43,325 bases of DNA. It comes from a virus. Position numbers and translations under genes: made by a program. Position 1 is the stretch's first letter. Each line of letters starts with the position of its first letter. The stretch spans positions 1 to 43,325 of the IMG/VR virus record IMGVR_UViG_3300020202_000123; one strand, given 5' to 3'. Shown here one piece after another: positions 1-43,325 of the stretch. The notes beneath the pieces are model-generated. The model was given only the letters and a program-made list of their open reading frames with translations, had not been told where the DNA came from and ran no database searches.

Positions 1-104
1 CGGACTTAGCTCTGTCGTTACGACTACTGGAACTGCGTCTTTAACAGCGCTTCAGATTCGTGGTCTTTCATTTATCGTTGGTCACTCTGGTGATGGAACG
101 CTCA
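1..104. repeat. terminal direct repeat, left copy (circle junction)
   Basis: Bases 1-104 are identical to 43222-43325. The repeat lies inside one open reading frame that is whole only when the ends are joined, so it is better read as the overlap of a circular or circularly permuted genome than as a physical direct terminal repeat. Confidence 0.95.
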
Positions 105-1270
105 GCTCTGCACTTGGAGCTACAGGGGCAGTCCGTCTAAGCGGTGCCGGTTCGATCTCTGCTGCCACGGGCATTGTTGGAAACATCCAGCCCGATGCTG
201 GCTCAACCGGAACTTACGTCTCGGCCACAAGTATCCGTGGGTCCGCCAATCTCGCCAGCCTTTCCACTACGCAGACTATTGGAACACTTCGTGGCGTTGC
301 AACAAGCACGACTGGTTTGCCGGCTGGCGCAACCATTACTGAATATTCCGGTTTCCGTGTTGAGCGTCCGACTGGCTCAGGTACGTTCGCGGATACCTAC
401 GGTCTCCATATTGAAAATATGACGACCGCCAGCGGAACGCACACAAACGTTCCCTATGGCTTATATCAGGCGGGTACATCAGATAGAAACTACTTTGGTA
501 GCATTGTTGGTATCGGAACCACTTCACCGGCAGCGGTTTTGCATCTTTCGAAGGCTCTCTCTTCAACAGCTTGGCTTGGCAACGGAATCGGTATTCGCGT
601 GGCTGCGGCCACCTACACCGACACAACCTCATCGGGTACGGTTGCGAATACACAGGTACACGTAATTGGGACGCCGACCATTGCTGCATCTAGCTCAACA
701 ACTTTTACGACAACCGCCACCTTTTACATTACTAACGCTCCGACGAGTGGCACAAATGTCACGCAGACGAACCCTTTTGCTTTCTGGATCGACAACGGCA
801 ATTTCCGTCACGATGGATCGATTTCGCTTGGTATCACGACGACGCCACAGGCCAGACTTCACATCGCGGCCGGAACCGCTACGGCTGGTACTGCTCCGAT
901 TCGTTTGACCAGTGGTACGAGCCTTACCGCTGCGGTTGCTGGGACGATTGAATTTACGACCGATGACCTTTTCTTCACGATCACGACCGGTGCAGCCCGT
1001 AAAGCCTTCGTCCTCGATGATGGCACTCGCCTGACTTCTGGTCGAGTTCCTTTCGCAACTACCAATGGCCGCCTCACGGATGATTCTGACATGACTTTTG
1101 CTACTGACACGCTCACTGTCACCAAGATCGTCGGGACCACAAGCGTCAAAGTAGGCACAGCGGCAGGATTCATATCCAGCGACGGCTCAACGGGCGCTAC
1201 AGGATCATTCACCACAGCAGATGCAAAAACCGTCACAGTTAAAGACGGCATCATAACGTCAATCGTATAA
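2..1270 (+). CDS. tail fibre protein, C-terminal part (continues from 42836)
   Basis: The frame is open from base 2 without a start codon and continues the frame that begins with GTG at 42836; joined across the circle junction it codes for 551 residues. The protein is rich in Thr, Ser, Gly and Ala and has recurring motifs of the form GIGTTSP followed by a hydrophobic/His-Leu stretch (around bases 500-545 and 830-860, and also in the N-terminal part). Such repeats are typical of trimeric beta-rich phage fibres and of shafts that precede a knob or an endosialidase-type chaperone domain. No catalytic chaperone motif is visible at the C-terminus, which ends in a lysine/valine-rich beta segment. 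It probably forms a receptor-binding fibre. The inner methionine at 317 is not the true start. Confidence 0.8.
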   Translation, partial: GLSSVVTTTGTASLTALQIRGLSFIVGHSGDGTLSSALGATGAVRLSGAGSISAATGIVGNIQPDAGSTGTYVSATSIRGSANLASLSTTQTIGTLRGVATSTTGLPAGATITEYSGFRVERPTGSGTFADTYGLHIENMTTASGTHTNVPYGLYQAGTSDRNYFGSIVGIGTTSPAAVLHLSKALSSTAWLGNGIGIRVAAATYTDTTSSGTVANTQVHVIGTPTIAASSSTTFTTTATFYITNAPTSGTNVTQTNPFAFWIDNGNFRHDGSISLGITTTPQARLHIAAGTATAGTAPIRLTSGTSLTAAVAGTIEFTTDDLFFTITTGAARKAFVLDDGTRLTSGRVPFATTNGRLTDDSDMTFATDTLTVTKIVGTTSVKVGTAAGFISSDGSTGATGSFTTADAKTVTVKDGIITSIV

Positions 1271-1279
1271 GGGGAGAGT

Positions 1280-1444
1280 ATGAACATTAGTGAAATGTCG
1301 ATGGATCAACTGAAGGCAATGGCGTATGACAACTTCGTCACGATGGAACAATGTCAGGCCAATATTCGGGCGCTGAATGCAGAGATCGTGAAGCGCAGTC
1401 AAAAGCCAGAAGTGGTTGAGGTGAAGCGTGATTCTGTCAATTAA
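1280..1444 (+). CDS. small protein downstream of tail fibre, 54 aa
   Basis: An ATG at 1280 follows a GGGGAGAG ribosome site, 9 bases after the fibre stop. The 54-residue product has many Met, Gln and Glu residues in its first two thirds and probably forms one or two amphipathic helices; it ends in a charged tail. It overlaps the next start at 1428. No family is recognised. Position directly behind the fibre suggests a fibre-associated or lysis-module role, but this is only inference. Confidence 0.6.
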   Translation: MNISEMSMDQLKAMAYDNFVTMEQCQANIRALNAEIVKRSQKPEVVEVKRDSVN

Positions 1445-1676
1445 CATCCCCGACGCTATCGACACCGAGTTAGTTAAGGAATTCTGTGCGACTCATGGAT
1501 ATATGGCTAAGCTCGAGGACGGTAGCGACAATCCCGACACACCCAAGCAGTTTATGAAGAAAAAAGTTATTGAATACCTCAAGGAACCGCTTCGAGCTAT
1601 TCGGATCGGTAGGGCTATGGCTCAAGTACGTGCTGCCGCCTCAACTACAGTAGATTCAGAAATAAACATAACTTAA
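1428..1676 (+). CDS. hypothetical protein, 82 aa
   Basis: The GTG start at 1428 overlaps the previous gene by 17 bases and has GGTTGAGGTGAAG upstream as a ribosome site. The product has an N-terminal strand (ILSINIPD) and a helix with an AIDTELVKEF core, then a Lys-rich helix KKKVIEYLKE and an Ala-rich tail. The IP-x8-9-E-x-F pattern is common in small proteins that sit between fibre and lysis genes of podoviruses, but no function is known to me. It is soluble, with no membrane segment. Confidence 0.65.
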   Translation: MILSINIPDAIDTELVKEFCATHGYMAKLEDGSDNPDTPKQFMKKKVIEYLKEPLRAIRIGRAMAQVRAAASTTVDSEINIT

Positions 1677-1689
1677 GGAGACAGGTTCA

Positions 1690-1923
1690 GTGAGTAAGGA
1701 AGGTCAAACAATAACGGCCCAAAAGATTGTCTGGTGGGCGCTCGTAACGCTGACCGGCATTGTCATCAGCATTGCTGGTGGATGGGTTGGTTCTGTCAAT
1801 GCCTTCATGCCAGCTACCACTGAACGCATCGCAAGACAAGAAGCAAGCCAGGAAGTCATGTTTCAGGCTGTAAGCACCCAATACACAACAATTATCAAGG
1901 AACTTCAAAGGAGACCTGAATGA
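1690..1923 (+). CDS. one-span membrane protein, holin-like candidate, 77 aa
   Basis: GTG start at 1690, with AAGGAGACAGG just upstream. One hydrophobic segment (about residues 13-35, rich in Val, Ile, Gly and Trp) is followed by a C-terminal part of about 40 residues that should form a polar helix and ends in RRPE. One N-terminal span with a polar helical tail matches several one-span holin or holin-accessory families. Its place between the fibre and other tiny membrane proteins (1920-2021 and 2415-2678) supports a lysis cluster. No endolysin lies next to it, so the role is inferred from topology and position only. Confidence 0.6.
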   Translation: MSKEGQTITAQKIVWWALVTLTGIVISIAGGWVGSVNAFMPATTERIARQEASQEVMFQAVSTQYTTIIKELQRRPE

Positions 1924-2021
1924 AGACCATTGCATTGATGCTCGCCTCGTTTGGACTCGGAATTATGTTATCCGATTTCGTCAAAGCTCAGATCGCGAAA
2001 CTGGAAAAGAAGAATAAATAA
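1920..2021 (+). CDS. tiny membrane protein, 33 aa
   Basis: The ATG at 1920 overlaps the stop of the preceding gene (TGAATGA-type junction) and has AAAGGAGACC as ribosome site. The 33-residue peptide has a hydrophobic N-terminal stretch (residues 4-17) and a Lys-rich C-terminus, like a short signal-anchor. Translational coupling with the holin-like gene suggests a joint role. It is too short for family assignment. Confidence 0.5.
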   Translation: MKTIALMLASFGLGIMLSDFVKAQIAKLEKKNK

Positions 2022-2023
2022 CT

Positions 2024-2455
2024 TTGAACGGAAAGACACCTTACTGTCAGATGTATTACCAAAGAAACAGAGAAAAGTGTCTTTTAAAATCAGCTAATTA
2101 TAGAAAAAATAATCGTTTAAAAGTAAACAAAGAACAACGTGATAGAAATGCGAAAGTTAAATACACAACTCTATCCCATTATTCTAACGGTATTCCAAAA
2201 TGCGCTCATTGTGGATTTGAAGATACAAGGGCTTTGTGTATTGACCATATAAATAATGATGGGAATCAAGAACGCAAACGTTTATTAGGAAGAAACTTTG
2301 GTGTTCGTGGGACTTTTATTTGCAATTACTTGTATAGAAATAACTTTCCTGTTGGTTATCAAGTCTTGTGCGCTAACTGTAATTTAATCAAGCATATCGA
2401 AAAGGTTAAATCCGATGTCAGACTCAGAGAATTGGAACTGGCGAAAGTTCTTTAG
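2024..2455 (+). CDS. HNH homing endonuclease, 143 aa
   Basis: TTG start at 2024, two bases after the previous stop. The product has a basic N-terminus with repeated YxxNR/KxK patterns, then a zinc-bound HNH core: CAHCGF at about residues 61-66, CIDHINNDG at about 73-81 (catalytic His in DHxxNDG), and CANCN near the C-terminus. This is the layout of free-standing phage HNH endonucleases that cut intronless or intergenic targets. The gene is clearly more A+T-rich than its neighbours, a sign of recent transfer. It sits in the small membrane-protein cluster and its 3' end overlaps the next gene by 41 bases, which supplies that gene's ribosome site. Confidence 0.85.
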   Translation: MNGKTPYCQMYYQRNREKCLLKSANYRKNNRLKVNKEQRDRNAKVKYTTLSHYSNGIPKCAHCGFEDTRALCIDHINNDGNQERKRLLGRNFGVRGTFICNYLYRNNFPVGYQVLCANCNLIKHIEKVKSDVRLRELELAKVL

Positions 2456-2678
2456 TGGTTTTTTTAATGGGAAGAACTATGGAAAGGCAGTTGTGTTGAT
2501 GTTTTGCATGTTCATCATCGGACTTATTGCTTTCTGTGTGGTTACGACGGTTGCATCGAGGTTTAAGAAGATCACCCCAACCCAAACCGTTGGAACCAAT
2601 CAAGGCATCATTGCGACGAAGAATGAGGATAAGTCTGGAAATACCTACTCTCTCCTCAATCTGTTCAACTGGAAATAG
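2415..2678 (+). CDS. one-span membrane protein, 87 aa
   Basis: ATG at 2415 inside the end of the HNH gene, with AAAGG upstream. Residues 1-22 are polar and aromatic (ENWNWRKFFSGFFNG), then a strong membrane segment at about 25-47, then a polar tail of about 40 residues. The aromatic amphipathic N-terminus before the span suggests peripheral membrane binding as well. It may be a holin partner or spanin-like factor, but there is no lipobox or coiled coil that would identify a spanin. Confidence 0.6.
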   Translation: MSDSENWNWRKFFSGFFNGKNYGKAVVLMFCMFIIGLIAFCVVTTVASRFKKITPTQTVGTNQGIIATKNEDKSGNTYSLLNLFNWK

Positions 2679-2679
2679 C

Positions 2680-2790
2680 GTGAGTCTTAAAAGAAAGATT
2701 AAACGTATCATCGTCGGAATTCTATATCCCGAACACTTTTGGCGTGTCTACTTCCGTCAAGCAAGATTACAAACTAGCACCAAGAGGTAG
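2680..2790 (+). CDS. small basic protein, 36 aa
   Basis: GTG start at 2680, one base after the previous stop. The 36-residue product is strongly basic (Arg and Lys about one third) with an IKRIIVGILYPEHFWRVYFRQ core that could form an amphipathic helix. A longer version from 2527 is possible in the same frame but would overlap the membrane-protein gene by 150 bases, so the short form is preferred. Function unknown. Confidence 0.4.
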   Translation: MSLKRKIKRIIVGILYPEHFWRVYFRQARLQTSTKR

Positions 2791-2792
2791 CA

Positions 2793-4013
2793 ATGCTGAC
2801 ATTTGCAGATTTACAAGATGAGGTGAAGCGTAGGGCCACCCGGGATCAAGCCGGGACTACGTTCACTACCGCTGTCAAGAATACGATCAATATGAGTCTC
2901 TTTCGTCTGGCTCGAGAGGCCAACTGGAGACAGCTTCGCCGTAGCGCCTACTTCACGACGGAAACTTCCTATACGACTGGGAGCGGCGCAGTATCTGTCA
3001 CTAATGGATCGAAGAGCGTCACAGTCACTGGAGCAACCTTCCTCACCGATAACATCAAGATTGGACGCAAGATCAAGTTCGGCGGCTCATCTACCTACTA
3101 CACTATCCGAACGATCACGGGTGAGACGACGCTGACGATTGACCAGAACTACAACGGCACTACTTCCACCACTGAGACCTACTCTATCCTCCCGACAGAA
3201 GAGTACAACTTACCCATCCAGGCTTCTCACAAAGTCTTCATGTGGCACCGCGCGTACGGCTATCCCTACAAGATGGACTTCGTGACGGACCAGGACTTCC
3301 GTAACCGCAGCGTCAATGATACTACAGTTGATACCCCTATCTGCTACCGCATGTGGGGCGAAGACACCGTCATCGAGCAGCCTCTCCAAGCAAGCGTGTT
3401 GAGAGTGTACTCATCTTCTAGTGCTGATACCGCACTCCCCATTACGGTATTTGGAACAGTTTCTGGATATCCCGACTTCGAGATCATCACAACCAATGCC
3501 TCTAACGGCACTACTGCGGTCAGTGGATCGAAGTCTTTCACATCCATCGATAGAGTGATTAAAGGATCTACCTCTACAGGTCGCATAACAGTGGATTGCA
3601 ACTCAGCCAATACGACTGTGGCGGTGCTTCCTGTCGGTGATACCACGGGCTCCATACAATATAGGAAGGCGCAGCTCTGGCCTCTCCCATCAGCTGTTAT
3701 AGATATCAATATCCAGTATTACAAGGAACCCTATCGCCTAGTCAACGATGTGGATATCCATGAGCTCGGCCAGGAGTTCGATGAGGCGATTATCCTCCTC
3801 TCCACCGCTAAGCTTAAGTACGAGCAGAATCAGGACGAGGGAGATAAATTCTATGCTCTCTACAAGGATGAATTAGCTTCTCTGCGTCGACTGTACATGG
3901 ACAAGATTGATTGGTTGGAGCGCTTGCAAAGACCCTCCCAGCAGAGAAAAAGCTACTTCTCCAAGTACCTCTCTTACAGACAAATCGGCTCTAACTACGG
4001 ACCCACTGTCTAA
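2793..4013 (+). CDS. head-tail adaptor / tail tube-type structural protein, 406 aa
   Basis: ATG at 2793 with AGAGGTAGCA upstream. The N-terminal ~45 residues are helical (FADLQDEVKRRA..., then MSLFRLAREANWRQLRR). The middle is a long Thr/Ser-rich beta region with Ig-like repeats, and the C-terminal ~80 residues are again helical and charged (ELGQEFDEAIILLSTAKLKYEQ). This helical-beta-helical layout, the position and one-base overlap with the following hub-like gene resemble the adaptor/tail-tube proteins (P22 gp4 or T7 gp11 type) of podoviruses. The exact family is not proven by a motif. It probably joins the portal ring to the tail. Confidence 0.6.
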   Translation: MLTFADLQDEVKRRATRDQAGTTFTTAVKNTINMSLFRLAREANWRQLRRSAYFTTETSYTTGSGAVSVTNGSKSVTVTGATFLTDNIKIGRKIKFGGSSTYYTIRTITGETTLTIDQNYNGTTSTTETYSILPTEEYNLPIQASHKVFMWHRAYGYPYKMDFVTDQDFRNRSVNDTTVDTPICYRMWGEDTVIEQPLQASVLRVYSSSSADTALPITVFGTVSGYPDFEIITTNASNGTTAVSGSKSFTSIDRVIKGSTSTGRITVDCNSANTTVAVLPVGDTTGSIQYRKAQLWPLPSAVIDINIQYYKEPYRLVNDVDIHELGQEFDEAIILLSTAKLKYEQNQDEGDKFYALYKDELASLRRLYMDKIDWLERLQRPSQQRKSYFSKYLSYRQIGSNYGPTV

Positions 4014-5536
4014 TGGCTGGCGTTAAGTTTTCTACCAAGAGCGTTCCGGTTAGTTTTAAGAAGCTGAATGGCGGACTCAACTCCACCGCAGGTCCGCTAG
4101 GTCTTGAAGCCAATGAGTTTTCGGATCTCCAGAATATTGACTTTGATAAGTTTGGATCGTTTGGGAAGAGGAATGGCTATACAGCTCTTAACACATCGGC
4201 CTTCAACTCCAGTGCTCGTTGGACCGGCCTCAAGTGGTTCGAGTTGGCATCTGGGACTCGCTATCTAGTCGGAACCTGCGGGAATAAGCTCGCCAAGATG
4301 GATGACCTGGATGGCACGTGGGATGACATTACGGGAAGTCTCACCATTACAGCTGGAAACATGACAAGCTTCGCCGTATTCCGTGACAACTTACTTGGCA
4401 CCAATGGAGTAGATGTTCCATTTCTTTGGACAGGCTCTGGTAATGGCTCCACTATGACGGTTCCAACTGGACTCACCACATCTAAATTCATCGAAATCTT
4501 TGCCAATTACACGTTTCTCGCCAATGTCACGGTCTCAGGCACCAGCCACAAATCCCGAGTTTATTGGTCTGCAATCAACACGATCGGAACGTGGACCTCG
4601 ACTGATTTTAACGACATTAGCCGTGATGATGGGCAGACGATCACGGGGATTAAGACACTTGGTGATCGCCTAGTAATCTTCAAAGAACGCTCAATCCACC
4701 TGGCCTTCTTCACTGGGGATGCGGACGTCCCTTTCACCTTTCAGAAGTCTAGCTCCCCTGTTGGCTGCATTTGCCCATTTAGCATCCAGGAGGTTCAAAA
4801 CGGCCTAGTCTTCATGGCGTCCGATGGCCTCTACTACTTTGACGGGGCGAACTCATCCAAGATCACGGACCGAATTTCCTCTACTATTCAGGGCTACAAC
4901 GCGACCCAATTCTCTCAAGCCTGTTCCATGTATCAAAATTCCAAAAATCGCTATTGGCTGGCTCTCCCTGGTGCGGCAGAAACAACCAATACAAAGGTTA
5001 TCACCTGGGACTCCTTCAATAACTCCCTCTCCATCTATGACGGCATGGCCCCCTCGGCAATGGCTATTGTTTATAACGGAGGTATTGAAGAGCGGCCCTA
5101 CTGGGGAGACTATTCTGGGTTTGTCTATCGAGGAGACACGGGCAAGAACGACAGTCCTCTCAACGTCTCAACCGCGATTGATGCCTATGCCTACACGCGC
5201 TGGATAGACTTTGATGATTTGTGTGACCAGAAGGGTGTGCCTAATGTGTACATCTACTATCAGAATCAGAATGCCACGCTTACTTTTGCCTACTCCTATG
5301 ACTTTGAAGAGGCTGATCAGTATACCCAGACATTCCTGACCTCTGCATCTACCTCTGTCTATGGAACGGGAGTCTATGGAACCGCTACATACTCTGGTAC
5401 TGGCGGAAGAGTGACTCGACGAGACCTGGCTGGGCGTGGACGCGTAGTGCGCTTCAAGTTTGCCAACAATACTCTGGATGAATCCTTCCGCATTGATGGA
5501 TTCGGAACATTCGCGCATCTGGAAACCAACGTATAG
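4013..5536 (+). CDS. tail hub / tail stabilisation protein (P22 gp10 or T7 gp12-like), 507 aa
   Basis: ATG at 4013 overlaps the previous stop by one base. The N-terminus holds the phrase LNGGLNSTAGPLGLEANEFS and then DLQNIDFDKFGSFGKRNGY, a pattern found at the N-termini of podovirus tail proteins with a beta-propeller body (GGLN...E..DLQNvdfd..G...kR.G). The rest is made of repeated beta strands with Asp/Gly turns and Trp pairs, as expected for propeller blades. It probably forms the nozzle or hub that closes the tail tube. Length is close to the P22 gp10-type proteins. Confidence 0.7.
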   Translation: MAGVKFSTKSVPVSFKKLNGGLNSTAGPLGLEANEFSDLQNIDFDKFGSFGKRNGYTALNTSAFNSSARWTGLKWFELASGTRYLVGTCGNKLAKMDDLDGTWDDITGSLTITAGNMTSFAVFRDNLLGTNGVDVPFLWTGSGNGSTMTVPTGLTTSKFIEIFANYTFLANVTVSGTSHKSRVYWSAINTIGTWTSTDFNDISRDDGQTITGIKTLGDRLVIFKERSIHLAFFTGDADVPFTFQKSSSPVGCICPFSIQEVQNGLVFMASDGLYYFDGANSSKITDRISSTIQGYNATQFSQACSMYQNSKNRYWLALPGAAETTNTKVITWDSFNNSLSIYDGMAPSAMAIVYNGGIEERPYWGDYSGFVYRGDTGKNDSPLNVSTAIDAYAYTRWIDFDDLCDQKGVPNVYIYYQNQNATLTFAYSYDFEEADQYTQTFLTSASTSVYGTGVYGTATYSGTGGRVTRRDLAGRGRVVRFKFANNTLDESFRIDGFGTFAHLETNV

Positions 5537-5538
5537 CC

Positions 5539-5919
5539 ATGAGAATTAATAAACTCTCCTCCCCCACAACCTTCAACTCCGGCAACCCCGATAAGTATGT
5601 CGTGGATGTGGATCGGGATCTTAGCAATCTATTCCTCGCTATAAGTGGACGCATTCGCTTCGGAGCCGGGACCGATAACACTGACGGAGAGAACATTAAT
5701 GGAGAATTCCAGCAGTTTACATCTGATGCCTCCGCTAATACCGAGTTTTCCGTGTCTCATTCTCTTGGATCAGTTCCGGTCGGCTACATTGTGCTCGGGC
5801 AGGATAAGGCCGGAAGTCTCTATCAACTGAGTAACACCGGAACCGCGTGGACAAGCTCAACGATCTATCTCAAATGCTCCGTCTCATCCGTAACCTTCCT
5901 AATCTTCCTACTGAGGTGA
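5539..5919 (+). CDS. virion-associated protein, 126 aa
   Basis: ATG at 5539, two bases after the hub gene. The N-terminal half predicts a loop-rich segment followed by FxSDxSANTEFSVSHSLGSVPVGYIV, a beta motif often seen in small tail and fibre-tip proteins (SHxLGxxPxGYxV). The C-terminal 20 residues are strikingly hydrophobic (VSSVTFLIFLLR) and read like a buried strand. It is likely a minor tail component. Confidence 0.55.
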   Translation: MRINKLSSPTTFNSGNPDKYVVDVDRDLSNLFLAISGRIRFGAGTDNTDGENINGEFQQFTSDASANTEFSVSHSLGSVPVGYIVLGQDKAGSLYQLSNTGTAWTSSTIYLKCSVSSVTFLIFLLR

Positions 5920-5921
5920 AT

Positions 5922-6260
5922 ATGATTGATTACGACAAGTTTGGCCACTGTGCTCTCTGCCACAAAGACATGCAAAAGACCACGGTTATTGATGGCAAGA
6001 TTCAGACGTATCTATCCGGCGAGGCTGAGTCTATGCAAGTCAAGCTCGATGATGGGTCGAAGATGATCGTAGCAGTCTGCACATCCTGCAAGGCTAATTA
6101 CAAGCCATCCAAACATGCCGAGAAATTAATGAAGTCAGTTATACGTGGATGGGAAGTCGACTGCGACAATCTCGTTGCTGATAAATCCAAACCCCAATTT
6201 GATGAAGACTGGAAGAAAAACCACATGAAAGTTTATGGAAAGAAGAGGATTGTTTCGTGA
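5922..6260 (+). CDS. zinc-ribbon-like protein, 112 aa
   Basis: ATG at 5922 with TGAGGTG upstream; an upstream in-frame start at 5847 would overlap the previous gene by 73 bases and lacks a good ribosome site. CALC at residues 10-13 and CTSC at about 54-57 make a probable zinc knuckle separated by a beta hairpin. A Lys/Trp-rich C-terminus follows. It lies within the tail operon between structural genes. Function unknown; a metal-stabilised structural or chaperone role is possible. Confidence 0.6.
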   Translation: MIDYDKFGHCALCHKDMQKTTVIDGKIQTYLSGEAESMQVKLDDGSKMIVAVCTSCKANYKPSKHAEKLMKSVIRGWEVDCDNLVADKSKPQFDEDWKKNHMKVYGKKRIVS

Positions 6261-7147
6261 GCACTATCGTCAAACCTTTTACGTTCTCTGCCGGGGCTAC
6301 AATCGTCGCCTCCGAACATAACAGCAATTTCGACACGCTCTATTCGGACTACAATGGTAACATCACCAACGTCAACATCTCTGCCTCAGCGGCTATTGCA
6401 GCCAGTAAGCTCAACCTCGCTACGATTGCTCAGAACATGGCGATGTCGAGTGCGATTCTTAAGACAGCTAAAGGTGCCGATGTTGCCTCTGTTGCCGGAA
6501 CCATGACCCTCGGCGATGACGGTAACTTCTTCGATATTACAGGTACCAATGCCATTACATCCATTACTGCGAAAACTGCTGGCACGATCGTTACGCTCCA
6601 ATTTGACTCTACAGCCACGCTGACCGATGGCAGTAATCTTAAGCTGAATGGGAACTTTACCGGAGCTGCTGACGCGACCATTACGCTAGTGAGTGACGGC
6701 ACCAACTGGTACGAAGTTGCACGGAGCACCGGTGGGGCTGCTGCAGCGACTCAGGCTGAGATGGAAACAGCGACTAGCACAACTACCTATGTGTCTCCTG
6801 GCCGTTTGCAGTATCACCCAGCTTCACCAAAGGCATGGGTGCTATTTGATGGAACTGCCTCGAACCCCATTACGCCCGCAGCATCGTATGGCATCAGTGG
6901 AAACGTGGCAAAGAGCGGTACGGGTCTCTATTCGGTCACGTTCTCAACAGCTTTCGCGAGTGCCACGACTTATGGCTTGGTTGGAAGCCCTCAGTATGAT
7001 GCGGCTTCAAACTGCATAAATGTGTGTCTTCAGAAAGAATCTACCACACCGAGAACGACGACCGTTTGCAAGTTCGCTACAGTCGCTCAGACAGGTAGTC
7101 CTATAGATAGCGGTCATGTCTTCGTGGCGTTCTACGGCGATCAATGA
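6257..7147 (+). CDS. tail fibre or spike-type protein, 296 aa
   Basis: GTG at 6257 overlaps the previous stop. The product starts with a conserved-looking anchor (KPFTFSAGATIVASEHNSNFDTLYSDYNGNI), a pattern of podovirus tail proteins that attach to the tail (ASxHNxNFxxLYxxxNGNI). It continues as a Thr/Ala/Gly-rich beta region (residues 60-190), and ends with a globular beta domain of about 100 residues that starts PKAWVLFDGT. That C-terminal domain type is common in phage receptor-binding tips. It is probably a second adsorption protein besides the fibre at 42836/1270. Confidence 0.65.
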   Translation: MSTIVKPFTFSAGATIVASEHNSNFDTLYSDYNGNITNVNISASAAIAASKLNLATIAQNMAMSSAILKTAKGADVASVAGTMTLGDDGNFFDITGTNAITSITAKTAGTIVTLQFDSTATLTDGSNLKLNGNFTGAADATITLVSDGTNWYEVARSTGGAAAATQAEMETATSTTTYVSPGRLQYHPASPKAWVLFDGTASNPITPAASYGISGNVAKSGTGLYSVTFSTAFASATTYGLVGSPQYDAASNCINVCLQKESTTPRTTTVCKFATVAQTGSPIDSGHVFVAFYGDQ

Positions 7148-7596
7148 AGCTAGTTGATGAGTTGGTGAGGATATACCTCAATGAAGAAACCTGGCATCAA
7201 ACGAAGCTCTCGGAAGCGGAAGCCAAAGCCTACTATGAAGTTGCGCTCACCAAAGGCCGTGTCCTCGCCTACCAATCCGAAGACGGAGAGCTTCTTGGCT
7301 ACGTCGAATCCTGGCTTATTGACTTTGGGCAGTTCGGACGCATACTCTGCCACCTTCCATTTGACATCAGTAGAGAAGATATTCAGAGTGGGCCCATTTG
7401 TTATGTTGCGGGAACGTGGATCAAGCCCAGTGAGAGAGGTTTCAAGGCCACTATCTTCAAATACCTCGTCAGTCAATTTTTTAGACAAAACTTTCACGCT
7501 GAGTTCTTTGTGGGCGAAGCGCGTAGGAAGAAAACAGCCCCGCTAAAAGTGTTGAAGCGCACAGAAGCTATTAAGAAATACTTAGGAGACATGTAA
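7144..7596 (+). CDS. virion-region protein with GNAT-like pattern, 150 aa
   Basis: ATG at 7144 in an ATGA overlap with the fibre-like gene. The middle reads as a beta hairpin (RVLAYQSEDGELLGYVESW), then CYVAGTWIKPSERGFKATIFKYL, followed by a strand and an EARRKKTAPLKVL segment. This order is compatible with a GNAT acetyltransferase fold, but no clear acetyl-CoA loop (Q/RxxGxG/A) is seen. Similar small proteins occur beside internal virion genes. I cannot assign a reaction. Confidence 0.5.
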   Translation: MKLVDELVRIYLNEETWHQTKLSEAEAKAYYEVALTKGRVLAYQSEDGELLGYVESWLIDFGQFGRILCHLPFDISREDIQSGPICYVAGTWIKPSERGFKATIFKYLVSQFFRQNFHAEFFVGEARRKKTAPLKVLKRTEAIKKYLGDM

Positions 7597-8198
7597 TGGG
7601 TAAGGAAAAGACTACAGTAACAAATGATGCTCAGCAGACGAAGACTGCCACGGCTGAGGAGACGGAACTTAATAGGTTACAGCTGGAACAAGCGAAGGCT
7701 TTTGATCCCATTCAGCGCCAATTAAATGAACAGGGCGGCAATTTAGTATTAAAACTGCTTCAGGGGCAAGATTTACCTGGATACTTAGGAAAGTTGCCTG
7801 GTGGTATTGACGAAGGCGTTACTGGCAGTATTGTTCAGGATTCGATTAAGGACCTACAGCCCACATTTGGCTCTAATGGCCTTCTGGATTCCGGCGTTAA
7901 CGCTTCTATTTCAGCAAGGACAGCCGCAGATGTGCGCCAAAATGCTGCCCAATTCAACATTGGGAACCTGCTCAACCTGCTAAACCTTGGTGTTGGTCAT
8001 GCGGCTCAGATTCAACAGCCAGCGCTATCCACGAGCCAGATGCTGGGTCAGAGATTGGCCGGATTAGGAACAACTAGGTACACGGGAACACAAACGACGC
8101 TGGGAATGAATCCCTTCACCAAATCGCTGCAGCAGTCGGCCGGAACTTCACTTGGTAACGGGACATTCGGAAACAATGGTGGCTGGTGGAGCAAATAA
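7596..8198 (+). CDS. internal virion / ejection-type protein, 200 aa
   Basis: ATG at 7596, one-base overlap with the previous stop. Residues 1-50 are polar and Gln/Thr/Glu-rich and probably helical. The rest is Gly/Leu/Gln-rich with LLNLLNLGVGHAAQIQQP and a flexible Gly/Asn C-terminus ending GGWWSK. Together with the two next genes, which are coupled by TAATG overlaps, it forms a three-gene set in the place where P22-like podoviruses carry gp7/gp20/gp16 ejection proteins. Assignment rests on position and composition. Confidence 0.5.
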   Translation: MGKEKTTVTNDAQQTKTATAEETELNRLQLEQAKAFDPIQRQLNEQGGNLVLKLLQGQDLPGYLGKLPGGIDEGVTGSIVQDSIKDLQPTFGSNGLLDSGVNASISARTAADVRQNAAQFNIGNLLNLLNLGVGHAAQIQQPALSTSQMLGQRLAGLGTTRYTGTQTTLGMNPFTKSLQQSAGTSLGNGTFGNNGGWWSK

Positions 8199-9199
8199 TG
8201 GAACCTAAAACTCAAGCAGTAAAGAAACAACCACAGACACTCGCTGAAAGAGTTTTTGAGAGATCAGCTAAAACTATCGAAGATCATGTTGCTACGCAAA
8301 CCGAACAACGGCTTGCTAGTGGACAAAATCCTAATGAAATCCTGTCTACTTTAATGCAGGCGATGGGTGTTAACACTAACCCGCCGCCAACTAGCCAAGA
8401 CATTTTGGCGCAGTCTCAGCAACAGATCCCTATTCCGGGCACCATGAAGGGCCCGTTTTCTGCCCTTGGCGATCTTGTTCAGGGGAAAGGCTATAACCCA
8501 ATGGCTCCTTGGACTCAGCCCATGGGTATCGATAACGCCATTAAGCTTGCCGACTATGATATGGGCCGAAATAAGAACCAGATGGATACGGCAAAGTTTC
8601 CGCTGGAGCTAAGCAAACTTGCAACTGACTCTGTCAAATCTCAGGAGGAGTTAGCCAAGCTGCAGAATCCGAACCGAAACGCCGTGCTGACCCCAAATGA
8701 AATCTTTGGGAAGTTTGAACAGGCCGTTCAGCCCTTTGTCGTCCAGCGCGATGCTTATGGTCGTATTAAATCAGCCGGACAAGATCCATCTCCCGCTGGC
8801 GACCTTGCAGTTCTATATGGATACATGAAGCTATTAGACCCTGGTTCAACTGTTAGAGAAGGCGAATTTGCAACTGCCCAGAACTCTGCAGGTATCCCCC
8901 AAAGAGTTGCTCAAACCTATAACAGGATTTTAAGCGGAAAGAGACTTGCTACTGAACAACGAGCGGACTTCCTCGATAGAGCCGAGAGAATCTTTAAATC
9001 TGCTGATAGTCAGTACCGCAGAACAAGGAAAGAGTATTCTAGGCTTGCAATCGCAAATAAACTTGACCCAGAAGCGTTGATCCGTGATTTGAGTATTGCC
9101 GATGACGAGCAAGGTTCTACTACGACAACTACTCCTAATAAAACTAACGCTTCAGTTACAAAAACCTCCAGCGGCAACACGTTCAGGAAAATCAGCTAA
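8198..9199 (+). CDS. internal virion / ejection-type protein, 333 aa
   Basis: ATG at 8198 in a TAATG overlap; a second in-frame ATG at 8186 is less likely because it lies deeper in the previous gene. The protein is helical and Gln-rich with long charged segments (residues 5-60 and 250-310), a Pro-rich linker with QQIPIPGTMKGP, and a Thr-rich C-terminal tail. The region PGSTVREGEFATAQNSAGIPQRV resembles phage DNA-ejection proteins that carry a conserved GxTVREGE motif. It probably enters the cell with the DNA. Confidence 0.6.
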   Translation: MEPKTQAVKKQPQTLAERVFERSAKTIEDHVATQTEQRLASGQNPNEILSTLMQAMGVNTNPPPTSQDILAQSQQQIPIPGTMKGPFSALGDLVQGKGYNPMAPWTQPMGIDNAIKLADYDMGRNKNQMDTAKFPLELSKLATDSVKSQEELAKLQNPNRNAVLTPNEIFGKFEQAVQPFVVQRDAYGRIKSAGQDPSPAGDLAVLYGYMKLLDPGSTVREGEFATAQNSAGIPQRVAQTYNRILSGKRLATEQRADFLDRAERIFKSADSQYRRTRKEYSRLAIANKLDPEALIRDLSIADDEQGSTTTTTPNKTNASVTKTSSGNTFRKIS

Positions 9200-10554
9200 T
9201 GGCATTCAGATACGAAGTTAATGGTCAGGTAGTTGAGTTTGACAAAGAGCCGACCGAAAAGGACATTGACGAAGCGGCTGCAATGCTCTCGAAATCCTCT
9301 TCTAAGACTAAGCAGGCAGATAAACCGAATGCAGTTAAAGAGACCGTTAAAGAAGCTGCTAAGCAGACAGGTAGAGCTTTTGCTGGCCCCGGATTATCTG
9401 AATATATCCCTGGCCTAGAATCAAACACCACCCTCGCTGCGGCTGATACCGGGAATAAAATAGGTCAAAACATTGCGAATGAAATGGGCGTCCCCAATGA
9501 ACCAAACCTTCCCATTGAGTTTGGTCAGTCTATGCGCTTTGATGTTAACCCCAACTCAGTTACAGCTGGGATGATTGGCGGAGCATTAGATCCTAGATCG
9601 GTGGCAGGAATGAAATTCGCTCCACAAGTAGCTAAAAGTGCTGCAGGAGCTGCTGAGCGAGCTGGTATGACGGCTATGTCAAAGATAGAATCTCAAGCCA
9701 CAACACTTGCTAAGTCTAGCAAAGTGATGAAACAGGCGGAAGAGCTAACTACCCAAATCCTTCAGCCAACCACTACCGAATTAGCTGATTCAATCGCTCG
9801 CGGAAGAACTCTGCCATCTATTAAACGTGGTGCTGAATCGATCACCAAGGCAAGAAACTTTGATGAACTTGTCGGATCATTAAAGAACACCACAAAAGAG
9901 TTGTTCGAAGAAAGAAATGCCATCCTTGGAGAGTTTAACAAGCCTGTTGGTAACGAAGTTCTTGAGAGCTTAGAAGAGTTTGCAACGATTCAGAACAAAT
10001 CTAGACGTTATAGTCCTAACCAACTAAAGATCATTGATGAGGTTGCTAGTCGGGAAGCTCAATTCTTAAACGATAATCCGAGCATAGACATCATTAAGGC
10101 TCAAGCCCGAAAAGAAGAATTACAGAAATTGACTAGCCAATTACTTGAGAAGAGGAAGGCCGGAACAATCTCAGGAAGAGAATCGATGGAGTTACAGGCT
10201 TACGACGCGCTGCGCTCTGGTTACAGAAAAGCGATTCTTAAGGCGCTTCCTAGAGAAAAAGCAGCAGTTGTCGATAAGATCAACTCTAAATACGAAGGTA
10301 TGGTTGATGCTACTGAGTTAGCGGCCAAGCAACAGGCTAAAGCTGTTAAGGAAATCCCTAACACGCTTCCAGAAAAAATCTCGGCTGTTTTCGGATGGTC
10401 ACCTAAGTACACCACACTTAGGTTCCTGACAAAGGAATATATCGGACTTGCGGGCCAGTCCAAGCTTGCGAAAACAACTCAGAAGGTAGCCGACCTTAGA
10501 GCCAAATCTGAATTGCTTAAGTTTCTGGCTGGTTCAGCTAAGAAAACGCGTTAA
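9199..10554 (+). CDS. large internal virion / ejection-type protein, 451 aa
   Basis: ATG at 9199 in a TAATG overlap. The first ~30 residues (FRYEVNGQVVEFDKEPTEKDIDEAA) form a small ubiquitin-like beta/alpha segment that is frequent at the N-termini of phage internal proteins. The remainder is almost entirely helical, rich in Ala, Lys and Glu, with coiled-coil stretches at about 150-200 and 270-380. It is the last gene of the late arm and ends where the early arm converges. No transglycosylase motif was seen. Confidence 0.6.
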   Translation: MAFRYEVNGQVVEFDKEPTEKDIDEAAAMLSKSSSKTKQADKPNAVKETVKEAAKQTGRAFAGPGLSEYIPGLESNTTLAAADTGNKIGQNIANEMGVPNEPNLPIEFGQSMRFDVNPNSVTAGMIGGALDPRSVAGMKFAPQVAKSAAGAAERAGMTAMSKIESQATTLAKSSKVMKQAEELTTQILQPTTTELADSIARGRTLPSIKRGAESITKARNFDELVGSLKNTTKELFEERNAILGEFNKPVGNEVLESLEEFATIQNKSRRYSPNQLKIIDEVASREAQFLNDNPSIDIIKAQARKEELQKLTSQLLEKRKAGTISGRESMELQAYDALRSGYRKAILKALPREKAAVVDKINSKYEGMVDATELAAKQQAKAVKEIPNTLPEKISAVFGWSPKYTTLRFLTKEYIGLAGQSKLAKTTQKVADLRAKSELLKFLAGSAKKTR

Positions 10555-10652
10555 CTAAACCAAGAGCTAATTACTGAAATAACAAACATAAGAACTACCA
10601 CGCCTATTAAGAAGCCGATCCCAGTTAAAGCTCCATTCCAAATTGTCTCCAC
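10551..10652 (-). CDS. tiny membrane protein, 33 aa
   Basis: A GTG at 10652 has AGGAG five bases upstream. The peptide METIWNGALTGIGFLIGVVV... is hydrophobic over residues 8-28 and ends SSWFS. The stop codon lies in the stop region of the convergent late gene, so the two arms meet with an overlap of 4 bases and no obvious terminator. It is the last gene of the early arm. Confidence 0.45.
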   Translation of the reverse strand: METIWNGALTGIGFLIGVVVLMFVISVISSWFS

Positions 10653-10660
10653 ATTGTCTC

Positions 10661-11188
10661 CTATTTTATTTTAGCCCAGCTACCACCATACAAAATATCA
10701 CTGATTGTTTGCCAGCTAACACCATATTTATCAGCTAGCATATAACGGGTTACAATCTTCGGCTTAAACTCTTTTCTGATCGCTATTACTTGTTTAGCAG
10801 TCAGCCTAGCTGCAGGATTCTTCTCACCCCAATTACTCTGAAATAGTTTCGTTCGGCCCTTAGCTATTGCATCATTTGCATTATCTTGCTTTGTTCCCAA
10901 AAATAAGTGCTTCGGATTAACACAAGACGGATTATCGCATTTATGCAAAACGCACTGGCCGTTACCAATATTACCATTGAATAGCTGGTAAGACGATCTA
11001 TGAGAAGACTGAATCCTATTTCCTATAAGAAAATTCCCATATCCTTCTGGATTCTTTGAACCAGTCCACTCCCAACACGTACGAGTCTTGTATACCTTAT
11101 CAAAAAATCGATCCTCAACAGATTTCTTAAACCTCTTTACCTTCCTGTTCTTTCCACAGTACCAATAATCATTTCCGATAATCATCAA
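10661..11188 (-). CDS. HNH homing endonuclease with C-terminal DNA-binding helix, 175 aa
   Basis: ATG at 11188 (two Met codons in a row) with AGGAG upstream. After a basic N-terminus comes FFDKVYKTRTCWEWTGSKNPEGYGNF, the usual entry of the HNH_3 family; then the core SSHRSSYQLFNG, VLHKCDNPSCVNPKHLFLGTKQDN with catalytic His and zinc cysteines. The C-terminal 45 residues are a helix-turn-helix (LTAKQVIAIRKEF...MLADKYGVSWQTISDILYG) that would read the target site. The gene is A+T-rich. It sits at the distal end of the early arm beside the DUF3310 gene. Confidence 0.9.
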   Translation of the reverse strand: MMIIGNDYWYCGKNRKVKRFKKSVEDRFFDKVYKTRTCWEWTGSKNPEGYGNFLIGNRIQSSHRSSYQLFNGNIGNGQCVLHKCDNPSCVNPKHLFLGTKQDNANDAIAKGRTKLFQSNWGEKNPAARLTAKQVIAIRKEFKPKIVTRYMLADKYGVSWQTISDILYGGSWAKIK

Positions 11189-11193
11189 AACTC

Positions 11194-11442
11194 CTAGTTA
11201 TCCGAACACCCCTCATTGACACCCCTAGATTCCAACAACTCTACTACCCTGTCAAGATAATAACTCGCCTTCCGAACGTCCTCTAATGGCTTGCCCTTGT
11301 GCCTATAACGCCATAAATACTTGATGCAGGCCCCAACACAATAAGCCTCAAACCCCTCATCACCCAACGCCGATTTGATAGCCTGAATACATTCCACCTC
11401 GCCTTGGCGGTAATGAGATGGTGCGTTCACTGCGTCGTTCAT
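11194..11442 (-). CDS. DUF3310 family protein, 82 aa
   Basis: ATG at 11442 with AGGAGGAACG upstream. The pattern APSHYRQGEVECIQAIKSALG..GFEAYCVGACIKYLWRYRHKGKPLEDVRKASYYLDRVVELL is the full DUF3310 signature (SHY..G.iE.i..i...lg...f..f..gn.iKYlwRy..K...eDl.KA.wYl..l). These short proteins are common in phage early regions and are sometimes called nucleotide-kinase-like, although a catalytic role is not established. The gene follows an upstream ORF by an ATGA overlap. Confidence 0.85.
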   Translation of the reverse strand: MNDAVNAPSHYRQGEVECIQAIKSALGDEGFEAYCVGACIKYLWRYRHKGKPLEDVRKASYYLDRVVELLESRGVNEGCSDN

Positions 11443-11639
11443 CGTTCCTCCTGTTTAAAATCCAAAGAAAAAGCAAAAGCAAAACCAAAAGAAAGTACAA
11501 AAGACAAAACAGTTAGTAAGGAAAGAACTTTACAAGCCAAAGCGGTGGTGTGGCCTAAAAAACGTGGTGCGGCAAAAACGGGCATTTCCCCACAAATCCC
11601 GTTGAGTGTGCAAACCGGCCCGTTGTTGCTCCCAGCCAC
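11439..11639 (-). CDS. questionable ORF with membrane segment, up to 66 aa
   Basis: The frame ends in an ATGA overlap with the DUF3310 start, which is the joint used all through this arm. Its last 30 residues are a Phe/Leu/Val-rich membrane-like stretch followed by DFKQEER. The start is uncertain (GTG at 11639 or ATG at 11583), no strong ribosome site is visible, and codons are T-rich. It may be real or a by-product of the purine/pyrimidine-biased DNA here. Confidence 0.28.
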   Translation of the reverse strand: MAGSNNGPVCTLNGICGEMPVFAAPRFLGHTTALACKVLSLLTVLSFVLSFGFAFAFSLDFKQEER

Positions 11640-11679
11640 TGCACTTCACTCCCTACTAACTTCTTTACCCCCGTCGCTT

Positions 11680-11841
11680 TCACTCCCTCCGTTTCGTGGT
11701 CTCACCCGCCGTTTTTGCTATGGCCCGTCGAGCGATCACATTACCCCTCCTCTTTCTCCGCCTAGTCTCCTGACACCCCCTACACTTACAGCTCTCAAGA
11801 CACATAGGAATCATAAAGTTACCTCTACTTTTCTCTCCCAT
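11680..11841 (-). CDS. small cysteine-rich basic protein, 53 aa
   Basis: ATG at 11841 (or the internal ATG at 11814, which has AGAGGT upstream). The peptide holds MCLESCKCRGCQ, four cysteines in a C-x3-C-x-C-x2-C cluster, followed by a run of Arg/Lys (RRRKRRG) and an Ala/Arg/Thr helix. This is a plausible zinc or nucleic-acid-binding mini-protein. It is too short to show up in a scan for longer frames and no family is recognised. Confidence 0.4.
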   Translation of the reverse strand: MGEKSRGNFMIPMCLESCKCRGCQETRRRKRRGNVIARRAIAKTAGETTKRRE

Positions 11842-11865
11842 CACTCAGCCTGATATCGTTCGATT

Positions 11866-12114
11866 CTAGGATTCATTCTTGATATACCTCGCAAGCCCCG
11901 TATGTTCAAAGCAAGGCACACAAAAGTCTAGATCCATCCACTGCGCCCATGATTCGGTGCGTTCAACAGTCTCTTCCTTATCCTTCCCTTCAATAACTAG
12001 ACGGTAGCTCTGACCTTCTTTGGCATGGTGAGTGACTTCATTGATTTCATAGTACGGCGTAGTCTTCGGATCGATGATGACTCCGCAATGATTACATTTG
12101 AAGATCCGGCTCAT
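11866..12114 (-). CDS. zinc-ribbon protein, 82 aa
   Basis: Start ATG at 12114 gives MSRIFKCNHCG; a longer form from 12198 would overlap the previous gene and is not needed. CNHC at residues 7-10 and CVPC near residue 67 flank a beta region (DPKTTPYYEINEVTHHA) typical of a two-knuckle zinc ribbon. The Glu-rich middle (EGKDKEETVERTES) may be a loop. Function unknown. Confidence 0.65.
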   Translation of the reverse strand: MSRIFKCNHCGVIIDPKTTPYYEINEVTHHAKEGQSYRLVIEGKDKEETVERTESWAQWMDLDFCVPCFEHTGLARYIKNES

Positions 12115-12118
12115 TTCT

Positions 12119-12940
12119 CTACTCCTTATCGGTTTTATTGGGGGACTTCTTATGTGATGGATGTTCGCAGTCTTTCGGATCAGTGGATCGGTAAACATCG
12201 CAAGTCACGCAGTAACCGCCGAAGCCTATTTCCTTCTCCTCCCCATTCCGTGAAAGGGCTTGGTATACCCTAATCGCTTCGAATAACTCCGGGCAGTTGT
12301 TGTTTCCATAACGGATGGCAGAAAAGTACCATGATTGTGCGGCTTTGATGATTGCGTCCTTCCTCTCAATCTCGACCAGAACCTTCTCATACTGCTTTTT
12401 GGAGATGTCTTGTAGGTACTTAAGCGTTTCAATCTCTTCCATCAAAGCCAAAAGCCTCTGATGTCCTGGGCATTCGTTGATTTCTTTAACAAGCGTGGAT
12501 ATTTGTTCCCTCGCTGCCTTAAGCGCGGCCTTCGCATCCTCAATAATTCCGTGACATTGAGTAAGGTTGTGCTTTAGGATTGCGATTTCTTCCCGAGCCT
12601 CCTTCAATTCCGCTTCAAGCTCCTCTCTCTTCATCACAGCCTCAGCCAGTTCCGAGGTACGTTCTGCTAGAATCTGACGTTCGATAGATATGTCGGATTT
12701 AAGACGGGCGATCTCTTTGTCCTTCTCATTGAAACAATCAGCGCAGGTGTAGAGAGAATCCATTGCTCTGTCAGGATGACCGCATTTTATAACAGATTCA
12801 CCCGCTTGGTCCTTAAGACCGGAGTATTTGCCTTTGATTGATTTGACTAGCTCTTCTCTCTGTTTGTGACAACCACAATCACAATCGGATAGGCTAAGTG
12901 CCGCTTGGTTATAGCACCCAAAACAATGTAGTTCACTCAC
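12119..12940 (-). CDS. coiled-coil protein with N- and C-terminal Cys clusters, 273 aa
   Basis: GTG at 12940 with AAGGAG upstream, overlapping the previous gene by 8 bases; the longer frame from 13045 is discarded. The N-terminus has CFGCYNQ, CDCGCHK and CGHP..CADCF, which are three possible zinc sites. Residues ~80-195 form a long coiled coil (IERQILAERTSELAEAVMKREELEAEL and following heptads). The C-terminus has CVTCDVY. A long dimeric rod with zinc ends is expected. No enzyme motif is present. Confidence 0.7.
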   Translation of the reverse strand: MSELHCFGCYNQAALSLSDCDCGCHKQREELVKSIKGKYSGLKDQAGESVIKCGHPDRAMDSLYTCADCFNEKDKEIARLKSDISIERQILAERTSELAEAVMKREELEAELKEAREEIAILKHNLTQCHGIIEDAKAALKAAREQISTLVKEINECPGHQRLLALMEEIETLKYLQDISKKQYEKVLVEIERKDAIIKAAQSWYFSAIRYGNNNCPELFEAIRVYQALSRNGEEKEIGFGGYCVTCDVYRSTDPKDCEHPSHKKSPNKTDKE

Positions 12941-13274
12941 GACCAAGCTCCTTCCGTATGTTGGCAACTGTATCTTTGGCTTTGATAACCTTACATGGAA
13001 ACAAAACACCACATTCACAGCAGATATCGTCACCAGATTTGTCAAAATGATCGGGCCATTGACCGGCGAAAGGCTCCAACGCCTCTTCAGCCTGCTTAAG
13101 GAGCGCGGTAAGATAGGCTATCTTCTTAGCATCGTCCTCCATTTGCGATTGAGAGCGTGTCTGTTCTAAGAAAAGAGCGGTTTTGTACCTAGCGAGCTGT
13201 TCAATGATATGCTCATTCTTATCCATCTTCGGAAACGGATCGTTCTTACTGCCTACAATAAAGTCGTTACTCAT
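12933..13274 (-). CDS. hypothetical protein with CxxC, 113 aa
   Basis: ATG at 13274, overlapping the upstream stop by 8 bases. Residues 20-65 are helical with coiled-coil character (IIEQLARYKTALFLEQ...KKIAYLTALLKQAEEALEPF), followed by CCECGVLFPC, a tight zinc-binding cluster. It pairs with the following coiled-coil gene through an 8-base overlap, so the two may be partners. Family unknown. Confidence 0.6.
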   Translation of the reverse strand: MSNDFIVGSKNDPFPKMDKNEHIIEQLARYKTALFLEQTRSQSQMEDDAKKIAYLTALLKQAEEALEPFAGQWPDHFDKSGDDICCECGVLFPCKVIKAKDTVANIRKELGRE

Positions 13275-13557
13275 TTAGCGTCCCATCCATAAATCTGCTC
13301 AACCAATCAAGCTCCTTACGATTCAATCTTTCACCTCTCCCAAACCAGCGATCAACGTAACTATTCAACCTCTCTGAACGAATCCCCTCAATCCCGCACG
13401 ACGCAATGGCATCCCTTAAGATCATCCAGTCATTTAAAGTTTTAGTCATGAGGATATCTTGGCTTTCTTTCATGGTTCGGAGCTTATTCTCCTTTTTCTT
13501 CATTTCCCTCGCCTCATCAATGGATCTTAGGAGCTGGTTGAAGGCTTTCTTTTTCAT
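13267..13557 (-). CDS. hypothetical helical protein, 96 aa
   Basis: ATG at 13557 behind TAGGAA. A strongly basic N-terminal helix (KKKAFNQLLRSIDEAREMKKKENKLR) is followed by a segment with NDWMILRDAIASCGIEGI and a C-terminal NRKELDWLSRFMDG. It has no cysteine pair or membrane span. Function unknown. Confidence 0.55.
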   Translation of the reverse strand: MKKKAFNQLLRSIDEAREMKKKENKLRTMKESQDILMTKTLNDWMILRDAIASCGIEGIRSERLNSYVDRWFGRGERLNRKELDWLSRFMDGTLNE

Positions 13558-13565
13558 TTCCTACC

Positions 13566-13664
13566 TCACTCCCCCATCAAGGCAGAAAGCATTAGAAAAG
13601 CTCCTATGCAGCTACAAAATACACCGATAGCAAAAAACATTATTCGAGCTGTTAATTCGGTCAT
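13566..13664 (-). CDS. tiny membrane protein, 32 aa
   Basis: ATG at 13664 with GAGAGG upstream, joined to the preceding gene by an ATGA overlap. Residues 9-29 (MFFAIGVFCSCIGAFLMLSA) are a membrane span with short polar ends. One of several single-span peptides in this arm. Confidence 0.5.
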   Translation of the reverse strand: MTELTARIMFFAIGVFCSCIGAFLMLSALMGE

Positions 13665-13843
13665 CCTCTCAATATCTCCTTAATCTTCTTAGCGGCGGTT
13701 TGGGCTTCTTTCTTGGTGCGGAAAGTATTTTTAGCCTCACAATCCGTATAATGCCAATAATCTTTGTTTACACCTATGAATGCCGAGCTGACTTCTAATT
13801 CGTAAAATGCCTCACCTTTTTTTGGCTTCCATTTATTCTTCAT
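13661..13843 (-). CDS. small basic protein, 60 aa
   Basis: ATG at 13843 gives MKNKWKPKKGEAFYELEV; the longer frame from 13906 overlaps the zinc-ribbon gene upstream and is not used. The protein has a beta-hairpin-like core with DYWHYTDCEAKNTFRT and a C-terminal helix KKEAQTAAKKIKEIL. The pattern (W.P..ge.y....)...(n.fkTkeeA...a.kik..l) is a recurring phage small-protein type without known function. Confidence 0.55.
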   Translation of the reverse strand: MKNKWKPKKGEAFYELEVSSAFIGVNKDYWHYTDCEAKNTFRTKKEAQTAAKKIKEILRG

Positions 13844-13934
13844 CTTTAATCTCGCAGTAATGGCCTTCGGCTTGGCAAACCTCTTTAAAACTGAGTTGCA
13901 ACCCACAATAGGCGCATTTCCAGTAACCTTTCAT
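13833..13934 (-). CDS. zinc-knuckle peptide, 33 aa
   Basis: ATG at 13934 behind GGAGAGGGGAA. MKGYWKCAYCGLQ gives one CxxC, and two more cysteines (VCQAEGHYC) can complete a zinc site. It overlaps the next start by 11 bases and the previous stop by an ATGA joint. Family unknown. Confidence 0.5.
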   Translation of the reverse strand: MKGYWKCAYCGLQLSFKEVCQAEGHYCEIKDEE

Positions 13935-14113
13935 TTCCCCTCTCCTTTCTGGGACTTGGCGGCTTCCTCGTCTAAGAATTGGACAATGGAATCGGAGTAG
14001 GTAATTGCACTCATGGAAGGAAAATCAATTATGTTTCCTTCGCCAATCTTCCGTTTCAACTCAGCCTGATAAATCTCCATTATTCTTGTGCTCGGCTTAA
14101 TCGTTGGGGTCAT
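13931..14113 (-). CDS. hypothetical protein, ~60 aa
   Basis: The frame is open from 14188, but the first 75 bases overlap the next gene; the ATG at 14113 starts ten bases after that gene's stop. No clear ribosome site is seen for it, and an ATG at 14080 is an alternative. The product has a helix with MEIYQAELKRKIGEG and an acidic middle. Function unknown. Confidence 0.45.
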   Translation of the reverse strand: MTPTIKPSTRIMEIYQAELKRKIGEGNIIDFPSMSAITYSDSIVQFLDEEAAKSQKGEGK

Positions 14114-14123
14114 TGGGAGGGGA

Positions 14124-14654
14124 CTATTCCAAACAACCAGGATTAAATGATGGGATTGAAATATCTCCCTTACTAATACCGTTCTCAACGAATAACTGAA
14201 CGTCCGTTAGATAGCTGTCGATGCTGGCCTTAGATCGAATGAGAGCAATTTTCGTTTTCTTAGTCAGCACTTCAATAGCCTTCTTTTTCAGATTAGAGAA
14301 TGAATCAAGCTCCTCACCCCAACGAGCGAGTAAGAAATGCTTGTCATACCAATCGTATTGTTGGTCTTTTTCTTTGGATTTCTCTCGACCAATAAGTATT
14401 GGATCTTTGACTTCGTACAGGTCGCTTTCCCAAACCTCGAACTTATAGAAACGGTCTTTGGTCATTTCGACGATTTCTTTAACACGTTCAGGAATATCAA
14501 CGTCAGCCGCTATCTGTTCTGCCGTTAGCGTTGATTTAGTTGGACAGAGCACCCCATAGACACCAGCCTGTTCCTTGTTGAATTTAGCGAACTGTAATAA
14601 CTGCTCCTGTGTTTCTGCATTAACCTCTGCTACGTTCATTATCTCTACCTTCAT
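14124..14654 (-). CDS. hypothetical early protein downstream of RNA element, ~176 aa
   Basis: ATG at 14654 has GAGGGGGAG as ribosome site; ATG at 14669 is an alternative. The protein has an N-terminal domain with a VNAETQEQLLQFAKFNKEQAG helix and a C-terminal domain rich in Lys and Asp (KEKDQQYDWYDKHFLLARWGEELDSFSNLKKKAIEVLTKK). No cysteine cluster or membrane span is present and no family is recognised. It is the first gene after the structured region 14670-14878, so its translation may be controlled by it. Confidence 0.6.
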   Translation of the reverse strand: MKVEIMNVAEVNAETQEQLLQFAKFNKEQAGVYGVLCPTKSTLTAEQIAADVDIPERVKEIVEMTKDRFYKFEVWESDLYEVKDPILIGREKSKEKDQQYDWYDKHFLLARWGEELDSFSNLKKKAIEVLTKKTKIALIRSKASIDSYLTDVQLFVENGISKGDISIPSFNPGCLE

Positions 14655-14695
14655 AACTCCCCCTCTCATCGTTGATGTTGCTTGTGGAAAATTGG

Positions 14696-14740
14696 GCCTT
14701 CTCTCAGGCTGTCACGCATTGTTTTACAGGGCATCCGCGT
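14696..14740 (-). ncRNA. paired-hairpin RNA element, copy A
   Basis: On the minus strand the first hairpin has a stem ACGC/GCGT (14740-14737 with 14717-14714) and a 19-base loop containing TGTAAA. A 4-base spacer GACA follows, then the second hairpin GCCT-GAGAGA-AGGC (14709-14696). The layout, the TGTAAA, the spacer size and the GAGAGA loop recur at 19181-19220, and the stems differ there by compensating base pairs. It lies 41 bases before the start codon at 14654. Cis-regulatory leader or small RNA is inferred. Confidence 0.6.
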
Positions 14741-14810
14741 TCATGGCTCAACGTATATACGCTGTCGCTATCCCCGACCATACCTGTCGATATGGACTGC
14801 AACTTATTTT

Positions 14811-14875
14811 CCGCATAGCCTAGACTTCCGGGTTTCCAGCGTGTCCTCTAATAGCTATGCGGTCGGTAGCTGGAA
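14811..14875 (-). ncRNA. predicted H-type pseudoknot after methyltransferase stop
   Basis: Two perfect stems interleave on the minus strand: GCTGGAA (plus 14869-14875) with TTCCAGC (14834-14840), 7 pairs, and GCTATGCGG (14854-14862) with CCGCATAGC (14811-14819), 9 pairs. The order of the arms is stem1-stem2-stem1'-stem2', which is a pseudoknot with loops of 6, 13 and 14 bases. It starts 3 bases after the methyltransferase stop codon. Confidence 0.5.
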
Positions 14876-14878
14876 AGT

Positions 14879-15535
14879 TCACAGCATCATCCTTTGCGTA
14901 TTCTGTAACCGTTTCTTGGCTATCTCGCAGTATTTGGGATTGATTTCGATTCCGATTCCTGTACGCCCGATTTCTTTGCAAGCCAAAAGGGTTGTGCCGC
15001 TTCCCATGAACGGATCGAGAACAACTTGGCCGACGTTACATTCGATAATTCGACGCATAAGGTTCACAGGTTTTTGTGTCGGGTGGTAATCGTTACCAGT
15101 TCTATCGGCGGTTATAACGTCAGGGATTCGCTCTAGAAATTCGTGATCTACCTTCGGATAAAATAAACAAGATTCCCATTGTCTGCCGTGTTCATGTTTC
15201 AAATCGCCCATTGACCAATTATTCTTCACCCAGGCAATTACGCTTTTAGGCTTAGGAAACTCGATCAAGTTATCCCAACGGCAGAACACATACCCCCCCC
15301 TGTTAGCCATAGCCAAAGCTAATTTGATTGTTTCGATAGGGAGCTTGTCGTCACCGTGGATTTTTTCGTGCTTGTCCTCTCTAAAATTGCTTTGAAAGCT
15401 CATCCCATAAGGCGGGTCCATAACAACGAGGTCGACCTGATCGAGTAACGGCATAATCTCCAAGCAATCTCCCATGTAAATCTTTAGGGATGGGTTTTCT
15501 TCTTCGTAGTAGAGATAATCCGACAGTTGCTTCAA
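14879..15535 (-). CDS. orphan DNA methyltransferase (N6-adenine or N4-cytosine, beta class), 218 aa
   Basis: TTG at 15535 behind GGGGAGGGG. Catalytic motif IV is DPPY at about residue 40 (VVMDPPYGMSF), and the AdoMet motif I is DPFMGSGTT at about 174, so the order IV-then-I puts it in the beta class with the N6/N4 methylase fold. The motif HPTQKPVNLM upstream of motif I is also typical. The product transfers a methyl group from AdoMet to A or C in DNA. No partner restriction enzyme is nearby, so protection against host restriction or a regulatory role is likely. The target cannot be told from sequence. Confidence 0.9.
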   Translation of the reverse strand: MKQLSDYLYYEEENPSLKIYMGDCLEIMPLLDQVDLVVMDPPYGMSFQSNFREDKHEKIHGDDKLPIETIKLALAMANRGGYVFCRWDNLIEFPKPKSVIAWVKNNWSMGDLKHEHGRQWESCLFYPKVDHEFLERIPDVITADRTGNDYHPTQKPVNLMRRIIECNVGQVVLDPFMGSGTTLLACKEIGRTGIGIEINPKYCEIAKKRLQNTQRMML

Positions 15536-15541
15536 GACCCC

Positions 15542-15564
15542 TCCCCATTAGATTTGGATGGGGA
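15542..15564 (-). promoter_or_regulatory. hairpin overlapping methyltransferase ribosome site
   Basis: On the minus strand TCCCCAT pairs with ATGGGGA (7 perfect pairs, 9-base loop), and its 3' arm forms the first part of the GGGGAGGGG Shine-Dalgarno site of the TTG-started methyltransferase. It could limit translation. Confidence 0.4.
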
Positions 15565-15574
15565 TTTGGGGGAC

Positions 15575-15865
15575 TTATTCCTCATCATCGACAACCTCGC
15601 AAGATTCAACATTCACATCATCAATTTCCATATCGGACGAGGTAAATTCATCCTTAGCAAACTCTTCAGCTTCTTCTTTGTCGTGGGCTTTTACCTTTAC
15701 CGTGAATGAACCGCTAACGGACAGGGTGACTTCGTAAGTGTCCATCTTTGCTTCTTCGGCTTCACGCTCTAGATCACGCTCAAAGCTACGGACGGCAGAA
15801 ACAATTTCAGGATCACCGAATACGAGCTTTCTCTTGCCAGCCTTAATTTCGTCTATAACTCTCAT
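15575..15865 (-). CDS. acidic hypothetical protein, 96 aa
   Basis: ATG at 15865 with GGGAGGGGGAAG upstream, in an ATGA joint with the zinc-ribbon gene before it. N-terminal helix (IDEIKAGKRK) then charged helix (FERDLEREAEEAK), then a DTYEVTLSVSGSFTVKVKAHDKEEAEEFAKDEF segment, a strand-strand-helix pattern seen in small phage proteins of the type Y.V.....g...v.a.s.eeA.e.A. The C-terminus is very acidic. A DNA-mimic role is conceivable but not shown. Confidence 0.65.
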   Translation of the reverse strand: MRVIDEIKAGKRKLVFGDPEIVSAVRSFERDLEREAEEAKMDTYEVTLSVSGSFTVKVKAHDKEEAEEFAKDEFTSSDMEIDDVNVESCEVVDDEE

Positions 15866-16023
15866 TTCTTCCCCCTCCCATCCTCTTCGGCTTGTATAGG
15901 GGACTTTTCGGACAGCTTCTTCTTCCACTCCGAAGGCTCCCCACAGGCAAAACAGTGAGAATGTCCGGCGTAATTTTGAGCCTCACATTTTTCACAACGA
16001 ACAATATCAAACGGCGTTGTCAC
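15862..16023 (-). CDS. zinc-ribbon peptide, 53 aa
   Basis: GTG at 16023 with GGGGGACT upstream; the stop forms an ATGA joint with the next gene. CEKC at residues 10-13 and CFAC at 24-27 make a compact double-knuckle zinc ribbon. The tail is Lys/Glu-rich and has the KSP segment that recurs in other small proteins of this arm (for example the ends of the genes at 12119 and 25583). Confidence 0.6.
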   Translation of the reverse strand: MTTPFDIVRCEKCEAQNYAGHSHCFACGEPSEWKKKLSEKSPIQAEEDGRGKK

Positions 16024-16312
16024 TTAGTCCCCCTTCGGTTTGTATTTGAGTGCGAACGCTTTTCACGATGTATCTATGAATATCCTCGGCTATTTCTTCA
16101 TACGACCCATCTTCCCAACGACCAGGAGCGTAAAGAGGGTCTAATGCTTCAACCTTCTGCAGCAACGCCTCCATTCCCTCTCGTCTAGCTTGGGTGAGGG
16201 CTTTGTCGGCATGACGGACAACAAACTTATTTACGCCTCCCTGCTGTTGAAAAGATTTGATTACCTTTTCCGTTAGCTCTCTCGCTATCTCATTGGACTT
16301 TGAGGGGGTCAT
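16007..16312 (-). CDS. hypothetical helical protein, 101 aa
   Basis: ATG at 16312. Nearly all helix, with SNEIARELTEKVIKSFQQQ, then ALTQARREGMEALLQKVEAL and YEEIAEDIHRYIVKSV. The middle motif ARREGMEALLQKVEAL occurs in several phage small proteins of unknown function. It overlaps its neighbours on both sides. Confidence 0.6.
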   Translation of the reverse strand: MTPSKSNEIARELTEKVIKSFQQQGGVNKFVVRHADKALTQARREGMEALLQKVEALDPLYAPGRWEDGSYEEIAEDIHRYIVKSVRTQIQTEGGLSDNAV

Positions 16313-16572
16313 TCCATCTCCTGAATCTTGGCTTTGATGGCTTTAGAGATTGCCTCAGCAGTATTCCTAGCCTCATGTAACAAGGCGAACTCATCAGCAA
16401 TCCCCGCCGCAATTTCTAGGCCCGATTTATAGGCGTCGAGAAGCTCTTTAGCAATTAACTCTGTCATTTGCCGCTTTTCTTGTTTATCTAGATATGATGA
16501 GTCGTACATGATTACGTTGTTGATTGCTTCGACTATCTCTCGAGCTTTATTTTCGGAGTAGTTGGTGGTCAT
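16309..16572 (-). CDS. hypothetical helical protein, 87 aa
   Basis: ATG at 16572 in the junction word AAATGACC. Helical, with ENKAREIVEAINNVIMY and a C-terminal ARNTAEAISKAIKAKIQ. Its layout is like that of the gene that follows it, so the two could be diverged duplicates; sequence identity is low by eye. Function unknown. Confidence 0.55.
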   Translation of the reverse strand: MTTNYSENKAREIVEAINNVIMYDSSYLDKQEKRQMTELIAKELLDAYKSGLEIAAGIADEFALLHEARNTAEAISKAIKAKIQEME

Positions 16573-16703
16573 TTAATCAGCCCCACTATTCCCGCAACGC
16601 AAGCACACCTTACAACGAACCCGAGCCAAAAGTGGGGCTTGTCGTTAACCGTAAAATTCATACCGTTAACTAGAATTAGGAGGGCTATGGCGATGAGTTT
16701 CAT
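16569..16703 (-). CDS. small membrane protein, 44 aa
   Basis: ATG at 16703 gives MKLIAIALLILVNGMNF; the longer frame from 16760 lies inside the previous gene. There are two hydrophobic stretches (residues 2-13 and 28-43) with a polar NDKPHFW loop, so a two-span hairpin is likely. ATGA joint with the gene before. Confidence 0.55.
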   Translation of the reverse strand: MKLIAIALLILVNGMNFTVNDKPHFWLGFVVRCACVAGIVGLIK

Positions 16704-16927
16704 TTCAATTTTCCTATGTTGTCGAGCATTGTTTGTCTTGCGTCGTTCCAGCCGTCGCACATATGGGGCGTATGGTAGCTATAACCACAACCCTTACACT
16801 CAGCCACCACAAGCGATTCCATGAGGTCGATCAGGGCGAGGCGGGTGTTATCTACGCTTTCACCGCCAATAGTGCAGTTCAGAAGTATCTCCTCCATCCG
16901 AGCTTTGGGGTCTTTGAGGGATGTCAT
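16700..16927 (-). CDS. hypothetical protein with zinc-like motif, 75 aa
   Basis: ATG at 16927 (in-frame ATG at 16945 is within the previous gene). An N-terminal helical half (ARMEEILLNC, LALIDLMESLVV) is followed by ECKGCGYSYHTPHMCDGW, where CxxC, two His and one Cys can bind zinc. Function unknown. Confidence 0.55.
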   Translation of the reverse strand: MTSLKDPKARMEEILLNCTIGGESVDNTRLALIDLMESLVVAECKGCGYSYHTPHMCDGWNDARQTMLDNIGKLK

Positions 16928-17136
16928 TGAGCGTACTCCAAGCAACCCTCATCGAATTTTTCATAAGACGGAATAAAGTGTTTAGCCATTTCTAAGCTAT
17001 ATTCATGTTTCTTTCCATCGGTTATAACTCTTGTAATAGTTGCTCGAAGAAACACCTTGTCGCCAACCTTGAACTTTGGCTGACTCACTCTATTTACAAC
17101 TTCATTTTGTTTAAGGCGCTTTAATAGGTTCTTCAT
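16924..17136 (-). CDS. small beta-rich protein, 70 aa
   Basis: ATG at 17136. After a basic helix comes PKFKVGDKVFLRATITRVITDGKKHEYSLE, a pattern of a small SH3-like or KOW-like barrel (F.vGD.V...a.i..v...g....Y.l). Such domains occur in phage early proteins of unknown role. ATGA-type overlaps with both neighbours. Confidence 0.6.
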   Translation of the reverse strand: MKNLLKRLKQNEVVNRVSQPKFKVGDKVFLRATITRVITDGKKHEYSLEMAKHFIPSYEKFDEGCLEYAQ

Positions 17137-17342
17137 TTCCCCTCCTTTTTCCTGGCATCAAGCATCGCGTCGGCATATTCATAAGCCCACTTAGCGCAGT
17201 TTTTATTGTTTGCAAAAGCACTCTGAGGATTATCTTGATCAGCACATATGATTAAAGCCGCCATAGCCTTCGCCGCGAAGTAGTCACGGAGGGACATCCC
17301 AGCCATCTCTGTATAATGAGTAGGAAACGCTGGTTCGTTCAT
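17133..17342 (-). CDS. conserved phage small protein (GMSLRDYFAAKA type), 69 aa
   Basis: ATG at 17342. The motif GMSLRDYFAAKAMAALI near the centre and WAYEYADAMLDAR at the end are the marks of a very widespread but uncharacterised phage protein family. The N-terminus NEPAFPTHYTE is also typical. It occurs near recombination and replication genes in many phages. Confidence 0.75.
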   Translation of the reverse strand: MNEPAFPTHYTEMAGMSLRDYFAAKAMAALIICADQDNPQSAFANNKNCAKWAYEYADAMLDARKKEGK

Positions 17343-17545
17343 TTCGCTCCCTCCAAGCTCTCGAGGAGGTGGGGGTGTTCAACCTTGACCCAGTAATGCC
17401 CAGACCCACTAAGCGCCTGACTGTAACCACCCTCAATAAACCTTTTTTCGATGTTGTAGTAGTAAAACGTAACGCAAACTATTAACGTCACAAGAATAAT
17501 GACGATACTGATGCATCCAACCAACCATTCATTTACTTCTCTCAT
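17339..17545 (-). CDS. one-span membrane protein, 68 aa
   Basis: ATG at 17545 with AGGAGGGGAT upstream. Residues 5-30 are a strong membrane segment (WLVGCISIVIILVTLIVCVTFYYY), followed by a polar tail of about 38 residues with GSGHYWVKVEHPHLLESL. Function unknown. Confidence 0.6.
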   Translation of the reverse strand: MREVNEWLVGCISIVIILVTLIVCVTFYYYNIEKRFIEGGYSQALSGSGHYWVKVEHPHLLESLEGAK

Positions 17546-17558
17546 ATCCCCTCCTCCT

Positions 17559-17618
17559 TTAACCCTTCTCACACTTACAGGACCAACTGAAACCGCACCA
17601 CCGGCACAAACTCTTCAT
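17559..17618 (-). CDS. cysteine-rich micro-peptide, 19 aa (tentative)
   Basis: An ATG at 17618 opens 19 codons with CRWCGFSWSCKC, which fits a zinc knuckle. AGGAG lies 11 bases upstream of it. It stands in the only gap between the neighbouring genes and resembles the other tiny Cys-rich frames of this arm, but such a short frame may arise by chance. Confidence 0.3.
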   Translation of the reverse strand: MKSLCRWCGFSWSCKCEKG

Positions 17619-17643
17619 ATTGATATCCACTCCTGTCACATCT

Positions 17644-17865
17644 TCACAAAGATTGATTTATCGGAACAGTCTTAAAAACAACATCGTTTGAATCAACAAG
17701 CTTAATTGTTTTAAAGGGCGTTCCAGCAAATTTATCGGACAATGCACTCATATTCGTGGCTGTTAAATCCTTTGCCCACTGCCATGGCAAATGCATTTCG
17801 GTAATTAGATAACCCTGTGAATACAGCTTATTAGCTACCCCTTCGATAATTTCTACTACGCTCAT
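17644..17865 (-). CDS. hypothetical protein, 73 aa
   Basis: ATG at 17865 overlapping the previous stop by 4 bases. Helix (VEIIEGVANKLYSQGYL) followed by mixed beta region. No cysteine pairs or membrane span. No family recognised. Confidence 0.55.
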   Translation of the reverse strand: MSVVEIIEGVANKLYSQGYLITEMHLPWQWAKDLTATNMSALSDKFAGTPFKTIKLVDSNDVVFKTVPINQSL

Positions 17866-18095
17866 GCAGCCCCCAATGCTTCAACCACCTGTTTGTAAAT
17901 ACGTCTAATTTGTCTCTCTTCAAGCTTGATACTTAATCCTTCCATCTCGGAGAATGTAAAAGCCCCAGACGCATGAAGCACCCAAATCGCTCTCTTCTGC
18001 CTTGGCAAATCTTTCAACAATCCTTCAGACCTTTTTGGCACCGCATGATAGAAACCAAATAGAACGTTTAGAGCCAGATGAATGCGCTGTATCAA
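17862..18095 (-). CDS. hypothetical protein with helix-turn-helix-like C-terminus, 77 aa
   Basis: A TTG at 18095 overlaps the previous TGA and has GGGAAGGAG upstream, which decides this start over the GTG/ATG further up. The C-terminal half (SGAFTFSEMEGLSIKLEERQIRRIYKQVVEAL) reads as a small DNA-binding helical bundle similar to sigma-like or terminase-small-like helices, without a sure match. Confidence 0.5.
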   Translation of the reverse strand: MIQRIHLALNVLFGFYHAVPKRSEGLLKDLPRQKRAIWVLHASGAFTFSEMEGLSIKLEERQIRRIYKQVVEALGAA

Positions 18096-18271
18096 TTCAA
18101 CTCCTTCCCAGTAAAAAACTCCCAAGTCGCCACACCCTTACACCGCCCATGCCTACTCACAAAATCACACCGCTCCCCATCCTTGTGCGCCTGGATCACC
18201 CCGCCATGCCCATTTGAGACATCCACATGCCTATCACACAGCGCATACCAACGATCCTTATTTATCTCCAC
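18092..18271 (-). CDS. small Cys/His-rich protein, 59 aa
   Basis: GTG at 18271 with AAAAAGGAAACTTC upstream. The peptide holds ALCDRHVDVSNGHGGV, ERCDFVSRHGRCKG, with three Cys and several His in a plausible zinc-binding spacing (C-x2-H ... C ... C). This frame is just under 60 codons. It overlaps the next gene by a TTGA joint. Confidence 0.6.
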   Translation of the reverse strand: MEINKDRWYALCDRHVDVSNGHGGVIQAHKDGERCDFVSRHGRCKGVATWEFFTGKELN

Positions 18272-18464
18272 GAAGTTTCCTTTTTTCTAATGCAACCAGA
18301 AAAGGGAGCGGTTCATAAGCACAATCCAAAATGTCCTGAGAATAATTCCTGAAGCATCTTCTAATTGCCATTCTCAACCATCTCGAGAGTATTGACTTTG
18401 GATACACCCCTGTCCTAATCGCCGCCCATCTCCAAAACCTCTTCCACACTCTTTTAATGTCCAC
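18258..18464 (-). CDS. basic hypothetical protein, 68 aa
   Basis: ATG at 18464. Very basic with many Trp and Arg (VWKRFWRWAAIRTGV, SRWLRMAIRRCFRNY). It may be an amphipathic DNA- or membrane-binding peptide. It overlaps both neighbours by about 11-14 bases, as in the rest of the operon. Confidence 0.5.
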   Translation of the reverse strand: MDIKRVWKRFWRWAAIRTGVYPKSILSRWLRMAIRRCFRNYSQDILDCAYEPLPFLVALEKRKLRGDK

Positions 18465-18705
18465 GACGCAGGAACCCCGGATTAATAAACTTCGGCCTCA
18501 CTTCAGTCTTCCCCACAATCTTTTTCTCCTCTGGCGTAGCCACTGACTCCAAATATCTCCGACAATGCGCCTCTTTCTCCCTCTGCGCCAACTCTGCCCG
18601 ATACTTCTTCTGATACTCTCTGTTGTAAAGCTTCGAGTATTCCAGCCGCTTCCTCTTTGCCTCGACCTTCTCTTCCTCAGTCTTCCACGGTCGACCTTTA
18701 GGCAA
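18454..18705 (-). CDS. basic helical protein, 83 aa or longer
   Basis: The frame is open from 18810, but its upstream part lies within the ERCC4 gene. A TTG at 18705 overlapping the ERCC4 stop has AAGGAAG upstream; an ATG at 18744 is the alternative. The product has WKTEEEKVEAKRKRLEYSK and YNREYQKKYRAELAQREKEAHCRRYLE, a long basic helix as in HNH-adjacent or nucleic-acid-binding phage proteins (a k..nReY..ky rae pattern). Function unknown. Confidence 0.5.
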   Translation of the reverse strand: MPKGRPWKTEEEKVEAKRKRLEYSKLYNREYQKKYRAELAQREKEAHCRRYLESVATPEEKKIVGKTEVRPKFINPGFLRRGH

Positions 18706-19141
18706 CTTGGCGGGCTTCCTTCTTCCAATAACGACCCACCGCATCAAACGTCTCGAATATGAACCTCGCCATCTCCTGCCGATTATTGAAGAAGTGATAC
18801 TCAAGGTCATATTTCACATGGAGCATCGCCAATTTCATCAGCATCGACTTCCCCTCAAACTGCGAGTGAGAGTAGCCTTCAAGAACATCTGCCATACTGT
18901 TTTCAATAACTAGAATCAACTTGACTTTTGAGTCCGCCGCCCTCTTCATCTCCGCCTTAAATCTGTCATAGCCGGATGTCATCGTGCCAAATAGATCCCC
19001 AAGCCCCTTCCTCTCAAACGAAATCGGCACAACCTTCCCATCAATCTCAGCCATGTAATCGCCGACATCTAACTTTCTTACTTCTGTCTCTATGTCAAAG
19101 ATCAACGGTAATTGCTCTCTTGTATCAACTAGAATCTTCAT
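18698..19141 (-). CDS. ERCC4-type (XPF-like) nuclease, 147 aa
   Basis: ATG at 19141 with GGGGGAAAGTG upstream. The fold signature is MKILVDTREQLPL at the start (DTRE), LDVGDYMAE at about 24-32, and ISFERKGLGDL at about 40-50, which together are the ERKxxxD/GDY active site of ERCC4 domain nucleases. Only the nuclease domain is present, without helicase or HhH. It is likely to cut branched DNA during replication or recombination. The gene follows RNA element copy B by about 40 bases. Confidence 0.88.
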   Translation of the reverse strand: MKILVDTREQLPLIFDIETEVRKLDVGDYMAEIDGKVVPISFERKGLGDLFGTMTSGYDRFKAEMKRAADSKVKLILVIENSMADVLEGYSHSQFEGKSMLMKLAMLHVKYDLEYHFFNNRQEMARFIFETFDAVGRYWKKEARQVA

Positions 19142-19277
19142 TCACTTTCCCCCAAGCTCCCCAGCTAAGGTTAAAGTGATGCCGTCTCTCCGGCTGCCAC
19201 GTCTTTACATCGCTTGACGTCTTGCGTTAGCGGGGGAGCTAAGCCCCCTGGTCAAAGGAAAGCAACCCGCCGCTAAA
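19142..19277 (-). other. structured 5' leader of the ERCC4 gene
   Basis: This 136-base gap holds no gene. On the minus strand it folds into a closing stem that pairs 19227-19240 with 19155-19168 (13 pairs with one mismatch) around the two-hairpin element 19181-19220. A competing GGGGG/CCCCC hairpin (19232-19248) uses the upstream arm. The downstream arm reaches to 14 bases before the start codon, near the ribosome site. Confidence 0.6.
19181..19220 (-). ncRNA. paired-hairpin RNA element, copy B
   Basis: First hairpin: ACGTC/GACGT (19220-19216 with 19203-19199) with a 12-base loop ending in TGTAAA. Spacer GGCA. Second hairpin: GCCG-GAGAGA-CGGC (19194-19181). Compared with copy A the fourth pair of hairpin two is G-C in place of T-A, and the fourth pair of hairpin one is T-A in place of C-G, both compensated. 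The distance to the next start is 39 bases, against 41 in copy A. Confidence 0.62.
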
Positions 19278-19493
19278 TTATTCCTTCCAAAAAATAACCT
19301 TACTACCCTCTCTCATCGAGTGAATCCGGCCCTCGTAGATTTTCTTCACAGCGGAGCGAACCCCTGAATCGATAATCTGAGGATCCGAACCGTTTGAAAC
19401 TTCCAGAGCCTGATTTCTGCGCAGAGCTTTTACCGCCTCCGCAACAGTTCGATACTTTGATGGCTTTCCCACTACTCTCATTTGAATGCTCAT
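19278..19493 (-). CDS. hypothetical protein, 71 aa
   Basis: ATG at 19493, ATGA joint with the DUF669-like gene. It has a helix-turn motif (YRTVAEAVKALRRNQALEV) followed by a basic beta region RSAVKKIYEGRIHSMREGSKVIFWKE. It could be a small DNA-binding accessory of the recombination genes. Not recognised. Confidence 0.55.
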   Translation of the reverse strand: MSIQMRVVGKPSKYRTVAEAVKALRRNQALEVSNGSDPQIIDSGVRSAVKKIYEGRIHSMREGSKVIFWKE

Positions 19494-20029
19494 AGAGGAT
19501 GACCCGCCTTCTTCTGAAGCTTCTTCGCTTCCTTTTCCGCATTCGCCTTGGTCATGAAGGTGAAATCCTGCTTCGGAGCCTTTGTTTCATCATCAACCCA
19601 GTTGGGCTCAGCCTCCGTTCCAAGATTCTTCATGGGCTGCTTGGCATAGCCTTTGATATAAACCTCCGCCGAACCCTTTTGCGCCGCCAATGACTCGAGG
19701 AACGCCTCATCCGAAGAGGTATCAACCTTCACGCCGACCGAGAAGAATCCATTGATCAGCTTCGCCACCCCATTCCGCTTACTGGCCGCATTCTTCTCAT
19801 CCGTCTTGAAGTAACCCTTAAACTCCGGGAACGTCGAGCGCGAATCCCGTCCAGCCATCGTCTCCACAACCTTGAACGCCGCCATAATCTGAGGGCCGAA
19901 CTTAGCCTCCTGATCATTCTTATAGTCCACGAACATGCAGCGATAGACCCCCTCCAGAATCGGCTTATCCCCAGCCGTGCTCACTTCTGCCTTAAACCCC
20001 GCATCCTTCAACGCATTTACAATCGACAT
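19490..20029 (-). CDS. DUF669-like single-strand DNA-binding protein, 179 aa
   Basis: ATG at 20029 with AAGGAGG seven bases upstream, the strongest ribosome site in this arm. The region ILEGVYRCMFVDYKNDQEAKFGPQIMAAFKVVE and the later GRDSRSTFPEFKGYFKTD, NGVAKLINGFFSVGV, AEVYIKGYAKQP fit the DUF669 beta-barrel (a phage SSB type). The C-terminus is basic (KEAKKLQKKAGHP) in place of an acidic tip. In phages DUF669 genes stand beside Sak4-like recombinases, as here. Confidence 0.7.
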   Translation of the reverse strand: MSIVNALKDAGFKAEVSTAGDKPILEGVYRCMFVDYKNDQEAKFGPQIMAAFKVVETMAGRDSRSTFPEFKGYFKTDEKNAASKRNGVAKLINGFFSVGVKVDTSSDEAFLESLAAQKGSAEVYIKGYAKQPMKNLGTEAEPNWVDDETKAPKQDFTFMTKANAEKEAKKLQKKAGHPL

Positions 20030-20055
20030 ACACTTACCTCCTTGTTAGTTGACAC

Positions 20056-20868
20056 TCACTCAGCAAAAAAACTTTTCAACTTGTCGTAGTTCGCCTTGGC
20101 CGCTTCAGCGAGGTCTTCGGCTTTCCGACTTTTAGGATTGACGAGTTCCCAACGATCAGGGACAACCAAGCCCCTGCTTCCGGCCTCCAAAGTAGCTGTA
20201 CCAAGAGTTCTAACTGTTCTCGTGATAATTCCTTCAGCATTGACTTTGGACATGAAGTGAAGGATGTGATCGGAGTTGTTACAAAATGCTTTTCCGAGGT
20301 TCCCTCCAATACTAATTGTCTGCTTCTCAACTTCTACCCCCATCTCATTCTTAGACTTCTTATTGTCGATATGCCCAATCACCACCATGGCGCAATTAAG
20401 CTGCTTGATCTTATTCAGCAAATTGTCCACGAGGTTAGTTCTCATCGCCCAGCCAGGATTACCTTTGTCTCCCCCAATCGTAACTTCCTCCAACGCTTCC
20501 CAATTCTTATTCGGGAACTTATTGTTCAGAAGCTCTAACACTTTCGCCGTAGCTAAGTTGACAAGACGGGTGGCTGTATCAATCACGATGGTGTCGATCT
20601 GTGACGGAAATGTACCCTTGTGCCGCATAGCCACCAGTGAATCCACGGTCTGCTCAAGCTCATCCCAGTCGAGAAATGGGCGATCCTTGGGGAACTTCAC
20701 AACGTCGAGTAGATTCAATCCACCCTCAATGTCGAGGAAAATGGAGCTATCCTGCGCAAACAACTCACTCTTCCCAATCTTCGGCGCGCCCAGAATCAAA
20801 AAGCTCTGCTTCCTCCAATTCTTCTTGCCCGTCGTCTTCTTAAAGTCCATTTCAGCTACAGTCGTCAT
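20056..20868 (-). CDS. Sak4-like RecA-fold ATPase, 270 aa
   Basis: ATG at 20868 overlapping the upstream nuclease gene by 17 bases. Walker A is LGAPKIGKSELF at about residues 27-38, Walker B about TIVIDTATRLV at 93-103, and a conserved VIGHID is near 164. This is the AAA_24 / Sak4 layout. Such proteins pair with phage SSBs and promote single-strand annealing or strand exchange. The adjacency of SSB and PD-(D/E)XK nuclease supports a recombination-dependent replication module. Confidence 0.8.
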   Translation of the reverse strand: MTTVAEMDFKKTTGKKNWRKQSFLILGAPKIGKSELFAQDSSIFLDIEGGLNLLDVVKFPKDRPFLDWDELEQTVDSLVAMRHKGTFPSQIDTIVIDTATRLVNLATAKVLELLNNKFPNKNWEALEEVTIGGDKGNPGWAMRTNLVDNLLNKIKQLNCAMVVIGHIDNKKSKNEMGVEVEKQTISIGGNLGKAFCNNSDHILHFMSKVNAEGIITRTVRTLGTATLEAGSRGLVVPDRWELVNPKSRKAEDLAEAAKANYDKLKSFFAE

Positions 20869-21421
20869 CAGCTTCTTCTCCTTTTAGATACAACATCAGC
20901 TTCATCATCGAGACCCACATATCAACCAAACTCGGATCGTAATCTTTTTGGACGTACTCATAGCTTCCAGTAATTTTGTCGAGGCGGAGAATAGCTACTT
21001 TGGGATTCAGAGATGGCTGATTAATTAAGTAGCGATACACACACACCTGAATCCAATACGTCAGCGAAATCTTCTTCGAGCACTTAATATCCACCAGCAC
21101 CCCATCCACAAAGAGGTCCGGCTCACCCGTAATGTCAATCCCATCAATCGTGGCAAATAATCTCGTTCCCGGCACAATCTCCTTCGGCTGATAAACTTCC
21201 TTCCAAGCCCTGTAAGCCTTCAGGCAATTCTCAACCTCCACCTTGTACTTCTTCGGTACCTCACCCTTACCGTTCTTGATGATTCCATCGACAGCGGTTC
21301 CGATTAGTTGAGCTTCCTTACAGATCCTATTAGCCTCTCTCTTACCTACTCGGCAATACCAATCCAGTTTCCAAGGCTCGAGAAAGTAATTGAGTGGCTC
21401 CGTGACTCTAATTGGCTCCAT
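20852..21421 (-). CDS. PD-(D/E)XK exonuclease (Cas4/RecB-like), 189 aa
   Basis: ATG at 21421, TAATG overlap with the gene before. Active-site pattern: ITGEPDLFVDGVLVDIKCSKKI at about 116-137, with D in GEPDLF, D-I-K as motif III, and a following Gln in YWIQVCVYRYL. These are the D...(D/E)xK...Q residues of the family. No 4Fe-4S cysteines of Cas4 type are visible. It would resect ends to supply single strands for the annealing proteins. Confidence 0.8.
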   Translation of the reverse strand: MEPIRVTEPLNYFLEPWKLDWYCRVGKREANRICKEAQLIGTAVDGIIKNGKGEVPKKYKVEVENCLKAYRAWKEVYQPKEIVPGTRLFATIDGIDITGEPDLFVDGVLVDIKCSKKISLTYWIQVCVYRYLINQPSLNPKVAILRLDKITGSYEYVQKDYDPSLVDMWVSMMKLMLYLKGEEADDDCS

Positions 21422-21624
21422 TAGAACGGCAACTCCCCATACTTCTCCCCATAAGCCGTCTCAAGCGACTTAAGGTGCTCCCTCTCAAACTCCTCAATCT
21501 CCTCCCTCTCAATCGCCTCAACCACATCCCTAGCCAAATCAGCCGAACTCACCATATAGTGATCCCGCACATGCTTAATAATCGCCAACCTCACCACCGC
21601 CACCATCCGTGCTCTATCCACCAT
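21421..21624 (-). CDS. hypothetical helical protein, 67 aa
   Basis: ATG at 21624 with GGGGAGGGG upstream; the longer frame from 21783 overlaps the zinc-ribbon gene. Helical with ARMVAVVRLAIIKHV and a charged second half (VVEAIEREEIEEFEREHLKSLE). No family recognised. Confidence 0.6.
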   Translation of the reverse strand: MVDRARMVAVVRLAIIKHVRDHYMVSSADLARDVVEAIEREEIEEFEREHLKSLETAYGEKYGELPF

Positions 21625-21790
21625 AAGCCCCTCCCCAGATTGAACCCCCAATGCACCCCGCCCTATGACCTGCAACATCTGCCTCCCACAGCACAAGCTC
21701 CCTCTCCGCGACCTTCCCAAGCGGGATATGCGCCTTAAACTGGTAAAACTCCCCACACCTCGAGCACTCATACGACTGCACAATCGCCAT
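21614..21790 (-). CDS. zinc-ribbon protein, 58 aa
   Basis: ATG at 21790. YECSRCGEFYQFKAHI holds one CxxC, and an AGC and His near HRAGC can complete a zinc site. C-terminus Gly-rich (GGSIWGGAYGG). It overlaps the next gene's start by 11 bases. Function unknown. Confidence 0.55.
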   Translation of the reverse strand: MAIVQSYECSRCGEFYQFKAHIPLGKVAERELVLWEADVAGHRAGCIGGSIWGGAYGG

Positions 21791-21792
21791 AC

Positions 21793-22020
21793 TCACTCGT
21801 GATGCTCCAGCCACATCTCCCTCGCCGCCTTCTCTAGCACTATCTCAACGGCCCTCTCATCGATAATGTGTTCCTCTTGCACCAACCTCCCCACATCAAA
21901 CAGGAAGCTTGCCTTCGCCGTATACCCCTGTAATTGTGTTTTAAGCCACTGAGGAGCCCCACAGGCCACAATCCATGCCTGGGCCATCTCCTGAAGCTTA
22001 TCGAGTCTCTGAATGTCCAT
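21793..22020 (-). CDS. hypothetical helical protein, 75 aa
   Basis: ATG at 22020 overlapping the previous stop by 1 base. Helical, with IQRLDKLQEMAQAWIVACG, APQWLKTQLQGYTAKASFL and IIDERAVEIVLEKAAREMWLEHHE. No motif known to me. Lies between the origin candidate and the recombination genes. Confidence 0.55.
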   Translation of the reverse strand: MDIQRLDKLQEMAQAWIVACGAPQWLKTQLQGYTAKASFLFDVGRLVQEEHIIDERAVEIVLEKAAREMWLEHHE

Positions 22021-22205
22021 TAACCCCTCTCCTTAGCCCGCCGACACAGTACCTGCCACGCCCCCTCCACCTTCTTTGTCAGCTCGGCCACCTCATTAGG
22101 GCCGGCTTCCCCCCGCTCAATCCTTTCCCTCTTCTCCTCCAAGTACCCAATCAGCCCCGCTATCTGCACCAAAACCTCATCCTCTTTTGACCTCAATTTA
22201 AGCAT
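22020..22205 (-). CDS. hypothetical coiled-coil protein, 61 aa
   Basis: ATG at 22205 behind a G-rich ribosome site. A single helical hairpin (EVLVQIAGLIGYLEEKRERIE ... VAELTKKVEGAWQVLCRRAKE). It is the first gene after the origin-like gap. Function unknown. Confidence 0.55.
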   Translation of the reverse strand: MLKLRSKEDEVLVQIAGLIGYLEEKRERIERGEAGPNEVAELTKKVEGAWQVLCRRAKERG

Positions 22206-22313
22206 CGATTTAGACCCCCCTTTTTCTTCACCCTGTGGATAACTTTTTGCCTGTGGATAAAGTTCGGTAAAGACCTGTATATTATTAGTATTTGAAAAGC
22301 ACGACCGAACTTC
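22206..22313. other. candidate replication origin: DnaA boxes, A+T-rich stretch, inverted repeat
   Basis: The 108-base gap beside the helicase gene has two perfect DnaA boxes (complement of TTATCCACA) at 22234-22242 and 22252-22260, 18 bases apart and in the same orientation. AGTTCGGT at 22261-22268 is mirrored by ACCGAACT at 22304-22311 around a 35-base stretch rich in A and T (with TATATTATTAGTATTTG). Boxes, a possible melting region and a helicase gene together are the parts of a theta-type origin. Activity is inferred. Confidence 0.6.
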
Positions 22314-23288
22314 TCAATTCACGCCCCTTTTTTCGAGGGCGTAGATCACTGGATACTTGTTCGGGTTGACCCTAACAATCTTCCCCAAGGTCTGAAGTCT
22401 CCGACAGGCGGCTTGAACGGTGTCATAGTTGCGGTCAATCCGTGACTTCAACTGGTCAATACTAGTGCCATCCTGGGAGATATTGGCCAGAACCAAATCA
22501 TCGATGGGGCGGTGGTTTTCAGGCTTCTTCTCAAAGTAGAGGGGGGTCGGCTCAATCAGGACCAAATCCAAACTCTCGACAATATTCCCCATCCGCTGCG
22601 TATTGCAGGAAAGCCGCCTATAGTTCTTATGGCCCTGGACCTTCTCGATCATCAGGACATGATCGGGATAGGCTTTCCAGACAAAGCTCCCGAATATCGC
22701 GTTATCCCCCTCATTAATGTCATGGCCCTTCTGATCCCTCACCTGTCTATGCGCATGATGAACTAGCACCGTCGTGGCCTCAAACGCATCTGCTAGCTTC
22801 CTCAGATTCTCAATCATCTTCCGACTGGTAACGTCATCCTTTAGGTCCCCACTCATAGCCATGTAGAGTGGATCAAGAATAATCACCTCCGGTCTCCTCC
22901 AACTGGCAATCTGAGTAATAATCTCGTCATAGCCTGTCGGCGTATCGAAGGGGATGCTGGGATAGTAGAGCCAAAGAATCCTATCCAGATCCGCATCAAT
23001 TACCTTTGTCATATTCAGCAAATTACTCTGCGTATTGGCCAACTTACCCTCTGCCTGGATATAGACCACATCGACCGCCTTAGGAACGTCATAAGCCCCT
23101 AGAAACTTCCCACCGACACTCAATGCACACGCCATCTGCATTGCAAAAATACTTTTCCCAGCTTTTTCTTTACCAAGGAGAACCGTATTGTCTCTCTCAA
23201 ACAAGATGTCCATAATGAGCGGCGCGGACCCCTTTAAATCAGCCTTGACGAGTTCGGACGCAAGGTAACGCCCATTCAATTTCGACAC
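22314..23288 (-). CDS. RepA/DnaB-like AAA_25 hexameric helicase, 324 aa
   Basis: GTG at 23288. Walker A is LLGKEKAGKSIFAMQ (about 37-51), Walker B VIILDPLYMAMSGD (about 135-148), and VHHAHR (about 176) is the motif of RecA-fold AAA_25 proteins near RepA helicases. The C-terminal ~70 residues have DQLKSRIDRNYDTVQAACRRLQTLGKIVR, a winged-helix-like DNA-binding part. It would unwind or remodel the origin. There is no primase or polymerase next to it, so host enzymes would be needed. Confidence 0.8.
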   Translation of the reverse strand: MSKLNGRYLASELVKADLKGSAPLIMDILFERDNTVLLGKEKAGKSIFAMQMACALSVGGKFLGAYDVPKAVDVVYIQAEGKLANTQSNLLNMTKVIDADLDRILWLYYPSIPFDTPTGYDEIITQIASWRRPEVIILDPLYMAMSGDLKDDVTSRKMIENLRKLADAFEATTVLVHHAHRQVRDQKGHDINEGDNAIFGSFVWKAYPDHVLMIEKVQGHKNYRRLSCNTQRMGNIVESLDLVLIEPTPLYFEKKPENHRPIDDLVLANISQDGTSIDQLKSRIDRNYDTVQAACRRLQTLGKIVRVNPNKYPVIYALEKRGVN

Positions 23289-23297
23289 AGTTGTCTC

Positions 23298-23510
23298 TTA
23301 TAGGCCCGTTTCCCTCACAAACTTCTGCCAAGCCCAGTCGACAAAGTCCTCTTCCCGATAGTGCTCCAATTCATTCTCATCCATTCCTTCCCCGAAAGTG
23401 TCGCGCAATTCATCCTCAAAGCGTTCTAACCAATGCTCAAACTTCTCAGCCTCATCACACATCCGCTGGTAGGGGGCTTCTAACTGCCAATCATGATCCG
23501 GTATGTTCAC
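23298..23510 (-). CDS. hypothetical acidic protein, 70 aa
   Basis: GTG at 23510 in a GTGA joint with the 42-residue gene before it, and AGAGGT upstream. The product is acidic and Trp-rich (EHWLERFEDELRDTFGE, EEDFVDWAWQKFVRE). It stands 9 bases ahead of the helicase start. A helicase partner is possible. The longer GTG at 23543 was rejected since the GTGA joint fits the operon. Confidence 0.6.
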   Translation of the reverse strand: MNIPDHDWQLEAPYQRMCDEAEKFEHWLERFEDELRDTFGEGMDENELEHYREEDFVDWAWQKFVRETGL

Positions 23511-23635
23511 AGCCTGACCTCTCTCCACAGGTTCCGATTCCACAGCGCAATGGCGCGGGCAAAGCCTTCCTGCGTGATCCTTCTAGATGCTCTAGCCACA
23601 CAAAGGCGAACGTAGATTGAGTTATTGTCGGTCAT
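23507..23635 (-). CDS. small basic protein, 42 aa
   Basis: ATG at 23635 in an ATGA joint, stop in a GTGA joint, so both ends fit the operon. Helical and basic: YVRLCVARASRRITQEGFARAIALWNR, which looks like a small phage protein type (W.R...R). Function unknown. Confidence 0.5.
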   Translation of the reverse strand: MTDNNSIYVRLCVARASRRITQEGFARAIALWNRNLWREVRL

Positions 23636-23724
23636 AGCACCCTCGCATTCTGTTCCAGTTGGCAGTAGATGCAGACAGCACCCGGCTTAAGTAGCATCGG
23701 ACAATAGCAACCATCGGGCTTCAT
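23632..23724 (-). CDS. cysteine-rich micro-peptide, 30 aa
   Basis: ATG at 23724 overlaps the stop of the 3D-domain gene (ATGA), and its own stop overlaps the next start (ATGA). CYC and CIYC give four cysteines in two pairs, a probable zinc ribbon. Two tight couplings support its being translated. Confidence 0.5.
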   Translation of the reverse strand: MKPDGCYCPMLLKPGAVCIYCQLEQNARVL

Positions 23725-24149
23725 CGGACCACCTCCACAGGCAACCACTTGATGCCAAAGTTCCGCGCCGCTTGATGACTATTCATATAGATATCGATAT
23801 GCTTAATCATCTTCTTGGCCCCTTTGCGGTGGTAATAGGTGCCAAAGTGACTCTCAGCACCCCTATCCTCAACCACATAGGGAACGCCGTTTATAAGGAC
23901 TCTGGTGCCAAATGGGAGCCAGTTCAGCGCGACGGTATGATTAGGACGAGCCTTCCTACCAGACGCCGTGATGGCATCTGACTTCCCACAGCACTTACGG
24001 CACGCGCAATAAGCTGTGATTTTCCAAACTTCTTTTGAGGGATTAGTGACTACGGAGGGTTTAACGCCAGCCCAAGCCAAGTCTGCACAACCAGCCATGC
24101 ACAGCCCAAGAATAAGGGCGCTTACTTTTGCTTGCGTAGATAGACCCAT
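23721..24149 (-). CDS. secreted 3D-domain protein, candidate cell-wall lytic enzyme, 142 aa
   Basis: ATG at 24149. Residues 1-28 form a signal peptide (hydrophobic SALILGLCMAG, then CADLAWAG); either a lipobox ending MAGC or a signal peptidase site after AWA is possible. The mature part has the 3D-domain pattern: ITAYCACRKCCGKSDAITASGRK, TVALNWLPFGTRVLING, YVVEDRGA, and IDIYM. The Asp in VEDRGA and IDIYM are the active-site acids of MltA-like/3D double-psi barrels. It would act on peptidoglycan outside the cell. Its place in the early arm is unusual. Confidence 0.8.
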   Translation of the reverse strand: MGLSTQAKVSALILGLCMAGCADLAWAGVKPSVVTNPSKEVWKITAYCACRKCCGKSDAITASGRKARPNHTVALNWLPFGTRVLINGVPYVVEDRGAESHFGTYYHRKGAKKMIKHIDIYMNSHQAARNFGIKWLPVEVVR

Positions 24150-24310
24150 AGCACAACCTCATCGGTTTATGCTTATGGGCGGAGGGGTTACTAAACTAGG
24201 GAGTTAGACTCTATTAAAATCTAACGTTTGATTCGATTAATGTATCTTATGCGACGTTACGCGGGTATTAAACTAGTTTGAATGAGAATAATGTTGATTG
24301 TTATGCGACA
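24150..24310 (-). promoter_or_regulatory. repeat-rich upstream region of the 3D-domain operon
   Basis: No gene is seen. The word AAACTAGG or its complement occurs at 24193-24200, 24270-24279 (as the palindrome AAACTAGTTT), and, just downstream, 24320-24328 and 24342-24349. CTAGTTTGAAT at 24273-24283 is the exact inverse of 24317-24327. TTATGCGAC(G/A)TTA occurs at 24247-24259 and 24301-24313, 54 bases apart. This looks like an operator array or a set of competing hairpins ahead of the 3D-domain gene. Confidence 0.5.
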
Positions 24311-24484
24311 TTAGACATTCAAACTAGGCGCAACGTAAGCCCCTAGTTTCGAAAGAACCCCACGCCCATAAGCGCGGTTAAACAGCCCCTCAAGGTGGTT
24401 TCGGCGCAGAGTTGGACGGGACGCCCAGGATCTGCCCACCAGGAGGGATTCGACTTGACCTACAAATTTGGTTGATTTATTCAT
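24311..24484 (-). CDS. hypothetical basic protein, 57 aa
   Basis: ATG at 24484 with AGAGAA upstream, or possibly an upstream start (24556). The product has SWASRPTLRRNHLEGLFNRAYGRGVL, a basic turn-rich region, and a short C-terminal LGAYVAPSLNV. The frame spans part of the repeat region, and its start sits inside a perfect 11-base inverted repeat (24401-24411 with 24488-24498). It may equally be structured RNA. Confidence 0.4.
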   Translation of the reverse strand: MNKSTKFVGQVESLLVGRSWASRPTLRRNHLEGLFNRAYGRGVLSKLGAYVAPSLNV

Positions 24485-24498
24485 TTTCTCTGCGCCGA
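24401..24498 (-). promoter_or_regulatory. inverted repeat enclosing the start of the 57-aa gene
   Basis: TCGGCGCAGAG at 24401-24411 and CTCTGCGCCGA at 24488-24498 are perfect inverses. On the minus strand the 5' arm covers the ribosome site of the ATG at 24484, so pairing could hide it. Confidence 0.45.
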
Positions 24499-24559
24499 TT
24501 AACAACTTTAAGTGAAGCTTGCTCGAAACCATACACCCAGAAAACCTATTTGTCAAGCT

Positions 24560-24895
24560 TTAATTGACTCTTTCCCAATCTTTTTTAGCCGCTCTAGGCG
24601 TACTACGAAGATCCTCGAAGAATTTACGCTTATTCATCGTTTCCCCATCAAGGACGAATACCTCGCCATAGTATTCTCGCGTGTCCGGCCGCCCATCATA
24701 GTAGAATAGGACATCGAATGGGATATGTGTTACCAGAAGCATTGACTCAATAAACCCCGCCGAAATCTTGCACCCATCATTCATCACTTGGCTGACATAC
24801 CCCTTCGTATACCCCATTTCCTCTGCCAACCAGTTCTGATTTCGTCGAGTTGCTTTCAAATACTCCCTCACAACTTCTTTTCTCAATACAATCAT
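24560..24895 (-). CDS. XRE-family transcriptional regulator, 111 aa
   Basis: ATG at 24895; a TTG at 24886 nine bases behind GGAAGG is an alternative. The helix-turn-helix is RRNQNWLAEEMGYTKGYVSQVMNDGCKISAGFIESMLL (residues 17-55), with the typical A-E-x3-x-T-x-x-Y-V-S core. The C-terminal half is charged and ends KKDWERVN. It is likely to bind repeat operators in the early arm. No peptidase (LexA) domain follows, so SOS self-cleavage is unlikely. Confidence 0.85.
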   Translation of the reverse strand: MIVLRKEVVREYLKATRRNQNWLAEEMGYTKGYVSQVMNDGCKISAGFIESMLLVTHIPFDVLFYYDGRPDTREYYGEVFVLDGETMNKRKFFEDLRSTPRAAKKDWERVN

Positions 24896-25027
24896 ACCTT
24901 CCAGTTCAGTTTCCTAAACCCCTCCATGTTGAATGCGCCTACCTGTGCTTAAGATTGATCATTAGTGCTTGTCAGCTTGGGCTTACTCAATCTTTGTGTC
25001 AATGACTGGATTCCCCTTTTTACTGTC
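24896..25027 (-). promoter_or_regulatory. XRE upstream region with inverted repeat and -35-like box
   Basis: AAGATTGA at 24951-24958 and TCAATCTT at 24987-24994 are perfect inverses, and TGATCA overlaps the first. TTGACA on the minus strand (24997-25002) is a consensus -35, but no good -10 stands at 16-18 bases. A regulated promoter for the XRE gene is likely. Confidence 0.4.
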
Positions 25028-25150
25028 CTACTTCCACAAATGGCGAATATTCTTTAGGTGATTGACTCCGCGCTCACACCAACAACTCCCCACCGGCACG
25101 AGCTTTCCGTCTTTGTAGATGTAGAGTTGGTGAGGTTTGGCGTCGGTCAT
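25028..25150 (-). CDS. small protein with CxC, 40 aa
   Basis: ATG at 25150 in an ATGA joint with the next gene upstream. The product has QLYIYKDGKLVPVGSCWCERGVNH, a beta hairpin followed by CWC. It is the last gene before the XRE region. Function unknown. Confidence 0.55.
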   Translation of the reverse strand: MTDAKPHQLYIYKDGKLVPVGSCWCERGVNHLKNIRHLWK

Positions 25151-25440
25151 TTTTTACCCTCGACAGCGGATAGAGCTTTCGTAACCAGATAATCTGTGTC
25201 TGGATGAAGAGTGCCGATTTGTTTCATGTCATTTTGAACAGCCTTGAGGGCCTCGTACATCAATGGGCTTGCGGCGATTAGATGAGCGTCAGCCTCTTGT
25301 GCAATTGCATAGTAAGGGTATTCGCTACAATCAGCTATAACGTCATCAACGCTTTCAATATTCCATCCATTAGCCTTGCCACTATCACCACGAACAACCC
25401 TCCACGGTCCCGGCGTAAACTTCTTCTTATCGTTGGTCAT
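25147..25440 (-). CDS. conserved phage protein (TPGPWR...DAHLIAASP type), 97 aa
   Basis: ATG at 25440 in the junction word AAATGACC. KKFTPGPWRVVRGDSGKANGWNIESVDD at the start and QEADAHLIAASPLMYEALK further on are the marks of a very common phage early protein family of unknown function. Confidence 0.8.
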   Translation of the reverse strand: MTNDKKKFTPGPWRVVRGDSGKANGWNIESVDDVIADCSEYPYYAIAQEADAHLIAASPLMYEALKAVQNDMKQIGTLHPDTDYLVTKALSAVEGKK

Positions 25441-25586
25441 TTAGAATCCCTCCCGAAGTCATGCCACCAATCATCTAGGATATCCTTGAATACAAACCAC
25501 AATGACGGAGCAGGGTCTAGTATTGCCGCAAAGAAACATATTGGGATTGCAAAAGGCAGAGCAAATATTCTAAGCACTTTGGTCAT
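25437..25586 (-). CDS. small membrane protein, 49 aa
   Basis: ATG at 25586 in the junction word AAATGACC. Residues 3-23 (VLRIFALPFAIPICFFAAIL) span the membrane; the C-terminal part is Trp/Asp-rich (WFVFKDILDDWWHDFGRD). The stop overlaps the next start by ATGA. Confidence 0.55.
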   Translation of the reverse strand: MTKVLRIFALPFAIPICFFAAILDPAPSLWFVFKDILDDWWHDFGRDSK

Positions 25587-25759
25587 TTAGGCTTCTCCGT
25601 CTTGGGGGACTTCATCACTACTTCTTCACGACAATAGATACACTGAATCATTTCTTGCTCGGTATGGTTATTCCGCAAAGCTCTGATGTTAGGTACAAGC
25701 TCTGTCGATAATGGATGCTTACAGTCCCCACCCTCACGCCCTTTATTAGAGGGGGTCAT
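25583..25759 (-). CDS. zinc-ribbon protein, 58 aa
   Basis: ATG at 25759. GDCKHP and CIYC with a conserved His in between make a plausible zinc ribbon; the C-terminus is MKSPKTEKPK, like the ends of other short genes here. ATGA joints on both sides. Confidence 0.6.
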   Translation of the reverse strand: MTPSNKGREGGDCKHPLSTELVPNIRALRNNHTEQEMIQCIYCREEVVMKSPKTEKPK

Positions 25760-25923
25760 TTTAAGAAATCCTCAAGCTTAGCGTCCTTCATTCCAAACAC
25801 ACGGCTAGGGTGTATGTACCAGTCAATTGAACCTTGTTCGACTTTCAGCATACACTCATTAGGCGCTAGTCTTGGGTCAATAACGTGATTTCCAACGGGC
25901 TGACCGCATACCGAGCATTTCAT
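25756..25923 (-). CDS. zinc-knuckle protein, 55 aa
   Basis: ATG at 25923 (ATGA joint). MKCSVCGQPVG holds one CxxC at the N-terminus and a single Cys at residue 24. IDWYIHPSRVFG is a beta hairpin, and the C-terminus is acidic and basic mixed. Function unknown. Confidence 0.6.
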   Translation of the reverse strand: MKCSVCGQPVGNHVIDPRLAPNECMLKVEQGSIDWYIHPSRVFGMKDAKLEDFLK

Positions 25924-26129
25924 TTGCTTTTCAAAGCCTTATAAATGAGTTTCTTCTCGGAATCGGTTAATCCCTCGCTACCAGGCCAGCCGGGGGAGCT
26001 AGTAATAATTGTTTGTTTCTTCCCATCAACGAGAATATCGCAACAGCCGCCCTCGTTATAGGTCAAATAAGTCCCAAGTATTTCAATCTTCCGCTTAGTC
26101 CCCCGTACCCGCTTACCCTGTTTAGTCAT
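25920..26129 (-). CDS. small basic/beta protein, 69 aa
   Basis: ATG at 26129; the longer frame to 26144 is inside the previous gene. Basic N-terminus, then EILGTYLTYNEGGCCDILVDGKKQTI, and a C-terminal helix LTDSEKKLIYKALKSK. It has a CC pair. Function unknown. Confidence 0.55.
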   Translation of the reverse strand: MTKQGKRVRGTKRKIEILGTYLTYNEGGCCDILVDGKKQTIITSSPGWPGSEGLTDSEKKLIYKALKSK

Positions 26130-26268
26130 TGGGGGATTCCTCAATAGTTACGATAGAAATCATTTTTACTTCGTCCGGCAAGTGAAGCACAAACGGCGAT
26201 TGATAGCTGTATTCCTCGTGAACCACTTCTCCATTAACATCAAGCCCTTTGACTATAACCTTTGTCAT
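26122..26268 (-). CDS. small acidic protein, 48 aa
   Basis: ATG at 26268, overlapping the stop before it. Beta-rich (VIVKGLDVNGEVVHEEYSYQ, FVLHLPDEVKMISIVTIEE) and ends ESPND. Overlaps the next gene by 8 bases. Function unknown. Confidence 0.5.
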   Translation of the reverse strand: MTKVIVKGLDVNGEVVHEEYSYQSPFVLHLPDEVKMISIVTIEESPND

Positions 26269-26465
26269 TTAACTAACTTCCTCTTGGTTTCGTACATTTT
26301 AATTGCCGATAATGCTCCGTTTAATGGTCTTTGAAAGTAATCTTCGGCCTGTGAAATATTGTAATCGGGGCAAATGGTAATGACTAAATCAACAAGGGCT
26401 TCGTACAATACTTTCTCTGTCTTATCACTCATAAAGTCCCCACCCATACCCTGTTTAGAGGTCAT
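26265..26465 (-). CDS. hypothetical helical protein, 66 aa
   Basis: ATG at 26465 (ATGA joint); a longer frame exists to 26528 but runs into the previous gene. Helical middle (DKTEKVLYEALVDLVITICPDYN) and C-terminal ALSAIKMYETKRKLVK. Function unknown. Confidence 0.5.
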   Translation of the reverse strand: MTSKQGMGGDFMSDKTEKVLYEALVDLVITICPDYNISQAEDYFQRPLNGALSAIKMYETKRKLVK

Positions 26466-26623
26466 CCCAATAATCCCCGATCTTGAATGCGAGCGATTAG
26501 AATCCACAATCCGAACACCAACGCCCAAAACTGCTTTATATCAGCGTCAAGGCCGAGAATCCCATAAGCTAGCGAGAAACAACCTATGAAATTAGCGATT
26601 AAATACCACGTGTTAGAGGTCAT
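26462..26623 (-). CDS. two-span membrane protein, 53 aa
   Basis: ATG at 26623 in the junction word AAATGACC. Two hydrophobic helices (WYLIANFIGCFSLAYGIL and FWALVFGLWILIARI) with a DADIKQ loop. The stop overlaps the next start by ATGA. Function unknown. Confidence 0.6.
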   Translation of the reverse strand: MTSNTWYLIANFIGCFSLAYGILGLDADIKQFWALVFGLWILIARIQDRGLLG

Positions 26624-26635
26624 TTAGGGGAGTCC

Positions 26636-26869
26636 TCAATATAGAATAACGTCTTGTTTTTCAAAGTTGTCCAAGTGATTTGTTATGCTCTTTAACGTCT
26701 CACGCAATACGCTCTCCAACGATTGACCGGACAAAAGACCGGGCCTAATAAAATCAATTGGCTCAATAAATCCTCGTTTCTTTTGGTCAATCAGATTAAA
26801 CAGGAGCTTGCAGTCACTATAAAGGCAATTAAACTCCTCGTTATTCTGATAGTCAATTATTGCTGGCAT
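26636..26869 (-). CDS. hypothetical protein, 77 aa
   Basis: ATG at 26869 with AAGGGGGACTAC upstream, a site shared with the next gene up. Charged helices (SLESVLRETLKSITNHLDNFEKQ) in the C-terminal half and an acidic N-terminus with CLYSDC. Function unknown. Confidence 0.55.
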   Translation of the reverse strand: MPAIIDYQNNEEFNCLYSDCKLLFNLIDQKKRGFIEPIDFIRPGLLSGQSLESVLRETLKSITNHLDNFEKQDVILY

Positions 26870-26890
26870 TGTAGTCCCCCTTATGAATGG

Positions 26891-27166
26891 TTAACGGATA
26901 TTATCGCCAATTTTGTTAAAGAACCCGCACAAGTCCTCGTCATTCAGAAAGCACGGTACACACAAGAACCGCTCGTATTTAATGTTATTCAAGTTCTCAT
27001 CATCTGCATTAAACCATCCGCGCTGAATCCTGACTACCTTATGCTCTAAGAAATTAACTTTCGTTTTGCATAGAGCGCAAGTAATAGTCTCGGACATTTC
27101 TTTTGCTAAGGCTTCTTCGTCAATAGGCTTCGTAATATCTTTGGCTAACTTAAAATAATCTGTCAT
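26891..27166 (-). CDS. zinc-ribbon protein, 91 aa
   Basis: ATG at 27166 (or 27169) behind AAGGGGGAC. Helical N-terminus, then CALCKTKVNFLEH and CVPCFLNDEDLC, which make a two-knuckle zinc ribbon like the gene at 11866. Similar spacing (CxxC ~40 CxPC) suggests the two are relatives. Function unknown. Confidence 0.6.
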   Translation of the reverse strand: MTDYFKLAKDITKPIDEEALAKEMSETITCALCKTKVNFLEHKVVRIQRGWFNADDENLNNIKYERFLCVPCFLNDEDLCGFFNKIGDNIR

Positions 27167-27183
27167 CATGTCCCCCTTATCGG

Positions 27184-27459
27184 TTATTTGGATAGAGCTT
27201 TCTCAAGCGTCTCTAGTAGGCTAAAGTCTCCCCGCACGATCTCACCGCTGTCGTGTGCATCGCATTCAGATTTAACAAACTCTAAAGCCTCTTGTAGTGC
27301 CTCTCTCATAGCCTCATACGAATTGAACCGCTTGATTATCTCGTCTGCTTGCCACTTATTCTGAACGCCGAAGCTGTCGCCAGTTCCATCGTGGATAACG
27401 TGATGGCCGACAACGTTCTCATAGGATAAGTGCATAGCTCTCTCTTTGGTGTTGTTCAT
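27184..27459 (-). CDS. conserved phage hypothetical protein, 91 aa
   Basis: ATG at 27459. SYENVVGHHVIHDGTGDSFGVQNKWQADEIIKRFNSYEAMREALQEALEF is the layout of a common small phage protein (a short beta sheet with a YxAMxEALxxAL helix). Function unknown. Confidence 0.65.
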   Translation of the reverse strand: MNNTKERAMHLSYENVVGHHVIHDGTGDSFGVQNKWQADEIIKRFNSYEAMREALQEALEFVKSECDAHDSGEIVRGDFSLLETLEKALSK

Positions 27460-27462
27460 TGG

Positions 27463-27711
27463 TTAGGCCCCCGCAATAATGAAATAGCCGCGCTTCATGG
27501 AGACGGCACAATCCAAGTCATAGAGTTCGAGCTTTGACGCACGATGTTGCGCCCACGAACGGTTTTTGAAGTCAGAGCCTTTATCGGTGAATTGCTCGAC
27601 CACCTCACCAGTAGGCTTGTAATACACGCCATAGCCACCAGGAACGCCGACGATCTCGTACTGCCCGTAATGAAGGCCGCCATCAAGCTTATCGAATCGA
27701 GTAATGGTCAT
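27463..27711 (-). CDS. hypothetical protein, 82 aa
   Basis: ATG at 27711 with GGAGAC upstream. Beta-rich: YGQYEIVGVPGGYGVYYKPTGEVVEQF, followed by a helix and CAVSMKRGYFIIAG. No family recognised. Confidence 0.55.
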   Translation of the reverse strand: MTITRFDKLDGGLHYGQYEIVGVPGGYGVYYKPTGEVVEQFTDKGSDFKNRSWAQHRASKLELYDLDCAVSMKRGYFIIAGA

Positions 27712-27727
27712 TGTCTCTTGTCTCCGT

Positions 27728-27886
27728 TTAGGTTTTTGGTTTACGCCAATTAGTTTGATGGCAATCTTTGCAAAGAAACCTCATAATTTGGGTTTCTGCG
27801 CCTCTACGATCAGGCTCATTCGCAACACCAATCTGTTTTGGTCCAACATCAGATTTTTCCATTCCACAGTCAGAGCATTTCTTCAT
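27728..27886 (-). CDS. zinc-ribbon protein, 52 aa
   Basis: ATG at 27886 with GGGGGTGGGTT upstream. CSDCGMEK at the start and LCKDCHQTNW near the end form a typical zinc ribbon (CxxC-x32-CxxC). One of the first genes of the early arm. Could be an anti-host or regulatory peptide; not known. Confidence 0.65.
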   Translation of the reverse strand: MKKCSDCGMEKSDVGPKQIGVANEPDRRGAETQIMRFLCKDCHQTNWRKPKT

Positions 27887-27897
27887 AACCCACCCCC

Positions 27898-27951
27898 TTA
27901 CTTACCACTCACTATAATAAACACCATCATGATCAAAATCGTAATGTCCAT
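27898..27951 (-). CDS. possible membrane micro-peptide, 17 aa
   Basis: An ATG at 27951 opens 17 codons, MDITILIMMVFIIVSGK, entirely hydrophobic. It sits in the 120-base gap between the RHH gene and the first zinc ribbon. No strong ribosome site is seen, so it may be chance. Confidence 0.22.
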   Translation of the reverse strand: MDITILIMMVFIIVSGK

Positions 27952-28009
27952 CTTGTACCCATTATTGATTATGTATCGCTTCTGTATTACCCACCAGACA
28001 AAAAAATAG

Positions 28010-28147
28010 CTAATTCGTTGCCCGATCTAATAAAACCTTCCTTGCAAACTCTGACACGTTAGAAAAGTTCTCCTTCCGCATCTGTGCCTCGATGATTTCT
28101 TTCTCTCTCGGCGTCACTCTAACCTGTATAGTCTTATTTCGCTCCAT
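28010..28147 (-). CDS. ribbon-helix-helix (Arc/CopG-type) regulator, 45 aa
   Basis: ATG at 28147, 45 codons. MERNKTIQVRVTPREKEII gives the N-terminal strand (TIQVRVT) and first helix, and NVSEFARKVLLDRA the second helix; this is the Arc/MetJ/CopG/MobC layout. Such proteins dimerise and place the strand in the DNA major groove. It is the first gene of the early arm and overlaps no other. The -10 of its promoter ends 7 bases before the ATG, so its message probably has no leader. Confidence 0.78.
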   Translation of the reverse strand: MERNKTIQVRVTPREKEIIEAQMRKENFSNVSEFARKVLLDRATN

Positions 28148-28153
28148 GGACAA

Positions 28154-28181
28154 AGTATATCAGATGTACGTTGAATGTCAA
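28154..28181 (-). promoter_or_regulatory. early promoter, minus strand
   Basis: On the minus strand TTGACA (28181-28176), a 16-base spacer, and TATACT (28159-28154). The -35 is consensus and the -10 differs by one base. Transcription should start at about 28147, the A of the RHH ATG. Confidence 0.75.
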
Positions 28182-28182
28182 C
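28170..28182. promoter_or_regulatory. operator-like inverted repeat over the -35
   Basis: GTTGA-ATG-TCAAC is a perfect 5-base inverted repeat that contains the -35 box of the early promoter. Size and position fit a site for the RHH dimer encoded directly downstream. Confidence 0.45.
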
Positions 28183-28236
28183 ACTAAAACATGAAATAAA
28201 TGTCCCAACCTTAAGATTGTCTCTACTAACAAATAA

Positions 28237-28283
28237 ATGGTTTTCCATCAACACCATTGACGATTTATCAAATAAGGTATAAG
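28237..28283 (+). promoter_or_regulatory. late promoter, copy 1
   Basis: TTGACG at 28257-28262, a 15-base spacer, and TATAAG at 28278-28283. An upstream block ATGGTTTTCCATCAACA (from 28237) matches the same block at 32395, at the same distance from the -35. Identity is 34 of 47 bases over the two copies. It would start the terminase transcript. Confidence 0.65.
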
Positions 28284-28306
28284 CCATTTAGCAGGAGTTA
28301 ACAACT

Positions 28307-28855
28307 TTGCCGCCGCTGAAGAACGCCAACAGGGAGAAACTTGCCCGTAAATATGTCAAAGCATTCTACAAAGACAAGGGCGAGGTGAGATTGGGTCAGC
28401 TCTATAAAGAAGTCCACCCGAACGCCAAAGATTCCACCTGCCATGTTGAAGCCTCCAGAATCCTTAAAAACCCTACCTGGGCGGAGCGTGTTAAAGAACT
28501 TTCAGCAATTTATAATCCGCCGGAGGCAATAGCGGAGGATATCGCCCGTTTACGCTCGGCAAAGAAGGAAGTATTGGACAAGGATGGCAATATCGTAGAG
28601 CTTGTTGATAATACGGCTAGGGCGGCTGGGATCAACCTCACTCTCAAGCTCCATGGTGCCATATCTGACGCGCCCTCCATTGATAATCGCTCCGTCACCC
28701 TCCACTTATCCAATGATAATGCATCCCTCCTAATCAACTCCGTAGCCAAGCTCGAAGCAATGAGCCATAAGCTTCATGGATTGAATGAGTTAGAGTATAA
28801 TGATAGTGAGGCTGATGCGGGCAGGCCTGTTAATGGATCGGATACGCAGAAGTGA
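28307..28855 (+). CDS. terS: terminase small subunit, 182 aa
   Basis: TTG at 28307 with AGGAG nine bases upstream. The N-terminal part has a helix-turn-helix style region (LARKYVKAFYKDKGEVRLGQLYKEVHP) and VEASRILKNPTWAERVKELSA, the usual mark of phage TerS proteins. The C-terminus has a KLHGL segment and an acidic tail. It binds the packaging site and passes the DNA to TerL, encoded after a 96-base gap. Confidence 0.8.
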   Translation: MPPLKNANREKLARKYVKAFYKDKGEVRLGQLYKEVHPNAKDSTCHVEASRILKNPTWAERVKELSAIYNPPEAIAEDIARLRSAKKEVLDKDGNIVELVDNTARAAGINLTLKLHGAISDAPSIDNRSVTLHLSNDNASLLINSVAKLEAMSHKLHGLNELEYNDSEADAGRPVNGSDTQK

Positions 28856-28950
28856 AATGGGGGCTAGGGGGTGGGTGGTCGATGGGGTACGCCAACTCTC
28901 ACGCGCGGATATTTTTTTTAGCCACTACCTTGTCTAATCCCCAACCCTAA
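28852..28950 (+). CDS. possible coupled micro-ORF between terS and terL, 32 aa
   Basis: GTG at 28852 overlaps the terS stop (GTGA), and the frame stops 1 base before the terL ATG. It is Gly/Trp-rich at the start, with YANSHARIFFLATTL. The same DNA has a G-run and a T8 tract, so it may instead be a packaging (cos/pac) signal that happens to be open. Confidence 0.3.
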   Translation: MKWGLGGGWSMGYANSHARIFFLATTLSNPQP

Positions 28951-28951
28951 T

Positions 28952-30607
28952 ATGCCCAAAAAACAAGTTTCTAAGGCCAAGGTTGAGTCTACTGCGTCGG
29001 ACTCGAATGTGGATAGCCCCCTCTCTCCTACGCCAGTCCTAGAGCCTCCCAAGCCGCAAATCGATGTGGAGATGATCTACCGGAAGCTGGAGGAGAATCC
29101 CCTCTTCTGGTTCCATGCCATTTTCGCGCACCATACTCGTCGGGAGACCCCAGGATTTCATCTGGAGCTCATGCAGGCGGTCATGAAGCATCAGCACCTG
29201 GCCGTGGCTGCCCCCCGTGGGAGTGCTAAGTCCACTATCCTCGCCTTCGTCAAACCCTTCCACGATATCTGCTTCAAAAAGCGGCGGTTCATCCTGATCA
29301 TCGGGAACACGTTCAAGAAGGCCGCCATGTCGCTCGATACGATTAAGAAAGAGCTCCAGGAGAACCGGATTCTGAGGGAGATGTTTCCGGGCATTGAGGT
29401 TGTGAAGGATGCGGAGGGAGACAGTGAGATCCGGCATCGGGATGGATTCTCGACCAAGATACTTTGCAAGGGTGTGGATCAGTTGGGATCGGCGCGCGGT
29501 ATTAAGTTCGGAGCCTACCGTCCAGACTTAGTGTTGGGCGACGATATGGAAGACGATGAGCTAGTGAGGTCTCCTGAGCGCCGTATCCAGTTGCAGGCCG
29601 ACTTCGACGATATCCTCACGCCTATTGGAGATGATGGGACTCAGTTCGTGTTCATTGGTACGGTCCTCCACGATGATTGCCTTCTCGCCAAGCTTATCTC
29701 CCGCAATCACTATCCTGAGTACAAGAAGATGCTGTATCGGGCAAGGGTCGAACGAAAGGGTGTGCGTTTCTCTCTCTGGCCTGAGAAGTGGAGCCTCGAA
29801 GACTTGGACAAGTTGGAGCGTGAGAAACCCTCTGTCTTCGCCAAGGAAATGCAGAACGATCCAGTCTCCGGCCTCAACGCTAAGTTCAAGAAGGAAGACT
29901 TCCGCTACTGGAAGATCGAGGGTCACGAATACTTTCTCCTCAATGAGCACGGGGAGGTTGTCTCGAGAGGGTCTATGCGAGATTGCCTACCTGCGATTGC
30001 GTGCGACCTCGCGTGGAAAGAGAAGAGAGAGTCGGACTCCTGCGTCATTCTGCCAGGCTACCTCACCCCAGGCTCCGAGATTCTCATTGATGATTATGTC
30101 TGCGCCAAGGGGCTTAAGCCAACGGATGTCAGTGAGCACCTCTTCGTGATGGCGGAGAAGATGGAGAAGCTTACTGGTCAGAAGCCCTCCCTAGGCTTTG
30201 AGAAGGCCATGCTCGAGAACGTGACGCAGTGGTTCCTGAAGCAAGAGATGCGGAAGAGGAATAAGTATCTCGTCACCAAGGAATTAGTATGGGATGCGGA
30301 CAAAATTACACGTATTGAGACTAGGCTCCTTGCCCGCTACACCCAGCATGTGATGTTCCACAAACGCGGCATGGGAGACCTCGAGCATCAACTTCTTCGC
30401 TTCCCTTCTGGCGCGCACGATGACTTGGTGGATGCCGAGCAGGGCCTAGTCCAACTCCTCCAATTTCCACGCTCCGTCAAGAAGGCTGTAACCCCCGACG
30501 ACAAGTTCATGCGTCTTCGCCAACTCGTCATTGATGCCAAGGCCCCGAAGACTGTGAAGTTTAATGGGCGGCGTCCTCACTTTACTGCTCATAAGGCCCT
30601 CTGGTGA
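28952..30607 (+). CDS. terL: terminase large subunit, 551 aa
   Basis: ATG at 28952. The ATPase domain has Walker A AAPRGSAKSTILAF (residues ~87-100), Walker B LVLGDDMEDDELV (~193-205) and VFIGTVLHDD as motif III. The nuclease domain has ACDLAWKEKRESDSC (first Asp, ~350) and HDDLVDAEQGL (~490) near the end, as in RNase H-fold terminases. It cuts and pumps DNA into the procapsid through the portal. Length is normal for the family. The stop overlaps the next gene. Confidence 0.95.
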   Translation: MPKKQVSKAKVESTASDSNVDSPLSPTPVLEPPKPQIDVEMIYRKLEENPLFWFHAIFAHHTRRETPGFHLELMQAVMKHQHLAVAAPRGSAKSTILAFVKPFHDICFKKRRFILIIGNTFKKAAMSLDTIKKELQENRILREMFPGIEVVKDAEGDSEIRHRDGFSTKILCKGVDQLGSARGIKFGAYRPDLVLGDDMEDDELVRSPERRIQLQADFDDILTPIGDDGTQFVFIGTVLHDDCLLAKLISRNHYPEYKKMLYRARVERKGVRFSLWPEKWSLEDLDKLEREKPSVFAKEMQNDPVSGLNAKFKKEDFRYWKIEGHEYFLLNEHGEVVSRGSMRDCLPAIACDLAWKEKRESDSCVILPGYLTPGSEILIDDYVCAKGLKPTDVSEHLFVMAEKMEKLTGQKPSLGFEKAMLENVTQWFLKQEMRKRNKYLVTKELVWDADKITRIETRLLARYTQHVMFHKRGMGDLEHQLLRFPSGAHDDLVDAEQGLVQLLQFPRSVKKAVTPDDKFMRLRQLVIDAKAPKTVKFNGRRPHFTAHKALW

Positions 30608-30693
30608 GACCTAAGCAGAAACACTCCCTCTCCTTCGTGTGGTTAGCCTCTCTCCTCATCATCTTCATGGCCTTCGTCAAGATACTCCTATGA
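30604..30693 (+). CDS. tiny membrane protein, 29 aa
   Basis: GTG at 30604 overlaps the terL stop (GTGA). Basic N-terminus RPKQKHS, then a single span SFVWLASLLIIFMAFV, and KILL. Its stop overlaps the next ATG. Function unknown. Confidence 0.5.
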   Translation: MRPKQKHSLSFVWLASLLIIFMAFVKILL

Positions 30694-30926
30694 GAATGCA
30701 GCCGATTGACGATCAGTGGATGGTGACGATGGAGGATGGGAGTGTGAGGATGGTTGATAACACCTTCGTGGAGACATTCCTAGGTGAGCTCTGTCCTCAC
30801 TCTGACATTCTATGGATCGTCGAGGATATTGAGTGCAATCAGTGCCGGTATACGTGGCTGGATGTAAGGCCGGAGGTATTGACGTCGATACGCTGCCCTG
30901 AGTGCGGGAGACGGATGCACCTGTGA
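30690..30926 (+). CDS. zinc-ribbon protein, 78 aa
   Basis: ATG at 30690 overlaps the previous stop (ATGA). Two knuckles, CNQC and CPEC (about residues 50-53 and 69-72), with a WLDVRPEVLTSIR spacer, typical of a rubredoxin-like zinc ribbon. The N-terminal half is a beta-rich acidic segment. Function unknown. Confidence 0.65.
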   Translation: MRMQPIDDQWMVTMEDGSVRMVDNTFVETFLGELCPHSDILWIVEDIECNQCRYTWLDVRPEVLTSIRCPECGRRMHL

Positions 30927-31081
30927 TTAGGATTTGGATTAGTCTGTGTCGGGAACATTTTGGTGGGCGTGAACAGGAGTTGGTGTTGTACACAAATGAC
31001 ACTTGGGTTAATTATCCTGAACCTGCGTGCGGGATATGCATGAAGAAACTTAATTGGGGGGTGATTAATGAGAGGGGCTAG
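30923..31081 (+). CDS. small Cys-containing protein, 52 aa
   Basis: GTG at 30923 overlaps the previous stop (GTGA). CREHFGG and CGICMKKLNW give C-x2-H and C-x2-C, enough for a zinc site. Its end overlaps the next gene by 14 bases. Function unknown. Confidence 0.55.
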   Translation: MIRIWISLCREHFGGREQELVLYTNDTWVNYPEPACGICMKKLNWGVINERG

Positions 31082-31202
31082 GGTTAAGAAACTAAGACGG
31101 CAAGCGAAGAAGTGGCACGAGGAGAATGGGTATCCTTGGAGCAAAGGAACCTTCCGGGCATTTAAGAAATGGTGGACCAAAAGAGGAGACAATCAGCAGT
31201 GA
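31068..31202 (+). CDS. basic protein, 44 aa
   Basis: ATG at 31068. ARVKKLRRQAKKWHEENGYPWSKGTFRAFKKWWTKRG is a strongly basic, Trp-rich sequence with a pattern of small nucleic-acid-binding peptides. It ends in a GTGA overlap with the GroES-like gene. Confidence 0.55.
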   Translation: MRGARVKKLRRQAKKWHEENGYPWSKGTFRAFKKWWTKRGDNQQ

Positions 31203-31453
31203 TCAAACCAACAGCAGATAGGTTAGTGATTAAAGTCATCGAGGTTAAGGATAAGACAGAGGGCGGTCTATATATTCCTGAGATCGCCAAAGAGAAACAG
31301 CAATTGGGTAAGGTGATTGCGGCTGGACCCAAGTGTGAAGAGGTTAAGAAGGGTGTCACGGTGATGTTCGGGAAGTACTCAGGCTCTGAGGTCCGTTACG
31401 ACAACGAAGAGTATCTCATCATCAAAGAAGAAGACGTTCTGGCTACGGTCTGA
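31199..31453 (+). CDS. GroES-type co-chaperonin, 84 aa
   Basis: GTG at 31199 overlaps the previous stop; the ATG at 31169 would lie inside the basic-protein gene. MIKPTADRLVIKVIEVKDKTEGGLYIPEIAKEKQQLGKVIAAGP is the Cpn10 core: the PxxDRxxI/V start, the mobile loop KTEGGLYIP, and the later VMFGKYSGSEVRYDNEEYLIIKEEDVLA. Length is a little shorter than host GroES (about 97). It caps the host GroEL ring and probably changes its cavity or selectivity for phage capsid proteins. It lies between terL and portal. Confidence 0.88.
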   Translation: MIKPTADRLVIKVIEVKDKTEGGLYIPEIAKEKQQLGKVIAAGPKCEEVKKGVTVMFGKYSGSEVRYDNEEYLIIKEEDVLATV

Positions 31454-32208
31454 TGATCAAAGATAGAGTCTTAGCGGTATACGATAGTCACTTTCCCTAC
31501 AATCTCCCCTTCGACTCCTTCCTCAAGTTCGCGAAGGACTTTAAGCCGACGAAATTCGTACTCGGTGGAGACAACTGGGACCTCGGCATAATCTCCCACT
31601 GGAACGACGCGAACTTCAAGAACATCGGCTTCCACACTATTAGGAGGAAACTGAAGGAAGAGGCTCAAGGGTTTGGCTGGCAGTTGGATAAACTCCGCAA
31701 CGCTATGCCCCAGGCGCAGTTTAGCTACCTCGAAGGAAATCACTGCTACTGGTTGACCGGCTTCGCACAGAAATACCCCCAGATGGAAGATCTCTCACTT
31801 GAATCCCTCCTCCACCTTAAGTCGAGGAAGATAACGCTCTACCCATTCAAGCCCGGTCATGACACACTGCAGATAGGAAAGCTCTACTTCCGGCATGGGC
31901 ATCAGTATGGAAGCTCCAACCCCATCAAACAGGCTCTCGAGCGATCCCACAAGTCTATCGTCATAGGCCACCATCACGGAGCAGCGATGTGGAGTAATCA
32001 CAGTGACGTTGACGATCGCGAGCAACACGTAGGCTACCTCGTCCCATGCTTCTGTAAGCGTAATCCCGACTATGGCAAGGGTGCTCCGAATAAGTGGTTG
32101 AACGGCTTCTTTACGTCTTGCGTAGCACCTTCTGGTAACTTCAGTGCTCACATACAACTCGTTAATCAAGAAGGCAAGTTCATCTCTCAAGCCGGAGTCG
32201 AATATTGA
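31453..32208 (+). CDS. calcineurin-like metallophosphoesterase, 251 aa
   Basis: ATG at 31453 overlaps the previous stop. Metal-binding motifs appear in order: AVYDSHFPY (D-x-H, with Ser), LGGDNWD (GD), LEGNHCYW (GNH), FRHGHQYG (GH) and IGHHHGAA (GHxH-like). This is the standard metallophosphoesterase fold. It would hydrolyse phosphodiester or phosphomonoester bonds; DNA, nucleotide or a host signal nucleotide could be the substrate. It is coupled to the co-chaperonin gene. Confidence 0.85.
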   Translation: MIKDRVLAVYDSHFPYNLPFDSFLKFAKDFKPTKFVLGGDNWDLGIISHWNDANFKNIGFHTIRRKLKEEAQGFGWQLDKLRNAMPQAQFSYLEGNHCYWLTGFAQKYPQMEDLSLESLLHLKSRKITLYPFKPGHDTLQIGKLYFRHGHQYGSSNPIKQALERSHKSIVIGHHHGAAMWSNHSDVDDREQHVGYLVPCFCKRNPDYGKGAPNKWLNGFFTSCVAPSGNFSAHIQLVNQEGKFISQAGVEY

Positions 32209-32294
32209 GCCGGTCTTTGTTTCCCCACACGTCGGTGCTTTTGGAGCCCGCCGTTGCAGATTGACCCATTACTAACGTTTTTTCTTTTGCCTTT

Positions 32295-32324
32295 CGGTTG
32301 TCCGCATAAGCAGCCGTTTTTTTT
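32295..32324 (+). terminator. intrinsic terminator after metallophosphoesterase gene
   Basis: CGGTTG pairs with CAGCCG (six pairs, one G-T), loop of 10 bases, followed directly by eight T (32317-32324). It would end the terminase-metallophosphoesterase transcript. Confidence 0.65.
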
Positions 32325-32394
32325 CCCCACTGACCGTTTACAGTCCGCACAGCCGTTAACAGGACTAATTGAGTTTGTTAAATAATCAAGTAGA

Positions 32395-32441
32395 ATGATT
32401 TTCCACCAACATAATTGACTATTAATCAACAGTAGTATATA
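32395..32441 (+). promoter_or_regulatory. late promoter, copy 2
   Basis: TTGACT at 32415-32420, 15-base spacer, TATATA at 32436-32441, and the upstream block ATGATTTTCCACCAACA from 32395. Spacing of all three parts equals that of the copy at 28237. It would start the portal-to-tail transcript. Confidence 0.65.
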
Positions 32442-32507
32442 CCGTAACTAGTTCCAATCTGACGCGGATCGCCACCACGTTAGCTCACACGATAGCAATC
32501 CCTCTGC

Positions 32508-32549
32508 AGAGGATGATGACCCTTACCCCTGGGCTTGTCATCCTCTTTT
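32508..32549 (+). terminator. attenuator-like hairpin in portal leader
   Basis: AGAGGATGA (32508-32516) pairs with TCATCCTCT (32538-32546), nine perfect pairs with a 21-base loop, then three T's before G. It lies between the promoter and the portal start at 32614, so it could be a leaky terminator or stabilising leader hairpin. Confidence 0.45.
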
Positions 32550-32613
32550 GCTTTGTGAGGACGGTTCCCAGACCCGCCATAAAAAAACTGGGCACAAGAC
32601 TGATAGGAGACCC

Positions 32614-34662
32614 TTGAAGCTAGCTGATTCTGACCTGCGCCGCCTGAAGAACGAAATCTCGATGGCTGAGAAGCTGTCGGAGAACCACCTGAAGCCTCAG
32701 ATGATCGAGGCCGTCAGCCGCTACACCGGCAAGCACATCCCCAATATCGCCGTAGACTGGGACATCATCCTGAATGAGCTCTACCCCATCATTCAGTATG
32801 AGATGCCCGCCATCTTCTTCCGCAATCCGCGCGTATTCCTCAAGCCTCGCAACAAGAACTTCATGGCGAAGAAGACTAATCCTCAGAATGGACTTAAGGA
32901 AACGGTCTTCCTCGACTCGAATAAATCCGCCAAGACTCAAGAAGCCATCCTCAACTACATCCTCCATGAGATTCGCTACAAGAATGAGACCAAGCGAGTC
33001 CTGATGGACGCTCTACTCTTCAAGCACGGCATCCTCTGGCACGGCTACAAGGGCGAATTTGGCATGACGGAGGAACAGTCCCTCTTCATCAAGAACGAGA
33101 TGGTGTTCGTCAAGCGCATCAGCCCTCTCCGCTTCCTCTTTGACCCCGCAGTATCCTTAGCCGACATTGACGAAGCCACCTGGATCGGTCGCCACTTTGA
33201 CGTTCGCTACAAGGACCTAATCGAAGATGACACGCTTGATGTGGATAAGAACGAAATTAAGGGTCAGTTTGGCTTTGGTCAGCGTATTGAATCGGTGGAC
33301 AACAATCCTGGTGGCGTCGATAAACTTCTCCTTCGCGGAGCTAATAAAGTGCTCCTCGATGAAGCCGACAAAGAATTCCGAAACAGCATCGACTCCCGCT
33401 TCGTCCGAGTCTATGAAATCTTCCAGCGCCCCACCAAGAAGGAAGCGCGCGAAGGTGACAAGGGCAAAGTCATCCTCTGGTGCAAGGAGCAGAAAAAACC
33501 TCTCCGCGTATCTCTGTGGCCTTACAAAGCAGAAGGTTGGCCAGCAAAGGTTTTAATGTTCAACGATGTGCCGGATCAGACGTTTGGCCTTTCCGACATC
33601 GAAGTCTTCGGCGACATCACCGATCACAAGAATATGGTCTTCAACCTCCAGCTTCGCAACGCTCAGGAGAACTCGAAGGTTTGGGTGGGTCTCGATAAAT
33701 CAGGCATCAATGAAGAAGACATCGAGAAGATTAAGGTTGGCGATCAAACCATCATCCTCTTTGAAGGCAATCCTCACGACAAGATGGTGGTGGCGTCCCC
33801 TGGTGGTCAAGCCTCTGGCGAACTCTACTCTCTCGATCAGCGCGTGCAGTCAAACCTCGATGAGAAATCAGGCGTTAGCGATCTCAAGAAGGGTACGCTC
33901 CGCTCCGGTGAAGAATCCGCGACGAGTGTTCAGCTGCGCGCTCAAGGTTCATCCGCACGTCCCGCATTCCGCCAAGACATCATGTCGGATTTTCTACGTG
34001 ACTCGTGCCATTACCTCAATCAGTTAGCCAAGCAGTTCTTCCCCATCGATAAAGCGGTCCGTATTGTCGGCTCCCTCGACATCGAATGGAGTGAGAATCC
34101 CACGAAGGAAGAGATTCAGGCCGACACGGATGTAGAAATCGACGTCATCTCCATGCTCCCTGAGAACCCCGATAAGGAAATTCAGGAGCTTACAACGATC
34201 TTAAACCTCATGACTCAGGCGATGACCAATCCGGCAGTCGCTCAGAAGATCGCACAAGAGGGTAAGACATTCAACATCAGCCCCATCATCGAGAATCTCC
34301 TCCTCCGTCTGCGCATCCGCGACCCGGAAGTGTTCCGTGGCATTCGTCCCGAGGAATCAGAAGGCTTCGTAGCGGTCAAAGACATGCGAGAAGCGGGAGA
34401 AAACGTCAAAGCCGCCCTCTCTGGCAATCCCCAAGTCCCATTCCCGCCCTCTGAAGGCCAGGATCACAGGGGTCGGATGGAAGTGTATGGGCAAATTGCA
34501 GAACTCATCGGCTCAATGGGCGACACTCCCGCGATGCAGATTCTCACGCAACTCATTCAAGCCACTCAGATGCTCCTTGAAGCGGCCCAAGAGAAGGATG
34601 CGCCGAAGGAAGGCCAGCCGGTCGACTTCGCCAAGCCCACTATGACGCCTTTCGGAGCCTAA
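32614..34662 (+). CDS. portal protein, 682 aa
   Basis: TTG at 32614 has TAGGAG upstream and is preferred over the ATG at 32548, which lies near the leader hairpin. The long helical N-terminus, EMPAIFFRNPRVFLKP (~65-80), the central ISPLRFLFDP...DIDEATWIG, and the C-terminal coiled helices with ELTTILNLMTQAM are typical of P22-like portal proteins of about 700 residues. Twelve copies would form the DNA gate at one capsid vertex. Its place before scaffold and capsid genes is the normal one. Confidence 0.8.
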   Translation: MKLADSDLRRLKNEISMAEKLSENHLKPQMIEAVSRYTGKHIPNIAVDWDIILNELYPIIQYEMPAIFFRNPRVFLKPRNKNFMAKKTNPQNGLKETVFLDSNKSAKTQEAILNYILHEIRYKNETKRVLMDALLFKHGILWHGYKGEFGMTEEQSLFIKNEMVFVKRISPLRFLFDPAVSLADIDEATWIGRHFDVRYKDLIEDDTLDVDKNEIKGQFGFGQRIESVDNNPGGVDKLLLRGANKVLLDEADKEFRNSIDSRFVRVYEIFQRPTKKEAREGDKGKVILWCKEQKKPLRVSLWPYKAEGWPAKVLMFNDVPDQTFGLSDIEVFGDITDHKNMVFNLQLRNAQENSKVWVGLDKSGINEEDIEKIKVGDQTIILFEGNPHDKMVVASPGGQASGELYSLDQRVQSNLDEKSGVSDLKKGTLRSGEESATSVQLRAQGSSARPAFRQDIMSDFLRDSCHYLNQLAKQFFPIDKAVRIVGSLDIEWSENPTKEEIQADTDVEIDVISMLPENPDKEIQELTTILNLMTQAMTNPAVAQKIAQEGKTFNISPIIENLLLRLRIRDPEVFRGIRPEESEGFVAVKDMREAGENVKAALSGNPQVPFPPSEGQDHRGRMEVYGQIAELIGSMGDTPAMQILTQLIQATQMLLEAAQEKDAPKEGQPVDFAKPTMTPFGA

Positions 34663-34664
34663 TC

Positions 34665-35051
34665 GTGGTCTACATCATCGTGAAGAAGGGTCGTAGCTCA
34701 ACCTCGAAGTCTGCGCCGAAGTTCGAGCCGCACATGAACCGTGCCCTCGGCAAATATTACTACACGGCCAAGGACTACTACGGCGATCTCAAGAAAAAGG
34801 GGCTTGAACCATACGATCCAACGGTCGGTGAGAAGCCAAAGCCCAAGCCCGAGATGTCCAAAGATGCCATCGAGGTCATTAAAGAGATTAAGAATCAGTC
34901 TAAGAATGGAAAATTCAAACCCAGTGGCCAACTCGTCAACAAAATGGTCAAAATGGGCGCACTTCACACAAAGAAAGCCATCCATGAGGCCACTAAACGA
35001 GCAGAAAAGCTCGGCTCAGCCTCAGGTGGCTTCACTCAGGAGAAAATATGA
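34665..35051 (+). CDS. hypothetical virion-region protein, 128 aa
   Basis: GTG at 34665 two bases after the portal stop. Basic N-terminus and Pro/Lys-rich middle (VGEKPKPKPEMSKDAIEVIKEI), with AKDYYGDLKKKGLEPY. This pattern, tyrosine-rich before a KGLEPY motif, occurs in small proteins between portal and scaffold genes. Function unknown. Confidence 0.6.
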   Translation: MVYIIVKKGRSSTSKSAPKFEPHMNRALGKYYYTAKDYYGDLKKKGLEPYDPTVGEKPKPKPEMSKDAIEVIKEIKNQSKNGKFKPSGQLVNKMVKMGALHTKKAIHEATKRAEKLGSASGGFTQEKI

Positions 35052-35233
35052 TCAAAAGTTCAGCTCGCAACAAGGTTTCGGCTTCCGGCAAGGGTCAGAC
35101 GTACTCGTATCCGCAAGGCAAGTCGCAGGACGTTATCCGCACCAAAGTAAATACCTCTTGCTCTGGAGATTCGTTCCTCTCGGCAAAGAAACCTCACTCG
35201 GCCTCCATCATTCGCACGAAAGCTAGCAAATAA
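35048..35233 (+). CDS. small basic protein, 61 aa
   Basis: ATG at 35048 overlaps the previous stop (ATGA). Ser/Lys-rich, no helix or strand of note, with two SxxIRTK patterns. It may be a flexible DNA-binding or scaffold accessory. Function unknown. Confidence 0.5.
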   Translation: MIKSSARNKVSASGKGQTYSYPQGKSQDVIRTKVNTSCSGDSFLSAKKPHSASIIRTKASK

Positions 35234-35234
35234 C

Positions 35235-35483
35235 TTGTTCATCTCTCTCGGGCCGGACATCTCAGTAAACCTCGACTACATCAAAGCTATCTCAAAGAAC
35301 TCTGATGGGTCGGCCCGGGTCTACATTGATCTAGAACTTGGCATGGGATTCCTCGACACGACTCAATCCTTCGATTTCCTCAACAACTTCCTCAAGACTT
35401 CTGGAAGTAAGCCGGAAACAAGCAGGGAGTTGAAGTCCACCCTCGACAAGTTAGTTAAAACCAGCTTTACCCCAACGCCGTAA
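35235..35483 (+). CDS. hypothetical protein, 82 aa
   Basis: TTG at 35235; no strong ribosome site. Beta-rich start (ISLGPDISVNLDYIKAI, VYIDLELGMGFLDTT) then helical C-terminus. Close spacing fits the operon. Function unknown. Confidence 0.5.
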   Translation: MFISLGPDISVNLDYIKAISKNSDGSARVYIDLELGMGFLDTTQSFDFLNNFLKTSGSKPETSRELKSTLDKLVKTSFTPTP

Positions 35484-35495
35484 CCGGAGAATCAC

Positions 35496-36368
35496 ATGGA
35501 CCCCAAAGCTCCAACACAGGCAGCCCCCGCTCCTGAAGGATCGAAAGTAGAAGCCCCCACTCCTACTAACCAGCCCATTACCGCCAACGACATCATTAAG
35601 CGTGCCGCCGAAGCTAAGCCCGCAGCGCCTCAGTCTGAACCCGCCGTCAAGATCTCACTCGACGACGTCAAAGACCCCGCTGCCAGAACCATTCTCGAAG
35701 CGAAGCTCAAGGAAGCCAATGATGCCATCGCTCGCAAGTTTGGCGAAATCGGCGGTGAGAAGGCCAATCTTCTCCGTGAGATGGAAAAACTTCAATCCGA
35801 ACTCAATAAGCCCTGGACGCCCCAACGCATCCAAGAGCTCATGAGTCGACCCGATTTTATTTCAGCAGCCCAGCAAGCGGCGCAGGCATCTGCTCCCGAA
35901 AACTGGACTGGCACTACCGATCAATGGAGCAACCTCTCCCCTTCCGAGCAAGCACAATTCAGGCAGCTCGCCCAATCGCAACGCGCGCTTGAGGCCCAGC
36001 TAAACCAGATGCAACTCTCGCAAGTGGACGCCAAGCTCCAGTCTAAGTTCCCCGACTACAATCCCCAAGACGTAGATGCGTTTATTAAAGACGCTCTGGA
36101 CGGTCGAATCTCTAACGACCAACTCCGTGAGTTTGTCTATAAAGCCAAAAACTTTGATAGGCATGTCGAATTTGCGCATCAGCTTGGGCAAAAGGAATTC
36201 AAGGGAACTCTCCAAGAAAAACTCAACGCCTCCACGAACCTTGGACTTAACTCCGCCCTTGCGGAAGAGAAAATCGAGCGCAAGCCCGGTGAATCCAACA
36301 GAAACATTTGGTCACGAATCGCCGAGCGCGCACTCGCCCAGGCCAAGGAACAAGGGCAAAAAAGGTAA
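35496..36368 (+). CDS. scaffolding-type protein, 290 aa
   Basis: ATG at 35496 with CCGGAGAATC upstream. Pro/Ala-rich N-terminus, then coiled-coil (EAKLKEANDAIARKFGEIGGEKANLLREMEKLQSEL) and Gln/Ala-rich helices to a basic C-terminus (ALAQAKEQGQKR). This is the composition and position (directly before the major capsid gene) of phage scaffolding proteins. No protease motif was found in it or nearby. Confidence 0.7.
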   Translation: MDPKAPTQAAPAPEGSKVEAPTPTNQPITANDIIKRAAEAKPAAPQSEPAVKISLDDVKDPAARTILEAKLKEANDAIARKFGEIGGEKANLLREMEKLQSELNKPWTPQRIQELMSRPDFISAAQQAAQASAPENWTGTTDQWSNLSPSEQAQFRQLAQSQRALEAQLNQMQLSQVDAKLQSKFPDYNPQDVDAFIKDALDGRISNDQLREFVYKAKNFDRHVEFAHQLGQKEFKGTLQEKLNASTNLGLNSALAEEKIERKPGESNRNIWSRIAERALAQAKEQGQKR

Positions 36369-36384
36369 TAGGACAATAATCTAA

Positions 36385-37335
36385 ATGGCAAACGAACTTT
36401 TCATTCCCTCGACGTTAGACGCGGCACTCGCGACGAGCACTGCGGACTACGCGAAATTCATCACGGACAACGTTTATAACTCGAACGTCATCCTCGGACT
36501 CACCAAAGAGCGCAAGCGCATGATCAATGGCGGCGTCTCGATTGTGTATCCGCTCATTAAGGCCGACCAGAACAACGGTGGCTTCTACCTCGGCGACAGC
36601 CCGCTCAACACGACCCAGACGGACGTTGAAGGTCAGGTCGAATACCGCTGGCAGAACCTGTACGAACCCATCCAGCTGACGCGTGACGAAGAGCGCATCA
36701 ACTCGGGCGACGAACACCGCATCATCAACCTCGCCGGTGAGAAGATGCAGCGCAGCGAACTTGCGATCTCGAAGCGCCTCGAACAGGCTCTCTCGACGCC
36801 GGTTGCCGGTGCCAATAACCTCATCGACTTCGAAACGATGGTCGGTACGGGTACTCTCGGCACGGTTGCGGGCGCGACGGACACCTTCTGGCAGTCGACG
36901 GTTACGACCTCGGGTAGCTTTGCCGCCCAGGGTCTCTCCGATATGACGACGGCGACGTACGCTGTTTCGTCCTCGGCCACGGTTGATAATCCGACTCACT
37001 ACATCACGAACAAGACGATCTTCCAGTACTACGAGCAGACTCGTCTTCCGCTTGAACGCATCCAGAATGGCAACCTGTCCGCCAACGCTGGCTTCAAGAA
37101 CCTGACGTTCAAAGGCGTCCCGGTTGTGTATGGCAACTTCATCGGCTCGGGCCTCATGTTCGGTATCAACATGAACTACGTTGATCTCGTCGTGGACACC
37201 GAAACGGACTTCGCCATGACTCCTTGGGTTATGCCGACCAACCAGACGGCGAAGGTTGCCTTCATCCTCTGGCGCGGAAACCTCTGCACGTACAACAGGC
37301 GGAGACACTTCAAATTAACATCAATCACTGCCTAA
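36385..37335 (+). CDS. major capsid protein, 316 aa
   Basis: ATG at 36385. The pattern of N-arm (NELFIPSTLDAALATSTADYAKFITDNVYNSNVILG), E-loop region with QVEYRWQNLYEPIQLTRDEE, and the C-terminal YVDLVVDTETDFAMTPWVMPTNQTAKVAFILWRGNLCTYNRRRHFKL fits the phage capsid families of HK97 fold. Hundreds of copies build the head. The gene ends 3 bases before an inserted LAGLIDADG gene. Codons are more biased (many ACG, ATC, CTC) than those of its neighbours, as expected for the most expressed gene. Confidence 0.85.
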   Translation: MANELFIPSTLDAALATSTADYAKFITDNVYNSNVILGLTKERKRMINGGVSIVYPLIKADQNNGGFYLGDSPLNTTQTDVEGQVEYRWQNLYEPIQLTRDEERINSGDEHRIINLAGEKMQRSELAISKRLEQALSTPVAGANNLIDFETMVGTGTLGTVAGATDTFWQSTVTTSGSFAAQGLSDMTTATYAVSSSATVDNPTHYITNKTIFQYYEQTRLPLERIQNGNLSANAGFKNLTFKGVPVVYGNFIGSGLMFGINMNYVDLVVDTETDFAMTPWVMPTNQTAKVAFILWRGNLCTYNRRRHFKLTSITA

Positions 37336-37338
37336 TTA

Positions 37339-37824
37339 ATGGTATCTGAAACCGACAAGGCTTGGTTGGCTGGGATTGTAGATGGGGAGGGTTGTATTAC
37401 CTTCCACAGAAATAGGTCTGGCTCTAATAAGGCAACACCCGCTTTCTACGTCTGCAATACCAACGAAACTCTAATGCTGAAAGTGGTTTCAATTCTGAAA
37501 TCAGAAGGAATTGAATATTACTACAGAGTTAGAACTAAATCTGAGGAATCAAAAAAGAATCGTGGTTGGAAGGATGTGTATTCGTTGAGGGTTTCAAAAA
37601 TTGATTCACTCACTAAGTTTCTACTCCTTATTAGACCCTATTTGATTTCTAAGTGCCAACAGTCCGACTTGGTTTATCAGAGTCTTTTAGCAACTAATAA
37701 ACTTAATGGCTTAAAAGATGGCTCCATTAATGAAATCAGAATACCTTACGCAAATAGAGTTTGGGAGTTAAACAAAAAGGGCAATAAGCCACTTGTTCAC
37801 ATACCCACTCTAAAGGAGATTTAA
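37339..37824 (+). CDS. LAGLIDADG homing endonuclease, 161 aa
   Basis: ATG at 37339. The first motif is WLAGIVDGEGCITF (residues ~9-22) with the catalytic acid in DGEG; only one such motif is seen, so it should work as a dimer. The rest is beta-rich with basic residues (RVRTKSEESKKNRGWKDVYSLRVSKI). The gene is clearly A+T-richer than the capsid gene before it. It stands free, not within an intron, and would spread by cutting capsid-locus DNA of phages that lack it. Confidence 0.9.
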   Translation: MVSETDKAWLAGIVDGEGCITFHRNRSGSNKATPAFYVCNTNETLMLKVVSILKSEGIEYYYRVRTKSEESKKNRGWKDVYSLRVSKIDSLTKFLLLIRPYLISKCQQSDLVYQSLLATNKLNGLKDGSINEIRIPYANRVWELNKKGNKPLVHIPTLKEI

Positions 37825-37825
37825 A

Positions 37826-38098
37826 TTGGCAGCAGTAACCCCCACGGCAGGCACCATCAAGGCCGAATCGTTTGGCTCCCTCAAGGCGACCTTTGCCGAT
37901 TTCGCGGGAACCTTGGATACGGGCGATACGTGGGCCTCTGGTATTCCCGGCATCGTTGCGGTGATTCCGATTCAGAACGACTCAAACTCGACGCAAGCTT
38001 CGGCTGGTGTTGGTTGCACGGTCTCTGGATCCACGATCACGTTCGTCCTCGGTGAAGATAATACCGCCGTTAAACTAATCGTTCTTTCAAAGTCATAA
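37826..38098 (+). CDS. small head/decoration-type protein, 90 aa
   Basis: TTG at 37826 with AAAGGAG upstream. Beta-rich and Gly/Thr/Ala-rich, with DTWASGIPGIVAVIPIQND and a hydrophobic VGCTVSGSTITFVLG strand, as in small capsid-associated beta proteins. Probably decorates or cements the head. Confidence 0.55.
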   Translation: MAAVTPTAGTIKAESFGSLKATFADFAGTLDTGDTWASGIPGIVAVIPIQNDSNSTQASAGVGCTVSGSTITFVLGEDNTAVKLIVLSKS

Positions 38099-38178
38099 CA
38101 ATCTGTTTGGTGGGCCTCGGGCCGGAGGCACCCTGTGAGTTGTCCAAGCTACAGCCCACTAAACTCTAGGAGAAATTA
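38099..38178 (+). other. 80-base gap with nested hairpin
   Basis: GTGGGC (38110-38115) pairs with GCCCAC (38154-38159), and CCTC/GAGG (38115-38128) can form a small hairpin inside. There is no T-run. It may protect or divide messages between head genes. Confidence 0.35.
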
Positions 38179-38625
38179 ATGCAGATTCAACAGTTAAATA
38201 AAAACAGCGCGGATCGCGTGCTGATCGTCGTCAAGAACGTGGACGGCGGTGGTTCTATCACGACGGGTCTTGCGGTTGCGCTGTGCGAAGCGGGTGCCTC
38301 GATTGACGGCGTCTCGGCGGTTAAACTGACGGGCGCTCGTGGTAAAGGTTTCGCGGGTATCGCAGCTGGGGACATCGCGATCAACGCTTTCGGTCTGGTC
38401 ACGGCTTGGGGCTATGCGGCCTCGGTTCAGATCAGCGCAGTCGGCTCTTCGATCACGGTTACGGCTGGTGACGTTCTGAAACCCGGTGCGGTTGCAGGAA
38501 CACTCTTTAGCGCGATTGCCAATGAAGCTATCTCGACGCAGCTTTACAAGTACGTCTACGTCGCGAGCTCTCAGACGATCTCGGCCAACCCGGTCTGGAC
38601 GGCTGGTATCGTTCGGGCTCTGTAA
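38179..38625 (+). CDS. head decoration-type protein, 148 aa
   Basis: ATG at 38179 with AGGAG upstream. Beta-rich, Ala/Gly/Thr/Ser-rich, with GFAGIAAGDIAINAFGLVTAWGYAASVQI and YVYVASSQTISANPVWTAGIVRAL. This composition and position suggest an abundant capsid-surface protein. Codon bias matches the capsid gene, which supports high expression. Confidence 0.6.
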   Translation: MQIQQLNKNSADRVLIVVKNVDGGGSITTGLAVALCEAGASIDGVSAVKLTGARGKGFAGIAAGDIAINAFGLVTAWGYAASVQISAVGSSITVTAGDVLKPGAVAGTLFSAIANEAISTQLYKYVYVASSQTISANPVWTAGIVRAL

Positions 38626-38636
38626 GGAATAAGCGA

Positions 38637-38858
38637 ATGACACTTCCAGTTCCGATTACTCATCTCAAGAATGCTGCGACGGGTGCGGAGCTGGAAGTTT
38701 TTCGTTGTGAGACTGATGGGGGTATCGTCCTCCCCTTTCAGGACAGTTTAGAGCTTCACGCGGGTCACAAGCTGAGAAACCCCGTGATTCTAAAAGAGGG
38801 AGAACTTGAAGCTATCGCAGAGGAATGGCGGAGGCATGATGATTTACAGCGATCCTAA
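38637..38858 (+). CDS. hypothetical protein, 73 aa
   Basis: ATG at 38637. The product reads PVPITHLKNAATGAELEVFRCE then a acidic helix LEAIAEEWRRHDDL. It overlaps the following glycosyltransferase start. Function unknown. Confidence 0.5.
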   Translation: MTLPVPITHLKNAATGAELEVFRCETDGGIVLPFQDSLELHAGHKLRNPVILKEGELEAIAEEWRRHDDLQRS

Positions 38859-39627
38859 TGAGGGGAAAGTTCCGGGGGAAGTAAGAGTCACGATATCTAT
38901 ACCGAATATGGGTTATACACCTGTTGAGGCTTATGCCAATCGGTTGATGAACCTATTTCACTTGGGCAAGCTGCAGGCAGAATCCTGGGCAATGGATAAG
39001 TCAACCAAGTTTCGGTTCTTCTTCTCCTGTGTGGGTCGAATCTTCACGCCAGTTGCGAGAGACGAAGCGGCTAAGCACGCGCTCGAGACGGACTCCGACT
39101 ACCTTTTCATGATCGACGATGACATGATGTGCCCGGATGATATGTTTGAAAAGCTCTACGCCCACAACGTCGATATTGTGGCTCCCCTTGCCTTCACGCG
39201 CAATGCTCCCCATAAGCCTGTCATGTACTCCTGCGTGGAAGGCTACGATCACGTGATGAAGAAAGACTACTTCGTAAACCACGCCGTTATGAAGTATCCG
39301 AAGAATGAGCTTGTCGAGTGTGATGCGGTTGGGTTTGGCGCAGTCCTCATCAAGACCGATGTGCTCCGCAAGGTTAAAGAGAAGAACGGTTCCTGGTTCA
39401 TGTCAACGTGCGGAACGGGCGAAGACATCTACTTCTGCTACAAGGCTAAGAAGACTGGAGCCCGCGTTTTCATGGACACCAGTGTGAAGCTAGGCCATCT
39501 CTCCCACCCCCTCGAAATCACCGAAGAGTATGTGGAGGAGTTCCGCAAGAAGCACGATGATGGGCTCAATGATAAGAAGTTCAGGACCTACGACAAGTAT
39601 GCTCATAAGCTTGTGAGGGAACAGTGA
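38836..39627 (+). CDS. GT-A glycosyltransferase-like protein, 263 aa
   Basis: ATG at 38836 (or the next codon) with GGCGGAGGC upstream. VTISIPNMGYTPVEAY, then DSDYLFMIDDDMMCPDDMFEKLYA carries a DDD metal-binding (DxD) motif, followed by NVDIVAPLAFTRNAP, AVGFGAVLIKTDVL, and GTGEDIYFCYKAKKTGARVFMD, the acceptor-side ED motif. These are family-2-like features. It probably adds sugars to a virion component or host surface. The three-gene glycosyltransferase set starts here. Confidence 0.82.
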   Translation: MMIYSDPNEGKVPGEVRVTISIPNMGYTPVEAYANRLMNLFHLGKLQAESWAMDKSTKFRFFFSCVGRIFTPVARDEAAKHALETDSDYLFMIDDDMMCPDDMFEKLYAHNVDIVAPLAFTRNAPHKPVMYSCVEGYDHVMKKDYFVNHAVMKYPKNELVECDAVGFGAVLIKTDVLRKVKEKNGSWFMSTCGTGEDIYFCYKAKKTGARVFMDTSVKLGHLSHPLEITEEYVEEFRKKHDDGLNDKKFRTYDKYAHKLVREQ

Positions 39628-40874
39628 AGCCCACATTTTCCATCCTCATCCCTACCTTCAATAACCCAGAACTCTTAAACTCCTGCGTACGCTCAATCGT
39701 AAGCACTGGAGCCACTATCTCCGGTAAAGCGAAGCTCATCATCGTCAATAATGGGAAGCAGCCTTGTAAACAAGAATTTGCACACTTAAAGAATGTTGTA
39801 GTCCTCGATGCCGAAGATAACCTCGGCTGGGAAGGTGGACTGAAACTCGGTATGACAGAAGCTGAAGGCGATTTCGTCTGCTTCCAAAATGACGATACTT
39901 TCCTCCCATTCACCTCGCACAAGTTTTATGACCACCTCCTCACCCCATTTCAGGATGAGAGTGTGGCTGCTGTCGGCCCCATGACAACGACCGCCGCTGG
40001 TCTCCAGTCGATCTATCATCCCAGAGCAGTTCCCGTTCCTGTTGAAGCCCCCTATTTAATTTTCTTCACAGTCATGGTGAGGAGATCATCACTGGATGAG
40101 GTTGGCGGGATAGATGACACCCTGCCCGGTGGAGACGACATCGACCTATCCATGAGGTTCCGTTATGCGGGTAAAAAAGTCCTCATTAACCCAAACGCCT
40201 TCCTCATCCATCATGGATTTAAGACTGGTACGCGCGTGAAAGGTGACCACACCGTCGATGGCGGCTGGAACTCTCCCCAGATGACCGAGCGAACGAATAT
40301 GGCTCTAATCAAGAAGCATGGGTTTAAGAAGTTTGCTGAAACCCTGATCTACGGCCAATACAAGGAATACTCCACTCGCACTGCTATGGACATTGAGGGT
40401 GATCTTATCCGCACGATGGTCAAGTCGGATGATGTCGTACTTGAACTCGGCTGCGGCTACCGTAAGACCATTGAGAAGTCAGTCGGAATGGACATTGTGC
40501 CGCTTGGCGAGACTATCCCTCATGCCGACATGCAACCCAGTGTCGCAGACGTAACGGGTGACGTCACTAAGATCCTCCCATTTGAAGACAAAGAATTCGA
40601 CGTTATTATCGCCCGTCATATCCTAGAACACTGTCTCGATACTGTGAAAACCATTTCCCAATGGACAGAGAAGCTTCGGATTGGCGGGCGACTTATCGTT
40701 GCGGTCCCGGATGAGCGAGTCACGGCTGGCATTCCTCTTGATTCTACCCACGTTCATGCATTTACCCCGGATAGCTTGAAGCACATTGCAGAAAAATGCG
40801 GACTTGAAGAATTATCAGATCAGTCGGCTGAGAATGGGATTAGCTTCGTGAGTGTTTTTAGGAGGGTTGCGTGA
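39624..40874 (+). CDS. family-2 glycosyltransferase fused to SAM methyltransferase, 416 aa
   Basis: GTG at 39624 overlaps the previous stop. Residues ~1-230: FSILIPTFNNPELLNSCVRSI, LIIVNNGKQ, GWEGGLKLGMTEAEGDFVCFQNDDTFLP (DD), and GGIDDTLPGGDDIDLSMRFRYAGKK, all family-2 motifs. Residues ~260-416: VVLELGCGYRK (SAM motif I), FEDKEFDVIIARHILEHCLDTV and LRIGGRLIVAVPDE, a class I methyltransferase with the EHC pattern. One polypeptide would transfer a sugar and methylate it or a second site. The two domains are in one frame with no stop between them. Confidence 0.88.
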   Translation: MKPTFSILIPTFNNPELLNSCVRSIVSTGATISGKAKLIIVNNGKQPCKQEFAHLKNVVVLDAEDNLGWEGGLKLGMTEAEGDFVCFQNDDTFLPFTSHKFYDHLLTPFQDESVAAVGPMTTTAAGLQSIYHPRAVPVPVEAPYLIFFTVMVRRSSLDEVGGIDDTLPGGDDIDLSMRFRYAGKKVLINPNAFLIHHGFKTGTRVKGDHTVDGGWNSPQMTERTNMALIKKHGFKKFAETLIYGQYKEYSTRTAMDIEGDLIRTMVKSDDVVLELGCGYRKTIEKSVGMDIVPLGETIPHADMQPSVADVTGDVTKILPFEDKEFDVIIARHILEHCLDTVKTISQWTEKLRIGGRLIVAVPDERVTAGIPLDSTHVHAFTPDSLKHIAEKCGLEELSDQSAENGISFVSVFRRVA

Positions 40875-40903
40875 TGTATGAAAATCGTTTAGGGGGTAAA
40901 TAG
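40874..40903 (+). pseudogene. nine-codon remnant resembling the next gene's start
   Basis: ATG at 40874 reads MYENRLGGK and a stop. The next protein begins with YYENRLGRN. The six shared residues YENRLG suggest a decayed copy of a glycosyltransferase start, or a leader made by duplication. A short frame like this may also be chance. Confidence 0.25.
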
Positions 40904-41814
40904 TGCTTCGTACAGCAATCTACTACGAAAACCGACTTGGACGTAATGACGGGAATCCCTTATATTGCCACGCCGCCCTAAAAAGAATGCAGGAAAAAGG
41001 TCTCCTGGAGCACGATCACCTCATCCCGACCGGCGAGACCAAAGTATTCGGACAGTACGACCTCAACTTCTGGGTGGACTGGGGTGAAGACGGCCTCACT
41101 GGTCTCCTTCCCTATGAACCCGAGTGGCCAAAGAATGGCGCGCCTATCCTCTACTGGGCAAGCGATACGCACCTTGGATACGACTACCGCCTCATGCGCG
41201 CCAAGATGTCCGACCTAGTTTTCGTTGCCCAGAAAGACGCTGTGGATCGCATGAAGGCTGATGGAGTTACCGCACCCGTCATCTGGCTCCCTCACGCGGT
41301 CGAACCTCGCGCCTACTGCGACATCGACTCCGAGGACGGCTCAAAACCTTACAACTTCCTCACTAAGAAGTATGACCTTTGCTTCGTGGGACACGTAAGC
41401 TCCCAGAATCGCGTAGATGCCCTTGACCATATGTTCCGTGAGTTTCCCAACTTCTACTACGGACAGAAGCTCTTCAATGACGCTGCTCTCAAGTATGCCG
41501 AGTCGAAGATTGTCTTCAATATCAGCATGAAGGATGACCTCAACATGCGGTGCTTCGAGGTAATGGGCTCTAAGAGCTTCCTCCTCACGGACCACCAGTC
41601 GCACATTGAGGATCTCTTCATCCCCGGCAAGCATCTCGAAACCTACCGCTCGTTGGATGAGGCTGTGGACAAAGCGCGCTGGTACTTGAAAAACGACGAA
41701 GCTCGGGAGCGGATCGCTAAGTCCGGCTACGAAGAAGTCATGAAGAATCACACGATTGATAAGAGGCTCGAGGTCATGCTGACTGAGGCCAAAAAGTTAA
41801 TAGGAGAAAAGTAA
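40903..41814 (+). CDS. CgeB-like (GT-B) glycosyltransferase, 303 aa
   Basis: GTG at 40903 with AGGGGGT upstream. N-terminal half: FWVDWGEDGLTG, ILYWASDTHLGYDYRLM, VFVAQKDAVDRMKADG; C-terminal half: DLCFVGHVSSQNRVDALDHMF, LKYAESKIVFNISMKDDLNMRCFEVMGSKSFLLTD, then LFIPGKHLETYRSLDEAVDKARWYL. This is the Glycos_transf_1_2 (CgeB) layout, with the E-x-M-G-x-K site that binds sugar nucleotide. It works with the two previous enzymes, probably on virion proteins. Confidence 0.82.
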   Translation: MLRTAIYYENRLGRNDGNPLYCHAALKRMQEKGLLEHDHLIPTGETKVFGQYDLNFWVDWGEDGLTGLLPYEPEWPKNGAPILYWASDTHLGYDYRLMRAKMSDLVFVAQKDAVDRMKADGVTAPVIWLPHAVEPRAYCDIDSEDGSKPYNFLTKKYDLCFVGHVSSQNRVDALDHMFREFPNFYYGQKLFNDAALKYAESKIVFNISMKDDLNMRCFEVMGSKSFLLTDHQSHIEDLFIPGKHLETYRSLDEAVDKARWYLKNDEARERIAKSGYEEVMKNHTIDKRLEVMLTEAKKLIGEK

Positions 41815-42105
41815 ATGGCAGGAACAAAAAGACTTGCAGCGTCTGGTGAAGTTGGTAGTGAAGCTGGAAAACCGATTCGCGTCTATTCGTTTTCGGTGCT
41901 TTCTGGCGCAACTCCAGGAACATCAACTCTGAAAAATGGCGGTGCAAGCGGCACCACACTCTTCACCTACACTTGCCCAACTGCAAGCACTGACAACATC
42001 TTCGACTTCGGAGCTAAGGGGATGTTATTTCCGTCTGGCTGCTATTGGACGAAGGACGCTAACTCTACTGATATCAAAGTCAACTATGACCAGGAAGTCG
42101 GCTAA
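41815..42105 (+). CDS. small virion-region protein, 96 aa
   Basis: ATG at 41815 with GGAGAAA upstream. Ser/Thr/Gly-rich and beta-rich, with SVLSGATPGTSTLKNGGASGTTLFTY and a FDFGAKGMLFPSGCYW strand near the C-terminus. Similar proteins often accompany head or tail genes. Possible substrate of the glycosyltransferases due to high Ser/Thr. Function unknown. Confidence 0.55.
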   Translation: MAGTKRLAASGEVGSEAGKPIRVYSFSVLSGATPGTSTLKNGGASGTTLFTYTCPTASTDNIFDFGAKGMLFPSGCYWTKDANSTDIKVNYDQEVG

Positions 42106-42119
42106 AAAAGGATATAACT

Positions 42120-42572
42120 ATGCCCAACTACGTCTCAGTCCTCGGTGAATGGAAGCCTGCACAGGAGTTTTACATCAACCCCACTGCAAAGCGCGGTGAG
42201 AACCCGGTCTATGATGGCCCGGATCGCGCGGCACTCGACTACATGAAAGAGAACGGGCATGTGGATGAGGATGGTAAGCCGACTTCATTCGGTGAGCCGT
42301 ATAACGCCCTTGAAGAGAACATCATTAAGGCGCGTGAGATGGGCTACAAATCTGTAGACGAATATCTAATTGCCCGCAACAAGGATCCTAAGAAGCTCCG
42401 TGAGATGCAGGAGAAGAAGCTTGGCGTCATTGTTGAACACAAGAATCCTGAGAAGAAGCCTGCTGGAGTGTTCGAGTCAGGTGGAGATGACATGAGCGGG
42501 TCGGGCAAGGGTCGTAAGGGTGGATTCGGTGAACCCGCTGATGCCCCGTCTGCGAGACTTCCGAAAGCCTAA
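42120..42572 (+). CDS. hypothetical virion-region protein, 150 aa
   Basis: ATG at 42120 with AAAAAGGATA upstream. Has PNYVSVLGEWKPAQEFY at the start, ENPVYDGPDRAALDYMKENG, and a Gly/Lys-rich C-terminal tail (GSGKGRKGGFGEP). This type is seen near head genes of podoviruses. Function unknown. Confidence 0.55.
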   Translation: MPNYVSVLGEWKPAQEFYINPTAKRGENPVYDGPDRAALDYMKENGHVDEDGKPTSFGEPYNALEENIIKAREMGYKSVDEYLIARNKDPKKLREMQEKKLGVIVEHKNPEKKPAGVFESGGDDMSGSGKGRKGGFGEPADAPSARLPKA

Positions 42573-42839
42573 GTGCCTGCTGTAACCGTTTCCCCAACGG
42601 ACTCCACAGTCATTGTTGCGGCGGATTATAACCGGACTGCGCTCGTTATTTCCAATGCGGATTCCTCAGCCAACTGTCATATCTCATTTGGCGGCGTAGC
42701 AACCACGAATGATGCCTACATTGCTCCTGGCGGAAATATGACCTTGGCTGGGGACCGGATCTGGAAAGGTGCTATCAATGGCCTCTCCTCTTCCGGCTCC
42801 ATCACCATCAAGTATTCTTCTGCGAGCCCCGGAACGTGA
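42573..42839 (+). CDS. small beta-rich head or fibre-base protein, 88 aa
   Basis: GTG at 42573 directly after the previous stop. VTVSPTDSTVIVAADYNRTALVISNADSSANCHISFGG and GGNMTLAGDRIWKGAINGLSSSGSITIKYS are a common phage fold (a small beta sandwich with xNRTALxIxN). It overlaps the fibre start by 4 bases (GTGA), so both products are probably made together. Confidence 0.6.
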   Translation: MPAVTVSPTDSTVIVAADYNRTALVISNADSSANCHISFGGVATTNDAYIAPGGNMTLAGDRIWKGAINGLSSSGSITIKYSSASPGT

Positions 42840-43325
42840 CAGACTTTAGGATAGAGCGGAAGCAGACAACTTCCTCCGATATTGATCACAACTCGACAAC
42901 GAATCTTACTGTTGGAGATGTTCATACTCAATACGCCCTCTTAGCCGGTCGCTCAGGCGGTCAAACTCTCTACGGCGGCACGGCATCAGGCAACGGTCTA
43001 ACCCTCGCTTCAACCTCTCACAGCACGAAGGGGAAGATTTTCCTCGGTGCTCTTACCGCCTACGACGAGGTAAATGAACGTCTGGGTGTCGGAACAACGA
43101 GTCCGAGTAATAGGTTCCACGTCGTTCTAGTAGATACCGGTGTCGCTTCGATTACCGCCTCGTCGACGTCGATGACCCTGACTCCATCTAGCGACATCAC
43201 GTCGGGCAGCATTATCAGCGCCGGACTTAGCTCTGTCGTTACGACTACTGGAACTGCGTCTTTAACAGCGCTTCAGATTCGTGGTCTTTCATTTATCGTT
43301 GGTCACTCTGGTGATGGAACGCTCA
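42836..43325 (+). CDS. tail fibre protein, N-terminal part (continues at base 2)
   Basis: GTG at 42836 in a GTGA overlap. The N-terminus reads FRIERKQTTSSDIDHNSTTNLTVGDVHTQYALLAG, where the GDxHTQYxLLxG pattern is a frequent virion-binding or fibre-neck motif. A GxGTTSPSNRFHV repeat follows. The frame runs off the window end and continues at base 2 (first base of the window completes a codon) to 1270. Confidence 0.8.
   Translation, partial: MTDFRIERKQTTSSDIDHNSTTNLTVGDVHTQYALLAGRSGGQTLYGGTASGNGLTLASTSHSTKGKIFLGALTAYDEVNERLGVGTTSPSNRFHVVLVDTGVASITASSTSMTLTPSSDITSGSIISAGLSSVVTTTGTASLTALQIRGLSFIVGHSGDGTL
43222..43325. repeat. terminal direct repeat, right copy
   Basis: Identical to bases 1-104. 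Removing one copy leaves 43,221 bases and an uninterrupted fibre gene. Confidence 0.95.

Follow-up and report, generated by a model that had tools for sequence, protein, structure and literature searches.

A widespread paired-hairpin RNA family of phages and prophages, with two copies in one viral genome

Small structured RNAs of several kinds have been described in phages. The put RNAs of phage HK022 are about 70 nt long, comprise two stem-loops, and are present in two copies per phage (PMC9378689). Theta ribozymes, which are HDV-like, are found in gut phages, where they adjoin tRNAs at the 3' end (PMC10879173). The abiF RNA is the antitoxin of AbiF, as has been proven in C. difficile (PMC12373285). 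Here we describe an element of two adjacent hairpins that was noticed in a single viral record, IMGVR_UViG_3300020202_000123, all 43,325 nucleotides of which constitute the stretch of DNA that was analysed (hereafter, the window). The two copies in the window belong to a widespread structured-RNA family of phages and prophages that, judged by Rfam 15 and an incomplete literature, would be a new family within a general kind that is already known.

Two copies of the element in the window

The window is terminally redundant: because its ends are identical over 104 bp (1-104 and 43222-43325), it is probably a complete virus genome. The plus strand carries structural genes, for example that for an SU10-type portal, and the minus strand carries the early genes. 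The sequence-only reading had placed two copies of the element on the minus strand at 14696-14740 and 19181-19220, and both the positions and the strand were correct; each copy lies in an intergenic gap, and the two are 4.5 kb apart on one gene strand. Covariance model R1, which had both window copies among its building sequences, scored copy 1 (14696-14740) at 47.3 bits (E 4e-11) and copy 2 (19181-19220) at 44.7 bits. This calibrated model revealed no third copy in the window, the next score being 8.9 bits.

Copy 1 consists of hairpin 1 (14714-14740), the spacer GACA, and hairpin 2 (14696-14709). Hairpin 1 pairs ACGCG (14740-14736) with TGCGT (14718-14714) around a 17-nt loop that includes TGTAAA, and hairpin 2 reads GCCT-GAGAGA-AGGC. 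In copy 2 the spacer is GGCA; hairpin 1 (19199-19220) pairs ACGTC (19220-19216) with GACGT (19203-19199) around a 12-nt loop that again includes TGTAAA, although single-sequence folding prefers an ACGTC/GATGT pairing, and hairpin 2 (19181-19194) reads GCCG-GAGAGA-CGGC. The layout originally proposed, of hairpin 1, a spacer GRCA, and hairpin 2 with the loop GAGAGA, is thus common to both copies, and the two paired changes noted between them (C-G to T-A in hairpin 1, and T-A to G-C in hairpin 2) were read correctly. The TGTAAA motif is present in both hairpin-1 loops as claimed; as a signature of the family it was rejected, the full pattern being found in just two further viral contigs.

Both copies precede a start codon at the distances first given, copy 1 lying 41 nt before ATG 14654 and copy 2 lying 39 nt before ATG 19141. 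The gene downstream of copy 1 (14124-14654, minus strand) encodes 176 aa with a weak likeness to phage CII that falls below the Pfam cut-off, and the gene downstream of copy 2 (18698-19141, minus strand) encodes an ERCC4-type nuclease of 147 aa.

Taken alone, the window does not exclude chance. At up to 3 mismatches 0.71 pattern matches are expected, as compared with the two exact matches found, and the fold z-scores of the window copies are only -0.8 and -1.7. The element is considered real because sequences outside the window carry the same structure. One of these, viral contig L003, is 78% identical over 110 bp to window positions 14688-14797, a stretch that includes the element and the flank upstream of copy 1 (14741-14797, minus strand). 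That flank and L003:2737-2804 (minus strand) form a further conserved stretch, within which lies a hairpin, CCATA-TCGACAGG-TATGG; this stretch might be a second RNA element.

Structure and distribution of the family

To define the family we took advantage of a hairpin-2 core pattern, GTGRCAGCCNGAGAGANGGC, for which 3-4 chance matches were estimated in the viral collection; at least 118 viral contigs carried it, so that well over a hundred viruses of bacteria, unrelated to one another, share the element. The variable fourth pair of hairpin 2 was intact in all 123 of the copies counted. When hairpin 1, the spacer, and the loop were held fixed and the stem of hairpin 2 was left free, 89 of 97 copies had all four pairs, as compared with 38 when partners were permuted, and the stems included GCCG/CGGC, CTGG/CTAG, GTCG/CGAC, and GCTG/CAGC, as well as GCAG/CTGC and others. 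Hairpin 1 was assessed in copies picked by hairpin 2 alone, ignoring hairpin 1. An exact 5-bp partner of the hairpin-1 strand was present within 30 nt in 82 of 197 such copies, against 13.8 expected and a maximum of 26 in 2000 permutations. Many further copies pair imperfectly or in a shifted register, and hairpin 1 thus varies more from copy to copy than hairpin 2 does.

In an alignment of 65 sequences, 99% of cells were paired and 75 cells carried two-sided changes; the covariation score was 0.448 as compared with 0.105 for shuffled alignments, a figure that is not independent because hairpin 1 had been partly selected for pairing. The loop, when left free, was GAGAGA in 96 of approximately 112 copies, with the remainder made up of near variants and roughly as many chance matches as expected, and the spacer, when left free, was GACA in 48 of 54. 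The copies from the viral collection therefore support the prediction that the element is a structured RNA with covariation among its homologues. In this family, hairpin 1 has AC followed by about three covarying pairs and a variable loop, the spacer GACA is near-invariant, and hairpin 2 has 4-5 covarying pairs closed by the near-invariant loop GAGAGA. No additional stem around the two hairpins is supported: the longer closing stem of the sequence-only reading is not conserved, with a mean best stem of 6.7 as compared with 6.4 for permuted 40-nt flanks, and there was no excess over permuted sequence in 14-nt flanks.

We compared the element with known RNA families. At the gathering score, Rfam 15 identified nothing but tRNAs across the window and 20 element loci, and at E values of up to 5 no family matched the element within window positions 14550-19400. 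The supposition that the element falls outside the named families is therefore upheld in the window, where C4, like every other Rfam 15 family, was unmatched. No description of the motif was found in the literature, of which the coverage was partial.

The family is borne by phages and prophages, mostly on the transcribed strand. Named phages that carry it are Itty13, phiSHP3, IME1369_02, and EBPR podovirus 1. When 84,980 bacterial and archaeal genomes were scanned with the pattern, 91 stretches were identified, as compared with approximately 15 estimated by chance; these were mostly in Pseudomonadota, with some in Oscillospiraceae, Planctomycetota, and Bacteroidales. The phage hosts span several phyla, with Pseudomonadota, Bacillota, Planctomycetota, and Bacteroidota among the genome matches. 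Model searches of sampled bacterial genomes matched 1 of 274, 4 of 337, and 2 of 341 (seed genomes counted in), and a host chromosomal home of the element was not found in the samples of Gammaproteobacteria, Alphaproteobacteria, and Clostridia. One copy per record is usual (36 of 40 virus records); the other four records, which include the window, have two. In about ten loci, two or three copies stand in tandem inside one spacer. Phage Itty13 has a noncoding region of approximately 900 bases (within L123:6500-7900) that contains two element copies and tRNA-like sequences, and that lies between divergent gene blocks upstream of the small terminase gene.

Neighbours of the element and its possible role

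Two kinds of RNA gene recur beside the element. The first is tRNA: in 45 element-tRNA pairs within 500 nt, the two were always on the same strand, and in one contig (L137) the element is fitted between two tRNAs. Separately, in the bacterial genome contigs L235, L246, L254, L291, L300, L309, and L315, which are mostly alphaproteobacterial, the element is preceded at 65-213 nt by a tRNA-Met gene, and in viral contig L155 (4604-4986, minus strand) ARAGORN called a permuted tmRNA that adjoins a tRNA-Cys and the element.

The second is an abiF-type RNA, which is flanked by element copies in one freshwater phage lineage and in a few other loci. Within 2.8 Mb of element loci the abiF core motif had eight matches, six of which were on the same strand as the element and within 180 nt of it, with a seventh (L184) by pattern coordinates. 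In the reverse scan, the abiF pattern CCGCCAAG...CTCAAAYCGGCGG was present in at least 46 viral contigs, in phage intergenic regions, and the element stood beside the abiF-type RNA in about 15 of 43 new contigs. These phage motifs score 29 bits, below the Rfam cut-off of 37. Because 19 of the 23 double loci fall in one cluster by DNA similarity (there are three further clusters), this association is drawn mostly from a single freshwater lineage. Loci in which the abiF-type RNA is an orphan include L323, L324, L338, L349, L354, L028, and L172, among others, and no Abi_2 gene was found in 25 element-bearing virus records, including the window. We also asked whether Abi_2 systems might use the element as their RNA and rejected this, as it is absent by pattern at 48 Abi_2 loci and also by model at 46 of them; a host counterpart was found just for the neighbouring abiF-type RNA.

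Given that the element is present mostly in single copy, sometimes in tandem sets, among unrelated neighbours, and in the company of orphan antitoxin-like RNAs and tRNAs, we tentatively favor a phage RNA that acts in trans and may serve as a decoy for a defence effector under RNA control. The element would be produced within a phage transcript and would act as an RNA in trans, independently of the adjacent gene. Because the spacer and loop of this motif of approximately 45 nt are near-constant, a conserved partner is probable, presumably a host factor that would bind these parts; the leading candidate for this factor is a defence effector regulated by RNA, which the element might occupy or neutralise as orphan antitoxin RNAs would. 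In the suggestion of a small regulatory RNA of the immunity type, action in trans is possible, and the immunity type itself is conjectural. Several observations weigh against a decoy: the abiF association is mostly that of a single lineage, and its phage motif scores below the Rfam cut-off; no host defence locus carrying the element RNA was found among the 48 Abi_2 loci and the sampled bacterial genomes, in which the element is rare; copies lie near gene and tRNA starts, a placement that a free decoy would not need; and a variant in an E. coli prophage lies behind a promoter-like site, in the manner of an antiterminator.

That variant bears on a second explanation, a put-like antitermination RNA, which we regard as unlikely though still live: the nascent two-hairpin RNA would bind the host elongation complex and allow readthrough of terminators in long phage operons. 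Among RNAs of comparable layout, put is the best-known precedent (PMC9378689). Of 5426 complete E. coli genomes, 424 (about 8%) had a match to the variant; in the one genome inspected, SA186 (442213-442303, L491:4985-5075), the variant has the loop GAAAGA and is flanked by a repressor-type gene and an early operon in prophage DNA that is not annotated, within a leader of approximately 1 kb that lacks annotated genes. This leader contains two GAAAGA-type hairpins, as compared with 0.05 expected from mononucleotide shuffles, and the first scores 25 bits. The variant is approximately 40-75 nt behind a weak promoter-like site, but such a site is no commoner than in shuffles, which give 0.8. In EBPR podovirus 1, too, the copy is near the start of the early genes, and untranslated tRNA stretches would gain from antitermination. 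Nevertheless, a position just behind an early promoter fits the one E. coli prophage and not the window copies, which are a pair 4.5 kb apart on a single gene strand, nor the copies behind the major capsid gene; other copies are inside operons or directly before tRNAs, sometimes in triple tandem. HK022 itself has no match to the element at up to 3 mismatches, and shorter core matches there are at chance level in the motif search. An inverted-repeat search of the HK022 immunity region did not recover put, and its longest repeat looks to be repressor-type coding sequence.

It is also rather improbable, in our estimation, though again a live reading, that the element serves RNA processing, as a self-cleaving ribozyme or a nuclease site that would cut the transcript ahead of whichever tRNA or gene follows. 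Hairpin 2 is followed after 5-13 nt by the start of a same-strand tRNA in 13 loci, predicted gene starts cluster approximately 20-30 nt past hairpin 2 (by crude gene calls), and the theta ribozymes of phages adjoin tRNAs (PMC10879173). Those ribozymes, however, are at the 3' end of the tRNA and the element is on the 5' side; none of the Rfam ribozyme models matched in the scanned sequences, a further stem around the hairpins is not supported, and with usually one copy per genome, most tRNAs and genes are without one.

The cis-acting leader of the sequence-only reading, in the form of a riboswitch or translation control of the following gene, is still less probable. Its positional part stands, in that copies do lie upstream of starts, at a median of 48 nt in 57 measurable cases; for the window copies the distances are 41 nt (copy 1) and 39 nt (copy 2). 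The downstream genes, however, share no function: no PHROG or Pfam family occurred more than twice in the 107 proteins scanned, and the copy-1 RNA precedes a different gene in L003, one that by eye looks unrelated to the window gene. Because the downstream genes are unrelated and copies also precede tRNAs, gene-specific control is unlikely.

That a coding or DNA-level repeat was mistaken for an RNA is highly improbable: an open frame, VTAGETAP, runs over the element in some alphaproteobacterial prophages, but one such frame (L235) also covers a tRNA, in window copy 1 a stop interrupts the VTAGETA frame, the paired changes alter amino acids, the pairing tests contradict it, and copies between or just before tRNAs are noncoding. 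The conserved peptide named at the outset as the competing explanation was rejected.

Significance and comparison with known systems

The non-coding space of phages is poorly annotated. We think it possible, though rather doubtful, that the element represents a large unlisted class of phage RNA that joins tRNAs and orphan abiF-type RNAs in compact anti-defence RNA arrays; if that were true, it would lead to a new RNA-controlled defence effector across several bacterial phyla. Identification of the partner would bring to light either a new way in which RNA is used to escape defence, or else a new RNA with control over RNA processing or the host RNA polymerase. Because a variant is present in approximately 8% of complete E. 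coli genomes, the element is accessible to tests in a laboratory organism.

Type III antitoxin RNA mimics of phages and RNA anti-CRISPRs act as the proposed decoy would, whereas for the element no cognate host RNA or effector was found. TIGR arrays were considered as a relative, and their repeats differ in having UG/CCA boxes. The C4 antisense RNA (RF01695) is likewise a small phage RNA, yet the element does not match its model. Theta ribozymes resemble the element as small structured RNAs near phage tRNAs, though their fold is HDV-like, at the tRNA 3' end, and that of the element is two simple hairpins on the tRNA 5' side. Like the element, the abiF RNA (RF03085) is a short structured phage RNA that may stand in tandem, and it adjoins the element in several phages. 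It is also found in defence loci, and it differs in sequence and fold, having one stem with an internal loop; the RF03085 covariance model did not match the element, and its matches to the separate neighbouring motif were below cut-off. The put RNAs (putL and putR) are located in phage early transcripts and share with the element two adjacent hairpins and, as in the window, two copies per phage. They differ from it in that stem II of put is long and bulged, whereas hairpin 2 of the element has 4-5 bp and a constant hexaloop, and in that HK022 carries two copies, whereas most viruses with the element carry one.
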